64,000 nt of DNA from Pseudonocardiales bacterium. Its GTDB lineage: Bacteria > Actinomycetota > Actinomycetes > Mycobacteriales > Pseudonocardiaceae. The stretch covers positions 1 through 64,000 of the forward strand of contig JAFAWY010000117.1 of the NCBI GenBank assembly GCA_019241525.1, written 5' to 3'. Under the pieces are notes generated by a model, which made no database searches, was not told where the DNA came from, and saw nothing but the letters and a program-made list of their open reading frames with translations. Position numbers and translations under genes: made by a program. Shown here one piece after another: positions 1 through 64,000 of this stretch (the first letter of the stretch is position 1; every line of letters starts with the position of its first letter).

Positions 1-1041
1 GCCGAGGCCGGCCAGCACGGTGGATTCCAGAAGGAACTGTTCCAGGATCGCGCGGCTGGTGGCACCGATGGCTTTGCGGATGCCGATCTCGCGGGTTCGT
101 TCGGTCACCGAGACCAGCATGATGTTCAGCACCCCGATGCCCCCGACGACCAGCGACAGCCCGGCCACAGCCGGCGTGAACAGCACCAGGATCGTCACGA
201 TCTGGTTGAAGCTGGCCAGCCGCGACCCCAGAGACTGAATCTGGTAATCCCGCCTTTGAGGGTTAGTGATGTGGTGGCGCGAGTCGAGGATGCCGGTAAT
301 TTCGGCCATGGCAGTCGGGATGTTGGCTTGCTGCGTGGCTCGCGCGGTGATCTGGTTGAGTTGATGGGTAGTGCTGCCTTGCCCGTATCCGAAGACGTAG
401 CGGCGGGCGGTGTCCAGCGGCATCACTGCGGTGTTGTCCAGTTGTTGGCCGTAGCTGGCCATCACCCCGATCACGCGAAACGGCACGTGATTAATCCGCA
501 CGGTCTGGCCTAGTGCCGCCGAACTTTGCCCGAACAACGTCCGTGCCACGTAAGGGCCGAGCACCGCTACCCGGGCGGCCTCGCGGGTCTGGGTGTCATC
601 GAAAAACGATCCGGCCGTGAGGTTACGGTTATTAGTGGACGCCCAGTTGTCCGTCGTGCCGATGATGTTGGCCGTCAGGTCTTGGGCAGTGTCGGTCTCA
701 ATCAGCGTTCCGCTGGTCGCGGAACCCGGAGTGGGCGACCCGGTGACCGCGGGAGCGATGCTGGCGATATCCGGCGCGTTCTGCAGTGCGGCGGCATCGG
801 CGTCGGTCAACGGTTGCGCCGGGGGACCGTTCGGAACGGCTTCGGCTTGCGACACAATGGTGATGTTGTTGGCTACTGGTTCAATGCGCGCATCGACGGA
901 GTTCTTCACCCCTAAGCCGCAGGCAGAAAGCAAGACCACCGCCGAGACACCGATGATCAGACCAAGCATGGTCAGCGCGGAGCGCATCCGATGGGCCCGC
1001 AACGCGCGTACTGCGACGAGTAACGCTTCCCGTAGGCTCAT
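1..1041 (-). CDS. MacB/FtsX-like ABC transporter permease, partial (3' end outside window)
   Basis: The leftward ORF begins at ATG 1041 (MSLREALLVAVRA) and runs 347 codons off the left edge. An N-terminal membrane helix (about residues 20-42) is followed by a MacB-type extracytoplasmic domain (about 45-240) and the FtsX-like helices near 265-290, then the cytoplasmic-loop motif TERTREIGIRKAIGA. This is the architecture of MacB-like permeases that work with a separate ATPase. It is closely related, also at the nucleotide level, to the permease at 24771-26039, so the two are paralogues. No ATPase lies upstream here; one could lie beyond the edge. Substrate unknown. Confidence 0.85.
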   Translation of the reverse strand, partial: MSLREALLVAVRALRAHRMRSALTMLGLIIGVSAVVLLSACGLGVKNSVDARIEPVANNITIVSQAEAVPNGPPAQPLTDADAAALQNAPDIASIAPAVTGSPTPGSATSGTLIETDTAQDLTANIIGTTDNWASTNNRNLTAGSFFDDTQTREAARVAVLGPYVARTLFGQSSAALGQTVRINHVPFRVIGVMASYGQQLDNTAVMPLDTARRYVFGYGQGSTTHQLNQITARATQQANIPTAMAEITGILDSRHHITNPQRRDYQIQSLGSRLASFNQIVTILVLFTPAVAGLSLVVGGIGVLNIMLVSVTERTREIGIRKAIGATSRAILEQFLLESTVLAGLG

Positions 1042-1120
1042 TTATTAGCCTCCCCCGACTAAGCAGTACCGCACTGTCCGCAAAGGGACATCACTTCACG
1101 GGTAACCGGTGATCGCCCCC

Positions 1121-1175
1121 GCGCGCAAGGACTTCAGCGAACTCCCAGCAGATTTTCAGCACATTCACTAATTTC
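1121..1175 (-). promoter_or_regulatory. Upstream element shared with the paralogous permease
   Basis: About 80 bases ahead of the permease start, this stretch matches 26110-26154 ahead of the second permease: both begin GCGCGCAA and both contain CTCxCAGC and ATTCACTAA. The intervening gene starts diverge more, so a conserved promoter or operator is likely (inference). Confidence 0.4.
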
Positions 1176-1331
1176 ATGACGCTGCGTCGACTGTTGCTAT
1201 CCGGTCAGTGCTCTGACGCGCCTTCGCAGCGATGCCCTGATTTCCCACTTGACGTTGAATGGACGGACAGAGCAGTGCCGCGGGTTCGACCGGCTACGCC
1301 GATCGAACCCGGCCGATAGCTGATGCCACTA

Positions 1332-1472
1332 CTACGATGGGCACGCCGAGGGAAGTTGGACCCCGCACGGCGGGGCAGAGGCTGTATTAGCGCTGACCAC
1401 ACCGGTGCCAGCAAAAAGTAGTCCGGCGAACATGGCAGTTACTGCGAGAGACCGGATGATGACTCCCCGCAT
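1332..1472 (-). CDS. Small secreted peptide, 46 aa
   Basis: ATG at 1472 is preceded by AGGGG. The product starts MRGVIIRSLAVTAMFAGLLF, has a small-residue signal peptidase site near VSANTASA, and leaves a short mature tail with two cysteines (PPCGVQLPSAC) before TAG at 1332. The signal peptide is convincing: basic start, hydrophobic core and an Ala-x-Ala-like end. It lies in the same orientation as the permease, 290 bases upstream of it. No family is recognised. The two Cys residues could form one disulfide (inference). The gene is too short for composition statistics, so confidence rests on the signal peptide and ribosome binding site. Confidence 0.5.
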   Translation of the reverse strand: MRGVIIRSLAVTAMFAGLLFAGTGVVSANTASAPPCGVQLPSACPS

Positions 1473-1477
1473 GGCAT

Positions 1478-1911
1478 CCCCTAGCTTATGTGAGCAATTC
1501 GTCGATCATCGACCACCACGGTTGGTCGTGGCGCCCACAAATGAATATATAATCTACCTTCGCCGAAAGCCAGGATCATTTTACTTCATGCGAGCAAGAC
1601 GTTTCCCGCGCCAGGCGCGCCCAATATGCGAGGCCGCCCGAGGATGGCGCCGGCCAGCCAGTACAAGATCATCAATCCTGTTTGACAAAACAGTGCGTTT
1701 CCGGCAACGTGGATTCACCGGCGGGATTCAGGGTTAGAACGAGGTTCGGTGGAGAATACCGTTGGCCAGAGCAACTGTCAAAAGCGCAACTGGATACCGG
1801 CTGGGCGGTGATTGACCTGTCCGATTTGCGTTGCCGGCGTGCTGGCTTGGTCAAACGCCTGATCCCACCAGCTGGTCGGCACATCCCGCTAACCGATGCG
1901 GTAAATCGTCG
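1478..1911. other. Intergenic region with divergent promoters
   Basis: No supported gene. An AT-rich patch near 1541-1560 stands out from the GC-rich background and probably holds promoter elements for the small secreted peptide to its left. ORFs here lack ribosome binding sites or family resemblance. Confidence 0.4.
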
Positions 1912-2700
1912 ATGTCACGCGTTCTGATCACTGGGTCCACCGACGGTCTCGGCCTGATGGCGGCCCAACGCTTGACCGATCAGAGTCATTCCGTGGTCTT
2001 GCATGCTCGCAATGAGGCCCGCGCCAACGATGCCCGCGCAGCGCTGCGGGGCTCAGCTGCCCTGGTGATCGGTGACTTGTCAAGCATCGCGCAGACCAGG
2101 GCAGTCGCCGAGCAAGCCAACGCGCTGGGCACGTTCGACGCAGTGATCCACAACGCGGGCGTGGGATACCGTGAAGCCCGACGTGTCGAAACTGAAGATG
2201 GGCTCGAGCACGTATTTGCAATCAACGTGCTGGCGCCGTATCTGCTGACCGCACTCATCAACCGCCCGAAACGGCTGATCTACCTCAGCTCGGGCATGCA
2301 CCGCAGCGGCGAGCCCCGTCTCGACGACCTGCAATGGACGGCACGGCCCTGGAATGGCGCACAAGCGTACGCCGACAGCAAGCTATACGACGTCATGCTC
2401 GCCTTGGGCATCGCCCGGCGCTGGCCCGACGTCCTGTCGAACGCCTTGGAGCCCGGCTGGGTCGCCACCAAGATGGGCGGTCCTGGCGCACCGGATAATC
2501 TGGCCCTGGGGTCGGTGACCCAGGCATGGCTGGCCGTCAGCGACGACCCAGCAGCGACCGTCACCGGCGGTTACTTCTACCACCAGCGCCCTCGTTCCAC
2601 GCATCCTGCAGCACGCTCTGCTGTTTTGCAAAACGAATTACTCATGCGTTGCGCCGATCTCAGCGGCGTAACGCTGCCCGAACCGCACACAGCAAGGTAA
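1912..2700 (+). CDS. Short-chain dehydrogenase/reductase (SDR)
   Basis: This 262-residue protein has a Rossmann nucleotide-binding motif at the extreme N-terminus (TGSTDGLG, residues 7-14), the SDR structural motif NAG (in HNAGVG), and the catalytic YxxxK (Tyr153, Lys157, in AYADSKLYDV). These define a classical NAD(P)-dependent oxidoreductase of ordinary length. ATG 1912 is chosen because the glycine motif should start within about ten residues; an upstream in-frame ATG at 1831 would add 27 non-conserved residues. Substrate cannot be inferred. It is monocistronic and ends before a strong hairpin at 2747-2783. Confidence 0.85.
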   Translation: MSRVLITGSTDGLGLMAAQRLTDQSHSVVLHARNEARANDARAALRGSAALVIGDLSSIAQTRAVAEQANALGTFDAVIHNAGVGYREARRVETEDGLEHVFAINVLAPYLLTALINRPKRLIYLSSGMHRSGEPRLDDLQWTARPWNGAQAYADSKLYDVMLALGIARRWPDVLSNALEPGWVATKMGGPGAPDNLALGSVTQAWLAVSDDPAATVTGGYFYHQRPRSTHPAARSAVLQNELLMRCADLSGVTLPEPHTAR

Positions 2701-2746
2701 ACGGATCCAGCGCCGAGCAGCACTGGCTGATGACCTGATGGGCAGG

Positions 2747-2783
2747 CGGACACGGCACCACATCCATCGAGGTGCCGTGTCCG
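2747..2783. terminator. Perfect 13-bp hairpin between convergent genes
   Basis: Arms 2747-2759 and 2771-2783 (CGGACACGGCACC and its exact complement) enclose an 11-base loop. The hairpin lies between the rightward SDR and the leftward microprotein gene, so it can end both transcripts. There is no clear T-run. Confidence 0.7.
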
Positions 2784-2908
2784 CGCCGCTCCCATCCTTT
2801 ACCCCGGCACCTCCGTAAGCAGAAATGCCGCGGTGCGCAACCTCTCTGGAATCACCACCAGCGCCCAAGCGGCCGCTTACGCGCCAAGACACCGATTCCT
2901 CGTTACTA

Positions 2909-3067
2909 CTAGTACCAGCAGCGGCGCCGGTCGTCCCAGCGCCAATGGCGCCAATGGTGCTGCTCGTCCCAGCCCCACCAGCCACGAACCCGGTCTTTAT
3001 CGTGGTGATGACCAGGATCGGGGTTGAATGCTGTTTTACCGAAGCCGAAGACGTCCATGACCCGCAT
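2909..3067 (-). CDS. MRVxEVF-family microprotein A, Trp/His/Arg-rich, 52 aa
   Basis: ATG 3067 follows the ribosome binding site GAGAGG at good spacing. The product opens MRVMDVFGFGK and ends in a tail dominated by Trp, His, Arg and Asp (WWGWDEQHHWRHWRWDDRRR, then CWY). Two other genes in this window (37025-37192 and 55421-55570) start MRVSEVF and MRVAEVF. The tail of this copy is closest to that of 55421-55570 (both have WxWD or DWR followed by RRR and an aromatic/Cys end). There is no signal peptide or membrane helix. Possible roles are metal binding, nucleic-acid binding or a ribosomally made peptide precursor; none is shown. No named family is recognised. Confidence 0.65.
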   Translation of the reverse strand: MRVMDVFGFGKTAFNPDPGHHHDKDRVRGWWGWDEQHHWRHWRWDDRRRCWY

Positions 3068-3642
3068 ATTTCGATCCTCTCTCTCGTTGGCAGGAACCCT
3101 CTTTCCGGCAACGACACGCAATGAATGGTTCCTGCTGGCACAAATGGATGACCAGACGGCAAGGGTCCATATTCCACCCCGTACGGCCGATAACTGCGGA
3201 TTCGGGCTCAGCCTAGGGCGATGACCTCTCCACCATGGAATCCTTCCTATCACTGGAGATCGCGCTGGCTTCACGGTGAGATGTTTGCCAACGCCGCCGG
3301 CCTCCGTAGCGGAAGACGTGCGATCCGGGTGCAGGTTGCCTGGAGTCTCGAAGGAATTTAGGTAGCAGCTATTCCGGGCGCCTGGCTCCCTGCATTACTC
3401 GCACGATGCGCCAGTACAGAAACAGGCGCACCCAGGAATCATCCAGAAACTCTCCAGGAATCATTCGGGAGATACCCAGGAAGCGCACCACGGCCGCTGT
3501 TCATCCGTCAGGACCAACTGACCGACCACTACGCAGATCATTACGCGGGTCACACGGCTCGACACGGTAAGTTGCGCCGACCGCAATCGGATCTTGTGTC
3601 GTAACAGCGATCAGTACCAGCTCGGACAGGGGAGGTAACGAG
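3068..3642. other. Long non-coding region between divergent units, with operator-like repeats
   Basis: This 575-base stretch separates microprotein A from the murJ leader. It has no supported gene. It holds the CCAGGAA heptamer array at 3432-3482 and further imperfect copies near 3350-3390. Confidence 0.5.
3432..3482. promoter_or_regulatory. Array of CCAGGAA heptamers at 11-bp spacing
   Basis: CCAGGAA occurs at 3432, 3454 and 3476, exactly 22 bases apart. Weaker heptamers sit at the half-steps 3443 (CCAGAAA) and 3465 (TCGGGAG), giving five sites on an 11-base period. Tandem heptamers at one helical turn are typical of OmpR/PhoB-family response regulators (known); the regulator is not identified. 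The array is 161 bases before the murJ leader ORF and 365 bases before microprotein A, so either could be the target. The same heptamer recurs in the array at 55671-55862. Confidence 0.5.
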
Positions 3643-3789
3643 ATGAACCAGATTGTGGGCGAACGCCTCCAGGACAGCGTGCGCAACGGGCTCGACCTGC
3701 GCGGTAGGCCGCCGAGCAGCGCCACGATCCATCAGCCTCTCGGCTGCGCTGGCACCCCGCGGGCCTGGTCATGGCGGCCTCAGCGGTGA
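3643..3789 (+). CDS. 48-codon leader ORF translationally coupled to murJ
   Basis: ATG 3643 has a strong ribosome binding site (GGGGAGG, spacing 7). The ORF encodes MNQIVGERLQDSVRNGLDLR and further residues, and its TGA (3787-3789) shares a base with the murJ ATG at 3789 (TGATG). MurJ has no ribosome binding site of its own at either candidate start, so its translation probably depends on ribosomes finishing this ORF (inference). The peptide has no recognised domain; the N-terminal half looks amphipathic and the C-terminal half is Pro/Arg-rich. Confidence 0.55.
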   Translation: MNQIVGERLQDSVRNGLDLRGRPPSSATIHQPLGCAGTPRAWSWRPQR

Positions 3790-5414
3790 TGCCGACCGAC
3801 CGTGCCGCCTCTACTACCGCGCGGAACTCGGTGACCGTCGCTGGCTGGACACTGATCAGCCGGATCACCGGCGTGTTGCGGGTAGTGGTGATCGGGCCGG
3901 TGCTGGGGGCGACTTATTTCGCGAACGCGTTCCAGACCAGCTACATGCTTCCTCATCTGGTGTTCACCTTGATCGCGGGTCCGGTGCTGGGGATGGTGTT
4001 GGTGCCCAGCGTGGTCCGGGCAGTCAGTGCAGGGGGGGACACCCGTGCCCGGGAGATCCTCGTCGGGGTCAGTGGATGGCTGCTTACGACCGCGGTGCTG
4101 GTCAGCGCATTGCTGATGATCGCGTCCCCGGCGGTGGCGTGGACGCTGAATTTCGGGATCCCCGACCCCGCTTCCCGGGCCCGGGGACTGTGGCTGACCA
4201 CGCTGGTGGTGCTGCTGGTGGCCCCCCAGGGAGTGCTGTATGCGCTGGTGCATCTGGGTATGGCCGCGCAGCAGGCCAAGGGACGCTTCGCGCTGGCCGC
4301 AGGCGGCCACGTGGTGGAAAGCCTCATCCTGATCCCGGCGGTCATCTTTGCCGGCTGGTGCTACGGAACCGGACTGGATGTCAAGCAGGTGCCGATCGGG
4401 CTGGTGCTTGTGCTCGGGGCAGCCAGCACGGTGAGCGTCGCACTGCATGCTGCGCTACAGCTCGCGGGCGCCGCCCGGGTGGGCCTGCCGATCTGGCCGT
4501 CGATGCGTTGGCGCCAAGATCCCGAGGTCCGGGCAATCACCAAGCGGCTGATCCGTTCGGTCGGCGTCGCCGCTTGGCCGGCGGCGGCCATGTATGTATT
4601 GCTGGCACTGGCCGGCACCGTCCGCGGTGGCGTCTTCGTGGTGCAGCTGACCCACACCATCTTTTTCTCGTTAGCCTTCGTCAGCGCTCGGGCGGTATCG
4701 ATGGCGGTGCTTCCCGGGCTGGCTCGCGCTGCGCACAGTGATGATGCCGCCATATTCGGCGTGCAGTGGCGGCAAGCCCTGTCTTACGCCATGATCGCGA
4801 GCCTGCCGCTGCTGGTCCTGGTCGGAGTGAATGCGGGGCCCGCCGCGCACCTGCTCACCGCGGGCCAGCTACGGCACGCTGCGTTGATCGGTCCGCTCAC
4901 CATCTGCATGGCAGTGGCGGCGGTGGCCCAGCTGGTCAGCGGACTGCACGACATCGGCCGCCAGGCATTGTTCGCACGGTTGGACGATCGCACACCGCGC
5001 CGGGCGAGCGAGGCGACCTTCGGTGTGATCGTCATCTTCGCTGCTGCGAGCTTGCTGCTGCCCGCTGACGGTTCCCGCCTGATCTGGTTGGTGGTAGCGA
5101 ACCTGATCGGTGAGCTGCTCGCCGCTGGCATCGTGCTCATCCGGCTGAGGCGGGCGATCCGGCCCGAGCTGTTTGTCGAACCCCGTCCGCTGGCCGCCGC
5201 GGTTGTGGCCACCTGCGCCATCGTCCCGCTAGCCGGCGCCGTGTGGTGGACCCAACAAATCCAGACCAACGACCGGCTCGCCAACCTGACACTCCTGGCA
5301 CTAGGCGCTGTCGTAGCGCTGGGCGTCTACGTCGTGGTGCTGCGAGCGGTAAGCCGGCGGATCAGTGCCGCACCGAAAGCTACCTATCTGGTAGGCAACA
5401 CCGGCCCTGGCTAG
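3789..5414 (+). CDS. murJ: MurJ/MviN-family lipid II flippase
   Basis: The 541-residue polytopic protein opens with the MurJ-like stretch SVTVAGWTLISRITGVLRVV and contains about 14 hydrophobic helices, as expected for this family of the MOP superfamily. MurJ moves lipid-linked peptidoglycan precursor across the cytoplasmic membrane. ATG 3789 is preferred over ATG 3771 because it overlaps the stop of a leader ORF with a strong ribosome binding site. Many mycobacterial homologues carry a long C-terminal pseudokinase part; this one ends soon after the last helix. It could instead flip another polyprenyl-linked precursor, since the nearest genes are not cell-wall genes. Confidence 0.85.
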   Translation: MPTDRAASTTARNSVTVAGWTLISRITGVLRVVVIGPVLGATYFANAFQTSYMLPHLVFTLIAGPVLGMVLVPSVVRAVSAGGDTRAREILVGVSGWLLTTAVLVSALLMIASPAVAWTLNFGIPDPASRARGLWLTTLVVLLVAPQGVLYALVHLGMAAQQAKGRFALAAGGHVVESLILIPAVIFAGWCYGTGLDVKQVPIGLVLVLGAASTVSVALHAALQLAGAARVGLPIWPSMRWRQDPEVRAITKRLIRSVGVAAWPAAAMYVLLALAGTVRGGVFVVQLTHTIFFSLAFVSARAVSMAVLPGLARAAHSDDAAIFGVQWRQALSYAMIASLPLLVLVGVNAGPAAHLLTAGQLRHAALIGPLTICMAVAAVAQLVSGLHDIGRQALFARLDDRTPRRASEATFGVIVIFAAASLLLPADGSRLIWLVVANLIGELLAAGIVLIRLRRAIRPELFVEPRPLAAAVVATCAIVPLAGAVWWTQQIQTNDRLANLTLLALGAVVALGVYVVVLRAVSRRISAAPKATYLVGNTGPG

Positions 5415-5475
5415 GGGAACGTATTACACGATTCGAGCACGATTCACTACAGAACGTTACTTACGGGGCGTGGTA

Positions 5476-6021
5476 ATGAACCCGAGTGGTGCTCCAACTC
5501 AGAGCTATCGTCGTTCTGTGACGAGCGTTGACCAGACTGTGCTGGCCGAGGAGCTCATGACCACCATGGCCGCGCTGCGACGCCTGATACGCCGGCGGGT
5601 ACCGACGGAAGCGTGCGGCCCTCCGTTACGTGGCGCGCATGTAGAGTTGCTGCAAGTTATCAAAAAGCAACCGGGTATCGGGATTGCGTCGGCGGGTCGT
5701 GCTTTGCACCTAGCGGCCAACTCCGTCAGCACGCTGGTCAACCAACTCATCGACATCGGGATGCTGGAGCGTCAAACCGCGCCGGATGACCGTCGCGCTG
5801 CGCGACTGTGGTTGACCGACACGGCTAAGCAGCAACTAGAAGCTTTCCGTCAGGTCCGTGTCGACCTGGTTGCCGAGGGAGTGGCCGGTCTTCCGGACAC
5901 CGACCGGCAGGCTCTCACCAAGGCAGTTCCCGCGCTCCGCGCGCTGCTGGCCGCTCTGGACGTGGAGGAAGACGCGAGCGGCTCTCTTCGCCACGCCCAG
6001 CCAGCAGCCAGACCACGCTAA
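5476..6021 (+). CDS. MarR-family transcriptional regulator
   Basis: This roughly 181-residue protein has a central winged helix-turn-helix (ALHLAANSVSTLVNQLIDIG) followed by the MarR wing motif DDRRAARLWLTDTA. It is a clear paralogue of the MarR protein at 11629-12087, and both contain PPLRGAHVEL-type and GIGIA/GIGIG segments. The start is uncertain: ATG 5476, GTG 5470, or GTG 5518, which aligns with the start of the paralogue. It converges with the end of the ABC exporter gene 25 bases away, so it flanks the efflux operon and may control it or respond to the same ligand (inference). Confidence 0.85.
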   Translation: MNPSGAPTQSYRRSVTSVDQTVLAEELMTTMAALRRLIRRRVPTEACGPPLRGAHVELLQVIKKQPGIGIASAGRALHLAANSVSTLVNQLIDIGMLERQTAPDDRRAARLWLTDTAKQQLEAFRQVRVDLVAEGVAGLPDTDRQALTKAVPALRALLAALDVEEDASGSLRHAQPAARPR

Positions 6022-6046
6022 CGAAACCTCGATGACTATCCGGCGC

Positions 6047-9000
6047 CTAAACGGATAAGGCCGGACGGGAACTGCTGACCAGTTCGAAAGCTTTCCACAT
6101 CGAGGCATAAGGACCGCCGGCGCCAACCAGCTGCTCGTGTGACCCGACTTCGGCGATCTGGCCTTGGTGCAGCACGATGATGCGATCGGCCGATTTTGCC
6201 GTCGGCAGGCGGTGTGCAATGACAACGGTGGTCCGGTTGCGCGCGATCTGCCGCATTGCTTCCGTTACGCGTGCCTCGGTAACCAGGTCCAGGTTTGCCG
6301 TCGCCTCATCGAGGAGTAACAGCGTGGGGTTGACGTGCTCCGCACGCGCCAATGCAATCAGCTGACGCTGCCCAGCTGATAGTGAGCGCCCCCGCTCGGT
6401 TATTTCGTGGTGATAACCGCCGGGCAGAGCGGCGATGAACTCGTGTGCCCCGACCGCACGCGCGGATGCCTCCACTTCAACGTCGGTAGAGTCCGGCCGG
6501 CCGTAGGCGATGTTGTCCCGGATCGTCCCGGTGAACAGAAAGCCTTCCTGGGGCACGTAACCGAGTTGGCGGCGAAACGAGCGCAAATCCAACGACCGCA
6601 GGTCGTGACCGTCGATTTGCACGCTGCCCTCGTCGGGATCGTAGAACCGGGCCAGCAATTTCATCAAAGTCGATTTACCCGCCCCGGTCTGTCCGACGAT
6701 GGCAACCGTCTCCCCCGGCGCGATGCGCAGATTGATGCCGCGCAGCGCCTCGGGTGGCTTCGCGATCCGGGCACCGGTCGAGACCAGGACGCGGGCATCG
6801 GCCGGGCCAAGCCGCTCCCCGGTGTGCACGCTGGCGCTCCCAAGCTCCGCCGACCCGCCAGCAGATGACCTGGGATACGAAAAACGCACGTTGACGAGAG
6901 TGAGCTCACCGCGGAAGCGGGGAGTTGGCTGGGGATGCTCGGCCAGCGGTGTCGAAGTGTCCAAACGCATCAGTTGGGCGATCCGGCCGACCGAGACCCG
7001 GGTCTGCTGCCAGGAGTCGAACACTTGAGACAGCTGCTGGATCGGCGTGAAAAACATGTCGAGATAGAGCAGAAATGCGATCAGTGCGCCGATCGTGAAC
7101 TGCCCAGAGGCGATCAGTCCTGCGCCGACGGCGAACACGATGACATCGGCTATGGCGGCCAAAAACTGTACGAACGGGAAGTAAGTGGCAACAAGCCGTT
7201 GCGCGCCAACGCGGGCAGCGAGATAGTCGTAGCCGAGCCGGTGGAATCGCTTGCTTGTCTCATTCTCGTGGGTGAACGCCTGAGACTCGCGCACCCCAGA
7301 CAGACTCTCCTGGAAATCCGCATTGACAATGGCGATCCGGTCCCGCGCCAGGTCGTAAAGGCGGGCCGATTTCCGGCGAAAGATGACCGTCGCTATCGCG
7401 AGCGGGACGACGACGGTCAATGCACACAGACCGAGCTTGGTGTTGAGCAGCACAACAGCCACGCCAACCCCGACAAAGGTGACCAGCGAGACCAGTGCGG
7501 AGAGCAGTCCGTCTTCCATCAGCGATTCGAACTGGTCCACATCGGTCGTCATCCTGGTCATGATCCGACCGGCCATTTCCCGCTCGTAGTAGTCCAGCGA
7601 GAGGCGTTGCAGCTGGGCCCAGATCCTGATCCGCAATGAAAGCATGATCCGCTCGGCGGTGCGGCCGGTGACGAAAGTCTCGCCGACCTGGTCGATCAGG
7701 TTGGCCAGGGTTACGACGAGGAACATCGCGGAGAACAGGAAGACCACGGCTTGGGAACCGGTCGACACCCCATTGTTGACGCCGTTTTTGACCAGCACCG
7801 GTCCGGCCAGTCCGCTTAGCGCGTCGAGGACCACCAGCAGCAGGCCGACCAATAGTGGTCGGCGGAACTCACGAAGCAATCCGGCCAGCCGGAAATTTCG
7901 ATCACGGCGCGATTCCCTGGCGATGTCAGCAGCGTCCAAGGTCGCGAAGTCCCGCACTGGGGGAAGCGCCGCGACCCGGGTCAGCAGCTCGGGACTTGGA
8001 GCGAGGTTGCGACGCCAGCCACTCCCGCCACCCAGGCCGGGGCCGATGCTCGGGGCGCCGATCGTGGCCACCGTGTGCGGGCGCGCGTTCGCGGTGCCCC
8101 GGGCGCGGCCGTCGCCGGTCCACGCGGAGTCAGTACGGGTGCCGAGACCTGTGGTCAGCATCTGGTCTATGACCTGGTTCTCCACCTGGTCTGCGCTGTC
8201 CTGGAGCCCGGAGATCAGTCTGCGATAGAGGGTGCTGCGCGCGATGAGGTCCTCGTGCGTGCCCTGGTCGGCGATGCGGCCCTGATCGAGCACGACGATG
8301 CGATCAGCCAGGTGCAGCGTGGACCGGCGGTGTGCGATCAGCACCGTCGTGCGGTTGGCCAGCACGCCGCGCAGGGCGTCATGGATGGCCTCTTCCACCT
8401 TGGCGTCGATGGCGCTGGTGGCATCGTCGAGGATCAGGATCCGCGGGTCAGCCAGGATCGCCCTGGCCAACGCGAGGCGTTGGCGTTGCCCGCCAGACAG
8501 GGTCAGACCACGCTCACCGACCATCGTGTCGTAGCCGCCCGGCAGTTCCTCGATGAATCCGTGCGCATGGGCGATCCGCGCGGCTTGTTCGATGTCTTCG
8601 TCGGTGGCGCTCGGGCGGCCGTAGCGGATATTTGCCCGGACGGTGTCGGAGAACAGGAAGCTTTCCTCGAAAGCCACGCCCACCTGGCGGCGCAGGGACT
8701 TCAAGGTCACAGTGCGCAAGTCATGGCCATCCACTGTCACGCTGCCAGCGTCTGGATCGTGGAAGCGGGACAGCAGCATCGCCGCGGTGGATTTGCCGCT
8801 GCCGCTGGGCCCGACGATGGCGACCCGTTCTCCGGCCGCGATATGCAGGTCGAAACCACGCAACACCGCGGGGCCGTCACCGTAGCCGAAATGCACGCCG
8901 CGGAAAGCGATCTCCCCGCGTGACTGGGGCAGCTGCACCGCATCCGGGGCGTCGGCAATGGCCGGCGGAAGGTCCAGGAGCTGGAAAATGCGCTCCACTG

Positions 9001-10027
9001 CGGCCCTGGCCTGCTGGGCGACGGCGATGACGCCGGCAAACTGCCTGGCTGGTGCGACGAACTGGGCGATATAGGTGGAAAAGGCGAGGAACGTGCCCAG
9101 CGTCAGGTGGTGGCGCAACACCAGCCAACCACCGAAGGCCAAGATAGCGACCTGGCCGAGTGACGGAATCGCCTTGAGCAACGGCTGGTAAAGCGCCTGC
9201 AGCCGGACCGCTCGCATCCGCGCACCGTAAAGCGACTTGGCTGCCTCGACGATGCGGCCGAGTTCCCGATCCTCCTGGCCGAAGGCCTTGACCACGCGCA
9301 CGCCATTGACGTCCTCGTCCACGATTTGTGCGACGTCACCTTCCCGTTGCTGGGCATCCCAGCTCGCCGGGAACACCCGCGAGCGCATCCGGTAGGAGAT
9401 CCCGACAAGCACCGGCGCGACGATCAGGGTGACGATGGCCAGCAGCGGGGACAGGAAGAACATGACCCCCAACGAGATCAGCATCAGCAGCACGTTGCCG
9501 CTCATCAGCGGGAAGAAATTGAGCAAGCCCTGGACGAGCATGGCGTCGGAATTGGCTCGGGCGACAAGTTGGCCGGTGGGCATTCGCCCGAGGTTGTCCA
9601 GGTCCATCACCTGCAAGTGATCGTGCATGGCGTTGCGCAGGTCGTACTGGACTTGCAAGCCGACCTGCCCACCCCGGTAGCGGCGCAGGTAAGCCAAGCC
9701 GAAGCTGGCGACCGCAACCCCGATCAGCAACGCCAGCCATGGCCACAGCGGTGAGTCGCGCCGGACGATGACTCCATCGATGATCTGCCGGGAGATCAGC
9801 GGCACCAGTGCCTGGCATGCGCTGCCGAGTAACGCGCCGGTCAAGGCGAGTGCCACGTTGCGCCGGTGCTTGAGCACGTATCCGGTCAGCCGCCGGATCC
9901 ATCCTCGCCTTCCGGTTGCCGACTGGTGCGCCGGCCGGGTGAGGGGAGCATCCGGCCCGCCGCTGGACGGGCCGGATACGCCTCCCGACCCAGTGATGTG
10001 GCCTACCTCGGCTGCAGGTGTAGGCAC
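6047..10027 (-). CDS. Fused double ABC exporter (TMD-NBD-TMD-NBD)
   Basis: This 1326-residue protein joins two complete type IV ABC exporter halves. Half one has a transmembrane domain (about 40-340), Walker A GPSGSGKST (about 404) and signature LSGGQRQRLALARA (about 505). Half two has Walker A GQTGAGKST (about 1109) and signature LSAGQRQLIALARA (about 1214); both have Walker B and H-loop histidines (IAHR). In bacteria such halves are usually two genes; here a Gly/Ala/Arg-rich linker (about 620-680) joins them. It starts at GTG 10027, two bases after the ABC-2 permease stop, so it ends a four-gene leftward operon. Probably multidrug or lipid export. Confidence 0.92.
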   Translation of the reverse strand: MPTPAAEVGHITGSGGVSGPSSGGPDAPLTRPAHQSATGRRGWIRRLTGYVLKHRRNVALALTGALLGSACQALVPLISRQIIDGVIVRRDSPLWPWLALLIGVAVASFGLAYLRRYRGGQVGLQVQYDLRNAMHDHLQVMDLDNLGRMPTGQLVARANSDAMLVQGLLNFFPLMSGNVLLMLISLGVMFFLSPLLAIVTLIVAPVLVGISYRMRSRVFPASWDAQQREGDVAQIVDEDVNGVRVVKAFGQEDRELGRIVEAAKSLYGARMRAVRLQALYQPLLKAIPSLGQVAILAFGGWLVLRHHLTLGTFLAFSTYIAQFVAPARQFAGVIAVAQQARAAVERIFQLLDLPPAIADAPDAVQLPQSRGEIAFRGVHFGYGDGPAVLRGFDLHIAAGERVAIVGPSGSGKSTAAMLLSRFHDPDAGSVTVDGHDLRTVTLKSLRRQVGVAFEESFLFSDTVRANIRYGRPSATDEDIEQAARIAHAHGFIEELPGGYDTMVGERGLTLSGGQRQRLALARAILADPRILILDDATSAIDAKVEEAIHDALRGVLANRTTVLIAHRRSTLHLADRIVVLDQGRIADQGTHEDLIARSTLYRRLISGLQDSADQVENQVIDQMLTTGLGTRTDSAWTGDGRARGTANARPHTVATIGAPSIGPGLGGGSGWRRNLAPSPELLTRVAALPPVRDFATLDAADIARESRRDRNFRLAGLLREFRRPLLVGLLLVVLDALSGLAGPVLVKNGVNNGVSTGSQAVVFLFSAMFLVVTLANLIDQVGETFVTGRTAERIMLSLRIRIWAQLQRLSLDYYEREMAGRIMTRMTTDVDQFESLMEDGLLSALVSLVTFVGVGVAVVLLNTKLGLCALTVVVPLAIATVIFRRKSARLYDLARDRIAIVNADFQESLSGVRESQAFTHENETSKRFHRLGYDYLAARVGAQRLVATYFPFVQFLAAIADVIVFAVGAGLIASGQFTIGALIAFLLYLDMFFTPIQQLSQVFDSWQQTRVSVGRIAQLMRLDTSTPLAEHPQPTPRFRGELTLVNVRFSYPRSSAGGSAELGSASVHTGERLGPADARVLVSTGARIAKPPEALRGINLRIAPGETVAIVGQTGAGKSTLMKLLARFYDPDEGSVQIDGHDLRSLDLRSFRRQLGYVPQEGFLFTGTIRDNIAYGRPDSTDVEVEASARAVGAHEFIAALPGGYHHEITERGRSLSAGQRQLIALARAEHVNPTLLLLDEATANLDLVTEARVTEAMRQIARNRTTVVIAHRLPTAKSADRIIVLHQGQIAEVGSHEQLVGAGGPYASMWKAFELVSSSRPALSV

Positions 10028-10029
10028 GG

Positions 10030-10851
10030 TCAGCGCGCCAGCCGGACGAGCAGCGCCGAGGCGATGCTGATCATGAATATGGACGCCAAGGCCAGGACTC
10101 CGAAATCGAGGCCAAGTTGCGCCGGTGTTCCGATCAGCAACCCCCTTAATCCGTCAACTTCGTATCCAAGCGGATTGATCAGATTGAAGAATCTCAGCCA
10201 GTCGGGCATAAGGTTGATCGGGTACAACGCGCTGGAACCGAAGAAAAGCGGCATGGTGATGGCCTGCCCGATACCCATGAGCCGGTCGTGCGTGAGTGCC
10301 AATCCGGCAATGGTGATCGACAGGCAGCAAAAAAAGCACGAGCCAAGGCTGACCAGTGCCACCATGCCCAACAGTTTGAGTGGGTTATCGGTCAGCGCTA
10401 CGCCCAGCAGGGCCGCGAGAATAAGTACGACGAGGGCTTGGATGAGGGCGCGGATCGATGCGGCGAAGGCCTTGCCAGTGACCAGCGCGATTCGCGGAGT
10501 CGGGGTGACCATGAGTTTGGCCAGCACCCCGGCGTCGCGTTCCCAGATGACCTGGATGCCATAAAAAATCGCGATAAACAAGGCGGATTGGGCAATGATC
10601 CCAGGTGCCAGGTAGTCGATGTATGGAATGTGCCCGGTGGGGATGGCTCGCAGCCGGGTAAAGGTTTCACCGAAGATGATGAGCCACAGGGCGGGTTGAA
10701 TCGCGCGGGTGAACAGCTCAGTGCGGTCATGGCGCAGCTTTTGCACCTCGACCAGGCTCATGGTGGCGATCCGGGAAATGGCGAGGCGAAAAAGGGACAG
10801 CGGGGTCGGTTTACCCCAGCCGGTGAGCGGTACGGCGAGTTGCTCGGACAT
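10030..10851 (-). CDS. ABC-2 type transporter permease
   Basis: This 273-residue membrane protein has about six hydrophobic helices and an ABC-2 permease profile, with conserved segments such as IDYLAPGIIAQSALF and NPLGYEVDGLRGLL. Those are typical of DrrB-like drug-export permeases (known). Its start at 10851 overlaps the end of the ATPase gene by 41 bases, showing translational coupling. Together with the ATPase it should form a two-component efflux pump. It is followed two bases later by the fused ABC exporter. Confidence 0.88.
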   Translation of the reverse strand: MSEQLAVPLTGWGKPTPLSLFRLAISRIATMSLVEVQKLRHDRTELFTRAIQPALWLIIFGETFTRLRAIPTGHIPYIDYLAPGIIAQSALFIAIFYGIQVIWERDAGVLAKLMVTPTPRIALVTGKAFAASIRALIQALVVLILAALLGVALTDNPLKLLGMVALVSLGSCFFCCLSITIAGLALTHDRLMGIGQAITMPLFFGSSALYPINLMPDWLRFFNLINPLGYEVDGLRGLLIGTPAQLGLDFGVLALASIFMISIASALLVRLAR

Positions 10852-11629
10852 CGCGCATCCTTTCTCCGGGGCTGCTGCGCAATTCGTCGCCGGTGACGGC
10901 TCGGAACACGTCGTCCAGGGTGGCGTCAGGGTCTACGCTGGCCTTCAGTTCTGCCGGGGTGCCCATGGCCCGGATCCGGCCGTGGTGCATCAGGGCTATC
11001 CGGTCGCAGTACTGGTCGGCTTCGTCCATGTAATGGGTCGTGACCAGAACGGTCATCCCGGTATTCGCGCGGACTTCGAGGATTCGCTCCCACACGCTGG
11101 TGCGGGCGATCGGGTCCAGGCCGATGGTCGGCTCGTCCAGCATCAACAGCCGTGGTGCGTTGACCAGGGCTTGGGCGAGTTCCAGCCGGCGGATCATGCC
11201 GCCGGAGTAGGTACTTGCGGTGCGCCCGGCGACGTCGACGAGTCCGACCGACTCCAGCGCGGTATCCACGACCTGCCGCCGCCGGGCCCGCGGTACGTCG
11301 TACAGGCGGGCGAACAGGGCCACGTTCTCCCAGCCGGTGAGCGCCCCATCAGCGGAAAGCCGCTGGGGGACGTAGCCGATCAAGCGCCGGACGGCGAGCT
11401 TGTGCCGCGCCACATCCAGCCCGAAGACCTCGATCGTCCCCGGCGGGGCCGGCAGCAGCGTGGTGATCATGCGCAAGGTGGTGGTCTTGCCCGCGCCGTT
11501 GGGCCCGAGCAAGCCGAACACCATGCCGGCGGCGACGTCGAAGTCGACCCCGTCAACGGCGACGGTGTCTCCGAAGCGGTGCCGGACCCCGGTGACCCGC
11601 ACGGCCGGCGGCACAGTACGCGTAGTCAT
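10811..11629 (-). CDS. ABC-2 transporter ATP-binding protein (DrrA-like)
   Basis: The 272-residue ATPase has Walker A GPNGAGKTT (residues 42-50), a Q-loop (YVPQRLS), signature YSGGMIRRLELAQAL, Walker B LLMLDEPTIGLD and an H-loop in VTTHYMDEADQY. The sequence DEPTIGLDP and the DrrA-like C-terminus fit drug-resistance ATPases of the ABC-2 class. ATG 11629 shares one base with the stop of the upstream marR gene (TGATG), so regulator and pump are co-translated. The ORF could be extended to 11797, but that part lies inside marR and is not conserved. Confidence 0.9.
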   Translation of the reverse strand: MTTRTVPPAVRVTGVRHRFGDTVAVDGVDFDVAAGMVFGLLGPNGAGKTTTLRMITTLLPAPPGTIEVFGLDVARHKLAVRRLIGYVPQRLSADGALTGWENVALFARLYDVPRARRRQVVDTALESVGLVDVAGRTASTYSGGMIRRLELAQALVNAPRLLMLDEPTIGLDPIARTSVWERILEVRANTGMTVLVTTHYMDEADQYCDRIALMHHGRIRAMGTPAELKASVDPDATLDDVFRAVTGDELRSSPGERMRDVRATRRTAHRLG

Positions 11630-12087
11630 CAGTCCTCCAGAGCGTCCAGGGCGGCGAGCAGGGCGCGCAACGCAGGAAGCGCCTGGGCCAGCGCCTCCCG
11701 CTCGGCAGCGGAAAGGCCGGCGACGACCTGCGTCATGAGTTCCATGCGGGCCTGGCGCCCGGCCGCCAATCGCTGCGTCGCCGACTCGGTCAGCCATAGC
11801 CGGGCGGCGCGACGATCGTCCGGATCGGTGTCGCGCACCAGCATCCCCAGGTCGATGAGCTGGTCCACCAGCGTGCTGACAGTGTTGGCGGCCAGGTGCA
11901 ATACACGCGCAGCCGGCCCGATCCCGATACCCGGCTGCTGCTCCACCACCCGCATCAGTTCCAGCTGCGCTCCCCGCAGTGGTGGCCCGGGTAGTGCCGT
12001 CCGCAACCGCCGGCGCACCGTGCGTCGGAGCGCGGCCACGGTCCCCATGAGTTCATCGCCCAGCAAGGCTGACTCAAGGCTCGTCAT
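11629..12087 (-). CDS. MarR-family regulator heading the efflux operon
   Basis: This 152-residue protein has a winged helix (ARVLHLAANTVSTLVDQLID) and the wing motif DPDDRRAARLWLTESA. It is first in a leftward operon with the ABC-2 ATPase (1-base overlap), ABC-2 permease and fused exporter. The common arrangement is autorepression of such an operon until an effluxed compound releases the repressor (known for the family; inferred here). It is paralogous to the regulator at 5476-6021, which suggests the two arose by duplication within this locus. Confidence 0.88.
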   Translation of the reverse strand: MTSLESALLGDELMGTVAALRRTVRRRLRTALPGPPLRGAQLELMRVVEQQPGIGIGPAARVLHLAANTVSTLVDQLIDLGMLVRDTDPDDRRAARLWLTESATQRLAAGRQARMELMTQVVAGLSAAEREALAQALPALRALLAALDALED

Positions 12088-12362
12088 ACTGGGGAAGATA
12101 CATCCTAATAAGAGCTAATCGCAATCAAAGATATCGTGTCGATCTCGTGACGGTGCGTGTCGCTTCCCCGTTCTGGATGCAGGGCGCGGGTTATGCGACA
12201 GGCAGCATCGAGGTGCGGCTGAGCAGATGTGTCCAACTGATGGCGAACTTCGTCAACGACCATGGGGCGTGTGATGGGTGAGGTTGGGACCATCTGAGCG
12301 GTGCGGATGAGCGACGGCGCGGCGAGCATGGTGACTACGGGCCATGCCAATCGTGCTCGTGG

Positions 12363-12716
12363 TTAGCGACGTGGCCGGGAGGCACAGTCGATGCAGGTCG
12401 AGACGGTAGGCAGGGCGACTATGCGTTGCTCGGCGATGGGGCCACCGCACCGCTCGCACGTGAGATAGCTACCCGCCCGCACGCGCCGTTCGGCATGGTC
12501 TATGGCAGCAAGATCGCGGCGTGCGGCGGCGAGCAGGCTCTGAGCCTGTGCCCGCTCGAACCCGACCGTCGCACCCTCTGGATCGTGTTCATCGTCATGG
12601 GTGGTGAACTGGGACGCGTCGGTGATCGCGTTGACCTGCTGGCACAGCGCCTCGGTTCGCTGCCGGGTGTGGGCCCGCAGCTCGGCCAAGGCGTCAAGAA
12701 CAGTCTTGTCATCCAC
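12363..12716 (-). CDS. TraR/DksA-type zinc-finger protein
   Basis: The 117-residue product has a helical N-terminal half and a C4 zinc finger near the C-terminus (CERCGGPIAE then CIDCAS), the hallmark of the DksA/TraR family, which acts at the secondary channel of RNA polymerase. The stretch AIDHAERRVRAGSYLTCERC matches the usual family pattern of an acidic/Arg helix leading into the finger. It starts at GTG 12716, with no strong ribosome binding site. It is 82 bases downstream of the serine recombinase on the same strand, a pairing that would fit a small mobile island (inference). Confidence 0.75.
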   Translation of the reverse strand: MDDKTVLDALAELRAHTRQRTEALCQQVNAITDASQFTTHDDEHDPEGATVGFERAQAQSLLAAARRDLAAIDHAERRVRAGSYLTCERCGGPIAEQRIVALPTVSTCIDCASRPRR

Positions 12717-12798
12717 TCCATCGAGCTTGCACTCACGTCAAACCATCGCGGTAGCCAACGCCACCCGTGGCCGAGTTTCATCGGATCTAGCACGATTG

Positions 12799-13848
12799 TC
12801 AGCGGACACGTCGTCGAACGACCTGACCAACACCGTCTGCCAGCAACCGCCTAAAAGTGTTGAACCACAGATTGCGATGGTCGCTTATTGCCGCATGAAT
12901 GCATACGTGGCGACCTGGCCCGTCACAGAATCGACCGATCATGCCGTCCTGGCACAGCTCGCAGAACGGCCCACACTGAAGAATGGCGCGAAATAGGTCA
13001 CGGCCCCCGTTGGCGGGATTCGAATTGCGGCGATTCGAATCGGCAAGCAAGGCGCGCAGCCGATCCGAATCGACGGCAGAAATGATCGCAGGCCATCCGG
13101 CATCCGCGACAATTTCTCCGATGACTGGCCGCATCCTGTGGCCACTGCCGCGGTGGATCCGCTCGCACCGTCCGCTAATCCGGGCCGATACCAAAAGCTG
13201 CCGGAGCGTCGTGGGCATCCACCACTTTCCGCCCGGGGTAGTGACCCCGGATACGGCGAGATCGCGGCAGATACGAGCAAGCGACTCACCGGCCAGCGCT
13301 CGAGCAGCACATTGCCGGATGATGGCTGCTTCGGTATCGACCACGGTGATGCGATCGCTGGAATATCCGAATGGGCGCGTTCCCCAACCTGCCATCGAAC
13401 GGGCTTGAGCGGCCAGACGACGCCGCTGCTTCAAACATTCTGCGTTCTGCTTAGCCTCGTATCGCGCGGCCGCGCCTACCATCCGGGCAACCAGCCGGCC
13501 TGCCGGGTCGCTGAGATCGATCTCGCCGGTGACAGTCGCGAGTTCCACGCCGTGTTTGTCCGCTAGGCCGACGACATCCTCCAGCTCGCGCGATGAACGA
13601 GTGAGCCGGTCAACGTGCCAGCCCACCACAGCATCGATCGCACCGGCCTCCACATCACTGATTAACCGTCGCCAGGCCGGGCGAGGTTTGGCCGAGGAGA
13701 CGCCGGTGTCGTCATCGGCGTAGACGTTGGCGACCATCCAGCCTCGCCGCGCACACAAAGCCCGGCAGTTTTCCTCCTGACTGACCACGTCCAGGGCCGC
13801 GCCAGCGCGGTCTCGGCTAAGGCGGCAGTAGATGGCAGCCCGAATCAT
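12799..13848 (-). CDS. Large-type serine recombinase, short form
   Basis: The 349-residue protein starts MIRAAIYCRLSRDRAG, containing the resolvase-type catalytic Ser in YCRLS and nearby active-site Arg residues (VDRLTRSSRE). A recombinase domain follows (PFGYSSDRI, GVTTPGGKWWMPTTLRQLL) and then a zinc-ribbon-like Cys cluster (CGPFCELC, later C). Large serine integrases normally run to about 450-550 residues with a C-terminal coiled coil, which is missing here, so it may be truncated. An upstream reading-frame extension to 14136 is unsupported. No attachment-site pair is evident by eye. A perfect hairpin lies 122 bases upstream (13970-13996). Confidence 0.8.
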   Translation of the reverse strand: MIRAAIYCRLSRDRAGAALDVVSQEENCRALCARRGWMVANVYADDDTGVSSAKPRPAWRRLISDVEAGAIDAVVGWHVDRLTRSSRELEDVVGLADKHGVELATVTGEIDLSDPAGRLVARMVGAAARYEAKQNAECLKQRRRLAAQARSMAGWGTRPFGYSSDRITVVDTEAAIIRQCAARALAGESLARICRDLAVSGVTTPGGKWWMPTTLRQLLVSARISGRCERIHRGSGHRMRPVIGEIVADAGWPAIISAVDSDRLRALLADSNRRNSNPANGGRDLFRAILQCGPFCELCQDGMIGRFCDGPGRHVCIHAAISDHRNLWFNTFRRLLADGVGQVVRRRVR

Positions 13849-14449
13849 GGGCGGCATCGTGGCACACACGTTGGAGGTAGCACGATGGGTCCGGAGATAC
13901 CGGTGGACCCGGCCGCGGCCGGCCGCGGCGTCGTGCTGCCGACTCACGCAAGCAGACGCAACTACGCTCGACGCCTCGATTGCAGATCGAGGCGTCCCAT
14001 CGGCTCCGCACGCTAAGGCGACCCTGACAGCTCCCGCCAACTGCACGCGCAGAGATGGGTCCCACACCCATCGAGGCGGGGCAGCGTCGAACGCGAGTTG
14101 CCCGCGGTGGTAATCAGCCGGCTCCGGGCGGGCCACAAGCCGATTCGTATCAGCGGTGACTCACCTTGCGCTGATACGCATATGCGGAGAAATATACCTT
14201 GACAGTCCGCATCTATCGGGTACAGCATTGCCTGGCAAGCATGATCGGGGGTGGCCGCACCCGCCAGCCGGCCGCGTGTGCATCTGCCCCGCGTGGTCAC
14301 CGGCCACGCGCATGGTCGCCGTGACGAACGCAGCGAATCGCCGATCGCGTACTGGTCGGCTCGCCGTGGACGTCGAGGCGATCAACGGTCTCCCCATGGC
14401 GGGGCCGGGCATTGAAAACCTCGATGGGTTCTCCGGGAAGGGGCGAACG
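13849..14449. other. Intergenic region between divergent recombinase and membrane-protein genes
   Basis: 600 bases without a supported gene. It holds the 13970-13996 hairpin. The leftward frame stays open ahead of the recombinase, but the codons do not resemble any recombinase N-terminus. Confidence 0.4.
13970..13996. repeat. Perfect 11-bp inverted repeat upstream of the recombinase
   Basis: Arms GACGCCTCGAT (13970-13980) and ATCGAGGCGTC (13986-13996) flank a 5-base loop. Because it lies upstream of the recombinase gene and not after a gene end, it could be a recombinase or repressor site as well as a terminator. No second copy was seen. Confidence 0.45.
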
Positions 14450-14863
14450 ATGACTCTTGTGGTCTTGACCGTCATCGTCATTGGATTGGTGGTCGCGGCA
14501 CTGGCGATTTATCTGTTCAAGGTCGGCGTGCTGCTTAACCGCACGGCCGACAATCTCGGTGACTGCCTACAGAGTGCGCGAACCATTGTCGGGCAGGCTC
14601 AGGTGATCGGTCCAGGCGTCACGCGCCTCAACAAAACCGGTGCCGAGCTGCTAGGTGCGATGCCCCTGTTGATTGAGGGCGCTGGAGCGGTTGCCGGGAA
14701 GCTGGCACCGTCCACAGCCACCGCACCCACTCCTGCTCCTGCGGCGGCTCACGGCGGGAATAGTCGAGCACAGTCGGGTGTGTCCACCGCCGAAGACAAC
14801 CAGACCGGCAGGGGATACTTGGATGCTGCGGCAACGACGGGCGTGGGTTATCTCGATGTATGA
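14450..14863 (+). CDS. Single-pass membrane protein, 137 aa, unknown function
   Basis: ATG 14450 follows GGGAAGGGG. The protein has one N-terminal helix (VVLTVIVIGLVVAALAIYLF), then a soluble helical region (LLNRTADNLGDCLQSARTIV, VIGPGVTRLNKTGAELLGAM) and a disordered Ala/Pro/Thr tail ending with two near-repeats GYLDA and GYLDV. This layout is common for small actinobacterial membrane proteins of unknown role. An in-frame extension to 14156 is not conserved in character and lacks a ribosome binding site. It converges on the lipoprotein gene 36 bases away. Confidence 0.65.
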   Translation: MTLVVLTVIVIGLVVAALAIYLFKVGVLLNRTADNLGDCLQSARTIVGQAQVIGPGVTRLNKTGAELLGAMPLLIEGAGAVAGKLAPSTATAPTPAPAAAHGGNSRAQSGVSTAEDNQTGRGYLDAAATTGVGYLDV

Positions 14864-14899
14864 GGACAAAAGAAGTGGAGCGCTGCGGCTTTGGTCGCT

Positions 14900-15478
14900 T
14901 CAAGCCGGAGTGAGCCGGCTAACGTGCAGTTCGGTGAGATTGATCACGTACCGGCCGCCCTTGACATCGCCGGGCACGACAAGCCGGGGGCGGTTCAGTG
15001 GCTTGCCGTCCTCGGTGATCGCGACTAAGACGTCCTTATTGGCGAAGTCCGGAGAGATCTCACCATAGGAGACTGCGGCCTGGTACCCGTCGGCACCCAC
15101 GCCGAGTATGGCAAAAGACAGTAAGTCGCTTTTCTTATCGCGCGTGGCCAGCCCACTGGAGGGGATCAACTGCGCGAGCGGCACCCCTACCTCGGTGTGG
15201 TGTTCGGTTCCTTTGTCATTCTGGAATGAGACCTCAACGGTGTGCAGGGGCATCTGGTGAAGCTGATCGACCGTGATCTGGGACGGCTGCCTGACCGCAC
15301 CTGTGAGCAGCACAGTTCCCGGTGGCGGGAGTAGCGGCGTGCGGCTTGTGGGCACTGCGGCGCCCGTACGAGGTGCACTGGTCGAAGACCCACACCCCGA
15401 CACTGGGGCGAACGCCAGGATCGCCGCTACCGCGAGAGGCATCCACCGTCGACACACCAGTATCCGCAATCTCGACAT
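14900..15478 (-). CDS. Lipoprotein with sulfite-oxidase-type molybdopterin-binding fold
   Basis: The 192-residue product begins MSRLRILVCRR, then a hydrophobic segment and a lipobox (VSGCGSS), so it should be lipid-anchored outside the membrane. The mature part has the pattern of oxidoreductase molybdopterin-binding domains: VLLTGAVRQPSQITVDQLHQ, VPLAQLI, VGADGYQAAVSYGEI and RLVVPGDVKGGRYV. The cofactor-binding Cys and Arg of true sulfite oxidases are not evident, so it is probably a non-catalytic relative. No partner gene is adjacent. Confidence 0.75.
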   Translation of the reverse strand: MSRLRILVCRRWMPLAVAAILAFAPVSGCGSSTSAPRTGAAVPTSRTPLLPPPGTVLLTGAVRQPSQITVDQLHQMPLHTVEVSFQNDKGTEHHTEVGVPLAQLIPSSGLATRDKKSDLLSFAILGVGADGYQAAVSYGEISPDFANKDVLVAITEDGKPLNRPRLVVPGDVKGGRYVINLTELHVSRLTPA

Positions 15479-15595
15479 GGACTACAGATTATTCGCCGCA
15501 CATGCGCACCGGGGGAACTGCCATGGACAGAAGCACAGCTACGGCTCGGCCACGTCATCGCTGCACAGTGGAGAAGGCGGTGCCCGAACTGGGTA

Positions 15596-16567
15596 CTAGC
15601 TGAACCCGACCACGGCGTGCGGCTGGTAGTTCTTTTCCAGCAACTCGACCTCCGAGTCGTCCAGGCGCAGGTCCACGGCGGCGACAGCATCGGCAAGATG
15701 GTGAGGCTTGGTCGCCCCGACGATGGGTGCGTCAACTCCCGGCTTACTGAGCAGCCACGCCAGCGCGACCTGGGCCGGCGGGACACCCCGCTTGGCGGCC
15801 ACGGCGAGCACCGCATCGACGATGGCCCGGTCGTGTTCGCGGTAGAGGGAGCGACCGAACTCGTCGATCTCCGAACGGGCGGTTTGTTCTACCCACGGAC
15901 GGGCCAACCGGCCTCGGGCCAGCGGACTCCAGGGGATGGCACCGACGCCCTGATCGACGCACAGGGGGAGCATCTCGCGCTCCTCTTCTCGGTACAACAG
16001 GTTGTAGTGGTTCTGCATGCTGACAAAGCGCGTCCAGCCATGCAGGTCAGCGGTATAGAGGGCCTTGGCGAACTGCCATGCGTGCATCGACGACGCACCG
16101 ATATAGCGAGCCTTCCCAGCTTTGACGATGTCGTGAAGGGCTTCGAGGGTTTCTTCGATCGGTGTGCCGTAATCCCACCGATGGATCTGATAGAGATCGA
16201 CATAGTCAGTGCCGAGCCGAGCCAAGCTGTGGTCTATCTCGGTCAGGATGGCCTTGCGGGACAGTCCCTGACCATTGGGCCCGGGCCGCATGCGGCCGTT
16301 GACCTTGGTGGCGATGACGACTTCTTCCCGGGGGACTTCAGACAGAAGAGCCTGGCCGACGATCTCCTCGCTGCTACCGGCTGAGTAGACGTTGGCCGTA
16401 TCGAAGAAATTGATTCCAGCGTCCAACGCTTGGCGGAAAAACGGCGCGGCGGCCTCCGGGCCGAGCGACCACGGATGGGCACCACGGCCGGGCTCACCGT
16501 AGCTCATGCACCCGAGACAGATACGGGAAACCTGCAAGCCGGTGGTACCGAGAGCGACGTAGTCCAT
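15596..16567 (-). CDS. Aldo/keto reductase
   Basis: The 323-residue NADPH-dependent oxidoreductase shows the AKR catalytic tetrad pattern: Asp and Tyr in FDTANVYSAGSSEEIVGQAL, Lys in VVIATKV and His in YQIHRWD. The C-terminal cofactor-binding stretch (SKPGVDAPIVGATKPHHLAD) is also present. Length and order fit the family of voltage-channel-beta-like and yeast YPL088w-like reductases. It lies 61 bases downstream of the DUF5666-type lipoprotein gene on the same strand and may be co-transcribed. Substrate unknown. Confidence 0.9.
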   Translation of the reverse strand: MDYVALGTTGLQVSRICLGCMSYGEPGRGAHPWSLGPEAAAPFFRQALDAGINFFDTANVYSAGSSEEIVGQALLSEVPREEVVIATKVNGRMRPGPNGQGLSRKAILTEIDHSLARLGTDYVDLYQIHRWDYGTPIEETLEALHDIVKAGKARYIGASSMHAWQFAKALYTADLHGWTRFVSMQNHYNLLYREEEREMLPLCVDQGVGAIPWSPLARGRLARPWVEQTARSEIDEFGRSLYREHDRAIVDAVLAVAAKRGVPPAQVALAWLLSKPGVDAPIVGATKPHHLADAVAAVDLRLDDSEVELLEKNYQPHAVVGFS

Positions 16568-16628
16568 AAACCACCCCTACCACAGGGAGCGCTCAGGCGC
16601 GGCCCGCTCAGGAACACAGCACACCCGA

Positions 16629-17087
16629 TCAGCTCGGTGGGGAACTGGGTGGTGTGCTCGTCGAGTTTGCCGGTCTGGCCGCCGTGATCCGGCTCGCCGT
16701 AACCGTGTTGCCGTTGGTGGCACCACTGACGCGCACGGTGCTACCGACCGGGAACTGCTGCGCGGTACCGGGTGTCCGCCTGCTGCCGAACTGCGTCTGA
16801 GGTGTGATGGTGACGGTGTACGCGGTGCCGTTTCTGGCGTTGACCGTCCAGGTGGAACCGTTCTCAGCAGTGATCGTGCCGATCAACCCACGGCCGTGGC
16901 CCGACCTGCCCGGCGCCGTTGTAGGTGGCGCGGTCACGGTAGATGGCGTTGTCGTGGTCGGGGTAGCGCTGGGGTTGCTCGACGCACCCGAGCACGCCGC
17001 CACACCGACTGCAACCGAGGCGCTGATCATCCCGATTGCCACCGTCCTCCCCATCCCCGCACGATCCCAGCCTGTGATGCTGGTCAT
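16629..17087 (-). CDS. DUF5666-like lipoprotein
   Basis: The 152-residue protein has an N-terminal signal (RTVAIGMISASVAVGVAACS) ending in a lipobox-like AACS. A Thr/Pro-rich linker and a beta-rich domain follow (GLIGTITAENGSTWTVNARN, YTVTITPQTQFG, FPVGSTVRVSGATNGNTVTA), matching the pattern of DUF5666 proteins. It should be anchored outside the membrane. The upstream region carries a 28-base motif (17152-17179) shared with the glycosyltransferase operon, so the two units are probably co-regulated. Confidence 0.75.
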   Translation of the reverse strand: MTSITGWDRAGMGRTVAIGMISASVAVGVAACSGASSNPSATPTTTTPSTVTAPPTTAPGRSGHGRGLIGTITAENGSTWTVNARNGTAYTVTITPQTQFGSRRTPGTAQQFPVGSTVRVSGATNGNTVTASRITAARPANSTSTPPSSPPS

Positions 17088-17447
17088 TGGTCCCTCCTCC
17101 TTGATCAGGTACAGCAGGCGATGCTGCGCTTTCCGTTATGCGGCGGTTAGGTGCGAGCAAGCTTCAGACAACCTCAGAGTTAGCTGGGAGATGACCACGA
17201 CGGCTGACTGTCGGTGAGAAGGTGACCGTGAGCGCCCGGGAGCCTGAGAATTTGTCCTTACGAAAGCTTCTCGCCCCCGCTCCGAAAGATAGCGCCGGGA
17301 GTATCAGCGACCCTTCGATTCCTGACTTGTTGCTCGCCTGGAAAGGTGGGCCTAACAAATGACGGGCAGAAGGAATAGGGACGTGGTGATAGCCCGGGAC
17401 CGTTCCCATAGCCTGGGCCCACAAGAAAGATGCCGTAGAGAGCCGCC
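17088..17447. other. Divergent promoter region
   Basis: 360 bases between the leftward lipoprotein gene and the rightward exported protein gene. It contains the shared motif at 17152-17179. A 44-codon ORF at 17228-17362 was examined and not accepted. Confidence 0.4.
17152..17179 (-). promoter_or_regulatory. Putative operator shared with the glycosyltransferase operon
   Basis: The stretch TGCGAGCA, then GACAACCTCA and an AG end, recurs at 21906-21933 with the same spacing. Both copies lie about 60-65 bases upstream of a leftward gene start. Their common position and sequence suggest a binding site for one regulator, perhaps an OmpR-family protein (inference). Confidence 0.5.
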
Positions 17448-18266
17448 GTGTGGAATAGTCGCAGAAGCCTGGTCGTCCTGGCCGTGATCGTGGTGCTCGT
17501 CGCTGCAGCGGTGGCCGTGTGGCCCTTCCTGCACAATCTTGGTCAAACACCAGGCTGCACCGTCAGGGCAATCTTGGGCGCGCCCTCCGACACCCCAGTG
17601 ACTTTCACTTTGTCGGCAGAGCAGGCCGACAATGCAGCGACCATTGCCGCAGTGGGTCTCCAGTTAGGAATGCCCGACCACGCCGTCACCGTTGCGCTGG
17701 CCGCAGCACTGCAGGAGTCTGGCCTGCGCAACCTGCCCGACGGCGACCGGGACTCCGCAGGGTTGTTCCAGCAGCGCCCCAGCCAGGGATGGGGTACACG
17801 CGAGCAGATTCTCGACCCGGTCTATGCAGCCAGCGCGTTCTACCAGGAGCTTCGGGATCGACCGGAGTGGGCTCAACTCAGCGTCGCCGACGCCGCCCAA
17901 CTGGTCCAGCGGTCTGCTGCGCCGTCTGCCTACGCGCAGTGGGAACCGTGGGCGCGAGCCGGTGCCGCGGCCCTCACTGGTGAGGTACCCGCAGCACTGA
18001 CCTGTCGCGGCCTGCGGACCAGCTCACCAAGCGCCGACCTGGTCGCTACCGCCACCGCCGAACTCGGCACCGCCGTGCTAAGCGGGATGCACACCGAGGC
18101 CCGCGGCTGGTCGATCGGTAGCTGGCTTGTCGCCCACGCCTCCCGTCTCGGTATTGACCGGGTGACCTTTGACGGGCGCACCTGGACCATGACCTCGGGT
18201 AGGTGGTCTCAGACCGGCCCTGCCGACCGGATCTTGTCCCTGCACCAGGCCCGTAACGCCGCCTAG
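17448..18266 (+). CDS. Exported protein with N-terminal membrane anchor and lysozyme-like region
   Basis: GTG 17448 is preceded by GAGAG. The 272-residue product has an N-terminal membrane anchor (SLVVLAVIVVLVAAAVAVWP) and then an extracytoplasmic domain with the pattern MPDHAVTVALAAALQESGLR, DRDSAGLFQQRPSQGWGT. The Glu in LQESGL and the GLFQQRP segment resemble a goose-lysozyme/transglycosylase-like core found in actinobacterial proteins often annotated, probably wrongly, as metal transporters. A cell-wall hydrolase role is plausible but not proven. It converges with the mannosyltransferase-like gene; two hairpins lie between. Confidence 0.75.
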   Translation: MWNSRRSLVVLAVIVVLVAAAVAVWPFLHNLGQTPGCTVRAILGAPSDTPVTFTLSAEQADNAATIAAVGLQLGMPDHAVTVALAAALQESGLRNLPDGDRDSAGLFQQRPSQGWGTREQILDPVYAASAFYQELRDRPEWAQLSVADAAQLVQRSAAPSAYAQWEPWARAGAAALTGEVPAALTCRGLRTSSPSADLVATATAELGTAVLSGMHTEARGWSIGSWLVAHASRLGIDRVTFDGRTWTMTSGRWSQTGPADRILSLHQARNAA

Positions 18267-18333
18267 CACTGACTTGATACAAGATTGTTTGTGCGCCCTC
18301 GACAGATTCGGGGTGGTTGCCCAATCGGCAGAA

Positions 18334-18402
18334 GTGCCGTGAACTCGACGAAACCGACCTTCAGATGGCTTGACCACATCGCCAGCGTCGAGTTCACGGC
18401 AC
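18334..18402. repeat. Long palindromic intergenic repeat, copy 1
   Basis: Perfect 17-bp arms GTGCCGTGAACTCGACG (18334-18350) and its complement (18386-18402) flank a 35-base loop. A second copy with 13-bp arms of the same core and the same loop length lies at 22019-22079, so the pair brackets the two-gene glycosyltransferase operon. Loop sequences differ. I recall in-frame VNST...VEFTA peptides from spurious proteins of related actinomycetes, which suggests a dispersed genomic repeat (recollection, not verified). Confidence 0.7.
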
Positions 18403-18420
18403 GAGCCGGCGACAGGCAGA

Positions 18421-18453
18421 GATCCACCGGGTTCTCTGGGAACCCGGTGGATC
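18421..18453. terminator. 13-bp hairpin between convergent genes
   Basis: Arms GATCCACCGGGTT (18421-18433) and AACCCGGTGGATC (18441-18453) are perfectly complementary around a 7-base loop and are followed by CTTTCC. The hairpin lies between the ends of the rightward exported-protein gene and the leftward glycosyltransferase gene. Confidence 0.75.
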
Positions 18454-18488
18454 CTTTCCGCGGGGAAGGCACTGCTACTGACTGATAC

Positions 18489-20564
18489 TCATTGACCGGG
18501 TAGGCAGTCGTACAGAACCCCGCCGCGGTCGGCAGGTCCCGAGAACGGGGATGGGGTCGCCGTGGCACCGCCGTAAGCAGCGGGGTTGACCACGGTGCAA
18601 TGCTGTTGCACCCATTGGGTGCGCTGGGCCGATAGCCCACGCCCGCCTCCGGGGCCAGCTGGGCCACGCCTATCCCGGCCGGTGCCGGCGAGCACGAACC
18701 GCAGCTTGCCGTCTTGCACCCATTGAGCGAGCGTGGTGACGGTCGGAGCGGGATCCTGCCCACTGAAGCCCCCCATGCCAACGACCACGGCGTTGCTGTG
18801 GATGAGGTAGGACTCGGTGGCCATCGCTCCACCCTCCACTGCCAGGGTGATGGGCGTGCCCGCAGAATTGGCTTGGGCGTAGGTAAGGATCTTGCGTTGA
18901 TCAGCGGTCAGATCCCCGGCCATGGCGCCGCGGAACTGCGCCGGCAACTCACCGCCGGCCGGACGACCTTGCCTGCCTCGGCCGAAGGCGGAGCCAGGCG
19001 GGCCGGCTTGGGCCAGTGCGCCCCTGCTGGACGCGAACGCCGTGGCGGTGGACCACACCGCGGGGGCAAGCAGCAGCGCGACCACGCTCAGCGCCAAGGC
19101 CACCCTGGGCAGACCCGTGCGCGTTGCCGCTACCGAACGTCTACCCACCACGAGCAGGACCACTGCGGCAATCCCGGCGCCAGTGACGGCGTAACGCAGC
19201 CCACCGTTCCAGGACAAGTTCCGGGAGACCAGTACCCAAGCCCAAGCCGCCGTCAGCGTCACCGCCACTGGTAGCAGCATCCAGCGGTACCCCTCCGGGC
19301 GGCGGTAGTGGTGCCACATCAGAGCTATCCCGGCGGCGGCGACCGCGGCGACGGCTGGGGCCATCTCGGTGGTGTAATACGGGTGGAAGGTTCCTTTCGC
19401 GAAGCTGAGCACCAACCCCACCAGCAGTAACCAGCCACCCCAGAACACCCAACCAGCGCGGCGTACCGGATCTCCCGGGATCGGCGACCGCAGCCGGCGG
19501 ATCCCACCGATAGCAGCCACGATCAGCACCAGCAGGCACAGCGGCAGCAACCAGCTGATCTGGCCACCGACCTGCTCGCCGAACAAGCGGGTGATCCCGG
19601 CACCGCCGCCAAATCCGCCCCCGGGACCTCGACCACCCCACGGCACGGCGCCACCGGCGCCGAAGCCAGCCGGACGGGCCGGGCCGTTGAGCATCTGGCG
19701 GCCGGTCTCCCGGCCGAAGATACGGCCCAGACCGTTGTAGTTGATCACTAGGTTAAGGACGGATCCATCGGTGCTGCCACCGATGTAGGGTTTGGGGGAG
19801 GGCCAGAAGCTGATCAGCGCGACCCACCACATTGAGCTGGCCAGCAGCACGGCACCGGCCCCGAGCAGGTCCAGGATCCGGCGGCGCACCGGCGCAGCGG
19901 AACCGACCAGGTAGGCCAGCGCGAAGACCGGGACCACAATCCAGGCTTGCAGCATTTTGGTGATGAAGCCCAACCCCAGAAACAACGCTGCCAACATCAG
20001 CCAGCGGGTCGCCTTGCCCGCTGAAACGGAACGCTGCACCGAGCGGGTAAATGCGTAAGCCGCCGCTACCAGCAACAGCACCATGAGCGTGTCTGGGTTG
20101 GTGTCCCGGTTGATCGCCACGGTGACCGGGGTCAGCGCGAATATCAGCGCGGCCACCAGGGCTACGTGCTCGCCGGCCCAGCGGCGCACCGTGCGATGAA
20201 GCAACCACACCGCGGCTACCCCCTCGACGACCTGGGGTAGTAGCAGTGACCATCCGTGATAGCCGAATACCGCAGCGGAGACCACCATCGGCCAAAACGC
20301 CATCGGCGGCTTGTCCACCGTTACCACGCCGAGCGGGTCAAACGAACCGAATACGAAGTTGGTCAGGCTGGCGGACATGGACTTCACCGCAGCCGAGTAA
20401 TACGGGTTACCCCACCCCTCACCGCCGATTCGCCACGCATACAGCACCGCCGCCACCGCGCAGATCGCGGCCAGGGCTGGCGCGCGCCACCTACCGGAGA
20501 CGGCAGGTGCCGGGGCTGGGTGCAGCGTGGCGACTGGCTCGGGAGCCTTGATCGTTGCGGTCAT
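18489..20564 (-). CDS. GT39/ArnT-like membrane glycosyltransferase
   Basis: This 691-residue polytopic protein has the GT-C signature of the PMT/ArnT group: an acidic loop after the first helix (WRIGGEGWGNPYYSAAVKSM, then VTVDKPPMAFW) and many hydrophobic helices. A long Gly-rich loop (GFGAGGAVPWGGRGPGGGFG) and a C-terminal soluble part follow. Such enzymes transfer a sugar from a polyprenyl-phosphate donor to an extracytoplasmic acceptor. ATG 20564 overlaps the stop of the GT2 gene by 4 bases (ATGA), so the two are coupled: the upstream gene probably makes the lipid-linked sugar used here. Confidence 0.88.
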   Translation of the reverse strand: MTATIKAPEPVATLHPAPAPAVSGRWRAPALAAICAVAAVLYAWRIGGEGWGNPYYSAAVKSMSASLTNFVFGSFDPLGVVTVDKPPMAFWPMVVSAAVFGYHGWSLLLPQVVEGVAAVWLLHRTVRRWAGEHVALVAALIFALTPVTVAINRDTNPDTLMVLLLVAAAYAFTRSVQRSVSAGKATRWLMLAALFLGLGFITKMLQAWIVVPVFALAYLVGSAAPVRRRILDLLGAGAVLLASSMWWVALISFWPSPKPYIGGSTDGSVLNLVINYNGLGRIFGRETGRQMLNGPARPAGFGAGGAVPWGGRGPGGGFGGGAGITRLFGEQVGGQISWLLPLCLLVLIVAAIGGIRRLRSPIPGDPVRRAGWVFWGGWLLLVGLVLSFAKGTFHPYYTTEMAPAVAAVAAAGIALMWHHYRRPEGYRWMLLPVAVTLTAAWAWVLVSRNLSWNGGLRYAVTGAGIAAVVLLVVGRRSVAATRTGLPRVALALSVVALLLAPAVWSTATAFASSRGALAQAGPPGSAFGRGRQGRPAGGELPAQFRGAMAGDLTADQRKILTYAQANSAGTPITLAVEGGAMATESYLIHSNAVVVGMGGFSGQDPAPTVTTLAQWVQDGKLRFVLAGTGRDRRGPAGPGGGRGLSAQRTQWVQQHCTVVNPAAYGGATATPSPFSGPADRGGVLYDCLPGQ

Positions 20565-21847
20565 CGGGTGCCTGCCTCGCCGGTCATGGGCACGGTGCGG
20601 GCACGGAAGACCCAGGAGCGCAGCAGCACGAAACGCCCCGCTGTGCCCAGCACTGTGGCACCCAGCAGCACCGCTACCTCCAGCCATCGCGACGGGTGTG
20701 CGTCCCATGCCTGCAAGCACAGCAACGCCCCGGATGTCAGCCCGCAATACAACCCGAACACGACCAGTCCCTGTAGGTGAACCCGCCGGCCTGAGGTCGC
20801 GGCGCTGGGGAAGGTCAGCCTCCGGTTTGCTTCGGTGTTGAGCAAGGTCACCATCACCAGCGCGGCGAGATTCGCCACCAGCGGCGGCCACCAGGAGCGC
20901 AGCAGCGCATACAACACTGCCGTGGCGGCCGTGGAGACCAGCCCGATCAGCCCGAATACCGCTACCTGCCAGGTCAACTCACCACGACCACCTGCGGCGA
21001 GCACCACGTCCGGGTGTGCGCATCGCGGCGCCGGCCGCTGCGGTAGCTCTGCCACCCGCGCCGCACCGGTCATCTTGGCTTGAGCTACCCGCGCCAATCC
21101 CCGGATGTCCGCCAGCGCGGTGGACAGTACCCGCACCCGGCTATCGGCGTCTTCCACCCAGTCCACCGGTACCTCATGGATCCGCAATCCGTTGTGTTCG
21201 GCCAGCAGCAGCAGTTCGGTGTCGAAAAACCACCCGTCGTCATGTACGTGCGCCAGCAAAGGGCGGATCACCTCGGTGCGGGCCGCTTTGAACCCGCACT
21301 GCGCATCAGAAAACCGGGCGCCGTGGCTAAGCCGGATCATCGCGTTGTAGCACCGGGAAATCACCTCCCGGCGCGGGCTACGAACGGTGCGCGCACCCGG
21401 GGCCAACCGGGAGCCGATCGCAATATCAGAATGGCCGTTCACCAATGGAACCACTAACGGTAGCAATGCATCCAGACTCGTTGACAAATCAACATCCATG
21501 TACACCACAACATCGGCATCGCTGCATGCCCACGCAGTACGCAGCGCGAGGCCGCGTCCTTTGCGGTCCAGGTGCACCACTCGCACCCGGTCGTCGGACG
21601 CCGCGAGATCGGTTGCCACCTGCAATACCCCGTCAGTGCTGGCGTTGTCCACCACGGTGATTGTCCACGCGAAGGGGAACTGATCCTCCAAAAATGACCG
21701 CAACACGTGCAGGCAACCAGGTAATGCGCGCTCTTCGTTGAACACGGGTATCACCACATCCACTGTGGCGACCCGCCCGACCGACCACCGCCTTAGGCCA
21801 GTATCGATCGTGACCTCACGTTCTGCCGTCACTGTCACCAACCTCAC
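20561..21847 (-). CDS. GT2 polyprenyl-phosphate sugar synthase fused to a GtrA-like membrane domain
   Basis: The 428-residue protein has an N-terminal GT-A domain (VDVVIPVFNEERALPGCLHV, VVDNASTDG, and the metal-binding VVYMDVDLSTS) like dolichyl-phosphate mannose synthase. It is followed by a four-helix GtrA-like domain (about 290-410, VAVFGLIGLVSTAATAVLYA). It should charge a polyprenyl phosphate with a sugar and may help move it across the membrane for the GT39-like enzyme encoded next. The start could be GTG 21847 or GTG 21838, since GAGGGG abuts the first. The shared operator-like motif lies at 21906-21933. Confidence 0.88.
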   Translation of the reverse strand: MRLVTVTAEREVTIDTGLRRWSVGRVATVDVVIPVFNEERALPGCLHVLRSFLEDQFPFAWTITVVDNASTDGVLQVATDLAASDDRVRVVHLDRKGRGLALRTAWACSDADVVVYMDVDLSTSLDALLPLVVPLVNGHSDIAIGSRLAPGARTVRSPRREVISRCYNAMIRLSHGARFSDAQCGFKAARTEVIRPLLAHVHDDGWFFDTELLLLAEHNGLRIHEVPVDWVEDADSRVRVLSTALADIRGLARVAQAKMTGAARVAELPQRPAPRCAHPDVVLAAGGRGELTWQVAVFGLIGLVSTAATAVLYALLRSWWPPLVANLAALVMVTLLNTEANRRLTFPSAATSGRRVHLQGLVVFGLYCGLTSGALLCLQAWDAHPSRWLEVAVLLGATVLGTAGRFVLLRSWVFRARTVPMTGEAGTR

Positions 21848-21905
21848 CCCCTCATCGCGCGAAAGTCGACATGAAACTTGCGCCCTCAGTTATGACGGGG
21901 TGACA

Positions 21906-21933
21906 TGCGAGCAGCCTGGAGACAACCTCAAAG
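21906..21933 (-). promoter_or_regulatory. Putative operator, copy 2
   Basis: This matches 17152-17179 (TGCGAGCA, GACAACCTCA, AG) and sits about 59 bases upstream of the GT2 gene start, the same relative position as copy 1 before the DUF5666-like lipoprotein. Confidence 0.5.
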
Positions 21934-22018
21934 CTCACTGGGAATCAGATCCGCGGCCACGATCAGGCAGCCTGCGCAGGCCAGCAGATCAGTGTACATA
22001 CGCCCACCGTGGTTCGTG

Positions 22019-22079
22019 CGTGAACTCGACGCGAGCTACCTGGCCGGGCTATCCGCTGGCCGGTCTCGTCGAGTTCACG
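22019..22079. repeat. Long palindromic intergenic repeat, copy 2
   Basis: Arms CGTGAACTCGACG (22019-22031) and CGTCGAGTTCACG (22067-22079) are perfectly complementary around a 35-base loop. The core and loop length match the copy at 18334-18402. Its place just after the leftward transporter gene also fits a terminator. Confidence 0.7.
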
Positions 22080-22186
22080 GCACTTCCACCGATTCGACTT
22101 CTACCCACCGTCGGCGAGCAGTTTCGAACGACCTGGGCGCCCGGCTGACCGCATTGATTCGGCATGTCCTCATACGAACGAATCCA

Positions 22187-24040
22187 TCAACTAGCGCGCG
22201 GGAGGTCAGGAAGTTTCTCGGTCAATAGCGATACATTCCATCGCCCTTGGTCAAGCAGCTGGAGGTAATGAGTGTGGAATCTCGCCAGTTTGCTGTGATC
22301 GCCGACGCTGATGAGTGTGCAGTGGGGCAGGTGCGCGCGGAGTAGTGCGTAGAGTCCGTGCGCGAGTCCCGCGTCGAGTGCGGATGTTGCTTCGTCGAGT
22401 AACGCTATGCGGGGGTGGTTGATCAGGATGCGGGCGATGCCGAGGCGTTGTTGTTCGCCGGTGGACAGGGTGCCCGTCCCGTTGACCTCTTGGTCAAGGC
22501 GGTCTTCTAGATGACTTAGCTGCACCATGCCAAGCGCGTCGCGTATTCGGTCCTCGCTGATCGTGTGCGGCAGTTCGGGATAGGTCAGTGCGCTGCGTAG
22601 GGGACCGAGAGGGATGTAAGGGTGCTGGGGCAGGAACAGGGCGCGACCCGCGGTGGGTCGGTGGATGGTGCCGTGCGCGTACGGCCATAGTTCTGCCAGG
22701 CTGCGAAGCAGAGTGGTCTTTCCGCAACCTGAGGTGCCGGTGATCAGTAATGCCTGGCCGGAATCGAGACGCAGGCTGAGGTTTTTGATCAGCGGCGTTC
22801 CATCGGGGCGCTGCACCGTCAGGTTGTCGACTTCAAGGCCATCGGTGCGGTCGGTCACAGTCACCGAGGGAAGAGCGCGCGTTTGGGTGTTGGTGTGCAG
22901 CAATCCCGTCAATCGGTCGAGGATCGCCCGGTAAGCAGCGAAGCCGGCGTATGAGTTACGGAAAAAAGACAGGGCACCGTGAACTTGGCCGAACGCGACG
23001 GTGGTTTGTTGGACGTCGCCCAGAGTGATGGCTTGAGCGAAAAAGCGCGGGGCTTGGACGAGGTAGGGCACCACCAGCGCCATCTGGCTGACGGCGATGT
23101 TGAATCCATCGAACTTGAGAAGGCGGAAGACGATGCGCCAGTTGTTGTGGATGACAGCCTGAAATCTGGTAGTTAAGGTGGCTCGTTCCGCTTCTTCACC
23201 ACGATGGAATGCGATACCTTCGGAATGGTCACGCAGGCGGACCAGGGCGTAACGGAAAGATGCGGCGAGTCCTTCGTTGAGGAAGTTCAACCGGATCAGT
23301 GGGCGGCCGATCCGGAAAGCGCCGAGCGAGGCAGCAATCACATAGAAATAGGCGAGGAAAACCATCGACCCGGGAATTGCATGCCCGGATACCGATAAGG
23401 TGCCGGATAACCCCCATAGAATGGGCGTGAACGACGCCAGCGCTACCATGGACCGGACGGCGCCCAGGGACAATCCCAACGACTCGAGAACGAATGCGGT
23501 GGTGTCTTCCTGGATGCGCTGGTCAGGGTTGTCAACAGGGTTGGACACGAAGTGACCCCGATGGTAGGCGCGCCCGTCCAGCCAATCCGCGACCATGCGA
23601 TCGTTGAGCCAACTTCGCCATCGGATGATGAACGCCTGCTCGATGACATACTCTACCCTGGAGTGGATAAAATAAACCGTTGTGAGCACGCCGAACACCA
23701 CCAGAAAATAGCGAAATGCTGTCCCATTGAGATCCTGCATCGCAGTAAAAAGATCGTTCGTCCAATACGATAACAGGACGTCGAGACGCACCGCCAGGAC
23801 GGTCATCCACAGCATCACCAACACCGACAGCAGCGGCACCCAGCTTGCCCACTCGTAGCCGGGCCGGAAATAAGGCGCAGTAATCCTGTAAAACTGCCTC
23901 CCCCAGTGGGTACACCGGACCAGCAACCAGGTAACGACTGCGAATACGGCCACAGTGATACCAAACGCCGCCGCCGACCAGACGAGGCTAGCGCTCCATT
24001 CATGTTTCCAGTCCAACGATGTGAGCAAAACACTCTCCAA
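22187..24040 (-). CDS. SbmA/BacA-family ABC transporter with fused ATPase (Rv1819c-like)
   Basis: This 617-residue protein has an N-terminal SbmA/BacA-type membrane domain (RQFYRITAPYFRPGYEWASW, LLSYWTNDLFTAMQ, RWRSWLNDRMVADWLDGRAY) and a C-terminal ATPase. The ATPase has Walker A GTSGCGKTT, signature LSTGEQQRLGIARIL and Walker B IALLDEATSALD. Homologues such as mycobacterial Rv1819c import cobalamin and hydrophilic peptides (known). Length fits the family. It appears monocistronic, with ATG 24040. Import of vitamin B12 or peptides is the likeliest role. Confidence 0.9.
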   Translation of the reverse strand: MESVLLTSLDWKHEWSASLVWSAAAFGITVAVFAVVTWLLVRCTHWGRQFYRITAPYFRPGYEWASWVPLLSVLVMLWMTVLAVRLDVLLSYWTNDLFTAMQDLNGTAFRYFLVVFGVLTTVYFIHSRVEYVIEQAFIIRWRSWLNDRMVADWLDGRAYHRGHFVSNPVDNPDQRIQEDTTAFVLESLGLSLGAVRSMVALASFTPILWGLSGTLSVSGHAIPGSMVFLAYFYVIAASLGAFRIGRPLIRLNFLNEGLAASFRYALVRLRDHSEGIAFHRGEEAERATLTTRFQAVIHNNWRIVFRLLKFDGFNIAVSQMALVVPYLVQAPRFFAQAITLGDVQQTTVAFGQVHGALSFFRNSYAGFAAYRAILDRLTGLLHTNTQTRALPSVTVTDRTDGLEVDNLTVQRPDGTPLIKNLSLRLDSGQALLITGTSGCGKTTLLRSLAELWPYAHGTIHRPTAGRALFLPQHPYIPLGPLRSALTYPELPHTISEDRIRDALGMVQLSHLEDRLDQEVNGTGTLSTGEQQRLGIARILINHPRIALLDEATSALDAGLAHGLYALLRAHLPHCTLISVGDHSKLARFHTHYLQLLDQGRWNVSLLTEKLPDLPRAS

Positions 24041-24609
24041 GGATGACAGCCGGAATCAAGACTGCGGCGTGGCCGAGCAGCTGGAAATCCATGAAGAAGA
24101 CGACGAGCAAGGATTGCCAGCACCCAGCAGCGTTTGGCGCAGCCAGACCAACTCAGTCACCACGTACTCCGCAGCGCTCAAACGCAACGTTGTATTCGGG
24201 TACCTCCAGGACAATTCGCACTGCCGTGATCACGGGCCAGTAGCCCGCCCGCGACCGCAACCCATGCGCTGGGTACTCCGGCAGCCTACGAGCACGGCGT
24301 AGAGTGCGGGTAAAGTCACGATCCGCCATATCGGTGCTCTTTGCGCTGTTCGCTCCGGCACAGCAGGCCACGCTGATCGCTACACAGCTGCGGTGTTGGT
24401 TGGCAACTGCGGGTGCGGCGGGTCTGCTTAACAGCCCGCGGTGACGGCGAGACCACCAGACCGGCATCCGACGAGCAAAACCGCGGCATAGATGCCCAGT
24501 AGGGTCCCTGTCTGAGGCAGTCGGCCGGCACGTGCCTTCGGATCCGGATCCCTGAAGGCCTCCGGGCAAGTGATCAGGCGGGACCGATGCCGACCTTAAT
24601 CGAAGGTGA
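24041..24609. other. Gene-poor stretch, possibly decayed
   Basis: Between the BacA-like gene and the small membrane protein no gene is supported. A leftward frame gives helix-like fragments (EYVVTELVWLRQTLLGAG and PVITAVRIVLEVPEY) in different frames near 24080-24250, which could be gene remnants. No family was recognised. Confidence 0.3.
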
Positions 24610-24738
24610 TCAACGGTCGAATCGACGACAACGACGGTTCGATGGGTAAACAAGGCGAGTAATCCCGACCAAGGTACCCGTGATCCCTATGATGAGCAGG
24701 GCGCTCGTCAGGGCGAGCGTGAAGATGAGTGTTCGCAT
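24610..24738 (-). CDS. Single-helix small membrane protein, 42 aa
   Basis: ATG 24738 follows CGAGGA at normal spacing. The product is MRTLIFTLALTSALLIIGIT plus a helix end and a basic tail (SNRRCRRFDR). It lies 32 bases after the MacB-like permease on the same strand and is probably co-transcribed, so it may be a small accessory subunit (inference). The Arg-rich C-terminus suggests an N-out/C-in or signal-anchor orientation. Not a recognised family. Confidence 0.5.
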   Translation of the reverse strand: MRTLIFTLALTSALLIIGITGTLVGITRLVYPSNRRCRRFDR

Positions 24739-24770
24739 TGTGAACGTCCTCGTATAGTCCATGCAGTGAT

Positions 24771-26039
24771 TTATTCGTATCGGAGGGCTTGGATCGGGCG
24801 TAGCCGGGCGGCGCGGTAAGCCGGATAACTACCGGCGACCAGCCCGATGCCGAGGCTGATGGCGAATGCCACCAGTACAGGCGGGGCGGACAATACAGGG
24901 GTGAAATCGGCCAGGGCGCCAGTAGCAGGTGTAATAGCCGGCGCTATGGCACGGACCAGAAAGGCGAGTCCGATTCCGACACCCACGCCGAGAAGGCCCC
25001 CGAAGCCGGCCAGCACGGTTGATTCCAGAAGGAATTGTTTGAGAATAGCCCGGCTGGTGGCGCCGATGGCTTTTCGGATGCCGATCTCGCGGGTTCGTTC
25101 GGTCACCGAGACCAGCATGATGTTCAGCACGCCAATCCCGCCGACCACCAGCGACAGCCCGGCAACCGCGGGCGTAAACAGCACCAGAATGGTCACGATC
25201 TGGTTGAAACTGGTCAGCCGCGAGCCGAGAGTTTGAATTTGGTAGTCGCGCATTTGGGGGTTGGTGATGTGGTGGCGCGCGTCGAGGATGCCGGTGATTT
25301 CGGCCATGGCGGCCGGGACGTTGGCTTGCTGAGTGGCTCGCGCGGTGATCTGGTGGAGTTGATGGGCGGAACTGCCCTTCCCGTGTCCGAAGACGTACCG
25401 GCGGGCGGTGTCCAGCGGCATGACCGCGGTGTTGTCCAGTTGCTGACCGTAGCTGGCCATGACCCCGATGACCCGGAACGGCACGTGGTTGATCTGCACG
25501 GTCTGGCCGAGCGCCGCGGAGCGTTGCCCGAACAAAGTTCGCGCCGCGGTGGGGCCGAGGACCGCTACCCGGGCAGCCTGGCGCGCTTGAGTGTCATCGA
25601 AGAATGACCCGGCCGTGAGGTTACGGTTGTTGGTGGTCGCCCAGTTGTCTGTGGTACCGATGATGTTGGCCGTCAGATCTTGCGCGTTGTTGGTGGCGAT
25701 CAGCGTTCCGGTGGTAGCGGCACCCGGCGTGGGTGAACCCGTGACCGCGGGCGCGATGCTGGCGACGTCGGGTGCGTTTTGGAGTGCGTCAGCGTCGGTG
25801 TCAGTCAACGGCTGCGCCGGGGGAGCGTTGGGGACACTCACAGCTTGCGAAATGATGGTGATGTTGTTGGCCACCGGTTCGATACGCGCGTCAACCGAGT
25901 TTTTCACCCCAAGGCCGCAGGCGGCCAGCAGCACCACCGCCGAAACGCCGATGATCAGGCCCAGCATGGTCAGCGCCGAACGCAGCCAGTGGGCACGCAC
26001 CGCACGTAGTGCGACAAGTAACGCATCCCACAGGCTCAT
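24771..26039 (-). CDS. MacB/FtsX-like ABC transporter permease
   Basis: The 422-residue protein (start MSLWDALLVALRAVRAHW) has an N-terminal helix, a MacB-like extracytoplasmic domain, and three C-terminal helices with the FtsX motif TERTREIGIRKAIGA and the end SYPAYRAARLRPIQALRYE. It is complete and is a close paralogue of the partial gene at 1-1041. ATG 26039 is chosen because it aligns with the start of the paralogue; the longer ORF to 26117 adds unrelated residues. No ATPase or adaptor gene is adjacent, so it must share an ATPase encoded elsewhere. Confidence 0.9.
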   Translation of the reverse strand: MSLWDALLVALRAVRAHWLRSALTMLGLIIGVSAVVLLAACGLGVKNSVDARIEPVANNITIISQAVSVPNAPPAQPLTDTDADALQNAPDVASIAPAVTGSPTPGAATTGTLIATNNAQDLTANIIGTTDNWATTNNRNLTAGSFFDDTQARQAARVAVLGPTAARTLFGQRSAALGQTVQINHVPFRVIGVMASYGQQLDNTAVMPLDTARRYVFGHGKGSSAHQLHQITARATQQANVPAAMAEITGILDARHHITNPQMRDYQIQTLGSRLTSFNQIVTILVLFTPAVAGLSLVVGGIGVLNIMLVSVTERTREIGIRKAIGATSRAILKQFLLESTVLAGFGGLLGVGVGIGLAFLVRAIAPAITPATGALADFTPVLSAPPVLVAFAISLGIGLVAGSYPAYRAARLRPIQALRYE

Positions 26040-26109
26040 TACTGATCTCCCCCCTGGCGCCGCCTTCCGCCAAGGACACCGTTTATCGCGCATAACCGTG
26101 GTCAGAGCC

Positions 26110-26154
26110 GCGCGCAAATGATTTAGACAAACTCACAGCCAATTCACTAACTTC
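26110..26154 (-). promoter_or_regulatory. Upstream element shared with the paralogous permease
   Basis: GCGCGCAAATGATTTAGAC, then CTCACAGCC and ATTCACTAACTTC, aligns with 1121-1175. It lies 71 bases ahead of the permease start. TCAC-type repeats may form the binding site (inference). Confidence 0.4.
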
Positions 26155-26884
26155 TTCACGATATGTATATTGCCGGTAACTGAACAGTCATTGAATTGGC
26201 GGCATCCGCCGACGTTGCCGGGAGTCTCGAGCCGTGCTGACGTTGCTGGTAGCTGCTTGGAGCGCGGCGGTTGATGGTGGCACAGCGCACTGGTGACGAT
26301 CACGAACGCGGCAGCGGTATCGGCCGGTTCCGGGCAGGGTTGGCCGCAGGTTGGTGCGCTGTTGCTGGCGTTTGGCTTCCTCGGCGGTGGCAGCGCAGCG
26401 GCAGCCGCGCGGCAAACCCGCCGGGCTATCAACGCCGTCGATCTTGCGTACTTCGCGTCCTCATCGTGCGGAAGCTGTCCACCGTAACGCGAGAACTAAC
26501 AGGGCCTCACGCCACCGATCCTGGTGCCATCCGGGCGTGCTGCGTGTCGTCCACGTCGAACAGCGCCGGAAAGATGACGACTGACAAAGCTGAGAAATCT
26601 CATCTTTTGGTACCCGATCGCGATAAAACCCCTTTCCGCGACGAGCGCGCCGCTAACACGAATCACACTCAGACCATCGTGGCTTGCGTCATATCTACAG
26701 GAAGATAGATTCCTTCGAGCCGAATTATTTGCACATATACCGTCGTTGCTCGCTGTTTGTGTGCGATTGATCACGTGAAGTGACTATATTAACAGCACAC
26801 CTGTGTTTGCTCTAGTGTTTCGATGCTGTTGATTGACCGTAGACGTTGGACGTTACGTTGAGTTACTTTCAGGGGGAGAGCTGG
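26155..26884. other. Intergenic region upstream of the Hsp70-like fusion gene
   Basis: About 730 bases with no supported gene. An AT-rich patch at 26720-26800 probably carries the promoter of the Hsp70-like gene. ORFs here have no ribosome binding site and no recognisable product. Confidence 0.4.
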
Positions 26885-29452
26885 GTGAGTTATAGCCTCG
26901 GAATTGATGTTGGCGCGACCTTTGTTGCTGCTGCAGTCGGCAGAACGACCACCGTGGAGATGTTTGCCTTAGCTGATCAGGCAACGATGGCTCCAGCGGT
27001 CGTATCGCGAGGGGACAACGGCAGTGTTGCCACCGGCGTAGGGACCCACAGCCAGGTAACGGGCAGCCCGGACCGGGTCGGGCGCGGAGTGATCAACCGG
27101 CTAGGCGACCCCGCGCCGGTGCTCCTCGGCGGTGAAGCGTACGAGGCCACAGATTTGGTTAGTCTCCTGCTGCGCGACGTCGTTCACGAGGTCACCAAGA
27201 CCCAGGGCAAGCCACCCGAGCACGTGGTGTTGAGCCATCCGGCTGGCTGGGGGCCTTTCCGGCGTGCGCTCTTCGGGCAGGCTGCCCGTAAGGCAGGGCT
27301 GGGCAGGCCGATCATGGTCACCGAACCCGAGGCAGTCGCGGCGCGCTACGCCAGATTCCGGCCGTGGAACGAGGGCGATGTTGTGGTGGTGTACGACTTT
27401 GGCGGCGCCACCTTCAATGCCACGGTGCTGGGCAGGCACTCCGGCCAGGTACGGATCATCGGAGAACCAGAACGCATTGACGGGTTCGGCGGGGACGTTC
27501 TCGACCAAGCGATCCTGGCCCATGTCAACCGCACTACACATGGAGCGCTCGACCGGCTGGACAAGCGCTGGCCGCAGGCCACGGCCGCGCTCGACAACCT
27601 GCAGCAGGCCTGCATCCAGGCCAAAGAGGCTCTGTCCAGCAACGCCGAGGCCACCCTGCCGGTCGTGCTGCCCGGCAAGCGCTTCGACGTCCACCTGACC
27701 CGCCTTGATTTTGAAAACCTGGTACGAAGCTCGATCGAGCACACCCTCAGCGCTGTGTCGCGAGCCCTGCAGTCAGCGCAGGTGCAGCCCGACCAACTCA
27801 GCGCCGTGCTGCTGGCCGGTGGATCGTCCAACATCCCCTTGGTCGCGGAGATGGTCTCCGCTGAGTTCAGACGTCCACTGATCGCAGACTCGCAGCCCCA
27901 ACACGTTGTCGCACTGGGTAGCGCCATGCTGGCGGGCCAACTGGCCGAGCATGAGTCGCCCCTGCACGAGGGGCGGCATTACCGCATCCGGGCCAGCGAA
28001 GGCCAACCCAGCACAGCTGACACCGCAACCGAGCGCCCAACGACAGCAGCGAAGAAGGCCACTGCGCTCGAACAGCGCGGCCCGCAGGAGTTGATCTCCG
28101 CGCAACATCCTGCCGGCATGATTCCCAGGCAGCGTACGACTGACCTACCCGCACCGCAGAGCGCACCGGTGCGCCACGTGGAGGTTGCCGCTGCCCGGAC
28201 ACCAGCCGGACGCGGCTTCGCCAACGCGGATGTCAAGGCGGCAAAAGCTGCTGCTCGTGCGCCTATGGTGGCACCGCCACCACCCACGCATTCCACTTCG
28301 CCGGTTGACTGCCCATCGCCGGCCCCACAGCACGAGGAGCGACAAGGCGACCAGTCACCCCTGCTCGCCTTCATTGATCGTGCCCGCCAACGACGAGTGC
28401 TTGTCAGTACCGGCGTGGCAGTGGCCCTGGCCGGATCGATCCTTTTCGCTGTATTCGCTGGGACGACCACCGCGCCGCCGCGCTTAACAAGCCCGGAAAA
28501 ACCGTCACCCAACGCGGTGACCAACAGTGGTCCACAGGTCGCGCTGCCCACCGTCGGCGCCACCATCGATGTCGGAAAAAGCGCCGGTTTCGTCGCGGCC
28601 TCGCCCGACGGTAAGCACGTCTATATCGCCAACGGGAAAGATCAGTCCCTCGCGGTAGTGGACACCGCGGTCAACCAGGTGACCGCGACTATCCCGATCG
28701 CGGCGGGGCCACCGCGATTCCTCACCTTCGCACCGGATGGCCGCACTCTCTACGTCACCGTCTCCAATGATCAGGGAACGATCCATGCTATCGACGTGCT
28801 CGACAGTGGCTCGAACGCCGTGATCGCCACAATTCCCCAATCTGGGATGCCGATGCGCGTAGCGGTCAGCCCCGATGGGCACCGACTTTTCGTCGCCAAC
28901 CACGAAGTTCCTTCCGTCTCAGTGATCGACGCGGCAACCAATACCGTCATCGGGCAGGTGAATGTCGAACCGAACCCCCATGGGATCACGTTCTCTCCCG
29001 ACGGAAGCCGCGTTTACACCGCCAATCACGAGTCCGACGTGGTGTCCGTAATCGACACCGCCACCCTTGGGGTCCTCGGGACCATCCCGGTCGGAACAAG
29101 CCCCCATAGCATCGCGGCAAACCCGCACCTACCGCTCGTCGCCAATGTCAACTACAACGCAGCCTCCGTCTCGGAAATCAACACGACGACCGGCAAAGTC
29201 AGCGCAACTATCCCGGTAGGAGAAAATCCGCAGGACATCGCTTGGGCACCCGACGGGCACGTGGCCTACGTCGTCAACAACGGCAGCAACACAGTCTCGG
29301 TGATCGACGCGACAACCAACCGGGTTATCACAACCATCCCGACCGGAGTTGGACCAACCAGCATCGCGATACAACCTGGCGGTCACCAAGCCTACGTGAG
29401 CAACCTTAACAGCGGCACCGTGACCGTCCTGAAACTGACCACTAGTAGTTAA
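26885..29452 (+). CDS. Hsp70-like ATPase fused through a membrane helix to a YVTN beta-propeller
   Basis: GTG 26885 has a strong ribosome binding site (AGGGGGAGAG). The 855-residue protein has an Hsp70/actin-fold ATPase domain (about 1-360: GIDVGATFVAAAV, VVVYDFGGATFNATVLG, VLLAGGSSNIPLV) without a DnaK substrate-binding domain. A Pro/Ala-rich linker, one membrane helix (about 505-526) and about seven YVTN-type repeats follow (for example SPDGHRLFVANHEVPSVSVI, NTVIGQVNVEPNPHGITFSP). The ATPase should be cytoplasmic and the propeller outside. It may sense the cell surface and signal inward. It is monocistronic. Confidence 0.88.
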   Translation: MSYSLGIDVGATFVAAAVGRTTTVEMFALADQATMAPAVVSRGDNGSVATGVGTHSQVTGSPDRVGRGVINRLGDPAPVLLGGEAYEATDLVSLLLRDVVHEVTKTQGKPPEHVVLSHPAGWGPFRRALFGQAARKAGLGRPIMVTEPEAVAARYARFRPWNEGDVVVVYDFGGATFNATVLGRHSGQVRIIGEPERIDGFGGDVLDQAILAHVNRTTHGALDRLDKRWPQATAALDNLQQACIQAKEALSSNAEATLPVVLPGKRFDVHLTRLDFENLVRSSIEHTLSAVSRALQSAQVQPDQLSAVLLAGGSSNIPLVAEMVSAEFRRPLIADSQPQHVVALGSAMLAGQLAEHESPLHEGRHYRIRASEGQPSTADTATERPTTAAKKATALEQRGPQELISAQHPAGMIPRQRTTDLPAPQSAPVRHVEVAAARTPAGRGFANADVKAAKAAARAPMVAPPPPTHSTSPVDCPSPAPQHEERQGDQSPLLAFIDRARQRRVLVSTGVAVALAGSILFAVFAGTTTAPPRLTSPEKPSPNAVTNSGPQVALPTVGATIDVGKSAGFVAASPDGKHVYIANGKDQSLAVVDTAVNQVTATIPIAAGPPRFLTFAPDGRTLYVTVSNDQGTIHAIDVLDSGSNAVIATIPQSGMPMRVAVSPDGHRLFVANHEVPSVSVIDAATNTVIGQVNVEPNPHGITFSPDGSRVYTANHESDVVSVIDTATLGVLGTIPVGTSPHSIAANPHLPLVANVNYNAASVSEINTTTGKVSATIPVGENPQDIAWAPDGHVAYVVNNGSNTVSVIDATTNRVITTIPTGVGPTSIAIQPGGHQAYVSNLNSGTVTVLKLTTSS

Positions 29453-29675
29453 CCCCAAGACACCAAAACATATTGCACGAAATTCGCGTTTGTTCGCCCA
29501 ACAGACCGTTGACACCTCTGACAGTCCGTAGATAGCTGCTCACGGATCGCGAGATGGCTCCGCTATTCGAGTGGCTCAATCCTTTGCCAGTGACGTCAGG
29601 GTGCCCCAAACCGATATGCAGGTGTTATCTCCGAACCACTCAGCCAATATGTCCTCAACTCGCCTTGGAGGAACA

Positions 29676-29963
29676 ATGCATGCAGTATTCGTCGAAGTTG
29701 ACGTCGAGGACACCGTATCGGTGGACGAAGCTCGAGATCGTCTGCAAGCGAATGCACCGCGGATAGCGCGTGAAAATGGCGCCCGTGCCGCATACTGGCT
29801 CGCCCCGCAGGGCGGCCGCGGCGTCTCGGTTGCGATCTTCGACACTGAGGATGAGGCGCAGAAGCTAGCCAACCAGTTTCACGTCGGCGAAAGCCCTCGC
29901 AACGCACCACCTGGTATCACCTTCCGCACCGTCGAGGTCCGAGAGGTTCTCGCCAGCTTGTAA
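29676..29963 (+). CDS. Small alpha-beta protein, 95 aa, ferredoxin-like-fold candidate
   Basis: ATG 29676 follows TTGGAGGAACA. The sequence (HAVFVEVDVEDTVSVDEARD, ARAAYWLAPQGGRGVSVAIF, EDEAQKLANQF, ITFRTVEVREVL) has a beta-alpha-beta-beta-alpha-beta pattern, like dimeric alpha-beta-barrel proteins. Function unknown. It stands just before the broken pyrophosphatase gene, in the same direction. Upstream in-frame ATGs at 29571 and 29656 would add low-complexity residues without a ribosome binding site. Confidence 0.7.
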   Translation: MHAVFVEVDVEDTVSVDEARDRLQANAPRIARENGARAAYWLAPQGGRGVSVAIFDTEDEAQKLANQFHVGESPRNAPPGITFRTVEVREVLASL

Positions 29964-29995
29964 AGCTGATGGCGGCGGCGCCTATCCTGCTGGGC

Positions 29996-30603
29996 GTGCA
30001 GGTGATCGAGGTAGTCATCGAGAATCCGCGGGTAGCCGGAACAAATACGAGATCGAGGAAGGCACCGGACAGATCTGGCTTGCCCGTCGGCTACCCGGTG
30101 CCTTCGCCTTTGCCGCCGACTACGGCTATGTGCCCGGCGCGCTGGGGTCGGACCATGAACCGCTGGACGCCGTAGTACTCGCTGTTGAGCCGACGTATCC
30201 CGGCATCCGGGTTCGAGCTCGGCTCATCGGAGTGTTTTGGATCTTCACCGGGCACGGGCGCGAGGTGAAGCTGGTGTGCGTACCGGAGGGCGAGCCCGCG
30301 TACGCAGGGATCGAGGACCTATCTCAATTGCCGGAACACCAGCTCACCGAAATCGCTAACTTCTTCGATATTTACCGCAGCCTCGATACAGATAGCGATA
30401 CCCGCGGTGACGGATATGAAGGCGCCGCAGCCGCGCAGCGCGTCCTTGAGAGGGCACGCGCTATCCCTGGCAACGGTGAGCAACAAGCCTTCCCAGACTG
30501 CCGGACGCTCTCATATATCGTCGTCAGTTCGTGCAGTGTCCGGCTGCTCGGTCAGTGGCGGTGCGCCGGCAATCTCGAGGTAGTGCTGGATCTCATCATG
30601 TGA
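29996..30603 (+). pseudogene. ppa: Inorganic pyrophosphatase (class I), frameshifted
   Basis: A GTG start at 29996 gives VQVIEVVIENPR, the expected N-terminus. The next conserved part (GSRNKYEIEEGTG) is in another frame from 30031 onward, so one base is missing near 30028-30031. The rest reads through YGYVPGAL, DHEPLDAVVL, VKLVCVPEGEP and FFDIYRSLD. Three acidic metal ligands are Glu where the family has Asp (DxEPLD in place of DxDPLD, and two near VKLVCVP). So the gene was already divergent before it broke, or the missing base is an assembly error in an unusual enzyme. It overlaps the antisense small gene at its end. Confidence 0.8.
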
Positions 30604-30711
30604 AGGATCCACGCCCACAGAGGCGGCGTAGGACTCGGCCACCTCGGGGTCATGATCGCTGCCGGGTTCCGCCGTGTCGAAAGTCGGCTGCTGTTCGTCA
30701 GGTATCGTCAT
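30511..30711 (-). CDS. Small acidic protein, 66 aa
   Basis: The ATG 30711 product (MTIPDEQQPTFDTAEPGSDH, then EVAESYAASVGVDPSHDEIQ) is strongly acidic, lacks membrane helices and ends TDDDI. It overlaps the 3' end of the pyrophosphatase remnant on the other strand and lies 49 bases downstream of the next gene on the same strand (30761-31003), so they may form one unit. The ribosome binding site is weak. Function unknown. Confidence 0.45.
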   Translation of the reverse strand: MTIPDEQQPTFDTAEPGSDHDPEVAESYAASVGVDPSHDEIQHYLEIAGAPPLTEQPDTARTDDDI

Positions 30712-30760
30712 GCCGGAGCTACATAGGGTAGAGAACCGCCCTCGCCGGAGGTTCGAGGAA

Positions 30761-31003
30761 TCAACGGACCGCCGGACCCGCTTGGTGAGCCTTCTCCAGC
30801 TGGGCGAGGAATTCGTGCGAACGCCGCGCTCGCTCGGCATCTTCCTTCATGACCTCTCGGAAGAAATCCGCGATCTCAGCATGACCAGCGTTTTCCGCAT
30901 CCCGGACGTACTGGCCGTAGTCATGACCAGCCTTGAGGGAGTGGTACTGCACGGAGATCAGATCAAAAACCACGTCACTGAAGCCGGTCTCTCCGGTCGC
31001 CAT
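30761..31003 (-). CDS. Small helical protein, ferritin-like fragment, 80 aa
   Basis: ATG 31003 follows GGAGGCTTGT, a strong ribosome binding site. The product is two amphipathic helices (FDLISVQYHSLKAGHDYGQY, GHAEIADFFREVMKEDAERA) with the E-x-x-H-like pattern RRSHEF, resembling half of a ferritin-like four-helix bundle. It might dimerise to form a full bundle (inference). Leftward, followed by the 66-residue acidic gene. Confidence 0.65.
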   Translation of the reverse strand: MATGETGFSDVVFDLISVQYHSLKAGHDYGQYVRDAENAGHAEIADFFREVMKEDAERARRSHEFLAQLEKAHQAGPAVR

Positions 31004-31251
31004 ACAAGCCTCCTCGCATCGCACTGGCGACGGTGTACCCGCGTCCGTTCGCCCGAAACGCCGTCCGCGTGTCCATGCAGCGGTGCCGGCCGCTGCCGAC
31101 GACGATAAGCGTGGGGCAGCGATATGCCACGTTCCTCATGGGGTAACAGGGGTGTGAGGTCGTGTGGTGTCCGGGTACTGCTGGGAGCGGCTATGGCGAG
31201 CGGCATCCGGTGGGTCGGGACGAAGTTCCGACAGCGAGGAGATGAGGGACT

Positions 31252-32445
31252 GTGATGGTGGCTGGGTCAGGGATGCGCTCGGAAGGTTCGGTCGGCAGCA
31301 GCATGATGCCCGTCCACAGCTCTGAGGTGTTGGGACGGGTGCCAGTCGGGCTGCGGGTGGCAGCAGCGATCGGGTGGCGGCTGGTGGTGGTCCTGGTGGC
31401 GATGGGCGCACTGGGCTGGATCGTCGGCAAGGTGCAGATCATCGTGATCCCGATCGCGGTGGCAATATTGCTGTCCGCCCTGCTCGCGCCGGCAGTGCGA
31501 TTGCTGACCCGACCCCGTTGGATTCCCCGTGCCCTCGCTACCGCCGTGGTCGTAGTGGGGGGCCTGGTAGTGCTGGGTGCTGTGTTCTACGGGCTGGTGG
31601 TGGCCTTCCTGGCCGGACTACCCGCGCTTCAAGACGAGCTGGTGCAAACCTTTTCCCAGATTCGAGACTGGTTGGCACGTAGTCCACTGCACATGTCCGT
31701 ACCGCGATTGAACGACCTGGGCGCCAGCATAATCAGAGCCTTGGGCTCCAGCCGCGAGGCGCTGACCTCGGGAGCGCTGGGGGTGGCCAGCACCGTGGGT
31801 GAGATCGCGGCAGGCGTGCTGCTGGCCATCTTCATTCTGATCTTTTTTCTTTACGACGGGGCACGGATCTGGGAGTTCGCCGTGCGCGGGGTTCCCCGGC
31901 AGGCCCGGGACCGGGTGAACGTGGCCGGCCGGCGAGCTTTCGCGGCTCTGGTCAGCTATACCAGAGCGGTCACTGTGGTGGCAGCCACCGACGCGCTCGT
32001 GGTCGGACTCGGGTTATGGCTGCTCGGGGTGCCACTGGTGGTACCTCTCACGGTGCTGGTGTTCTTTGGTGCCTTCATCCCCACCGTCGGCGCCATCGTC
32101 ACCGGTGCTATCGCGGTGCTGATCGCCTTAGTCGCCAAGGGCTTTCTGGCTGCGGTGCTGGTTGTGGTGGTGCTCATCGTGGTCGGTGAGCTAGAAGGCC
32201 ATGTGCTCCAGCCCCTGCTGCTGGGCCGCGCAGTTCGACTGCACCCTCTCGCGGTGGTCCTCCCCGTGGCGACCGGCTTCGTGCTTACCGGCGTCATCGG
32301 CGCCCTGCTTGCCGTGCCGCTGGTCGCCGTTCTCGATGCCGGGATTCGCTCGCTGTATCAGGCAAACGTCCCCGACCCCTACACCATCGACCCACTCAAT
32401 CCCAGCTCCGCGCGCACCGCGTCCGTTCCCTTGGTTGGACCGTGA
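31252..32445 (+). CDS. AI-2E family transporter (PerM-like membrane protein)
   Basis: The 397-residue protein has about eight hydrophobic helices with the AI-2E/PerM pattern: N-terminal helices (IIVIPIAVAILLSALLAPAV), a soluble segment after LAGLPALQDELVQTFSQIRD, and the C-terminal motif EGHVLQPLLLGRAVRLHPLA. That last motif is characteristic of the family. Members export small molecules or act as Na+/H+ antiporters (known); the substrate here is unclear. The start may be GTG 31252 or ATG 31255. It converges with the DUF4097 gene 12 bases away. Confidence 0.88.
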   Translation: MMVAGSGMRSEGSVGSSMMPVHSSEVLGRVPVGLRVAAAIGWRLVVVLVAMGALGWIVGKVQIIVIPIAVAILLSALLAPAVRLLTRPRWIPRALATAVVVVGGLVVLGAVFYGLVVAFLAGLPALQDELVQTFSQIRDWLARSPLHMSVPRLNDLGASIIRALGSSREALTSGALGVASTVGEIAAGVLLAIFILIFFLYDGARIWEFAVRGVPRQARDRVNVAGRRAFAALVSYTRAVTVVAATDALVVGLGLWLLGVPLVVPLTVLVFFGAFIPTVGAIVTGAIAVLIALVAKGFLAAVLVVVVLIVVGELEGHVLQPLLLGRAVRLHPLAVVLPVATGFVLTGVIGALLAVPLVAVLDAGIRSLYQANVPDPYTIDPLNPSSARTASVPLVGP

Positions 32446-32457
32446 AGTTGACGTGGG

Positions 32458-33162
32458 CTAGCCGTTGGCCACGCTGACCGACCCGACCCGGGAGCGGGCT
32501 GTGATGTGGTGAACAGAGCCGGGATCCTGCTGGACCGTCACGTCCGCCGCACCGACTTGGCTCCCGGCGTCGACCGCATAAGCGCTACCCGCCGGCAGTC
32601 GTACCGTGATCGAGCCAACCTCAGTTTGCGCATCGACAGTGCTCGGTGGCGCGCTAAATTGCAGGGTGATCGCGCCTGCCTGGGTCCGGGTGGTCACTGT
32701 GTTGCTGGCAAGCCCGGCAGCGTCGATATTTCCGGTAGCGGACCTGAGGTTCAGCTGCCCCGCCAAACCGGTCAGCTTGATCACGCCGACCTGGTCATCA
32801 ATCTGCACGGCGAGGCGCCGGGGGATCTTGACGAGGTAGGCCACGCTGCAGGAGTTGACGTTGAAGATGCCTGGGCAGCTATAGCTCAAGGTGAGCTGCC
32901 CGCCAGCTACGGGGTAACGGGTCTGTGGCGGGTTGCCGCTGTAGCGCAACCGTTCGGTAACCGAGATCGTGGTCGCATCCGTGCCCTCGATCTCGGTGTC
33001 CCCTACCGGGTTGTCGATCTTGATGGAGGTAACCGGCTCGGTGACTGTGTAGGAGTTCTCCGCCGTAACCTGGCCACCGACGGGGCCAACGCAGCCGGTG
33101 ACGGTTGGTACCGAGCCCATGAGCACCATGGTTCCCACGATCATGGCCGGCAGCGGGCGCAT
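32458..33162 (-). CDS. DUF4097-like lipoprotein
   Basis: The 234-residue product has a signal ending in a lipobox (VTGCVG), then repeated short beta strands (VTSIKIDNPVGDTEIEGTDA, LRSATGNIDAAGLASNTVTT, TEVGSITVRLPAGSAYAVDA, SRVGSVSV). Such Gly-bounded VGxI/VGSV repeats form the beta-helix of DUF4097 proteins. It should sit on the outer face of the membrane. Such proteins are often found with transcription factors or anti-sigma factors, but none adjoins this one. Confidence 0.8.
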   Translation of the reverse strand: MRPLPAMIVGTMVLMGSVPTVTGCVGPVGGQVTAENSYTVTEPVTSIKIDNPVGDTEIEGTDATTISVTERLRYSGNPPQTRYPVAGGQLTLSYSCPGIFNVNSCSVAYLVKIPRRLAVQIDDQVGVIKLTGLAGQLNLRSATGNIDAAGLASNTVTTRTQAGAITLQFSAPPSTVDAQTEVGSITVRLPAGSAYAVDAGSQVGAADVTVQQDPGSVHHITARSRVGSVSVANG

Positions 33163-33331
33163 AAGCTGGTCACCCCCAAGTTCTCCTCAATAGCGAACAC
33201 AACTGGCGCACCGACTTCTGCTACCTGCCTGATTAACGAGCAACGTAACGGATCCGTACGGCATGATCGATGCGCCCAATGCGCGGTACCCGGGCACCTT
33301 CGTCGGCACAACCGGGTTGCTTCCAGCACAG

Positions 33332-33940
33332 TCAGATGAGCACGCCAGCACCGGCCAACTCTGACCGCAGCGACTCCGCCGAGGTGAAGTGGATGGCGGC
33401 AATACCCATCCGCCGGGCGCCATCGATGTTGGATTCCGAATCGTCGACGAACAGCACGTCGGCTGGAGCCGCGCCGAGCACCGCGAGGCCGGCGGCAAAG
33501 GCCGCCGGCGACGGCTTGGTGACCCGGATGGTCGCACTGAACAGCGGAATCGCGATCCGGGCATGCACCGTTGGCAGCACCAGCGGCAGGGCATCGCGAA
33601 GCAGAGCGTCGTTGTTCGTCAGCAGGCTGCGCGTCACCCCCGGCGCGACGTCGTCGACGACTGCGAGTACCTGCTCGTCCGGGGTAAAGGCCGAAGCCCA
33701 CAGCCGGGCCAGCTCCAGGTCGTCGCAGCGCAGTCCCAACTGGTCGCGCAGCACGCTCCGGATGTCGGCTGCATCCATCTCGCCGCGGTCGCACTGGTCA
33801 ACGATGCCGCACCCGTAAAGCCGTTCATCGATCTGAGCGGTCTCGAGGCCAGACGCGGTGGCGAGACGCTCAAGCCGCGCTGCCGAGTCGAACCGGCATA
33901 GCACGCCCGCCAGGTCAAGCAGAAGATGCCGCACCGTCAC
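33332..33940 (-). CDS. HAD-superfamily hydrolase lacking the second nucleophile-motif Asp
   Basis: From GTG 33940 the 202-residue protein has HAD motif I as LLLDLAGVLCRFD, motif II in SLLTNND, motif III Lys in KPSPAAF and motif IV in VLFVDDSESNID. Motif I normally reads DxDG; here Asp9 is present but the Asp at position 11 is Ala. The general acid/base Asp is needed for phosphatase activity in most members, so this protein may have another activity or none. A longer start to 34018 adds non-conserved residues. It follows a hairpin that ends the DUF4383 transcript. Confidence 0.85.
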   Translation of the reverse strand: MTVRHLLLDLAGVLCRFDSAARLERLATASGLETAQIDERLYGCGIVDQCDRGEMDAADIRSVLRDQLGLRCDDLELARLWASAFTPDEQVLAVVDDVAPGVTRSLLTNNDALLRDALPLVLPTVHARIAIPLFSATIRVTKPSPAAFAAGLAVLGAAPADVLFVDDSESNIDGARRMGIAAIHFTSAESLRSELAGAGVLI

Positions 33941-34017
33941 GCAGCAAACCGTAGCTCGCAAGCGTCTGGCATCGTTAACAGCGCCTGGCTGGCCGGAGAA
34001 GGCCACCACATAAGGCA

Positions 34018-34064
34018 AGCCCCGTGACGCTGCCAGGTCGGGGGTCCAACAGCATCACGGGGCT
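34018..34064 (-). terminator. Hairpin ending the DUF4383 gene
   Basis: Arms AGCCCCGTGACGCT (34018-34031) and AGCATCACGGGGCT (34051-34064) pair with one mismatch around a 19-base loop. On the leftward strand it is followed by CTTGCCTTATG. It lies downstream of the DUF4383 gene. Confidence 0.6.
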
Positions 34065-34147
34065 CTACCCGTCCTATCGCCGAGGTCGACGGCAATGTTG
34101 CAGGCTTGCGCGTGATTCACCGAGTGGGCTGATACATCCCCTGTATA

Positions 34148-34162
34148 GTTACTCTAAGTAAC
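34148..34162. promoter_or_regulatory. Palindrome GTTACT-CTA-AGTAAC
   Basis: Perfect 6-bp half-sites with a 3-base spacer, in an AT-rich patch between the DUF4383 gene and the hairpin before the HAD gene. It looks like a dimer-binding operator, but no adjacent start is clearly its target. Confidence 0.3.
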
Positions 34163-34239
34163 CATTTCGGGGCCGTGGGCTCGCTGCCGTCCCGGCACTC
34201 TCGGGTAACGCTTGGCCGGCGCCGCAGCGCGGAGGTCAA

Positions 34240-34704
34240 CTATGCGGTTGCGGCCTCGCGGCCTGCGCTCAGCACACCACTACCAAAGATCAGGGTCACC
34301 ACCGCGGTTACCAGATGCAGCCAGTTGTCGCCGACAGCCAAGCCGCCCGGGATGGAAAGCAGAGAAAAGTAGCCCAGGATGCCGAGCACGGTGGCCAGCG
34401 CGTAGATACCACCAATGGCGATGTTCACTCCCTGCGTCCCAGCGGGAGTAAGCGCCAACCCGGCCAGTAACCAAAATGCACCAAGACCAATGTGCACGAT
34501 GTTATGGAAGGGGTTCAGCATGAAGATCCCAAAAAGCTCGTGATTGGTCATCTCGGTGAAGTTACCAAACCCGGTGATGAAAAATCCGATGATTCCGCCC
34601 AGCACGTAGACGGTGCCGGCGAGCAGCGAATAATTCTGCTCGATCGTCCGAGACCTGGACCTGAGGCTGATCCCGAACTTTTGTTCTGGAGTAGCGAATG
34701 CCAT
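34240..34704 (-). CDS. DUF4383 membrane protein
   Basis: The 154-residue protein has four hydrophobic helices with the DUF4383 pattern (YSLLAGTVYVLGGIIGFFIT, ELFGIFMLNPFHNIVHIGLG, DNWLHLVTAVVTLIFG). The conserved NPxHNIVHxxxG segment identifies it. ATG 34704 has GAAGGGAACGGG before it, so ATG 34719 is less likely. Members are widespread in actinomycetes, with unknown function and frequent stress linkage. Confidence 0.85.
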   Translation of the reverse strand: MAFATPEQKFGISLRSRSRTIEQNYSLLAGTVYVLGGIIGFFITGFGNFTEMTNHELFGIFMLNPFHNIVHIGLGAFWLLAGLALTPAGTQGVNIAIGGIYALATVLGILGYFSLLSIPGGLAVGDNWLHLVTAVVTLIFGSGVLSAGREAATA

Positions 34705-35331
34705 ACCCGTTCCCTTCACCCAACATCAACGGCCGCAGCGAAGTGGGCTGACTCGCATCACGCCGACCTCTCCGCCTCATACCCCGTTCGATTCCCCCCA
34801 CCACCCGGTTCACTGCCGGCTCCACCGGTCACCCAATCGGGCAGCAGGACATGGCACGGACGTCCACACGCCTGCCGCAAACCAGGGATGACCGCGACGC
34901 CTGCGCCCGGCGCTTACCCAAACTTGGTTTCGGTGAGCGCTGAGCGGGACGCCGCGCGACGCGAGCGGCCCCTCTGTTGGGCTCTGCCGGTCAGCCGTGT
35001 GCCGTTGAGCCGCACTCAGAGGCCCGCTGGGCGCAGCACCGGCCCATAGCCGGCCACGATCCGCAACACTATGTGCCGAGATGCTCGACACGAGCTGATC
35101 GTGATCTCAACTGAATAAAGCTCACTTCTCCCAAAGCTGGCGGTCTCGCCGAAAGTCGTGGGTCTCTCCCCCCACCCTCGCACCCACGAGAGTTGAGCAG
35201 CCAGCAGTGGCCGGTGATCTACCGAACGTCCATGCCCCCGACCGAGACGTCGACCGATCACCGGCCACCTTCTTAATCTCCTTCCGGCCATGGCGCCATG
35301 ACAGGCTTCGCCGCCCCGCCCGCCCGGCGAC
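34705..35331. other. Intergenic region, no gene seen
   Basis: 627 bases. The only structure noted is the large hairpin at 35207-35268. Remaining ORFs are short, lack ribosome binding sites and look like antisense noise. Confidence 0.4.
35207..35268 (-). terminator. 13-bp hairpin with long loop after the COG4280-like operon
   Basis: Arms GTGGCCGGTGATC (35207-35219) and its complement (35256-35268) flank a 36-base loop. It lies just downstream of the leftward genes 35332-36341. The large loop is similar in size to the palindromic repeats at 18334 and 22019 but the arm sequence is unrelated. Confidence 0.55.
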
Positions 35332-35565
35332 TTACCCGGACGGGTCGTGCCGCGGTTCCCGGTTAGCCGTGCGGCGAATGCTGACCGCGGTGACGGCAAG
35401 CACGCACAGGGGAAGCAGCCACCAGGCGGTGATCCCCATGCGGGTCAGACCCCAGGTACCCAGGAGGGCGAGCGCCACCGCGGCGGCAACGGTCCAGTCG
35501 TCCCCGATGATGAAGTCCACCCAGAACATGACGAACGCACGGATGCCGCGCACTACAGCATTCAT
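35332..35565 (-). CDS. Small membrane protein, 77 aa
   Basis: ATG 35565 shares a base with the stop of the gene upstream (TGATG), so it is translationally coupled. The product has two hydrophobic helices (TVAAAVALALLGTWGLT, ITAWWLLPLCVLAVTAVSI) and a short basic tail (RRTANREPR). It probably works with the larger membrane protein encoded immediately before it. Confidence 0.7.
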   Translation of the reverse strand: MNAVVRGIRAFVMFWVDFIIGDDWTVAAAVALALLGTWGLTRMGITAWWLLPLCVLAVTAVSIRRTANREPRHDPSG

Positions 35566-36341
35566 CAATGCCTCTCTGGGACAGACGGGGCCGAAGCCGA
35601 TCCAGGGCTTGATCCCGGCCGCACTACCAGCTGTGTGGTTTCCTGCCACCGGTGACGGACCCAACTCAGCAGCCCCAGCGCCGCCAGAACGTAGAAGGCG
35701 CCGAGTGCCAGCAGGGCCGTCTCCTCGCCCGGCCAGGCCACACCGAGGCCTTCTGCGGCCCAGAACGTGCCGAATGTGGTCAACAGTGCACCGACGAACA
35801 GCTGCAGCGCTCGCCGGGGGATTCGGGCCACCAGCCGGTAGGTCAGCGCGCCGACGGCTCCCAGGACGATGATCGCGGCAGCGGCGCCCGCCACGGCAGA
35901 GCCGACCGCGCCGGCCGCGGCGCCGAACGCCACGACGATCACCGTCACCTCCAGGCCCTCTAGAGACACGCCCTTAAACGACAACACGAAGCCCGTCCAG
36001 TCAAATCTGTGCTCGACCAACTCGGTGGAATCCACCTGTGCGGCCCGGTGGCCCACGCCCCATCCGTCACGAGCTACCCGCAGCACGCCCTTGCGCAACC
36101 ACTGCAGCCCGAAGATCAGCAGTAGTGCGCCGACGACCAGGCGCACCGGGGACAGCGGCACGTCGCGGACCGCGGTACCGAGCACTGCAACCAGCGCGGC
36201 AAGGACGACCAAGCCCGCGCTGGCGCCCGTCAGCGATGCTCGCCAAGAACGCGCCACCCCCACCCCGACCACGATCGCGACCATTTCGATGACTTCGATT
36301 GCCGTGGCGAAGAACGCAGTGAGAAGCACCGTTGGGTTCAC
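35565..36341 (-). CDS. COG4280-like predicted membrane protein
   Basis: The product of about 258 residues starts VNPTVLLTAFFATAIEVIEM and has about seven hydrophobic helices, including SFKGVSLEGLEVTVIVVAFG. The two paired acidic-helix motifs (FATAIEVIEMVAIV and FKGVSLEGLEVTVI) suggest internal duplication, as in cation-exchanger-like families. GTG 36341 has AAGGTGGG ahead; TTG 36347 is possible. It is coupled to the 77-residue membrane protein. A transport role is plausible but unproven. Confidence 0.75.
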   Translation of the reverse strand: MNPTVLLTAFFATAIEVIEMVAIVVGVGVARSWRASLTGASAGLVVLAALVAVLGTAVRDVPLSPVRLVVGALLLIFGLQWLRKGVLRVARDGWGVGHRAAQVDSTELVEHRFDWTGFVLSFKGVSLEGLEVTVIVVAFGAAAGAVGSAVAGAAAAIIVLGAVGALTYRLVARIPRRALQLFVGALLTTFGTFWAAEGLGVAWPGEETALLALGAFYVLAALGLLSWVRHRWQETTQLVVRPGSSPGSASAPSVPERH

Positions 36342-36429
36342 AGCCAACCCACCTTGCCGTCGGGAAGCGGGCGATCATATCCCCGTGTCCTGTCGCCCGA
36401 GGTTGCAACAATCCTGACACGGCATTCCT

Positions 36430-36940
36430 GCCGGTGGAGTGCTCGGTGCGCTAGGCCGGTATGCCATCGCGGCAGCATGGCCACACCCCCGGCGGAATCC
36501 CGTGGTCGACCTGAACGGTCAGCACGCAGTGGACGCTGCGCGCCATCCGCTACACCGGCCGCACGCAGGCGGTGCGGTGACGTTGCTTCTTGTCGCGCTC
36601 GGCGCCGCTGCCGCGGCCCGTTGCGCCATCTGGCCGACCGGGCGATCCAGGCCCGTCACGACTCGGTGTTTCCGTGGGGCACCTTGATCGTGAATATGGT
36701 CAGCAGCCTGCTGATCGGCTTGCCGCCGGTCTGCCGGCAAGTCCAGGGGTCACCGCGTTGATCAACAGCAGGTTCCGTGGAGCGCTGAGCGTGTACTCCA
36801 CCTTCAGTGACGAAATCCTGCGCCTGGCCCGAACCGGCGCCCGCTTCCATGCACTGGTCAACATCACCGCCAGCGTTGCCGCCGGAGTCGGTGCCTTCAT
36901 GTGCGGGCTGATGCTTGCTCATAGCCTTGCCGGACGGTGA
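36430..36940 (+). pseudogene. crcB: Decayed crcB (fluoride channel) remnant
   Basis: CrcB/Fluc segments appear in order but in three frames: GALGRYAIAAAWPH near 36440, then HLADRAIQARHDSVFPWGTL and IVNMVSSLLIGL near 36620-36725, then GALSVYSTFSDEILRL and the last helix up to 36938. The middle channel segment between LLIGL and GALSV is largely deleted. The first fragment and the WGTL fragment may come from two tandem crcB genes, the usual actinobacterial arrangement (known). No intact crcB lies in the window. It ends before a hairpin at 36968-36996. Confidence 0.75.
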
Positions 36941-36967
36941 CCACAGCAGCACGGCCTCAAAAATCGT

Positions 36968-36996
36968 GGCCCGCACTCGGTGCCAGAGTGCGGGCC
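36968..36996. terminator. Perfect 11-bp hairpin
   Basis: Arms GGCCCGCACTC (36968-36978) and GAGTGCGGGCC (36986-36996) surround a 7-base loop, between the rightward crcB remnant and the leftward microprotein B gene. Confidence 0.75.
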
Positions 36997-37024
36997 AACC
37001 ATCTAGCTACCGGAGGCACCCTTT

Positions 37025-37192
37025 CTAGCAGTCTCTATGGTGCTCGTGGCCGCATTTGTGGCCGTGGTGCTTTTCGTGGCAATGGTGCTCACCGTGATGC
37101 TCATGGTGACTCCGGTGCTCCCGGTGCTCGCACCGGCCGTGCCCGTTGTGGTGATGCCCGTAGCCGCAATGGAAAACCTCGGAAACCCGCAT
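37025..37192 (-). CDS. MRVxEVF-family microprotein B, His/Cys-rich, 55 aa
   Basis: ATG 37192 has a very strong ribosome binding site (AAGGGGAGG). The product starts MRVSEVFHCGYGHHHNGHGR and continues as a His-rich tail. About 20 of 55 residues are His and 5 are Cys (for example EHHGEHHCHEKHHGHKCGHE), with Glu, Lys and Gly between. Metal chelation is the obvious hypothesis. It shares only its first seven residues and its gene layout with the microproteins at 2909-3067 and 55421-55570. A hairpin ends the gene at 36968-36996. Its neighbours are decayed fluoride and potassium genes. Confidence 0.65.
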   Translation of the reverse strand: MRVSEVFHCGYGHHHNGHGRCEHREHRSHHEHHGEHHCHEKHHGHKCGHEHHRDC

Positions 37193-37492
37193 CGACGACC
37201 TCCCCTTCATCTTGACCTGACGACTGCCGAGTCGATCAGACAGCCGTGGTGACGGAAGCCTCCGGGGTTCTGAACGACCCACTCACGTCCCGGCAACGCT
37301 GCCTGAGAAAGCCTTGAGGCTCCGATCACCACCTGTGGACTGACCTGGCCTTCCTGCAGGAGTCGCCCTCAGATAAGTGAGCTGTAGCTAAAACAATCAC
37401 CAGCGTTGCTGGCCGGCGTCACGGTGCGGCAGTCGGAGTGATGACGCGTCGAGTCAGGATGCCCGCGAGTCCGGTGCGCGTCGCCCGGACGA

Positions 37493-38465
37493 TCAGACGA
37501 TCGTCTTTGGTGAGCAGGTGGTTGAGGGTGCCGGTAGTTGCAGGGTGTCTGTGCCGTGGCGGTGGATTGCGATCACCCGCACTTGGCGGGCGGTGTTGAC
37601 GGTGCTGCAGGCCGAGCCGTCGAGTCGCGAGCCGGCGTGAATGGGGACTTCAGCGATCAGGAGGACCCGGCGGCCAACCGGGATCGTGCCGAGGACTTGG
37701 CGGTCCAGCATCGCCGCGGCGAATGCCGGCGCGGCGAGGTAGGACACGCTTCGAGAAATGGTGATGTTGAAGTTGCGCTGCACGCCTTCGGCGAGGTCGC
37801 TGTCGAACAGGCGAAGCACGACGCGCAAGTCTCTGCTCAGGGCACGTCCGTGCAGGGCAGCTTCAAGGTTGGTGATGTCGTTGTTGGTGACGGCAACAAG
37901 GGCACGGCTGGTGCCCAGGTAGGCGGCCCGCAGGGTGTCTCCCCGGCTAGCGTCGCCGAAGACGACCGGCACGCCGATCCGGCGTGCCAGCAACACACGC
38001 CCAGACCAGCCTGAGCGTCGGCCAGCGCCAGCACGAGATCGGCGTGGTCCTGGTTGGTCGGTAGCAGCTCGGGCTTGCCGGGCTCGCTGGTGTCGGCGAG
38101 CGCGCAGATCACCCGATGCGCAGCGACATCGCGTCGCCGGGCGACATAGAGCGTCCGGCCCGGCAGCCGCACGTAGTTGGGCGCCAGTTCGCCCAATGCC
38201 CCTGCGACAAACGAGGGGGCTGCCGTCGCGGCGTCGGACAGCACGGTGCAGCGGGGGAACCAGGCACCCTCGCTCAGCTCCGGCGCCTCGATAAGTCGTA
38301 CCTTCGGTAACGCCGCAATCCGAGGTCCGTGATTCTGCTTCGCCGAGGGCAGGATCACGGACCTCGTCACTGATTCGAGTGACGAGCTCTTTCGACGAGG
38401 CGGTAGGCCAGCGGATTATCACCGCACACAATCAGATGCGGAGTCTGCTCCGCCTTGGCCCCCAT
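37493..38465 (-). pseudogene. TrkA-N (NAD-binding) potassium channel/transport protein, multiply disrupted
   Basis: Starting at ATG 38465, MGAKAEQTPHLIVCGDNPLA reads as a TrkA-N Rossmann start, but the frame shifts near 38415 (ELVTRISDEVRDPAL) and again near 38370 (SVILPSAKQNHGPRIAALPK). About 50 residues seem deleted between APELSEGAWF and PRCTVLSDAATAAPSFVAGA. A further shift near 38000 leads to RRIGVPVVFGDASRGDTLRA and the second TrkA-N domain, which then stays open to 37493. The intact protein would be about 550-600 residues with two NAD-binding domains. Several independent lesions make sequencing error unlikely. Confidence 0.8.
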
Positions 38466-38722
38466 AACGTTATGACACTACGCCTAGAGCCGCACCGACC
38501 AGCAATTTTATTTCTGACGAAGAGCCCGTCCATGGTCATCAGTGGACGACCACGCCACGGCGGCACCCACCCAGGCAAGGGGGCCGTTAGGGGACGTGTA
38601 ACGGTCACGACAGCTCTTCTTCGGGAATCCTTCATCTCCGGATTAAGCGCCCTTGCCCGCCGCTTAATATTCTGATCTCACTGCTCAATTTGCTGATCAT
38701 ACTGGGTACAAGAGGGATGACC

Positions 38723-39058
38723 ATGACTAGTCCCCAGCAGACTATGACCAACGCTGCCCGCCGAAGCCAAGAAGCCTTCACCAACGCCGTGCGGATTTGG
38801 GCGGAGAGTCTGGACAGGTTCACGCCGACTTCCCCCGTCGGGTGGCACGGCGCAGTGGAGGTCGTCGACGCCATGTTCGACTTCGCTGATCACATGCTGG
38901 CCAGCCAGAGAGAGTTCACCAAGGTATTGGTGGCCGCGACCACCTCGGCCGCCACCAAAGCTGCTTCTGCGACGCAACAGGTCGCCAAAGACATGCAGGA
39001 TGTCGCCAAGGAGGCACCCCTGACAAGGGACGGCGCCACGGCCTCGACTCTGGAATAG
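38723..39058 (+). CDS. Phasin-like helical protein, 111 aa
   Basis: ATG 38723 follows AGAGGG at good spacing. The sequence has no membrane segment and is almost all helix, with phasin-like character: ARRSQEAFTNAVRIWAESLD, DAMFDFADHMLASQREFTKV, and an Ala/Thr-rich C-terminal helix. Phasins coat polyhydroxyalkanoate granules (known); no synthase gene is in the window. It could also be a general stress-type helical protein. Confidence 0.65.
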   Translation: MTSPQQTMTNAARRSQEAFTNAVRIWAESLDRFTPTSPVGWHGAVEVVDAMFDFADHMLASQREFTKVLVAATTSAATKAASATQQVAKDMQDVAKEAPLTRDGATASTLE

Positions 39059-39073
39059 CGATGGCCACGGCTG

Positions 39074-39850
39074 CTAGGAATGACCGCGGAGGCGATGTTC
39101 GGAGTGGCGCGGTGGGCTGTGTTGGCCGGATGTGCTTCGCGGGCGACCGAAGTGCGCTTTAGCCAGGGTATGCCCGTTACGGTTGATCAGTTTGGCGGTG
39201 GCGAGGGTGTCGCGGTCGATGGGTGCGGGTCCACCCCAGCTTCCGCGTCCATTGATCAAAGGAAAGCTGCCGACTGACACGGTCGAGCCGTCCCGGCGCA
39301 CCACCTCGCAGTTGATGGTGCCGGCGGTCGTGGTGTTCGGGGCGTCGAGGGATAGGTAGATCCAGGAGGGGTGGCCGGGGTAAAGGTAGGCCTGTCCGAC
39401 CTGGTGTTCCGGGGTCTCGTGCTCGGCGGTGGTTAAGGGTGCGTACAGGATGGTCCGTTCGCCGGTCTGTCCGTCGTTGCCGGTTTGTGTCTGCGGGCTG
39501 GCCCCGGTTGGGGTCTGATTGTGGGTCGCCCGGCCGGCGATCCATCCGCTGGTAGCCAATGCGACCGCGGCCAGTCCAGCTGCAACGGGTAATTGCCACC
39601 GCCGGGTGCGTGGCGATGGTGGGGGTGTCAATGCGTTGATGACCCGCTGTTCGAATCCGGCGGGTGGCTCTACCGGCGGCAGTAGCTCAACCAGGCGGTC
39701 GGCCGTGGCGGTCAGCGCGGAGACCCTGTCCTGGCAACTGGAGCAGGTCTCCAGGTGGGCCAGCGCGTCAGCACGCTCGTGGCAGGACAGCACACCAAGG
39801 GCGAGTTCTTCGGCGAGTTCCTCGCATTGCCGACAGCTCAGCTCAGCCAT
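39074..39850 (-). CDS. Anti-sigma factor with zinc-binding (ZAS) domain and membrane anchor
   Basis: The 258-residue protein starts MAELSCRQCEELAEELALGV and carries the HxxxCxxC zinc motif in HLETCSSCQDR. One helix (LPVAAGLAAVALATSGWIAG) and an extracytoplasmic domain (about 120-240) follow. It should bind and inhibit the ECF sigma factor encoded just upstream. Its ATG overlaps the sigma gene end, giving co-translation. The zinc cluster suggests release by oxidants or regulated proteolysis (family knowledge). The outer domain shows no known fold by eye. Confidence 0.85.
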   Translation of the reverse strand: MAELSCRQCEELAEELALGVLSCHERADALAHLETCSSCQDRVSALTATADRLVELLPPVEPPAGFEQRVINALTPPPSPRTRRWQLPVAAGLAAVALATSGWIAGRATHNQTPTGASPQTQTGNDGQTGERTILYAPLTTAEHETPEHQVGQAYLYPGHPSWIYLSLDAPNTTTAGTINCEVVRRDGSTVSVGSFPLINGRGSWGGPAPIDRDTLATAKLINRNGHTLAKAHFGRPRSTSGQHSPPRHSEHRLRGHS

Positions 39851-40424
39851 GATCACTCCGCAGGACGGGGAGCGCAGCGTGCAACTTGGCCATGGCAGCG
39901 CGGATGCGCGACTTCGCGGTACTCACGGGTACGTGCTCGACGTCGGCGATCTCCCGGGTGCTCAGCCCGTGTACCCCGGCCATCACCACGGCTCTGGCCT
40001 GCTCGGGTGGCAGAGTTGCCAGCGCAACTCGAAGCTGCTCGGACGCCTCGCTGGCCAGTACCCGTCGCTCGGGACTGTCGGCGATGGCCGCAATGAGCGG
40101 CAACAGATCTTGCGGATCAACAGGCGCGGGGCGCCGGACGCGCGCAGCGTCCACCGCCAGGTTGTGCACGATGCGAGTCAACCACGTACGCACCGACCCT
40201 CGCCGTGGGTCGTAAAGCGCAGCATGCCGCCAGGCCCGCTCAAAGGCCTGCTGGGCAATATCCTCAGCAAGGCCATAGTCGCCGACAACGGCAACCGCCA
40301 CACCGAACACCAACGGCTGGAACCGACGGACGAACGCCACCGCCGCCTCCGCATCCCCAGCGCCCAAGCCGGCCAACAGCATGTCATCGGAGATCGGGGC
40401 CGCGGGGGTCCTCCGGACCGACAT
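39843..40424 (-). CDS. ECF RNA polymerase sigma factor
   Basis: The 193-residue protein has region 2 (FVRRFQPLVFGVAVAVVGDY, EDIAQQAFERAWRH, WLTRIVHNLAVDAAR) and region 4 (LATLPPEQARAVVMAGVHGL, STREIADVEHVPVSTAKSRI), the full ECF layout. Its stop overlaps the anti-sigma start. It probably transcribes its own operon. It resembles the mycobacterial SigK/SigL-type group by its pairing with a membrane anti-sigma factor, but assignment to a subfamily is not made. Confidence 0.9.
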   Translation of the reverse strand: MSVRRTPAAPISDDMLLAGLGAGDAEAAVAFVRRFQPLVFGVAVAVVGDYGLAEDIAQQAFERAWRHAALYDPRRGSVRTWLTRIVHNLAVDAARVRRPAPVDPQDLLPLIAAIADSPERRVLASEASEQLRVALATLPPEQARAVVMAGVHGLSTREIADVEHVPVSTAKSRIRAAMAKLHAALPVLRSDHG

Positions 40425-40968
40425 ACATCTATTACAGGCCCAGCGTCACCTTGGATCAGCCCGATCCGGCGAATTCACGCGGATGCACCCGCCACAGTGA
40501 ACGGAACTGATGGGTTGCCCGCTGGCCAGCGCTCAGCAGCGTCCACGGATGGCCCACCCGATCGTGAACCCCGATCAGGTGGCCAAATCAGCATCCGCCT
40601 ATCTAGGTTACCAAAGCGAGGCTAACTTACCTCTATCGGGTGAATGTTTCCCTTTTGTTAACGAGTTGTTTCCGTCTTTCGCCATCCCGACCTCGTATCT
40701 CCCTAGGTCCAGTAGCGCCTGCCGTCCGTGGCTGGGCACGCCGGCCGAGGGATCCTGGGGAGGCATGCATGGCGCGGGTAAGGCACCGGGAGATCGTCCC
40801 CGGCCACCACCTTCGTGCCGGCCCACCGGGAACCGTGGCCAAGCGCGCGTTGCCACAAAACACAGAAACGACTACGACTGCTGCGCACAACCTCACTGGA
40901 GTGTTCCATTTTTGTAATCTTCCCATTCAGTCCATGTCCTGATTGAGTTGAACCTGGAGACGTAGCCG
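40425..40968. other. Divergent promoter region
   Basis: 544 bases between the sigma-factor gene and the Pls/PosA gene. An AT-rich patch at 40600-40680 probably carries promoter elements. An iron-box-like half-site near 40613-40630 was considered weak. No gene seen. Confidence 0.4.
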
Positions 40969-43900
40969 TTGACAGTTCTTTCTTGGGCCGCGTTAGGTGG
41001 TCGGACCAGCAACACAGCCACGAACGCACGTAAGTCATTCTCCTCGCCGTTTCGACGCCTTCATCACTTTTTTGAGGCGACCAGTGACCGGATTCCGAAC
41101 AAGATTGCAGTAGAGAACGGTGATCACCAAGTTTCCTACCGGGAGTTGGACCAGCAAGCAAACCAGCTCGCGCACCTGCTGCGCGCATTGCATATCGGAA
41201 CTGGCTCGCGGGTTGGTATCCTGCTGCACCGGTCATTACAAACGTATGTGGCCCTACTGGCAATACTGAAGGCCGGCGCGGTATTTGTGCCAATCGACCC
41301 TGGATCTCCACGAGACCGCATCGGATATGTCGTCGACGACTCCGGGCTTGACCTGGTGATCACGTCCACGGAGTTTGCCGCGGTGACAGCCGACCTTAAC
41401 CCTTTGCGCCTGGAGCTGGATGAGCTTGCTGATGCGTTGGCCGAATGCCCACCATCACGAGTGGCAGCCGACGATGACGACAATGGGGACCCGCTATGTT
41501 ATGTGATTTACACGTCCGGTTCCAGCGGCCGACCCAAGGGGGTTGAGGTCGCACAGTCGAGCATCTGCAACTTCATCAATGTGGTGCCCCGCGTGTATGA
41601 CGTGCGCCAAAGCGACCGCGTCTACCAGGGCATGACTATTGCCTTCGATTTTTCAATCGAGGAAATCTGGCCAACTTTCGCAGTCGGTGCCACTTTGGTG
41701 GTGGGCCCGAATGACTCCCGTCGCCTCGGTTCGGAGTTGAGCGAATTCCTCAACGGAACAGGCGTGACCGTGTTGTACTGCGTCCCGACGTTGCTGGCGA
41801 CCCTGAGCGGGGAACTGCCGACGATCCGGACTCTGCTTGTCGGCGGCGAGGCGTGTCCCGCCGAGCTCGTCCAACGGTGGAGTTCATCCCGGCGGCGCAT
41901 CCTCAACACCTACGGTCCCACGGAAGCTACCGTGACCGCGACGTGTGGCGAGCTGCGGGCAGACAGACCTGTCACGATCGGCAGGCCACTACCCACGTAT
42001 CAGGTGGTCCTGCTCAGCAGCGACCTGGAGCCGGTATCAGCCGGTGAGGTGGGTGAGATCTGCATCGGCGGCCCTGGCATCGCCCGCGGCTACGTGGGCC
42101 GCCCCGAGCTGACCGCGGACCGATTCATTCGCCACCGGCTGGCGCGTAATGGGGGCCGACTGTACCGCACCGGTGACCTTGGACGGCTGCTCGACAGTGG
42201 TGAAATCGAGTACTGCGGCCGCGCCGACACGCAGATCAAGATTCGAGGGTACCGCGTCGAGCTCGCCGAGATCGAATCAGTACTGGCCCAGATGCCGGGG
42301 ATCGCGCAAGCAGTGGTAACCACCTTCCAGGCAGAGCCTGGACTCGACGAGCTGGTTGGTTACTACCGCCTGGACCACGGCACCAGCAGCATCGATCTAC
42401 AGCACATCCACCAGCACTTGCGGGCCCACCTACCCGCCTACATGGTCCCGACCTACCTCGAACAGCTCGACGTCATCCCCATGCTGCCCAGCGACAAGGT
42501 CGACCGGCACAAATTGCCCAGTCCGGCAGGTCCACGAAGCCTTGCCACCGGACACGATTACCTGGGCCCGGCGACCGACACCGAGCGACTTCTCGCCGAT
42601 GCCCTGGCCACGGTGCTGCGCGTCGAGCAAGTGTCGGTCGAGAGCAATTTCTTCGACGACATCGGGGCCAACTCGCTGGTCATGGCGCACTTTTGCACCC
42701 TGGTCAGGAAAAACGAAAACCTGCCCGCGGTGTCCATGAAAGACATCTACCTGTACCCAACAATCCGTGCCCTGGCCACCGCTGTCCCGGACGCGCCCGG
42801 CGCCCACGCCATCCAACAAATCGAGCAGCCACCCAGGCCTGCACGCGCCAGCAGATCGCAGTACCTGTTGTGCGGAATGCTGCAGATGCTGCTGTTCGTC
42901 GGATACCTCTACGTCGCCGGACTCGCGCTGGCCGGCGGCGTAAAGTGGATCTTCGCCAGCGCTGGGCTCACCGATGCCTACCTGCGCTCGCTGGCCTTCG
43001 GTACCGCCGGCTTCATAAGCCTGTGCGTCGCGCCGATCGTGGCCAAGTGGCTACTCATCGGTCGCTGGAAACCGCGGGAAATCCCCATCTGGAGCCTGGC
43101 GTATGTCCGCTTCTGGACCGCCAAAACACTCATCCGGTCTAGCCCCTTGGTTTTGTTCGCCGGGTCCCCACTCTACGTGCTGTACCTCAGAGCGCTGGGC
43201 GCCCGGATCGGTCGGGGCGTCGTGATCTTTTCGCGGAATGTTCCCGTGTGCACCGATCTACTTACCATCGGTGAAGGCACGGTCATCCGCAAGGACACCT
43301 ACTTCAACTGCTACCGGGCGCACGCCGGATCGATCCAAACCGGCAGGATAACGGTCGGCAGCAACGTCGTCATCGGTGAAACGTCGGTGCTCGACATCAA
43401 CACCTCGTTAGGCGATGACGCCCAACTCGGCCACGCGTCGTGCCTACTGTCCTCCCAGGCAATTCCGGCCGGCCAAAGCTGGCACGGCTCCCCGGCCCAG
43501 CGATGCGACGTGGACTACCGCACTGTTGGCCCTACTCGCTGCGGCACCGTACGCAGAGCCTGTTTCAGCGCCCTGCAATTGCTCAACGTGCTGGTATTCC
43601 TGTCACTGGCAGAAAGCGTCCTGGTCACCTACCTTCCCCGGGTTCCGGTGGTGGCTGTTGTCTTGGCACCGGCGCAGGCCAACCTTGCGCAATGGACGTT
43701 CTACGTCCAGACCCTGGTCCTCTCGTTCGCGCTGTTTTTCGTCGCCCTGACTGCCGGTATGTTGTTGGTGCTCACCGTTCCTCGTGCGCTCAACCTCGCT
43801 TTGACCACGGGCCGGGTCTATCCCTTGTACGGCTTTCACTACTGGGCGCAACGAATGATCTCGCGCCTCACGAACGCGAAAACCTACATGACGATCTTCG

Positions 43901-45096
43901 GCGACAGTTCCTACATCGTGCATTACCTACGCATGCTGGGATGGGACCTGTTCGGTGCTGTACAGACGGGGTCAAACTTCGGGATCGAGCAGAAGCACGA
44001 ATCACCGTACCTGAGCTCTGTCGCCCCTGGCACGATGGTCTCCGACGGGCTGTCGATGATGAACACCAGCTTCTCCAGCACCTCATTCAGCATGTCCCGA
44101 GTGTCGATCGGCGCGGACTGCTTTTTCGGAAATAACATTGCCTACCCGCCCGGCGCCACGGTGGGCGACAACTGCCTACTCGGGACCAAGACCATGGTCC
44201 CCATCGATGGACACCTGCGGGAAAATGTCGGACTGCTCGGCTCGCCGTGCTTTGAGATTCCGCGATCAGTGCAGCGTGACAGCCGGTTCGACTATCTGAA
44301 AAACGGGGCCGAGCTCCACCGCCGCCTCGCCGCCAAGAACAGGCACAATCTCGTCACAATAGGCTTGTACCTGTTCGCGAACTGGAGCAAGTTCTACGTC
44401 ACCATCCTGGTCGGACTGATCGCCTTGGCTTTTTACCGCCTCCTCGGCGCGTTGATCTTTCCGCTGGGCACTGTCCTCACCCTGCTACTCACCGTCGCCT
44501 ACTCTGTACTCTTAGAACGTGCAGCCGGCGGGTTCCGGTCCTTGAATCCACAGTTCTGTTCTATCTACGACAACTACTTCTGGTGGCACGAACGGTTGTG
44601 GAAGATGTTCGCACCAAACTTCTTCAGCGGCACGCCGTTGAGAACCGTGATCTGGCGACTGCTGGGCGTTCGGATCGGTAGCATGGTCTTCGACGACGGC
44701 TGCGGCATAGCCGAGAAAAGCCTCGTCACCATCGGCGACGAGTGCACCCTCAACGCGGGAGCCGTCATCCAATGTCACTCGCTAGAAGACGGTACCTTCA
44801 AGTCCGACCACAGCATCATTGGCTCGAACTGCACACTGGGGGTTGGCGCCTTCGTACACTACGGCGTGACAATCAACGACGGCGCCATCTTAGACTCCGA
44901 TTCGTTCCTGATGAAAGGTGAAGAAATCCCACCACACGCACAATGGGGAGGAAACCCAGCCAGACCCACGCAACTCAATGCGACACAGTTCGATGTGACC
45001 CTGCTCAATGTGGCGGAACCAGCCGCATCTGAACCGGCCGATCGTAGGAATGCCGTGGATGCCGGTCTGGAGCACGGTGGCGGCCCGAGCGAGTAG
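40969..45096 (+). CDS. Pls/PosA-family non-ribosomal peptide synthetase (A-T-membrane-LbH)
   Basis: This 1375-residue protein has an adenylation domain (YTSGSSGRPKGVEV about 180-195, NTYGPTEATVTATCG about 313, YRTGDLGRLLDSGEIEYCGR about 398) and a thiolation domain with phosphopantetheine Ser in FFDDIGANSLVM (about 560-575). Several membrane helices and three left-handed-helix/acyltransferase-like repeats follow (about 745-850, 998-1110, 1225-1345). This is the architecture of epsilon-poly-lysine synthetase and relatives, which make isopeptide-linked amino-acid polymers (known). The amino acid used cannot be read reliably here. It starts at TTG 40969 behind GGAGACG. The C-terminal end overlaps a convergent gene. 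Confidence 0.85.
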   Translation: MTVLSWAALGGRTSNTATNARKSFSSPFRRLHHFFEATSDRIPNKIAVENGDHQVSYRELDQQANQLAHLLRALHIGTGSRVGILLHRSLQTYVALLAILKAGAVFVPIDPGSPRDRIGYVVDDSGLDLVITSTEFAAVTADLNPLRLELDELADALAECPPSRVAADDDDNGDPLCYVIYTSGSSGRPKGVEVAQSSICNFINVVPRVYDVRQSDRVYQGMTIAFDFSIEEIWPTFAVGATLVVGPNDSRRLGSELSEFLNGTGVTVLYCVPTLLATLSGELPTIRTLLVGGEACPAELVQRWSSSRRRILNTYGPTEATVTATCGELRADRPVTIGRPLPTYQVVLLSSDLEPVSAGEVGEICIGGPGIARGYVGRPELTADRFIRHRLARNGGRLYRTGDLGRLLDSGEIEYCGRADTQIKIRGYRVELAEIESVLAQMPGIAQAVVTTFQAEPGLDELVGYYRLDHGTSSIDLQHIHQHLRAHLPAYMVPTYLEQLDVIPMLPSDKVDRHKLPSPAGPRSLATGHDYLGPATDTERLLADALATVLRVEQVSVESNFFDDIGANSLVMAHFCTLVRKNENLPAVSMKDIYLYPTIRALATAVPDAPGAHAIQQIEQPPRPARASRSQYLLCGMLQMLLFVGYLYVAGLALAGGVKWIFASAGLTDAYLRSLAFGTAGFISLCVAPIVAKWLLIGRWKPREIPIWSLAYVRFWTAKTLIRSSPLVLFAGSPLYVLYLRALGARIGRGVVIFSRNVPVCTDLLTIGEGTVIRKDTYFNCYRAHAGSIQTGRITVGSNVVIGETSVLDINTSLGDDAQLGHASCLLSSQAIPAGQSWHGSPAQRCDVDYRTVGPTRCGTVRRACFSALQLLNVLVFLSLAESVLVTYLPRVPVVAVVLAPAQANLAQWTFYVQTLVLSFALFFVALTAGMLLVLTVPRALNLALTTGRVYPLYGFHYWAQRMISRLTNAKTYMTIFGDSSYIVHYLRMLGWDLFGAVQTGSNFGIEQKHESPYLSSVAPGTMVSDGLSMMNTSFSSTSFSMSRVSIGADCFFGNNIAYPPGATVGDNCLLGTKTMVPIDGHLRENVGLLGSPCFEIPRSVQRDSRFDYLKNGAELHRRLAAKNRHNLVTIGLYLFANWSKFYVTILVGLIALAFYRLLGALIFPLGTVLTLLLTVAYSVLLERAAGGFRSLNPQFCSIYDNYFWWHERLWKMFAPNFFSGTPLRTVIWRLLGVRIGSMVFDDGCGIAEKSLVTIGDECTLNAGAVIQCHSLEDGTFKSDHSIIGSNCTLGVGAFVHYGVTINDGAILDSDSFLMKGEEIPPHAQWGGNPARPTQLNATQFDVTLLNVAEPAASEPADRRNAVDAGLEHGGGPSE

Positions 45097-45652
45097 GAGT
45101 CTGCTCGGTGTGCCGCGATGTGACCGTCTGATGCAGCACAACTCGCCCGTGCGGTGTAGGCCGGGAAACCGCACGGTGGCGTGCCCTATCCACTGCTGCG
45201 TGCCAGGCCCGCTGGGCACGTTGCGCCGCCTGAATGAATCTTTCGGCGTGCTCGGCACCGGGATAGTGCTCTGTGGCCAGCCCGTTGGCGTCGACGAATG
45301 CGTCGATGAACAGGGCAGTAGGTGGGCGCGTGACGTCGGCAAGGTCAGGGTGTTGGGCTACCGCAGCCGGGGTGCACTCGTAGGCGGCAAATTGCTGGGC
45401 GGTGGTTGCATGAGCGCGCACTGCACCATGCCAACGCCGCCGAACTGTGGCGCGCATGCTCGCCAGCCCACAGCAGCGCTGGCTTTGTTCGGCCAGGTCA
45501 ACCCCGAGCAGCAGAAGCAATATCCACACCATGGCAACCGTCACAAGTATGCCGGCGAGCAGCGGCAGCCACGGAAAGATTTCTTCCAACCACCCAAAAC
45601 CGAGATGGGAGTGGTACAAGTGACGGTAGTGCTCGTCGAAGTCTGAATTCAT
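45005..45652 (-). CDS. Single-pass membrane protein, 215 aa, unknown
   Basis: ATG 45652 follows GGAGGG. A short N-terminal part (MNSDFDEHYRHLYHSHLGFG) leads to one helix (LPLLAGILVTVAMVWILLLL), then an Ala/Arg-rich cytoplasmic domain (about 70-160) and a basic, disordered tail (about 160-215). Its last 92 bases overlap the 3' end of the Pls/PosA gene on the other strand. No domain recognised. The tail may be non-conserved, as is usual at convergent overlaps. Confidence 0.6.
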   Translation of the reverse strand: MNSDFDEHYRHLYHSHLGFGWLEEIFPWLPLLAGILVTVAMVWILLLLLGVDLAEQSQRCCGLASMRATVRRRWHGAVRAHATTAQQFAAYECTPAAVAQHPDLADVTRPPTALFIDAFVDANGLATEHYPGAEHAERFIQAAQRAQRAWHAAVDRARHRAVSRPTPHGRVVLHQTVTSRHTEQTPTRSGRHRAPDRHPRHSYDRPVQMRLVPPH

Positions 45653-45838
45653 GCCGGCCCTCCATTCGTCTCTCGCTTCAGGCCATGCTCGTCGTCGGCC
45701 AGTTGCTGGCCCGTGAAATAGCGAGATCGGGTAAACAACGGCCAATTACTCACCAACCGTTTGTGAACAGGCGATGCCTGAAAGGAGCCAGCGGCAAGTC
45801 GCAACGTCGAGGCCAATGGCTTTGGTCAAAGCACCCGG

Positions 45839-47269
45839 TCACGGCTGGTGTGTATGCCGGGTCGTCAGCGCGCTGGTCGCCGCCGGCGTGTTCTCCAAAG
45901 TTGATGACTTATGCGCAATGGGGTCCGGAGCGGCGGTCCGTGAAATCAGGTCTGATGGCGGGCAGGTCACCGTCGCCCCCGCTGCGCGAGGGACGCACGG
46001 GCTGGTGCTGAAGCTGGCAGCCGAGCTGGACGGGCTGGTGCCACGGGGTATGGCAGGTACCGGAAGCGGACTGGGTGTTGGTGCGGGAGGCGTTGTCGTG
46101 GGCCGGATGGTCGACGGTGTTGGCGAGGGTGATGGACTGGTGGTCGGCGAAGGCGTCACCGGCGGTGGAGTGGGTGCTGGTGCGGCGGCTGCCGGCGGCG
46201 CAGGATCAATGACGATCGGGCGGCCGCCGTTGCCGCTAGTACCGGGCGGCACTGGTCCAGGGGCCGAGGGTTGGGGGATGACACCGGTCAGGTAGCCATT
46301 TGCCCACTGCAACACGATGGCGACATAACTGGCCGAGTGGTTGTACCGGTAAACGGCGGATTCCAATTGAGCTGTATCCGACAGGTCGGCGCCCCCAGCG
46401 CACAGGTAGCGCCCGGCAGCCAGTGTGGAGTCGTAGATGTTGTTCGGATTGCCGACGCCCCATTGGCGCCAGCTGGAGGGAATGAACTGCATGGGGCCCA
46501 CCGCGCGATCCCACACGGTATCTCCGTCGAGCGCGCCGTGGTCGGTGTCCGGAATAGCGGCTATGCCCGGAGATCCATCTAGCCTGGCGCCCAGGATCGG
46601 TCCGAGAGTATCGCCGCCGGCGTCGACGCGCCCACCGCTGGCGTGACCCGACTCGATACGCCCGATGCCAGCCAGCACCGACCAGGACAGGTGGCAACCC
46701 GGTTGCGAGGCCGCCAACAGGCGCGCGGATCGTTGGTAAGCGTCGAGCATGACGCCGGGGATCCCCAGCGGCCCGGCGGGCAGGTGTGACGTCACGACGA
46801 TCCCCGTCTGCTTGGCAGCGACCGCGGCGTGGGAGCCCTGGCCTGGCATTGCCTGCGGAGCAACTGCTGCCGGCGGCGGAGCGGCGGCGACTTGCGGAAC
46901 CTGGGTGGGCGCAGATTGTGCAGCCGTCATGGTGGGCGGCGTGATGCCAGCGGAGGGGGGTGGCGGGGTAGGCATGGGTGACGCAGCCGCAATCCGCGGC
47001 GGTGTAGCACCGACGGCCTTGGTCACCGCGCCGATGGCTTCCCGCAGCGGGTCAGCAGGCAGCGCCCCGGTGACCCCAAGGCTGGCCGGATTGTCGGGGG
47101 CGCGAGTCGTGAGCTGTTGCGGCGCAGTCGATCCGGGAATGCGCACTATCGCCAGCAACGCGCCCACACTGAGCAGCACGCCGACCGTGGTGACCACGAT
47201 GCGCTTACGGAGGACCTGTGCTAGCAGTGGAAATCCGCGCCAGCGCTGGTACCCGTCTCGATGGGCCAT
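45839..47269 (-). CDS. Secreted lytic transglycosylase
   Basis: The 476-residue protein has a membrane anchor or uncleaved signal (VVTTVGVLLSVGALLAIVRI), a Pro/Ala-rich linker, and a lytic transglycosylase domain (about 170-330: SWSVLAGIGRIESGH with the catalytic Glu, RAVGPMQFIPSSWRQWGVG, NIYDSTLAAGRYLCAGGADL, and SVYRYNHS). A long Pro/Thr/Ser-rich C-terminal tail suggests spanning of the cell wall. ATG 47269 follows GGGAGG. It should cleave peptidoglycan glycan strands. The tail composition is typical of actinobacterial wall-attached enzymes. Confidence 0.9.
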   Translation of the reverse strand: MAHRDGYQRWRGFPLLAQVLRKRIVVTTVGVLLSVGALLAIVRIPGSTAPQQLTTRAPDNPASLGVTGALPADPLREAIGAVTKAVGATPPRIAAASPMPTPPPPSAGITPPTMTAAQSAPTQVPQVAAAPPPAAVAPQAMPGQGSHAAVAAKQTGIVVTSHLPAGPLGIPGVMLDAYQRSARLLAASQPGCHLSWSVLAGIGRIESGHASGGRVDAGGDTLGPILGARLDGSPGIAAIPDTDHGALDGDTVWDRAVGPMQFIPSSWRQWGVGNPNNIYDSTLAAGRYLCAGGADLSDTAQLESAVYRYNHSASYVAIVLQWANGYLTGVIPQPSAPGPVPPGTSGNGGRPIVIDPAPPAAAAPAPTPPPVTPSPTTSPSPSPTPSTIRPTTTPPAPTPSPLPVPAIPRGTSPSSSAASFSTSPCVPRAAGATVTCPPSDLISRTAAPDPIAHKSSTLENTPAATSALTTRHTHQP

Positions 47270-47937
47270 CTCGCGTCCTCCCGATCCTGCCCGGCGCAGC
47301 TGTCCGGGGCCGGCTTAGGGGGCGCGGGTTCATCTACCTCATTCCGCGGGCCCTGGCCGGAGCCGAGTAGCAGCCGCGTTGTCCCGCGACCACTCATGCG
47401 GAAGGCACGCTGTATCGCGAAAGTGAACGGGTGGGATCCGGCAATCGACGAAGGAACCGAGAAAAAACTCACAAGGGACAGCTACCTGTGACGGTGAGGA
47501 AGTACGGGGCCATGGTCCGGCCATGCAGCTGTCGAGACAGCCCGCCGGCTACTCCTTGTGATCACTTGCTGCGGCGATGCGGCGTTCGCCACGTGATGTA
47601 CTCACGCAGTCGTGGTTACCGGTTACAGCGAAGGCCGCCACCGTGATCGGCAACTCCTCGGTGGTCGATGTGATTGGGCGATCACGGTTGTGGTACTGCT
47701 CCTGAGGCGATGGTGGGGTATGCCGTGGTGGTAGCGCCGGACCGGGCGGGTGAGCTGGTCTGAAGGTCGTGGCCAAGGTGCTCATGGCTGCGCCGCGGTC
47801 CGCACAGGTCAACCCGGTCGCGTCCGCGTCTGGCTATAGTTTCCCGGCGGGACATGTGGGGCTCAGCTGCGGTGCACGGGGCATGCCCCTGTCTTCAGTC
47901 TCGAGTTGATCTGTCCCCGAAACGATTGAGGCAACGA
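47270..47937. other. Intergenic region between divergent genes
   Basis: 668 bases. It could carry a leader for the transglycosylase gene, but no c-di-AMP (ydaO) riboswitch core was recognised by eye. No gene is supported; leftward ORFs here are out of frame with the transglycosylase. Confidence 0.35.
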
Positions 47938-48111
47938 ATGACCACCTCTGATGACGAGGAAAAGCTACGCGAAGTCGCTGACCAACATGCCTCAGATGAC
48001 CCGGCTGCTGCCGCCCAGCTATATGCAGATGCGGACTACCTCGCGCAGCTTCGCAAGGCGCCGGGACACGTCAACAGCCACGAGGTGGTTGATGAGACCC
48101 AATCTGATTAG
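47938..48111 (+). CDS. Small acidic protein, 57 aa
   Basis: ATG 47938 follows GAGGCAAC. The product MTTSDDEEKLREVADQHASD, then AAAAQLYADADYLAQLRK, is acidic and helical. It lies 93 bases ahead of the CNNM/CorC gene in the same direction and may share its transcript. It has no cysteines or membrane segment. Not a recognised family. Confidence 0.45.
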   Translation: MTTSDDEEKLREVADQHASDDPAAAAQLYADADYLAQLRKAPGHVNSHEVVDETQSD

Positions 48112-48203
48112 TACGCCAGGCCAGCAAGTTTGCTATCTCTAAACTGAAGCTCACGACAGCTGACTGATAGGGGGTCGCCAGCGGGGAGGGCAACGATAGC
48201 CGT

Positions 48204-49523
48204 ATGGATAGTTGGCTTGTCAATTCTTTTATAATGCTGCTGTTCATCCTGGTCGGCGGTTACTTCGCGGCGTCGGAGATCGCTTTGGTCTCGCTGCGAG
48301 AAGGACAGGTCCGCCGGCTGGCCGAGGACGGCAAGCGGGGACGCGTAGTGGCCCGTCTCCGCGAAGATCCGAGCCGGTTCTTGTCTGCAGTGCAGGTCGG
48401 CGTGACCGTCGCCGGCTTCTTTGCGGCCAGCTACGGCGGTGCGACCCTGGCGGTCAAACTTCGCTGGGTTCTCATCAGATGGGGACTATCAGCCGGCCTT
48501 GCCGAGACAGTGGCGCTCATCGCGGTCACTCTGGTGGTGTCGTATGTCTCGCTGGTGCTGGGTGAGCTTGGACCAAAGCGGTTGGCGCTACAACGACCGG
48601 AGAAGGTCGCGCTCTTTGTGGCCCCGGTGCTGAACGGAGTCGCCAAGGTTCTTCGTCCGGTGATCTCGTTTTTGTCGACGTCCACCAATGCTGTGGTCCG
48701 CGTGCTGGGTATCGACCCTCACCTCAAGGCCGACGAGGTCAGTGAAGAGGAATTGCGGGACTTGGTCAGCAGCCATGAAGAGTTGACGCCTGAAGAGCGA
48801 CGGGTGCTGACGGATGTGTTCACGGCAACCGACCGGGTGCTGCGCGAGGTGATGGTGCCGCGGACCGAAGTTGATTTTCTCGCCGAATCGAGCGGGGTCG
48901 AGGACGCAGCTGCATACGTCGAGAACCGGCCGCACTCCCGCTACCCGGTCATCGGCGATTCACTCGACGACGTCCGGGGCATCGTGCACGTCCGCGATTT
49001 GCTGACCGCCGCCCATCGACGCGATCACGGCAAGGAAGGGCCGGCGACCGTTGGCCAGCTCGCCCGGCCGGCGCTCACGCTACCTGGCAGCCTTCCGCTG
49101 GTTCCGGCTCTGTCCCAGATGCGCCAGCACGGCCACATGGCGATCATCATCGATGAGTACGGGGGTACCGATGGGATCGTGACCTTGGAAGATCTCATCG
49201 AGGAGCTGGTGGGAGACATCGAGGACGAGTACGACCCCCACGGTCCCTCCAGCGGCCGGCGTGAGGACGGCAGCATGGAGCTCGACGGGCTGTTGCACCG
49301 CGACGACATCAAGGAACTCACCGGGATCGAACTTCCCGAGGCCCACTTCACCACCCTCGCCGGTTTTATCATCAGCCAACTCGGCCGGATTCCGACGGAA
49401 GGGGACACCGTAGAGGCGCTGGGCCATCGCTTCACCGTCACCGAGATGGACGGGCGACGGGTAGCCCGCGTCCGGATCACACCATTCGACAGTCGCCTCA
49501 CCGCGAGCACCGACCGTATCTGA
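48204..49523 (+). CDS. CNNM/CorC-type transporter (DUF21, CBS pair, transporter-associated domain)
   Basis: The 439-residue protein has an N-terminal DUF21 membrane domain (FIMLLFILVGGYFAASEIAL, GVTVAGFFAASYGGATLAVK, VSLVLGELGPKRLALQRPEK), a paired CBS module (TEVDFLAESSGVEDAAAYVE, HMAIIIDEYGGTDGIVTLED) and a C-terminal CorC/HlyC domain (IPTEGDTVEALGHRFTVTEM). Members transport or sense magnesium or other cations (known), although many are called hemolysins. Length and order are normal. It stands as the main gene of its unit, perhaps with the preceding small acidic gene. Confidence 0.92.
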   Translation: MDSWLVNSFIMLLFILVGGYFAASEIALVSLREGQVRRLAEDGKRGRVVARLREDPSRFLSAVQVGVTVAGFFAASYGGATLAVKLRWVLIRWGLSAGLAETVALIAVTLVVSYVSLVLGELGPKRLALQRPEKVALFVAPVLNGVAKVLRPVISFLSTSTNAVVRVLGIDPHLKADEVSEEELRDLVSSHEELTPEERRVLTDVFTATDRVLREVMVPRTEVDFLAESSGVEDAAAYVENRPHSRYPVIGDSLDDVRGIVHVRDLLTAAHRRDHGKEGPATVGQLARPALTLPGSLPLVPALSQMRQHGHMAIIIDEYGGTDGIVTLEDLIEELVGDIEDEYDPHGPSSGRREDGSMELDGLLHRDDIKELTGIELPEAHFTTLAGFIISQLGRIPTEGDTVEALGHRFTVTEMDGRRVARVRITPFDSRLTASTDRI

Positions 49524-49685
49524 TATTCCTTCCAGAAACAGCTCACGGTGTCTCACTGGTAGTGACGAGAGCTGCACAGGCTGAGAGAGATCGCGGGAAC
49601 TCAACGTCCGCGGCACCCGTTGGTCGCTCGTGAACCATTACCCGGTTCGGGATAGTGACAACGATCGACAGGAGGTCAGCGCCTG

Positions 49686-50243
49686 ATGGGTCTGTTCGAC
49701 AAGTTGAAGGAGCACTTGGCCCCGAATTCGGCGACCGTGTCGTCCGCCCCGCAGCGACCGGCTGGTAGTGCCAACAGCGGCCGCAATCCCGATGAGGTCG
49801 CCATCGAGCGGTACAAGTACATGCTCAGGACCGCACCTCCGGAAACGGTCGAACAGGCACACGCCGAGGCGTTCGCGAAACTCACCCCCGAGCAGCGCCA
49901 GCTGGTACTCGCCGAGATGAGCACCGCGGTCCCCGAAGCCGAGCGTGCGCGCTCCGCCGAACCGCAGGATCTCGCGCGGATGGCCACGCGCGCCGAGATG
50001 CGCCAACCCGGGATTATGGAACGCACCCTGGGTGGTGGTCGCGGACCAGGCATGGGCAGCATGATTGCCGGCAGCTTGCTGGGCAGCGTCGCGGGCGCGT
50101 TCATCGGCACCGCCATCGCCGATGCTTTTCTTGGTGACGACTTCGGTGGAGCTGAGGAAGTCGCCGGCGGAGAGGAATTCGCCGCTGCCGATCCAGGTGC
50201 TGAAGATTTCGGTGGCGACTTCGGCGGGGACATGGAGTTCTGA
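49686..50243 (+). CDS. Hypothetical protein with Gly-rich hydrophobic segment, 185 aa
   Basis: ATG 49686 has a strong site (AGGAGGTCAGC). The product has a helical N-terminal part (DEVAIERYKYMLRTAPPETV, AFAKLTPEQRQLVLAEMS) and a Gly-rich middle with one hydrophobic stretch (SMIAGSLLGSVAGAFIGTAI). The tail is acidic and Gly-rich (DDFGGAEEVAGGEEF). The hydrophobic segment resembles glycine-zipper regions. No family is named. It is likely monocistronic. Confidence 0.65.
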   Translation: MGLFDKLKEHLAPNSATVSSAPQRPAGSANSGRNPDEVAIERYKYMLRTAPPETVEQAHAEAFAKLTPEQRQLVLAEMSTAVPEAERARSAEPQDLARMATRAEMRQPGIMERTLGGGRGPGMGSMIAGSLLGSVAGAFIGTAIADAFLGDDFGGAEEVAGGEEFAAADPGAEDFGGDFGGDMEF

Positions 50244-50388
50244 TAGCTCCATCCGACGAGACCTTGTCGAGCCCGACGTCTTGAGGAACGCGGTGGAGTG
50301 CAGCATCTCTTGCATCCCCGGGGCCGCCGACCGGACCCTCGGAGCGCACGACGAAGACGTCGCCATACGAGATCGTGGGGATCCAAAG

Positions 50389-50407
50389 CATCATCTTTTA
50401 GATGATG
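50389..50407 (-). terminator. 8-bp hairpin overlapping the stop of the small membrane protein gene
   Basis: Arms CATCATCT (50389-50396) and AGATGATG (50400-50407) with a 3-base loop overlap the stop codon of the gene at 50398-50622. On the leftward strand it is followed by CTTTGG. Confidence 0.4.
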
Positions 50408-50622
50408 ATGCCGCCTAATACCAAGCGAAGTGCCGCGAGAACACACGCCAGGATCGCGATGTTACGACCCTTCGTATGGTTACTGAGGAGACCAAAGACG
50501 AGACCGACGACGCCGATGATGAGTGCGATCCAGGCAAAGATCGCACCGATGACGGGCAGAATGGCCGTCAGAAGAACGATGAGTATGGCGAAGATGCCCA
50601 GGACGATCGCAATCAGGTTCAT
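50398..50622 (-). CDS. Small membrane protein, DUF4190-like, 74 aa
   Basis: ATG 50622 with TGGGG upstream. The product is two or three hydrophobic helices (NLIAIVLGIFAILIVLLTAI, FAWIALIIGVVGLVFGLLSN, NIAILACVLAALRLVLGGII) separated by short polar turns, like the DUF4190/small-integral-protein pattern. The stop overlaps a hairpin. It follows the decayed copD gene on the same strand. Confidence 0.65.
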   Translation of the reverse strand: MNLIAIVLGIFAILIVLLTAILPVIGAIFAWIALIIGVVGLVFGLLSNHTKGRNIAILACVLAALRLVLGGIII

Positions 50623-50660
50623 AACCCCATTATGCGCCCGTTTTGGCAGACTTCGCCGCC

Positions 50661-51351
50661 TCAGGGACCCTGATAGACGCCCTTGGCACCCGCTCGGGTC
50701 GGAGAAGACGTCGAAGATCGCGTGCTCGGACCGTCCGAATCCCATAGCGCGTCGCTCTTGGTCACCGCCGATGGAGCGGCTACGCGACCCGACTCGTCAG
50801 CGCGCCGAGTAAGTAGCAGCGACACTCGGTGCGCGGCGTAGAAACTGGTTGCCAGATTCGCAACGAGGACCAATCCCAGCGCGAGGATGGTGCCATCGAC
50901 GAGAGGAGCTGCGCCGTCACCGGCTTGGGCACGGGCGGAGCCGACGAGGAAGGGCACGATCAGCAGAACACCGACCCCAAGCGCAGCCTCGACGGTGACC
51001 ACAGCGGGAAATCGACCCAGGGTGAGAGCGAAACCCTCGCCGATATCACCAGCCGCGTGGGCGCGCGCAACACGTGGCGTGAGCAGGAACTCGTTGTAGG
51101 CACCACTTAAGATCAGCGTCAGTACCAGCAGAAGCTTTCAGCAGGAACCGCCCGTACATGGTGATGACCAGCTCGGCGGGGCCTCCGACATGCTTCCATG
51201 CCAGCCAGCAACCAGAAATGATGATTGCGGCGACGGTGGTAAGCGCGAGGATGCTGAAACGTTGCCAGATGCGAGCCCACCACAGCGCTGCATGCTGGCC
51301 CACGCTGTGACGGGCTCGACTTAGTGGGACGAGGCTGGCCAGGCCGCCCAC
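50661..51351 (-). pseudogene. Decayed copD-like (copper resistance membrane domain) gene
   Basis: CopD-type segments are split between two frames: GGLASLVPLSRARHS, then ALTTVAAIIISGCWLAWKHV and MYGRFLLKAS, followed by a frame break near 51128-51140. After the break, the other frame continues LVLTLILSGAYNEFLLTPRV, GEGFALTLGRFPAVVTVEAA and VVNL-type last helices ending with TSFYAAHRVSLLLTRR. The N-terminal helices of the family are also missing. CopD proteins take part in copper import (known). One frameshift plus truncation suggests loss, not annotation error. Confidence 0.7.
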
Positions 51352-51428
51352 ATCGGTGCAGCCAGCGATTCTTCGAAGCCGCCCGGCCCAAGCAAGGCTT
51401 GACCGCCGCGCCGTTCGCGCTGGATTGA

Positions 51429-51779
51429 CTACGCTAACAGCCCGCCATGTTCGATGATATCGAAACCGTCTGGATACATATAGAAGTACTCGAGCCCGAA
51501 AAATGTCAGCGTGATGCCGTGGTCAACTACGGTGACATCTGGTTCTTCGGTGCTGCTGACGAGAGCGTAAGTGACAGTACTGTTGCAGGGAAGTTCGTGA
51601 ATGGTCTTCGTCCCTGTCAGAATGGCCGCGTAGACGTGTACGCACTGGACGTGCCCACTCGAGTCCTGCTGGGTAACGGTAACAGCGCCAGTAGCGGCAC
51701 TCGCCGTACCGGCGGTTAGCGTGGAGCACAACAATGCCGCTGCTATGCTGACCCCGCCAGCGATCAATCGGCGAATCAT
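51429..51779 (-). CDS. Small secreted protein, 116 aa
   Basis: ATG 51779 follows AGAAGG. A clear signal peptide (MIRRLIAGGVSIAAALLCST, then LTAGTASAA) precedes a mature domain of about 87 residues with two cysteines (VQCVHVYAAIL, HELPCNS) and a hydrophobic aromatic stretch (LTFFGLEYFYMYPDG). No family recognised. An upstream extension to 51920 has no ribosome binding site and no signal character. It stands alone, leftward. Confidence 0.65.
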   Translation of the reverse strand: MIRRLIAGGVSIAAALLCSTLTAGTASAATGAVTVTQQDSSGHVQCVHVYAAILTGTKTIHELPCNSTVTYALVSSTEEPDVTVVDHGITLTFFGLEYFYMYPDGFDIIEHGGLLA

Positions 51780-52068
51780 ACAGGCCTTCTTTCTCGAGCC
51801 GGAATACTGGGCGACACCGCCATGCACATACTCGAACCGGTGCCCAATTCCCGTAGCTTGGGTGCCATGTATGAATGAAATAAATCTGATAATGGAACAA
51901 GGGACTACGGCAAACCTCACGACGGATGGCTAGACGTCCCTCAACGAAGGTGGCACGGCCACGAACGTGGCACTCAACCTGGGACAGGGGATATTCAGCG
52001 GCCACCGCCACGGGAACCGCGGTACCGGCCACCGGCGCCGCTGGTTCGGCACCGCACCAGTGGCGGTA

Positions 52069-52692
52069 TCAGGCAGTGACGTGAGGTCTCACCGTTGTCA
52101 GCAGGTGCTCCAGCGCGCTGACCCAGGTTTCCACGATGGCGCTGTCGTCAACCTCGCTGTGCGCAGTGCCCAGCAGATTGGGAAGGAGTCGTGCCGAGAT
52201 CAGGGCGCCGAGCCCGATCGTCGCGATGGCGTCGGCCTGTTCACAGGAGACGACCGATCCGGATCGGTCGATGATCCACTCAGCGAACTCGCGGTAGGTC
52301 AGGTCGACGACCTGGACGACGGCGTCGGTGAGGATTTTTGGTCCGTGCCGGGCCTCGCTGGCCAGCAGCCGCAGTAGTTGGGCTTCCTGGTCGAGCTCAG
52401 CAAGGACATATCGCGCGGCGATGGTGAGTTCGGTGCGCAGATCTCCGAGGTTGGCGAACAGCCGGCGGATGTCGCGCAGGGCGGCGAGCCGGCTCAGTTG
52501 CCGCTCGACTCCGGCGGTCAGCAGCGCTTCCTTGGACGGAAAGTGGTGGTAGATGCCACCAGCGCCGGGGCTGAGCCCGGCAGCCTTTTCGATGCGGGTG
52601 ATGCTGGTTCCGCGGTAACCATGCTCGCTGAACAGCTCCATCGCCGCATCGATGATGCGATCCCGCGTCGCCACGGTTGACTGATCGCCCAT
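52069..52692 (-). CDS. TetR-family transcriptional regulator
   Basis: The 207-residue protein has an N-terminal TetR helix-turn-helix (TRDRIIDAAMELFSEHGYRG, TSITRIEKAAGLSPGAGGIY, HHFPSKEALLTAGVERQL) and a helical ligand-binding half. It is divergent from the ABC1-kinase/P450 pair across a short gap that contains a perfect palindrome (52697-52714), so it probably represses itself and that operon. A lipid-like or xenobiotic ligand would fit the P450 neighbour (inference). Confidence 0.9.
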   Translation of the reverse strand: MGDQSTVATRDRIIDAAMELFSEHGYRGTSITRIEKAAGLSPGAGGIYHHFPSKEALLTAGVERQLSRLAALRDIRRLFANLGDLRTELTIAARYVLAELDQEAQLLRLLASEARHGPKILTDAVVQVVDLTYREFAEWIIDRSGSVVSCEQADAIATIGLGALISARLLPNLLGTAHSEVDDSAIVETWVSALEHLLTTVRPHVTA

Positions 52693-52696
52693 GGCG

Positions 52697-52714
52697 CCTA
52701 AGTATTTACTTAGG
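52697..52714. promoter_or_regulatory. Probable TetR operator, palindrome CCTAAGTA-TT-TACTTAGG
   Basis: Perfect 8-bp half-sites with a 2-base spacer lie five bases upstream of the TetR start and 31 bases upstream of the ABC1-kinase start. Its position between divergent genes and its symmetry are typical of TetR operators. Confidence 0.75.
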
Positions 52715-52744
52715 GCATGTCAAGCGTCAACTACGGGAGCGGTA

Positions 52745-54145
52745 ATGACCGCATATGGTCGGAGTCGGCTCAGCCGCACGGTTCCCCTGGCCGGGCTGGC
52801 TGGCCGGACCGCTGGTGAGGCGGTGGTCGCGGCTTTGCGCAAACGGTTGACCGGCGAGGACAGCGCCGAGTTTCACAAGCGGACCAGTGAGCGTTACGCG
52901 GCCATGCTCGGCCACTCGAAGGGTGTGCTGATGAAGGCCGGGCAGGTGCTGTCCTTCGTCGCGCTCGGGTCGCTGGTGCCGCCGGAGCGGCAGCGCGTCT
53001 ACCAGGCGGCGATGGCTCGGCTGCAAGCCGATGCCCCGCCGATGGCGCCCGAACTGGCCGCGGCGGTGGTGGAGGCCGAGCTGGGCGCGCCCCCGGAGAA
53101 GGTCTTCGCGGAGTTCGACCCGCATGCGTTCGCCGCGGCGTCAATCGGCCAGGTCCACGCGGCACGGCTGGCCGACGGGCGACGGGTGGCAGTCAAGGTG
53201 CAGTATCCCGGGGTCGATCAGGCCATCCGAGCTGATCTGGACAACACCGAGTTGCTCGCCACCTTCCTGCAGCTTCTCGGTGCGGTAGTGCCCGGATCAA
53301 ACCGGCTGGATGTCCGCGCGGTGGCCCGGGAAGTGGCGGACCGGATCGGTGAGGAAATCGACTACCGCATCGAGGCCGCTTACCAGACCGACTTCGCCAA
53401 CGCGTACCGCGATCATCCGGTCATTCGTATCCCCGAGGTGGTGCCGGAGCTGTCGACGGGCCGGGTGCTGACCATGGATTTCGCCGACGGCATGCGGTGG
53501 TCGGAGGCCGTGCAGGCGGATCAGCAGATGCGGGACCGGTGGGGTGAGGTGATCTACCGGTTCGCTCTGGGCAGCCTGCGCATGGTGGGCATGTTCCACG
53601 CCGACCCTCATCCGGGCAACTACCTGTTCCATGACGACGGCGCGGTGACGTTCTTGGATTTCGGTTGCGTCAACCGGTTCTCCGCAGAACAAGTGGAGCT
53701 GATGCAACGGATCGTCGCCGCCGCGATCGACGACGACGCCACCGCCTTATGGAACACCTTTGTCGAGATCGGCTTCCTGACCGCCGCCGACGCGCCCACG
53801 CCCGCTGAACTGCTCGAATGGTACCGCGACAAGCTGCAACCGCTGGTGGCCGAGCAACCATTCACCTACACCCCGGCCTTCGCCGCATCCGTAGTGCAGG
53901 GTTACTTCGACCGCCGGGGCACCACCGGGTCGGTGATCCGCCGTGTCGAGCTGCCCCGCGAGTACGTCTTCCTCACCCGCATCGACCTTGGACTCACCGC
54001 CCTGCTCGCCGAGCTGCAAGCCACCGGCCCGTGGGCGGCGATCCGCAGTGAGTGGGACGAAGACGGACCCCCCGCCACCGAAATCGGCAAACTCGACGCC
54101 GCCCATTGGGCACGGCGCGGACTCAGACCCGCGGAGCCGTCATGA
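52745..54145 (+). CDS. ABC1/AarF/UbiB-family kinase-like protein
   Basis: The 466-residue protein has the family motif KGVLMKAGQ (about 60-68), a nucleotide-binding Lys in VAVKVQYPG (about 147), the catalytic-loop HADPHPGNYLF (about 285) and DFG-like LDFGCVNRF. Members of this atypical kinase family act in quinone and lipid metabolism (known). ATG 52745 is preferred because the ORF to 52691 overlaps the TetR operator. It overlaps the P450 gene by 4 bases (ATGA), so the two are co-translated. Confidence 0.9.
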   Translation: MTAYGRSRLSRTVPLAGLAGRTAGEAVVAALRKRLTGEDSAEFHKRTSERYAAMLGHSKGVLMKAGQVLSFVALGSLVPPERQRVYQAAMARLQADAPPMAPELAAAVVEAELGAPPEKVFAEFDPHAFAAASIGQVHAARLADGRRVAVKVQYPGVDQAIRADLDNTELLATFLQLLGAVVPGSNRLDVRAVAREVADRIGEEIDYRIEAAYQTDFANAYRDHPVIRIPEVVPELSTGRVLTMDFADGMRWSEAVQADQQMRDRWGEVIYRFALGSLRMVGMFHADPHPGNYLFHDDGAVTFLDFGCVNRFSAEQVELMQRIVAAAIDDDATALWNTFVEIGFLTAADAPTPAELLEWYRDKLQPLVAEQPFTYTPAFAASVVQGYFDRRGTTGSVIRRVELPREYVFLTRIDLGLTALLAELQATGPWAAIRSEWDEDGPPATEIGKLDAAHWARRGLRPAEPS

Positions 54146-55323
54146 TCCCGACCGTTGATCCGTACCCGACCTATCGCCGGTTGCGCGAGCAACACCCGGT
54201 GTACTGGGACGGCGACCTGGACACATTTGTGGTCACTTCCTACGCCGAGGCGAACACTGTGCTGCGCGGTCCGGGATGGAGCAGCGACCCGAGCCGCAAC
54301 CCGGCACTGGCCGCACGGATCGAGCGCGGCGAATTCGGCAACCAAGCACTGCGCACGACGCTGCTGGGAATGGATCCGCCCGAGCACACCAGGCTGCGGC
54401 GGCTGCTTGCTCCGGCATTCACCGCGCGGGCGATCGACGCGCTACAGCCCCGGATCACCGCAGTGGTCAAGGCGGCCCTTGCCGACCTTGCCACGGCGAA
54501 CGAAGTCGATGTCATCACCGACATCGGTTATCCGATCCCGCTCGCCGTGATGTGCGAGCTACTCGACGTTGACATCGAGGGCGCGCAGCTCTTGCGTACT
54601 GAGACTCCCAAGCTGGTGGGAATACTCCAATTCAACCCGGACGCCGACGCGGTCATCGCGGCCGAGGAGGCCACCGCCAGCCTCGCGCTGCATCTTTTGC
54701 CCATCCTCGGCGACCGCCGTCACCGGCCCGGCGCGGATCTGGCCAGCCAGCTGCTGTGCCTGGAGGACAACGGCGACACGCTTGGACTCGACGAAGTGCT
54801 GGCCACCTGCATCCTGCTCCTCACCGCCGGGCATGAAACCACTGCCAACGTGATCGGCAACGGGGTCCTGCTCCTGATGGAACACCCCGACCAGCTGGAG
54901 TTGCTCCAGCGTGATCCAGCGCTGATCAAGCCCACGATCGAGGAGATACTCCGGTTCGAGTGCCCGGCCAAGATCGTCGGCCGTACCAACCTTGTCGAGC
55001 GCCAACTAGGCGAGCAGACGATCCGTCCCGGCGAGCGAGTGCTCGTTCTGCTCGGTGCAGCGAACCGGGACCCGGCGCAGTTTCCCGATCCCGAGCGCTT
55101 TGACATCACCCGAACTCCCGCACCACACCTCGCTTTCGGGGCGGGACCGCACTTCTGCCTCGGAGCTGCCCTGTCCCGCGCGGAAGCCCAGGAAACCCTG
55201 CGGCAACTGCTGCCCCTCCTGACCGGGTGGCGACTGGCATCAGAAGCGCCCGCCTGGCGGGTTTCCGATACCTTCCGCGCACTCGAGAAGCTGCACCTCG
55301 TCAGTCCCGCGGCTCACGCCTGA
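54142..55323 (+). CDS. Cytochrome P450
   Basis: The 393-residue protein has the oxygen-binding I-helix LLTAGHETTANVI (about 225-237), the K-helix E-x-x-R region (IEEILRFECPAKIVGRT) and the heme-binding loop FGAGPHFCLGAAL with Cys339. These mark a soluble bacterial P450 that needs ferredoxin. It overlaps the ABC1-kinase gene by 4 bases, so a shared lipid or quinone-type substrate is possible. Convergent, 98 bases away, lies the Trp-rich microprotein C gene. Substrate unknown. Confidence 0.93.
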   Translation: MIPTVDPYPTYRRLREQHPVYWDGDLDTFVVTSYAEANTVLRGPGWSSDPSRNPALAARIERGEFGNQALRTTLLGMDPPEHTRLRRLLAPAFTARAIDALQPRITAVVKAALADLATANEVDVITDIGYPIPLAVMCELLDVDIEGAQLLRTETPKLVGILQFNPDADAVIAAEEATASLALHLLPILGDRRHRPGADLASQLLCLEDNGDTLGLDEVLATCILLLTAGHETTANVIGNGVLLLMEHPDQLELLQRDPALIKPTIEEILRFECPAKIVGRTNLVERQLGEQTIRPGERVLVLLGAANRDPAQFPDPERFDITRTPAPHLAFGAGPHFCLGAALSRAEAQETLRQLLPLLTGWRLASEAPAWRVSDTFRALEKLHLVSPAAHA

Positions 55324-55366
55324 CGGCCGCCGTTTGCCCTTTACCGCACTTGGCCACCCGACAGGG

Positions 55367-55405
55367 CCCGCGGCGGGCCCCGCTTGTCGCGAGACCCGCC
55401 GCGGG
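55367..55405. terminator. 11-bp GC-rich hairpin between convergent genes
   Basis: Arms CCCGCGGCGGG (55367-55377) and CCCGCCGCGGG (55395-55405) flank a 17-base loop between the rightward P450 gene and the leftward microprotein C gene. Confidence 0.7.
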
Positions 55406-55420
55406 GCAGCTGGTCGGCGG

Positions 55421-55570
55421 TTAGTCGTCCCAGCACCAGTAGCGGCGACGGTTTCGCCAGTCCCAGGCCCAGTGCCCGCGGTGATGGCGGCGCTGGTCAT
55501 CTTCCCAGCGGCGATCGGCGGGCTGCTGGCGCCCGGTGCTGATCGGCGTGAACACTTCGGCTACTCGCAT
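55421..55570 (-). CDS. MRVxEVF-family microprotein C, Trp/Arg-rich, 49 aa
   Basis: ATG 55570 has a strong site (GAGGGAGGATT). The product starts MRVAEVFTPISTGRQQPADR and ends in a tail of His, Arg, Trp and Asp (RRHHRGHWAWDWRNRRR, then YWCWDD). It resembles microprotein A (2909-3067) in both the N-terminus and the Trp/Arg tail, and shares the N-terminus with B (37025-37192). It lies convergent to a P450 gene, and its upstream region holds a 74-bp tandem repeat of CCAGGAA heptamers. No signal peptide. Precursor peptide or metal/nucleic-acid-binding roles are open. Confidence 0.65.
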   Translation of the reverse strand: MRVAEVFTPISTGRQQPADRRWEDDQRRHHRGHWAWDWRNRRRYWCWDD

Positions 55571-56290
55571 TGCGAATCCTCCCTCATCAGCTGGGGACCG
55601 GACACTCCCCGATGTCCCCGCTGGGCATATCGACAGACGTTGGGTGCAAGTTTCCAGCCGGCGTTCATTCCCAGGCAATTTTTAGCTATTCTCAGATAAA
55701 TTCCAGGAAAGGTAGCTGTCAGTGAGCACGGGTGCCAACTTTTTCCAGGAAATTTTCAGCCATTGCCAGGGTAAACTCCAGGAAAGGTCGGCGCCGGTAG
55801 GCGCCGGCGCCATCTTTTCCAGGAAATTTTCAGCCATTCCCAAGATAAATTCCAGGAAAGGTGACTGGCGGTAAGCCGCACGCGTACGTAGCTGAACTGC
55901 GCTAACGCACACATTGGTCCACCGGCGGCCCGTTGTGCGGTTGGTAGCAATCCCTCGATCGACTGCAAGTTTTTTGTGTTCATTTTGAAGACGCACCGTT
56001 TCCCGCTGAAGTTGGTGTGCGGGAGCGCTGCCCACTGGCGCCCCCGCACTGACCCGAACCGCTCGATTCGACAGCAGCTGCTAATCTGCGCGGCTTACTG
56101 TCGAATTTGAGTGCTATTCCCTTGCGATGCAATGCTGGCGTCGGTGCCGCCCTCCACACAATTCACTTCGGCAGTCACGCACTCGAGTTACATGTAACGG
56201 TGTCCGTCGTTCATCAGTTGCTGATCAGATGGTCAATCCAGCCAGGTCTGCTGCACCTACTACGGGTCGGGGAATCAGGAAGGAATGCCC
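55571..56290. other. Non-coding region with repeat array and promoter
   Basis: 720 bases between the microprotein C gene and the phosphoesterase gene. It contains the 74-bp repeat array (55671-55862). A leftward open frame of 117 codons (55682-56035) crosses the array but looks incidental. The region from 55870 to 56290 has no other supported feature. Confidence 0.5.
55671..55862. repeat. Three 74-bp-period direct repeats with internal 11-bp heptamer phasing
   Basis: Copies at 55671-55713, 55745-55788 and 55819-55862 are about 44 bases each, start every 74 bases, and are separated by unrelated spacers of about 30 bases. In each, CCAGGAA-like heptamers lie at offsets 0 and 33 with weaker ones at 11 and 22, the same 11-base phase seen at 3432-3482. 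This looks like a cluster of response-regulator sites 101-292 bases upstream of microprotein C. Copy 1 is more diverged, with one deleted base. Confidence 0.65.
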
Positions 56291-58408
56291 ATGAATTCAG
56301 CGTTACCTCGTCGACGCGCTGTCGCCGGGGCCGCCGCGGTGGCGACCGGGCTTGCCATGCTCGTCGCTGGCCCTGGCGCCGGATCGGGTATGGCTGCGGT
56401 GGCGAACACCACAACCCCGATTAAGCATCTGGTGGTCATTTTCCAGGAAAATGTCAGCTTTGACCACTACTTCGGCACCTACCCCAACGCCACGAACACC
56501 AGTGGTCAGCCCTTCAGTGCAACTCGCGGCACACCGGCCGTCAACGGATTGAGCGGTGCTTTGCTCACCAACAATCCCAATGGGGTCAACCCACGGCGGT
56601 ATGATCCGACCAATATCAACGACGTGCTCACCTGCGATCAGGACCACAACTACACAGACGAGCAGCGCGCCTTTGACAACGGCGCGATGGACAAGTTCGT
56701 GTCGACCGTGGGCAATGGCGGCGGGACCAGTCCGACGCATCTTCCGTGCGTAGCCGGCGACGTCATGAACTACTACGACGGCAATACGGTCACCGGACTG
56801 TGGAACTACGCTCAACATTTCGCGATGAGCGACAACTCCTTCGGCACCACCTTCGGGCCGTCCTCTCCCGGCGCGATCAACTTGGTATCGGGCAACACGG
56901 GCAACGTCGACATGACGCATGCAGTCAATAATCCCTCGATCGCCACCGCCACCACACCCAATGCGGATCTCACTCCTGACGGGAAAGGTGGGTTTTCCCT
57001 GACCAGCGACGCGCAACCATACTGGGATGACTGCTCTACCCGCGATGCCGTCGCCATGAACGGGCAAAACATCGGTGACAAGCTCAACGCCGCCGGGCTG
57101 TCCTGGGGATTTTTTGAAGGCGGGTTCCGGCCCAGCACCTCCTACTCTGACGCCCTAGCCACCACCGGACACACCGGTCAACCGACCGCCACCTTCATTC
57201 CCGACGAGTTCAAAAACGCAGGATTCCAAAACTCCGTGCCGCACTCGTCAAACCAGGGCATCTGCGACGCGGTCCACCCTGTCGGCGCGGGGCTGACCAG
57301 CCCGCTGACCCCGGGCACTGGGCAATACGGCTACAAAGATGACTACATTCCGCACCACCAGCCGTTCCAGTACTACGCGTCCACAGCGAATCCGCATCAC
57401 CTCACGCTGCCCACCGACTCCCACGGCACCGTAACCCCGGCGGCCCTGGCGACTGTCGGCACCGATACCCAGAGCTACTCCAACGGTGTACCGCAGTTCG
57501 ACACTCCCAACCATCAGTACGACATCAGCGACTTCGACCAGCTCGTCGGGGCCATCGGACGCGGACAACTCCCACCGTCGGCGCTGCCTGCGGTCAGCTT
57601 CCTGAAGGCACCGGGCTACCAGGACGGGCACGCCGCTTACTCCGACCCGCTGGACGAACAGCAATTCCTCGTCCGAGAGATCAACGCCCTGATGCAGACA
57701 CCGGCCTGGTCCAGCACCGCGGTCGTGGTCAACTATGACGACTCCGACGGCTGGTACGACCACGCCTACAGCGGCGTCCACAACCCCTCCCAATCCGTCG
57801 CCGATGCCCTGACCGGGCCCGGCCAATGCGGAACCGGAACACCGCTCGCCGGCGAGCAAGGACGCTGCGGCTACGGCCCCCGGCAGCCACTGGTGCTCAT
57901 CTCACCGTGGGCCAAGGCCAATGCAGTCGACCACACCCTCAACGACCAGTCGTCCGTGACCAAGTTCATCGAAGACAACTGGTCACTCGGGCGCATCGAC
58001 GGCAGCTTCGATGCCATTGCCGGTCCCCTCACCGGCATGCTCAATCTCACCAATCCCCAGGGTCCGCCACCCAACGCGCGCCCGCTGCTGCTTGATCCCA
58101 CCACCGGGGCCCCGGCTACCACGACCACCCTTGAAGTAGCCCCTAACCCCGGATTCCAGGGCATCCCCGAGATCCTCATCGCCCACGTGTCGCCCCTCAC
58201 CGTGGCTGGCACCGTCCAGTTCACCGATAGCACCACCAACACCGATCTCGGCTCGGTCCCGGTAATCGCTGGGCAAGCAGTCCTGGTGACCACGGCGCTC
58301 ACTGCGGGAACCCATACCGTTACCGCGACATTCACGCCGACTAGCCCGGCAGCCTTTGCTCCGTCCACCTCATCGCCTGTGACGGTCACGGTGACCAGAC
58401 TGTTCTAG
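56291..58408 (+). CDS. Secreted phosphoesterase (phospholipase C/acid phosphatase AcpA family) with Ig-like tail
   Basis: The product of about 705 residues has a Tat-like N-terminus (RRRAVAGAAAVATGLAMLVA). A phosphoesterase domain follows, with the nucleophile region LVVIFQENVSFDHYFGTYPN and later metal-binding stretches (VVNYDDSDGWYDHAYSG, PLVLISPWAKANAVDHT). A C-terminal Ig-like domain (about 615-700, AGTVQFTDSTTNTDLGSV) ends the protein. Such enzymes release phosphate or cleave phospholipids outside the cell. AGGAAGGA sits right before ATG 56285, so ATG 56291 is the better start. It converges with another phosphatase gene. Confidence 0.88.
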   Translation: MNSALPRRRAVAGAAAVATGLAMLVAGPGAGSGMAAVANTTTPIKHLVVIFQENVSFDHYFGTYPNATNTSGQPFSATRGTPAVNGLSGALLTNNPNGVNPRRYDPTNINDVLTCDQDHNYTDEQRAFDNGAMDKFVSTVGNGGGTSPTHLPCVAGDVMNYYDGNTVTGLWNYAQHFAMSDNSFGTTFGPSSPGAINLVSGNTGNVDMTHAVNNPSIATATTPNADLTPDGKGGFSLTSDAQPYWDDCSTRDAVAMNGQNIGDKLNAAGLSWGFFEGGFRPSTSYSDALATTGHTGQPTATFIPDEFKNAGFQNSVPHSSNQGICDAVHPVGAGLTSPLTPGTGQYGYKDDYIPHHQPFQYYASTANPHHLTLPTDSHGTVTPAALATVGTDTQSYSNGVPQFDTPNHQYDISDFDQLVGAIGRGQLPPSALPAVSFLKAPGYQDGHAAYSDPLDEQQFLVREINALMQTPAWSSTAVVVNYDDSDGWYDHAYSGVHNPSQSVADALTGPGQCGTGTPLAGEQGRCGYGPRQPLVLISPWAKANAVDHTLNDQSSVTKFIEDNWSLGRIDGSFDAIAGPLTGMLNLTNPQGPPPNARPLLLDPTTGAPATTTTLEVAPNPGFQGIPEILIAHVSPLTVAGTVQFTDSTTNTDLGSVPVIAGQAVLVTTALTAGTHTVTATFTPTSPAAFAPSTSSPVTVTVTRLF

Positions 58409-58445
58409 GTGACCTGCGGTTCGCTCTGCCGCACGCACCTACCTC

Positions 58446-58506
58446 CCTACTCGGGGGACAAGCCCCGACCACCCACAGTGCGCCGTGGTCTTGGCCCCCG
58501 AGTAGG
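58446..58506. terminator. 12-bp hairpin with structured long loop
   Basis: Arms CCTACTCGGGGG (58446-58457) and CCCCCGAGTAGG (58495-58506) enclose a 37-base loop that contains further pairing (CAAG/CTTG, ACCAC/GTGGT). It lies between the convergent phosphoesterase and metallophosphatase genes. Confidence 0.7.
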
Positions 58507-58663
58507 CGCTCGATACGGGCCTTCCATAATGATCAACACGACGGTGGCCGAAACGAAGCCCGGCTAACGCGGCCAGCAGGTCGCGACATTTGCCGTTTAG
58601 CCCCAGTACGACCCCTGTCGAGGGCCGGCGCCGCGCCGTTGTGGCCCAGGCGCGGGCAAAGGC

Positions 58664-60262
58664 CTAGTTCTGGCCGGGGCCCGATCTGCGGGGACGGGTG
58701 AGGGTGAACTGGTCAACCGGAGTGAGGTCACCGTACGGGCCGTTGACGGCATAGTAGGTGACAGCGATGGACGTGGTTTGGCCAGGCCGGCCGGGGTCGA
58801 CGTCGAATGCGGCGAAGCCATAGGAATGATCGGGGTCACGCACCGCGGACCACGGCGCGCTCTCCATCACGTAGATCGGCGGACGTTTGCCGGTCGCTGG
58901 GTCCACTGGTCCGACTCCGGTGATCACGCGGCACTGCGGAGGGCTGAAAAACAGCTTGTTTGACGGCGCTGAGGTGCCTCCGCCACCGATGACCATGTGG
59001 ACGGTTCCTGCGCTCGTGTCGATGGTGTCGGTACCGGTAGCCACAGGCAGTGGGGTAAGGGTGTCATTGGATTGGTGGCCACGGATGGGGTGTGAGCGTT
59101 CGTAATGGTGCTCATGTCCACTTACCACGAGGTCGACACCGTAGCGGTCGAACAACGGAACCCAGCTTTCGCGGATCCCGCGGTCAGCGCCATTGAATTT
59201 GTCCACAGTGGAAATCACGACCTGGTGCATGCAGATCACGATCCAGTCGATGTTTGGATCCGCGCGGGAGGTGGCGAGCTCGGCCGCCAGCCACTGTTGC
59301 TGCGCGCCGGCAGAGTAGCCGCGGACGTAAGAGTTGCCACCATCTTGATAACACACGTCATCGTTATTGAGACTGATGATGCGCACCGAGCCGGCAGTAA
59401 AGGCATACCACAGGCCGCGGAAAGTGGCGTCCGCCCCGGAGTCAGGCACCGTGAAATAGGTTTGATAGGCACTATAACCGATTTGCCCGTTGCCCCGTTC
59501 GTTTTCGTGATTGCCTGCTGCGGGCATCCATGGCCGGTACCGTGCCGAGCGAGAGTTGTTCTCAAACCAGTCCGACCAGGTGCGAACCCGGTCGGTGGCG
59601 AGGTTGGCATAGCAGAGGTCACCGTTGACCAGATGGAACAGCGGTGCGACACGTTCGACGCCGGCGGTAACGTCGGCACCGAAGGGCGAGCCAAGGTTGT
59701 CGTTGACGTAAGAGGTGCCGGCCAGCTTGCCCAACGTTGGAGTGCCTTGGTCCCCGAAGCTGGTGAAGGTGAACGCCGCCCTGCCGCGTGGCGCGGTGCG
59801 AATCGTGCCCAGCTCAGCTGCTGCGCCGTCGTGCACGGCGGCATAGATGTAGTCGGTGTCCGGCCGCAGGTCAGCCAGCCGGGCGTGGTGCACCTGTACT
59901 TCGGTACCCGACTGCGCGTCGCGGTAGGTTGAGGTGTCGGCAGGCTGCGTGCGTCCAAAGCCGTCCGTAGGACTGCCCAGCTGCACTCGGGGGTTCGACA
60001 CCGACGCGGTGGAGTGCCAGGAAACCACCACCTCGCGGGAAGCATCCGCGCCGAACTGGGTGTGCAGGCCGGCCACCCGCGGCGCGGCGCTGCTTCCTGG
60101 CCGTTGCCACAACACCGGCGAATCGGGGGAGGCCCACGTGGTAGGCGAGCGCAGCAAGACCGCACTCCCGACACCGAGGCCGGCCGCGCTGGTGAGCAGA
60201 GTCCGCCGGCCAACAACCGGCCGATCGCTGCGGGACACCGGTTGATCAGTCATGTTCTGCAT
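58664..60262 (-). CDS. Secreted purple-acid-phosphatase-type metallophosphoesterase
   Basis: The 532-residue protein has a Tat-type signal (VVGRRTLLTSAAGLGVGSAV), a beta-rich N-terminal domain (about 60-150) and a metallophosphoesterase domain. The metal ligands are visible in order: SFGDQGT, LVNGDLCYAN, PAAGNHENE, VICMHQV and VSGHEHHYER. This is the purple acid phosphatase pattern; it should hydrolyse phosphate esters outside the cell. The start may be ATG 60262 or 60253. With the facing phosphoesterase gene it suggests a phosphate-scavenging pair. An AT-rich, partly palindromic promoter region lies at 60420-60480. Confidence 0.9.
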   Translation of the reverse strand: MQNMTDQPVSRSDRPVVGRRTLLTSAAGLGVGSAVLLRSPTTWASPDSPVLWQRPGSSAAPRVAGLHTQFGADASREVVVSWHSTASVSNPRVQLGSPTDGFGRTQPADTSTYRDAQSGTEVQVHHARLADLRPDTDYIYAAVHDGAAAELGTIRTAPRGRAAFTFTSFGDQGTPTLGKLAGTSYVNDNLGSPFGADVTAGVERVAPLFHLVNGDLCYANLATDRVRTWSDWFENNSRSARYRPWMPAAGNHENERGNGQIGYSAYQTYFTVPDSGADATFRGLWYAFTAGSVRIISLNNDDVCYQDGGNSYVRGYSAGAQQQWLAAELATSRADPNIDWIVICMHQVVISTVDKFNGADRGIRESWVPLFDRYGVDLVVSGHEHHYERSHPIRGHQSNDTLTPLPVATGTDTIDTSAGTVHMVIGGGGTSAPSNKLFFSPPQCRVITGVGPVDPATGKRPPIYVMESAPWSAVRDPDHSYGFAAFDVDPGRPGQTTSIAVTYYAVNGPYGDLTPVDQFTLTRPRRSGPGQN

Positions 60263-60540
60263 CGTGAACCCAGCGTATGACCGATCAACCCGGATCCGGC
60301 GAACAACAGATGCCCAACAAATGTCCTCGCTGCGCGCCACGCCGCGCCGCAGGTCAGGGTCGAGCCAGCGCTCCAGATTCCGGCCTGACCGACCCTCGTA
60401 CCTCATGAATGCTTTCTCCTATTAAGAATTAATTCAATCGGGGTTATCAATCTAGTTGATGTAACTTCTTCCCGCGTCAGTGCGATAAGGACAAGCGCTT
60501 GACATCAACATGCGATAGCCCGAGGCGGTGCACTACGAGC

Positions 60541-61059
60541 ATGTCCCGCTCAACAGAAAAGACTAATCGTCCCATTTTAGAAATTGCCGTGACCGCGCTC
60601 GTCACTTTCACCGTGACAGCCGTCGGCCTGTTTGAAACCGTTGACAAGTGGCCAGGACTTCTACATCCCACGCGCGTCAAGATTATCCACACCGACGTCA
60701 AGCCGGATTCCCGCGGTGCCAACGCCCGCCTTCTCGACACGAGCGGCTCCTTTCAAAACATCGGAGAAGGGCAGTTGCTGTGGCTCGCAATACGCCCTCC
60801 AGGTGATAACAGGATCTACCCAAACGCGCAACCCTGCGACACGAACGAAGAGCACAAGACATGGAGTTGCTCGATCCTTTTTGGAATGCCCACACCGGGC
60901 GGTTCAATGCCATTTCACGTAATAATCATGCGAGCAAACGCCCAGGCCGTGACCGCAATCCTCAATTATCACAAGACAGCCGTCACCAGCTTCCCCGGAC
61001 TTCCAGCACTACCCGCCGGCGCAATCAAGGGTGACGAAATAGACGTACAGGTGCAATAA
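60541..61059 (+). CDS. Membrane-anchored hypothetical protein, 172 aa
   Basis: ATG 60541 (MSRSTEKTNRPILEIAVTAL) leads into one hydrophobic helix (VTALVTFTVTAVGLFETV) and an extracytoplasmic domain of about 120 residues with two cysteines (AQPCDTNEEHKTWSCSIL). No domain is recognised. The ORF could start at 60499. It is weakly AT-richer than its neighbours, which may indicate transfer. Followed by the DUF72 gene 78 bases later. Confidence 0.6.
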   Translation: MSRSTEKTNRPILEIAVTALVTFTVTAVGLFETVDKWPGLLHPTRVKIIHTDVKPDSRGANARLLDTSGSFQNIGEGQLLWLAIRPPGDNRIYPNAQPCDTNEEHKTWSCSILFGMPTPGGSMPFHVIIMRANAQAVTAILNYHKTAVTSFPGLPALPAGAIKGDEIDVQVQ

Positions 61060-61137
61060 CACTCCGGCGCCGACCTGACCAGCTGGATAGGTGGCCGCGA
61101 GGTGGTGACCCCGACAGACAGATCGTAGGCTGGTGTC

Positions 61138-62013
61138 GTGCGTAACATCCTGGTCGGGACAGCATCCTGGACGGATAAATCCTTGGTGCAATCAGGCTGG
61201 TATCCGCCCGGCGTGTCGAGCGCGGAAGATCGGCTCCGGTACTACGCTGCACATTTCCCCGTTGTTGAAGTTGATTCGACCTACTACTTCCTCCCCACGT
61301 ACGAAAATGCCCAGCGCTGGGCGCAGCGTACGCCACCATCATTCACGTTCAACATCAAGGCCTTTTCGTTGCTCACTGGGCATCCGACTAAGCCAGCGGC
61401 ACTCCCGAAAGACGTCCCGGTCGCCACCGAGAAGAAAAACGTCTACTTGAAGGATTTTCCTGGCGAGGTTATTGAACGCATCTGGGCGGCCTTTTTAGAT
61501 GCGCTGGTTCCGCTGGCCGATGGCAGCAAGCTGGGAGGGATCCTATTCCAGTTCCCGCCGTGGTTTCCCATCTCGAAGAAGAACAAACACTATATCCTGG
61601 AGTGCGCTGATCGCGTGGCGCCGATCAAAGCGTGCATCGAGTTTCGCCACAACAGTTGGATGACCAACGACAATCAGGCAGAGACGCTTGACTTCTTGAC
61701 CGGCCACGGTCTGCCGTACGTGTGTGTCGACATGCCACAAGGCTTCTCCTCATCAATTCCTCCGGTACTGGCCGCTACCAGCGATCTGGCCGTGATGCGT
61801 TTCCATGGGCACAACGATGACGAGTGGGAGAGCAAGTCGGTGCAACGCCGCTTCGCCTACCTATATTCGGAAGAGGAGCTCAAAAGCTGGGCGCCTCGTA
61901 TCGTCAGGCTTGCATCGCAAACGCAGACAACACACATCTTGATGAATAATTGCTATCGGGACTATGCGCAGCGCAACGCTGCACGGATCGCAGAATTGCT
62001 CGTAACCGACTGA
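61138..62013 (+). CDS. DUF72-family protein (YecE-like)
   Basis: From GTG 61138 the 291-residue protein shows the DUF72 TIM-barrel pattern: ILVGTASWTDKSLVQSGWYP, VVEVDSTYYFLPTYENAQRW, FTFNIKAFSLLTGHP, GGILFQFPPWF, CIEFRHNSWM, PYVCVDMPQGFSSS, and the end HILMNNCYRDYAQRNAARIA. All family blocks are present and in order. The molecular function of DUF72 is unknown; the fold suggests a sugar or nucleic-acid-linked enzyme. It lies upstream of the CHAT gene with a 295-base gap. Confidence 0.9.
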   Translation: MRNILVGTASWTDKSLVQSGWYPPGVSSAEDRLRYYAAHFPVVEVDSTYYFLPTYENAQRWAQRTPPSFTFNIKAFSLLTGHPTKPAALPKDVPVATEKKNVYLKDFPGEVIERIWAAFLDALVPLADGSKLGGILFQFPPWFPISKKNKHYILECADRVAPIKACIEFRHNSWMTNDNQAETLDFLTGHGLPYVCVDMPQGFSSSIPPVLAATSDLAVMRFHGHNDDEWESKSVQRRFAYLYSEEELKSWAPRIVRLASQTQTTHILMNNCYRDYAQRNAARIAELLVTD

Positions 62014-62308
62014 CGAGGGCGCTACCGGCCGGCACCGGCCCACGGAGACGACCCTGGCACCGGGCGGTGACGGTCAGCGTTTCGAGCTCGGGGCGATGAC
62101 GGCGTACGACGTGCTCGTGGCAGCGGCGACCGCCCGCACTGTCGATCTGCGTCCAACCGGGTGACGACGGTTACCTGGGCGTATCACGGGCAGCATTCGC
62201 GCCTCTGTGCATATGACGCCTGTCGCAATACAGCTCGAAGAGAGACGGCCGCCGGTCAATTGAGCCCCCACAAGGTATATCGGAAGTTGGAGAGCTTGGG
62301 TGTTGGAT

Positions 62309-64000
62309 ATGACCATCGAGCAACTACTTAATTCTGAAGTAGTGTCATCAGGGCTTCCCGATGTACCCGAGCAACTCGGTGAAAAAGCTCCCGATCCGGC
62401 GACGACCCAACAGCTAAAGATCACTGTTGCCTGGGGAGACCTGCCGAGCGTGGCGGCAGACATCCATGTAACTGGGCACTACCGGGGGGTAATGCCTACG
62501 GCCGCCGAACGCAGGCTCGACGAGGCGATCTCTCCACCGGGACCTTGTGGCATCATTTGCGAGCACACGCGCCGTCGATGGCTGGTCGGGGCGCTCGGCG
62601 AAATTACCTACTTTCCCGGACGAGTCGGCGCGCCCGAGGCTGACAACCAAGTGCTGCGAGCGGCAGTTGTGGGCATGGGTCGCGTCGGTACCTTTACCGA
62701 AGACAATGCAACACGGCTGTACCAGTCGCTGCTGCGGGAAATCATGTCACTGCGGCATATCCGCACCGTGGCCACAGTGCTCATCGGCTCCGGCGCCGGC
62801 AACTTGCTCTTTCACCAGGTAGCCCATGCGGTGGTGACCGGGTTCGGCAACGCGCTGCGCGGTCTCGCATCCGAGAGCAATCCGATCGTGCCAGACATGG
62901 TTATCGTCGAGCTGGATCGGCTGCGCGCTGAACTGTGTCACCGGGCGCTGCGGAATGCCGCGGAGTCCGAGCCGCTAATTGCCGTGGAGCCGGTCCTTGC
63001 CTCCCATCCCGGTGGGCAGGTCAACGCCAACGCCGCCGCTGTGTATGGCATCCGCGGGTTGCTCGACCTGCTGGCCAGCACACCTAACCCAGCACCGCCC
63101 GACCACCCGACCCAAGCGATCTTGACTGCCATCCCTGCCGACCTGCGTGACCAGGTGCACGGGAAGCTCACGGAGATCGCCTCACGCTCTGCCGATGTCG
63201 CCAGCGTGCAGATCGATTCGCGCGATAGCGGCAATGGTGACCAGACGCCGGCGACCCGCGTGACGGTTCTGCGGGTCCCCACAGGCGTGATCTGGTCAGC
63301 CTTGACCGCGCGAGCCACCGTCCCGGAGCGGGTGGTCCCGCTCAACGACTCACTGATGGACGACCTCGTGCAACGGCTGACTCCGCCTTCTGCAGAGGAC
63401 GTGGCCGAGCTACCCGCCTTCCTGACTCGGTTTATGGTGCCGTTCGATCTCCAGCACTACCTCGACGGGCAAGCACCTTTGATCATTGAGGTCGACCTGC
63501 GGACGGCGCGGGTGCCCTGGGAGCTGCTCGTCTGCACCCAGCAAGGTTCGGTCCAAGGCACGGCGGATGAACCCGACCCGTTGGCCGTCCAGCAATGCCT
63601 GTCCCGGCAGATGCGAACCACCTATGCGCGGACCGACCTGGAGGAGACATCAGCCGAGGAAATGCGGGCACTGGTGATCGGCGATCCGGGAGGCCCAAGC
63701 ATGTCCCTTCCCGAAGCCCGGAAAGAGGCTGCTGATGTCGCGGACCTGTTGCGGGACCACAAAATCGACGTCGATCTGTTCATCGGCACGCCTGGATCGA
63801 AATTGGAAACGGGCGCACGGTTTGCTACCCGGCTTGACGTGCTGGCCAAGATGCACAACAGGAACTATCACATCATCCACTACGCCGGCCACGGTGTCTT
63901 TTCGCCAGATAATCCCGAGCTGTCGGGATGGCTCTTCGCTGACGGCCTTCTTGCCGCCCGTGAACTCACGCAATTCTCGCAAGCACCGCGGCTGGTGATG
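62309..64000 (+). CDS. CHAT-domain protein, partial (3' end outside window)
   Basis: ATG 62309 opens 564 codons to the right edge. The C-terminal part is a CHAT (caspase-like) domain, with strands before ALVIGDPGGPSMSLPEARKE and the catalytic-His motif HYAGHG (His528); the Cys would be beyond the edge. The N-terminal region (VAWGDLPSVAADIHVTGHYR, RAAVVGMGRVGTFTEDNA, TVATVLIGSGAGNLLFHQ) resembles the macro-like N-terminal domain of leucine aminopeptidases (weak, by eye). CHAT proteases act in bacterial immunity and programmed death (known). Target unknown. Confidence 0.8.
   Translation, partial: MTIEQLLNSEVVSSGLPDVPEQLGEKAPDPATTQQLKITVAWGDLPSVAADIHVTGHYRGVMPTAAERRLDEAISPPGPCGIICEHTRRRWLVGALGEITYFPGRVGAPEADNQVLRAAVVGMGRVGTFTEDNATRLYQSLLREIMSLRHIRTVATVLIGSGAGNLLFHQVAHAVVTGFGNALRGLASESNPIVPDMVIVELDRLRAELCHRALRNAAESEPLIAVEPVLASHPGGQVNANAAAVYGIRGLLDLLASTPNPAPPDHPTQAILTAIPADLRDQVHGKLTEIASRSADVASVQIDSRDSGNGDQTPATRVTVLRVPTGVIWSALTARATVPERVVPLNDSLMDDLVQRLTPPSAEDVAELPAFLTRFMVPFDLQHYLDGQAPLIIEVDLRTARVPWELLVCTQQGSVQGTADEPDPLAVQQCLSRQMRTTYARTDLEETSAEEMRALVIGDPGGPSMSLPEARKEAADVADLLRDHKIDVDLFIGTPGSKLETGARFATRLDVLAKMHNRNYHIIHYAGHGVFSPDNPELSGWLFADGLLAARELTQFSQAPRLVM

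Follow-up and report, generated by a model that had tools for sequence, protein, structure and literature searches.

Microproteins with a short fixed head and variable tails, found in one genus of uncultured actinobacteria: a possible docking signal with sticky tails

Three small genes that a sequence-only reading had picked out in a 64,000-nucleotide stretch of a Pseudonocardiales contig (the window) belong to a real microprotein family, which is larger than that reading reported. The family comprises at least 80 distinct proteins of about 46–77 aa that begin with a head of approximately the form M-[RK]-[VI]-x-x-[VI]-F, and in our searches it was found only in one genus of uncultured actinobacteria. 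As the best explanation, which we hold tentatively and put at somewhat below even odds, we propose that the head is a docking signal and that the tails are interchangeable, self-associating sticky modules.

Three genes in the window

The genes and the head of the first are as follows.

2909..3067, minus strand: microprotein A, 52 aa, with a Trp/His/Arg/Asp-rich tail and the C-terminus RRRCWY; translation MRVMDVFGFGKTAFNPDPGHHHDKDRVRGWWGWDEQHHWRHWRWDDRRRCWY
3047..3067, minus strand: conserved head of microprotein A, MRVMDVF
37025..37192, minus strand: microprotein B, 55 aa, with a His/Cys-rich tail; translation MRVSEVFHCGYGHHHNGHGRCEHREHRSHHEHHGEHHCHEKHHGHKCGHEHHRDC
55421..55570, minus strand: microprotein C, 49 aa, with the tail HWAWDWRNRRRYWCWDD; translation MRVAEVFTPISTGRQQPADRRWEDDQRRHHRGHWAWDWRNRRRYWCWDD

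The ORFs lie where the sequence-only reading had placed them without giving a strand, and each carries the MRV-x-[DE]-VF start that it had attributed to all three. Its view that no family known to it explains the tail of A agrees with the profile searches, which gave no Pfam or NCBIfam match for A, B or C even at an E-value of 10. The ribosome binding site of gene A is weaker than claimed, being GAGAGAGAGG and not GGAGG, and the proposed search filter (GGAGG plus a downstream hairpin) would lose members such as A.

Relatives of A are encoded in L200, L216, L049 and L259 (46–83% identity), a relative of B in L060, and four relatives of C in L046, L051, L061 and L062. A scan of 52 members of the family gave no Pfam match, no PHROGs match and one marginal NCBIfam match (E 0.0073, 1 member). 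A literature search surfaced no description of the family, which is not proof of its absence from print.

Size of the family and form of the head

Members were chosen by a head rule that requires R or K at position 2. An earlier set held 66 distinct proteins in 187 partly overlapping loci; the union of the locus set with matches to a DNA pattern of the head gave 78, and profile searches added 2 more. The added proteins, from L267 (MIISDIF, His-rich tail) and L269 (MEITEIF, close to the L263 protein), have I and E at position 2 and keep [VI]-x-x-[VI]-F, and the rule may miss further members. Distinct sequences do not equal independent events, orthologues being shared by close relatives.

The DNA pattern (ATG-MRN-RTN-NNN-GAN-RTN-TTY, V/I allowed) matched 70 times across the 11 genus genomes, compared with once in the reversed control. 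Every genome had matches: 11 in the window genome, with 0 in controls, and between 2 and 14 in every other one. The earlier picture, of dispersed genes whose short head is fixed and whose tails vary, is what was found. Without the start codon, the head pattern matched the 4.7-Mb window genome 10 times (2 in the reversed control), and five of the 10 were family members. Because matches far exceed reversed controls, the head is not a product of chance. The window genome holds two further ORFs with the head pattern, on contigs C79 and C57.

All but two of the 70 strict matches (68/70) opened ORFs of 46–77 aa, and there was no long protein among them. The remaining two, ORFs of 123 aa (L205:2585-2953) and 17 aa (L223:1288-1338), may be damaged or misassembled Gly/Cys-rich members and were left out of the member counts.

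Among the 78 members, position 2 is R in 66 and K in 12, position 3 is V in 44 and I in 34, position 4 is S/A/T/M/K, position 5 is E/D in 68, position 6 is V in 37 and I in 41, and position 7 is always F, usually followed by T/S/A-x-G. R/K and V/I are thus freely swapped at positions 2, 3 and 6, where the invariance of the class is partly by construction, members having been chosen by the head rule. G occupies position 10 in 65/78 members, and GG positions 10–11 in 36/78. The proposed motif stands as a fixed short head; its form is closer to M-[RK]-[VI]-x-x-[VI]-F, in most members with x-x-G behind it, than to MRV-x-[DE]-VF.

Taxonomic range

Two profiles were searched, A2 built on 21 members and A5 on 52 of the at least 80. 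Profile A2 matched 10 of the 11 genus genomes, the best match per genome having an E-value of about 5e-11 or lower; weak A2 matches that lack the head also occur, at E above 0.05. At E 0.01, profile A5 likewise matched 10/11 genus genomes, and it matched none of the 286 further genomes in the taxonomic family; at E 0.001 its single match among 397 genomes of the order was the window genome itself. No more than 20 candidates per genome were scored in the family scan and no more than 15 in the order scan, so the lack of matches outside the genus does not amount to full absence. Every one of the A5 matches listed for the genus and the taxonomic family begins at profile position 1. The head pattern matched twice in the eleventh genome of the genus (G010), in ORFs rich in Trp/Gly and Tyr/Gly. 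The sequence-only reading had named a lack of homologues in related genomes as a ground for giving the family up; homologues were found in the genomes of the genus.

Over 100 relatives, those of the translated pattern matches that combine an ATG, a ribosome binding site and a short Y/H/W/G-rich ORF lie in the genus itself. A scan of a wider collection of genome contigs for the strict head plus GGAG gave 63 stretches, of which 13 encode family-like proteins by our reading (L075, L076, L091, L093, L096, L098, L099, L106, which is cut off, L119, L120, L122, L127 and L128); all 13 come from MAGs labelled Pseudonocardiales, Pseudonocardiaceae or Actinobacteria. The proteins encoded by the other 50 were read as unrelated. 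Pattern matches outside the genus were rejected as members and read as chance, those translated opening longer or unrelated frames. A mobile or viral origin was also set aside: microprotein A had no match in plasmid or phage collections, and two matches to the head pattern on viral contigs open unrelated ORFs.

Coding status and tails

Equal change at synonymous and non-synonymous sites had been named as a further ground against the family. Synonymous change in fact outran non-synonymous change, with dN/dS values of 0.06–0.60 (no significance test) in 20 pairs of more than 70% identity among 66 members, each pair being short, with about 27–52 synonymous sites. For the window genes and their closest relatives the values were 0.155 for A (L200), 0.060 for B (L060) and 0.184 for C (L061). 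The codons of the head also vary synonymously among the 66 members (AGG, CGG, CGA, AGA and CGC for R; GTT, GTC and GTA for V), and therefore what is conserved is the protein. From these comparisons, the close pairs look to be under purifying selection and the genes to be protein-coding.

Relative to neighbouring proteins, the tails of the 78 members are enriched in Y (6.1-fold), H (3.6-fold), W (3.6-fold), C (3.5-fold) and G (2.6-fold), and depleted in V (0.09-fold), A (0.15-fold) and L (0.33-fold); Val, Ala, Gln, Thr, Leu and Ile stand at 0.09–0.35 of their level in those proteins, and M is absent. This aliphatic-poor, aromatic/Arg/His/Gly-rich composition is that of low-complexity 'sticker' peptides. 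No stretch reached the hydrophobicity expected of a signal peptide or membrane helix, the top 15-residue Kyte–Doolittle mean being 1.07.

The tails have diverged, as had been claimed, and they also form conserved subtypes with a common chemistry that recur across genomes. C-type tails end in CWDD (5 loci), A-type tails carry WWxxxD and a C-terminal WD (5 loci), a His/Cys type occurs at 2 loci, there are several Tyr/Gly types, and a Trp/Gly-repeat type has eight members (L303, L304, L308, L328, L331, L332, L333 and L336).

AlphaFold2 gave weak models. With five A-type sequences, strands were predicted at residues 30–33 and 39–42 (pLDDT about 76–78), residues 1–13 fell below pLDDT 50, and the mean pLDDT was 61.7 with a pTM of 0.37; with 52 members, strands were predicted at 30–33 and 39–44 (mean 60.9). 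Aromatic residues alternating around turns suggest that tails may form beta-hairpins.

Upstream and downstream elements

Two upstream designs were recognised among the members, counted on the set of 66, later members not being included. The first, the Tyr-type block, lies 49–327 nt upstream of the ATG in 36/66 members and consists of TTG, 20 bases and TA..TT (promoter-like), followed by TGACCACGGnGAGTAAGG. Across the genus its motif gave 44 matches with at most one mismatch, compared with 5 in the reversed control, and 28 of the 30 exact matches sit upstream of members by their coordinates. Among the exact copies, one (L204:951, G001:C373) had no family ORF that could be found downstream and one (L212, G006:C130) lies inside the apparent frame of another gene. 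We read the block as promoter-proximal DNA. A riboswitch was rejected, RNAalifold on 36 sequences giving no consensus pair and Rfam on 10 loci only three sub-threshold matches (E 0.14–0.47).

The second design consists of TTCCTGG-like sites, which mostly precede A, C and their relatives, including the C-type relative in L061. The sites and the structures downstream of the window genes are as follows.

3432..3482, minus strand: three TTCCTGG repeats exactly 22 bp apart, 371–415 nt upstream of A, candidate regulatory sites
55668..55858, minus strand: six TTCCTGG-like sites 33–42 bp apart, upstream of C
2790..2911, minus strand: structured region downstream of A, not a canonical terminator (folding z −3.0)
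36959..36996, minus strand: intrinsic-terminator-like hairpin with a T run, downstream of B (z −4.5)
55359..55416, minus strand: strong GC-rich hairpin with no T run, downstream of C (z −3.3)

The Tyr-type block was present in 0/17 Cys-ending W/H members, a subgroup made up of members with a Cys among their five C-terminal residues and one further member assigned by rule. This definition makes the Cys enrichment of the subgroup a matter of construction and leaves two A-type relatives outside. TTCCTGG-like sites occur in 9 of these 17 (25 sites versus 1.2 in shuffles) and in 11 genes of the other 49 members (13 sites versus 4.1), for a motif picked after seeing A and C and compared with mononucleotide shuffles only.

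Of the terminator hairpin attributed to gene A, the folding stood, being better than in shuffles, and the terminator was weaker than claimed: the structure is not canonical, with 1 site versus 0.8 expected in shuffles. Between B and C, only the B hairpin has a T run. Family-wide, a downstream stem of at least 10 bp was found in 66 of the 76 members with enough sequence (22% of mononucleotide shuffles), and one of at least 9 bp in 71/76 (50% of shuffles). Eighteen members have in common the downstream sequence GGCGGTGGC...GCCACCGCC.

Short, Tyr/Trp/His-rich ORFs behind conserved upstream elements could also be regulatory leader ORFs (attenuators) or untranslated by-products. We regard this as very improbable in view of the dN/dS values of the 20 close pairs, the excess of downstream hairpins over shuffles at both stem lengths and the lack of any amino-acid biosynthesis operon among the annotated neighbours.

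The window also contains, at 34014-34069 on the minus strand, a match to the Rfam F6 family (F6 TB sRNA; 57.1 bits, gathering score 46), a candidate F6 small RNA outside mycobacteria.

Gene neighbourhoods

In 58 mapped loci, orthologues share their surroundings, which change from one subtype to another; neighbours were domain-typed for some representatives only. Gene A has SDR, MurJ and MarR genes as neighbours and a fused ABC exporter at a distance of about 3 kb, and gene C has an ABC1-kinase and the following P450.

54142..55323, plus strand: cytochrome P450 gene, convergent with C; adjacent in 2/5 C-type loci (window, L061)

The P450 was rejected as a maturase of C or as part of the system on the ground of that limited adjacency. 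The fused exporter is one 1276-aa ORF (6047-9877, minus strand) with two ABC_membrane and two ABC_tran stretches, and a fragment of its cluster lies near the A relative in L200.

Gene B has iron-permease-like and TrkA-like neighbours. For one Tyr-type locus they are NuoF-like and MoeA genes plus an MsbA-like exporter, or a MoeA gene together with a PBP domain, and for other subtypes ferritin-like plus cupredoxin, DsbA- and DsbD-like, TldD/TldE-like (L059), a sugar transporter and others. Gly/Cys/His-rich members in L209, L258, L260, L261 and L264 sit beside paired genes of one cluster, which is ferritin-like in L260, the sole one typed; a cupredoxin-like gene is present in four of the five loci, L261 being the exception.

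These neighbours bear on an unlikely alternative, that the microproteins handle metals as His/Cys/Asp-rich buffers or chaperones whose head docks to metalloprotein or transport systems. The tail of B is dominated by His, Cys and Glu, and a ferrous-iron-permease-like gene lies about 0.7 kb from B, with a homologue also at the L060 locus; the subtypes beside ferritin-like and cupredoxin, DsbA/DsbD-like or molybdopterin genes point the same way. A metal-buffer role fits B best. However, many Tyr/Gly- and Trp/Gly-rich members are poor in metal ligands, and the MurJ/MarR neighbours of A and the P450/ABC1-kinase neighbours of C show no metal theme. The Hpn-type proteins of Helicobacter are His-rich and bind metals. 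They resemble microprotein B in composition, whereas the rest of the family is not dominated by His and Cys, and we know of no head common to the two groups.

The alternative of modified peptides

A fixed head, a hypervariable tail and multicopy genes, seen here in 78 members (52 aligned), would also describe RiPP precursors, the head being a short leader for one promiscuous maturase encoded elsewhere and the tails hypervariable cores cross-linked at Tyr, Trp, His or Cys and exported by an ABC transporter. We consider this somewhat improbable, and less probable than the docking reading. In its favour, residues of these kinds are those that radical SAM and P450 enzymes cross-link, and the G at position 10 and the GG at 10–11 loosely resemble a processing site. 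An MsbA-like ABC exporter adjoins the microgene in 7 of the 58 loci, all of one syntenic type (L044, L052, L056, L058, L195, L198 and L206; domain-typed in L056 only), and the fused exporter lies near A. Some TldD/TldE-family proteins are known leader proteases, and such genes stand beside the microgene in L059.

Against it, a dedicated maturase was not recognised among the four enzyme families surveyed (YcaO, MNIO, PqqD and SPASM) in the 11 genus genomes. YcaO was found in 4/11 and MNIO in 3/11, neither in the window genome. PqqD-like and SPASM matches occur in 11/11, about 1 kb apart on one contig each, and were read as PQQ clusters, which replaced mycofactocin as their owner once PqqA-like ORFs were seen: such an ORF is present at both of the two loci read, and a PQQ cluster is assumed for the other nine. 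In 8/11 genomes the single SPASM match is the one beside the PqqD match; some genomes have additional PqqD or SPASM matches beyond the PQQ cluster. The combination of a double-glycine leader with a C39 exporter was not found either, GG occurring in 36/78 members and the one typed exporter (L056) having ABC_membrane and ABC_tran and no C39 peptidase domain. Neighbours are also unrelated across subtypes. On this four-family survey, the odds of the RiPP reading would appear to be lowered.

The PqqA-like precursors at the two PqqD/SPASM loci read, in two genus genomes, are long, at 58 and 49 aa (L337:3307 and L338:8901). Just outside the window, a PqqD-like ORF adjoins a 619-aa ORF (L067:6227-8339, about 66.2–68.3 kb on the contig), and the pair could represent a separate RiPP locus.

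Among known systems, prochlorosin and Nif11-type precursors have a long leader and, like the microproteins, a conserved N-terminal and a variable C-terminal part. The GRRM peptides, or triceptides, are radical SAM-associated, Gly-rich repeat peptides with repeated Trp, Tyr or His. The microproteins share Gly-rich tails and repeated Trp/Tyr/His with the latter, but none of the 52 scanned members, which did not include the Trp/Gly-repeat type, had such an NCBIfam match. One solitary promiscuous enzyme modifies the set of related prochlorosin precursors of each organism (PMC10783134). In contrast to prochlorosins and Nif11-type precursors, the microproteins have a head of only 7–11 residues and no recognised maturase, occur in one actinobacterial genus and, for 52 members, lack Pfam and NCBIfam matches save the marginal one.

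Discussion

A seven-residue address that carries dozens of tails, and that was seen only in small soluble proteins, implies that something must read the head. We tentatively prefer a docking partner, with the tail as effector, over a maturase with the tail as a RiPP core, which we regard as the less probable of the two. The fixed F7 combined with R/K and V/I exchange, the lack of any long protein among the 70 strict head matches, the composition of the tails, the lack of signal-peptide-like or membrane-helix-like stretches, the AlphaFold2 pattern of a low-confidence head before two strands and the differing neighbours of the subtypes count for docking. Counting against it, a RiPP leader would give a fixed head just as well, the exporter at seven loci and the fused exporter near A would suit a product that is exported, the AlphaFold models have low confidence, and His/Cys-rich tails would equally bind metals.

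In the docking mechanism that we propose, the head, with hydrophobic residues at 3, 6 and 7, usually a basic residue at 2 and an acidic one at 5, and a Gly-rich break behind it, would serve as a short linear docking signal, and one common partner would bind all heads. The soluble, aliphatic-poor tails, with their abundance of Tyr, Trp, His, Arg and Gly, would act as self-associating sticker modules, and those of some subtypes might fold into aromatic beta-hairpins. With a separate gene for each paralogue and at least two schemes of control, the cell could fill the same docking site with different sticky tails. The outcome would be a protein-rich assembly that is built or tuned in this way, for example an envelope layer or an intracellular condensate.

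A more specific and rather doubtful form of this idea is a genus-private 'plug-in' system, in which one seven-residue address would bring roughly a dozen exchangeable tails of low complexity (Tyr/Gly, Trp/Gly, His/Cys and Trp/Arg) from different promoters to a common scaffold, as a modular code for building condensates or envelopes. To our knowledge, such a docking code has no bacterial counterpart. His/Tyr-rich proteins of the squid beak phase-separate through His–Tyr contacts (PMC6884462). As disordered, His/Tyr-rich sequences they offer a model for self-association of the tails; they are animal and extracellular, and their likeness to the microproteins is one of composition only.

The fixed head, the free tail and the common upstream elements point to one common receptor or enzyme. 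Identifying what reads the head would bring to light either modified peptides of a new class, with dozens of natural cores, or a docking code for low-complexity proteins in bacteria. One genus carries a large, dispersed and apparently selected microprotein family, the head of which is a ready bait.
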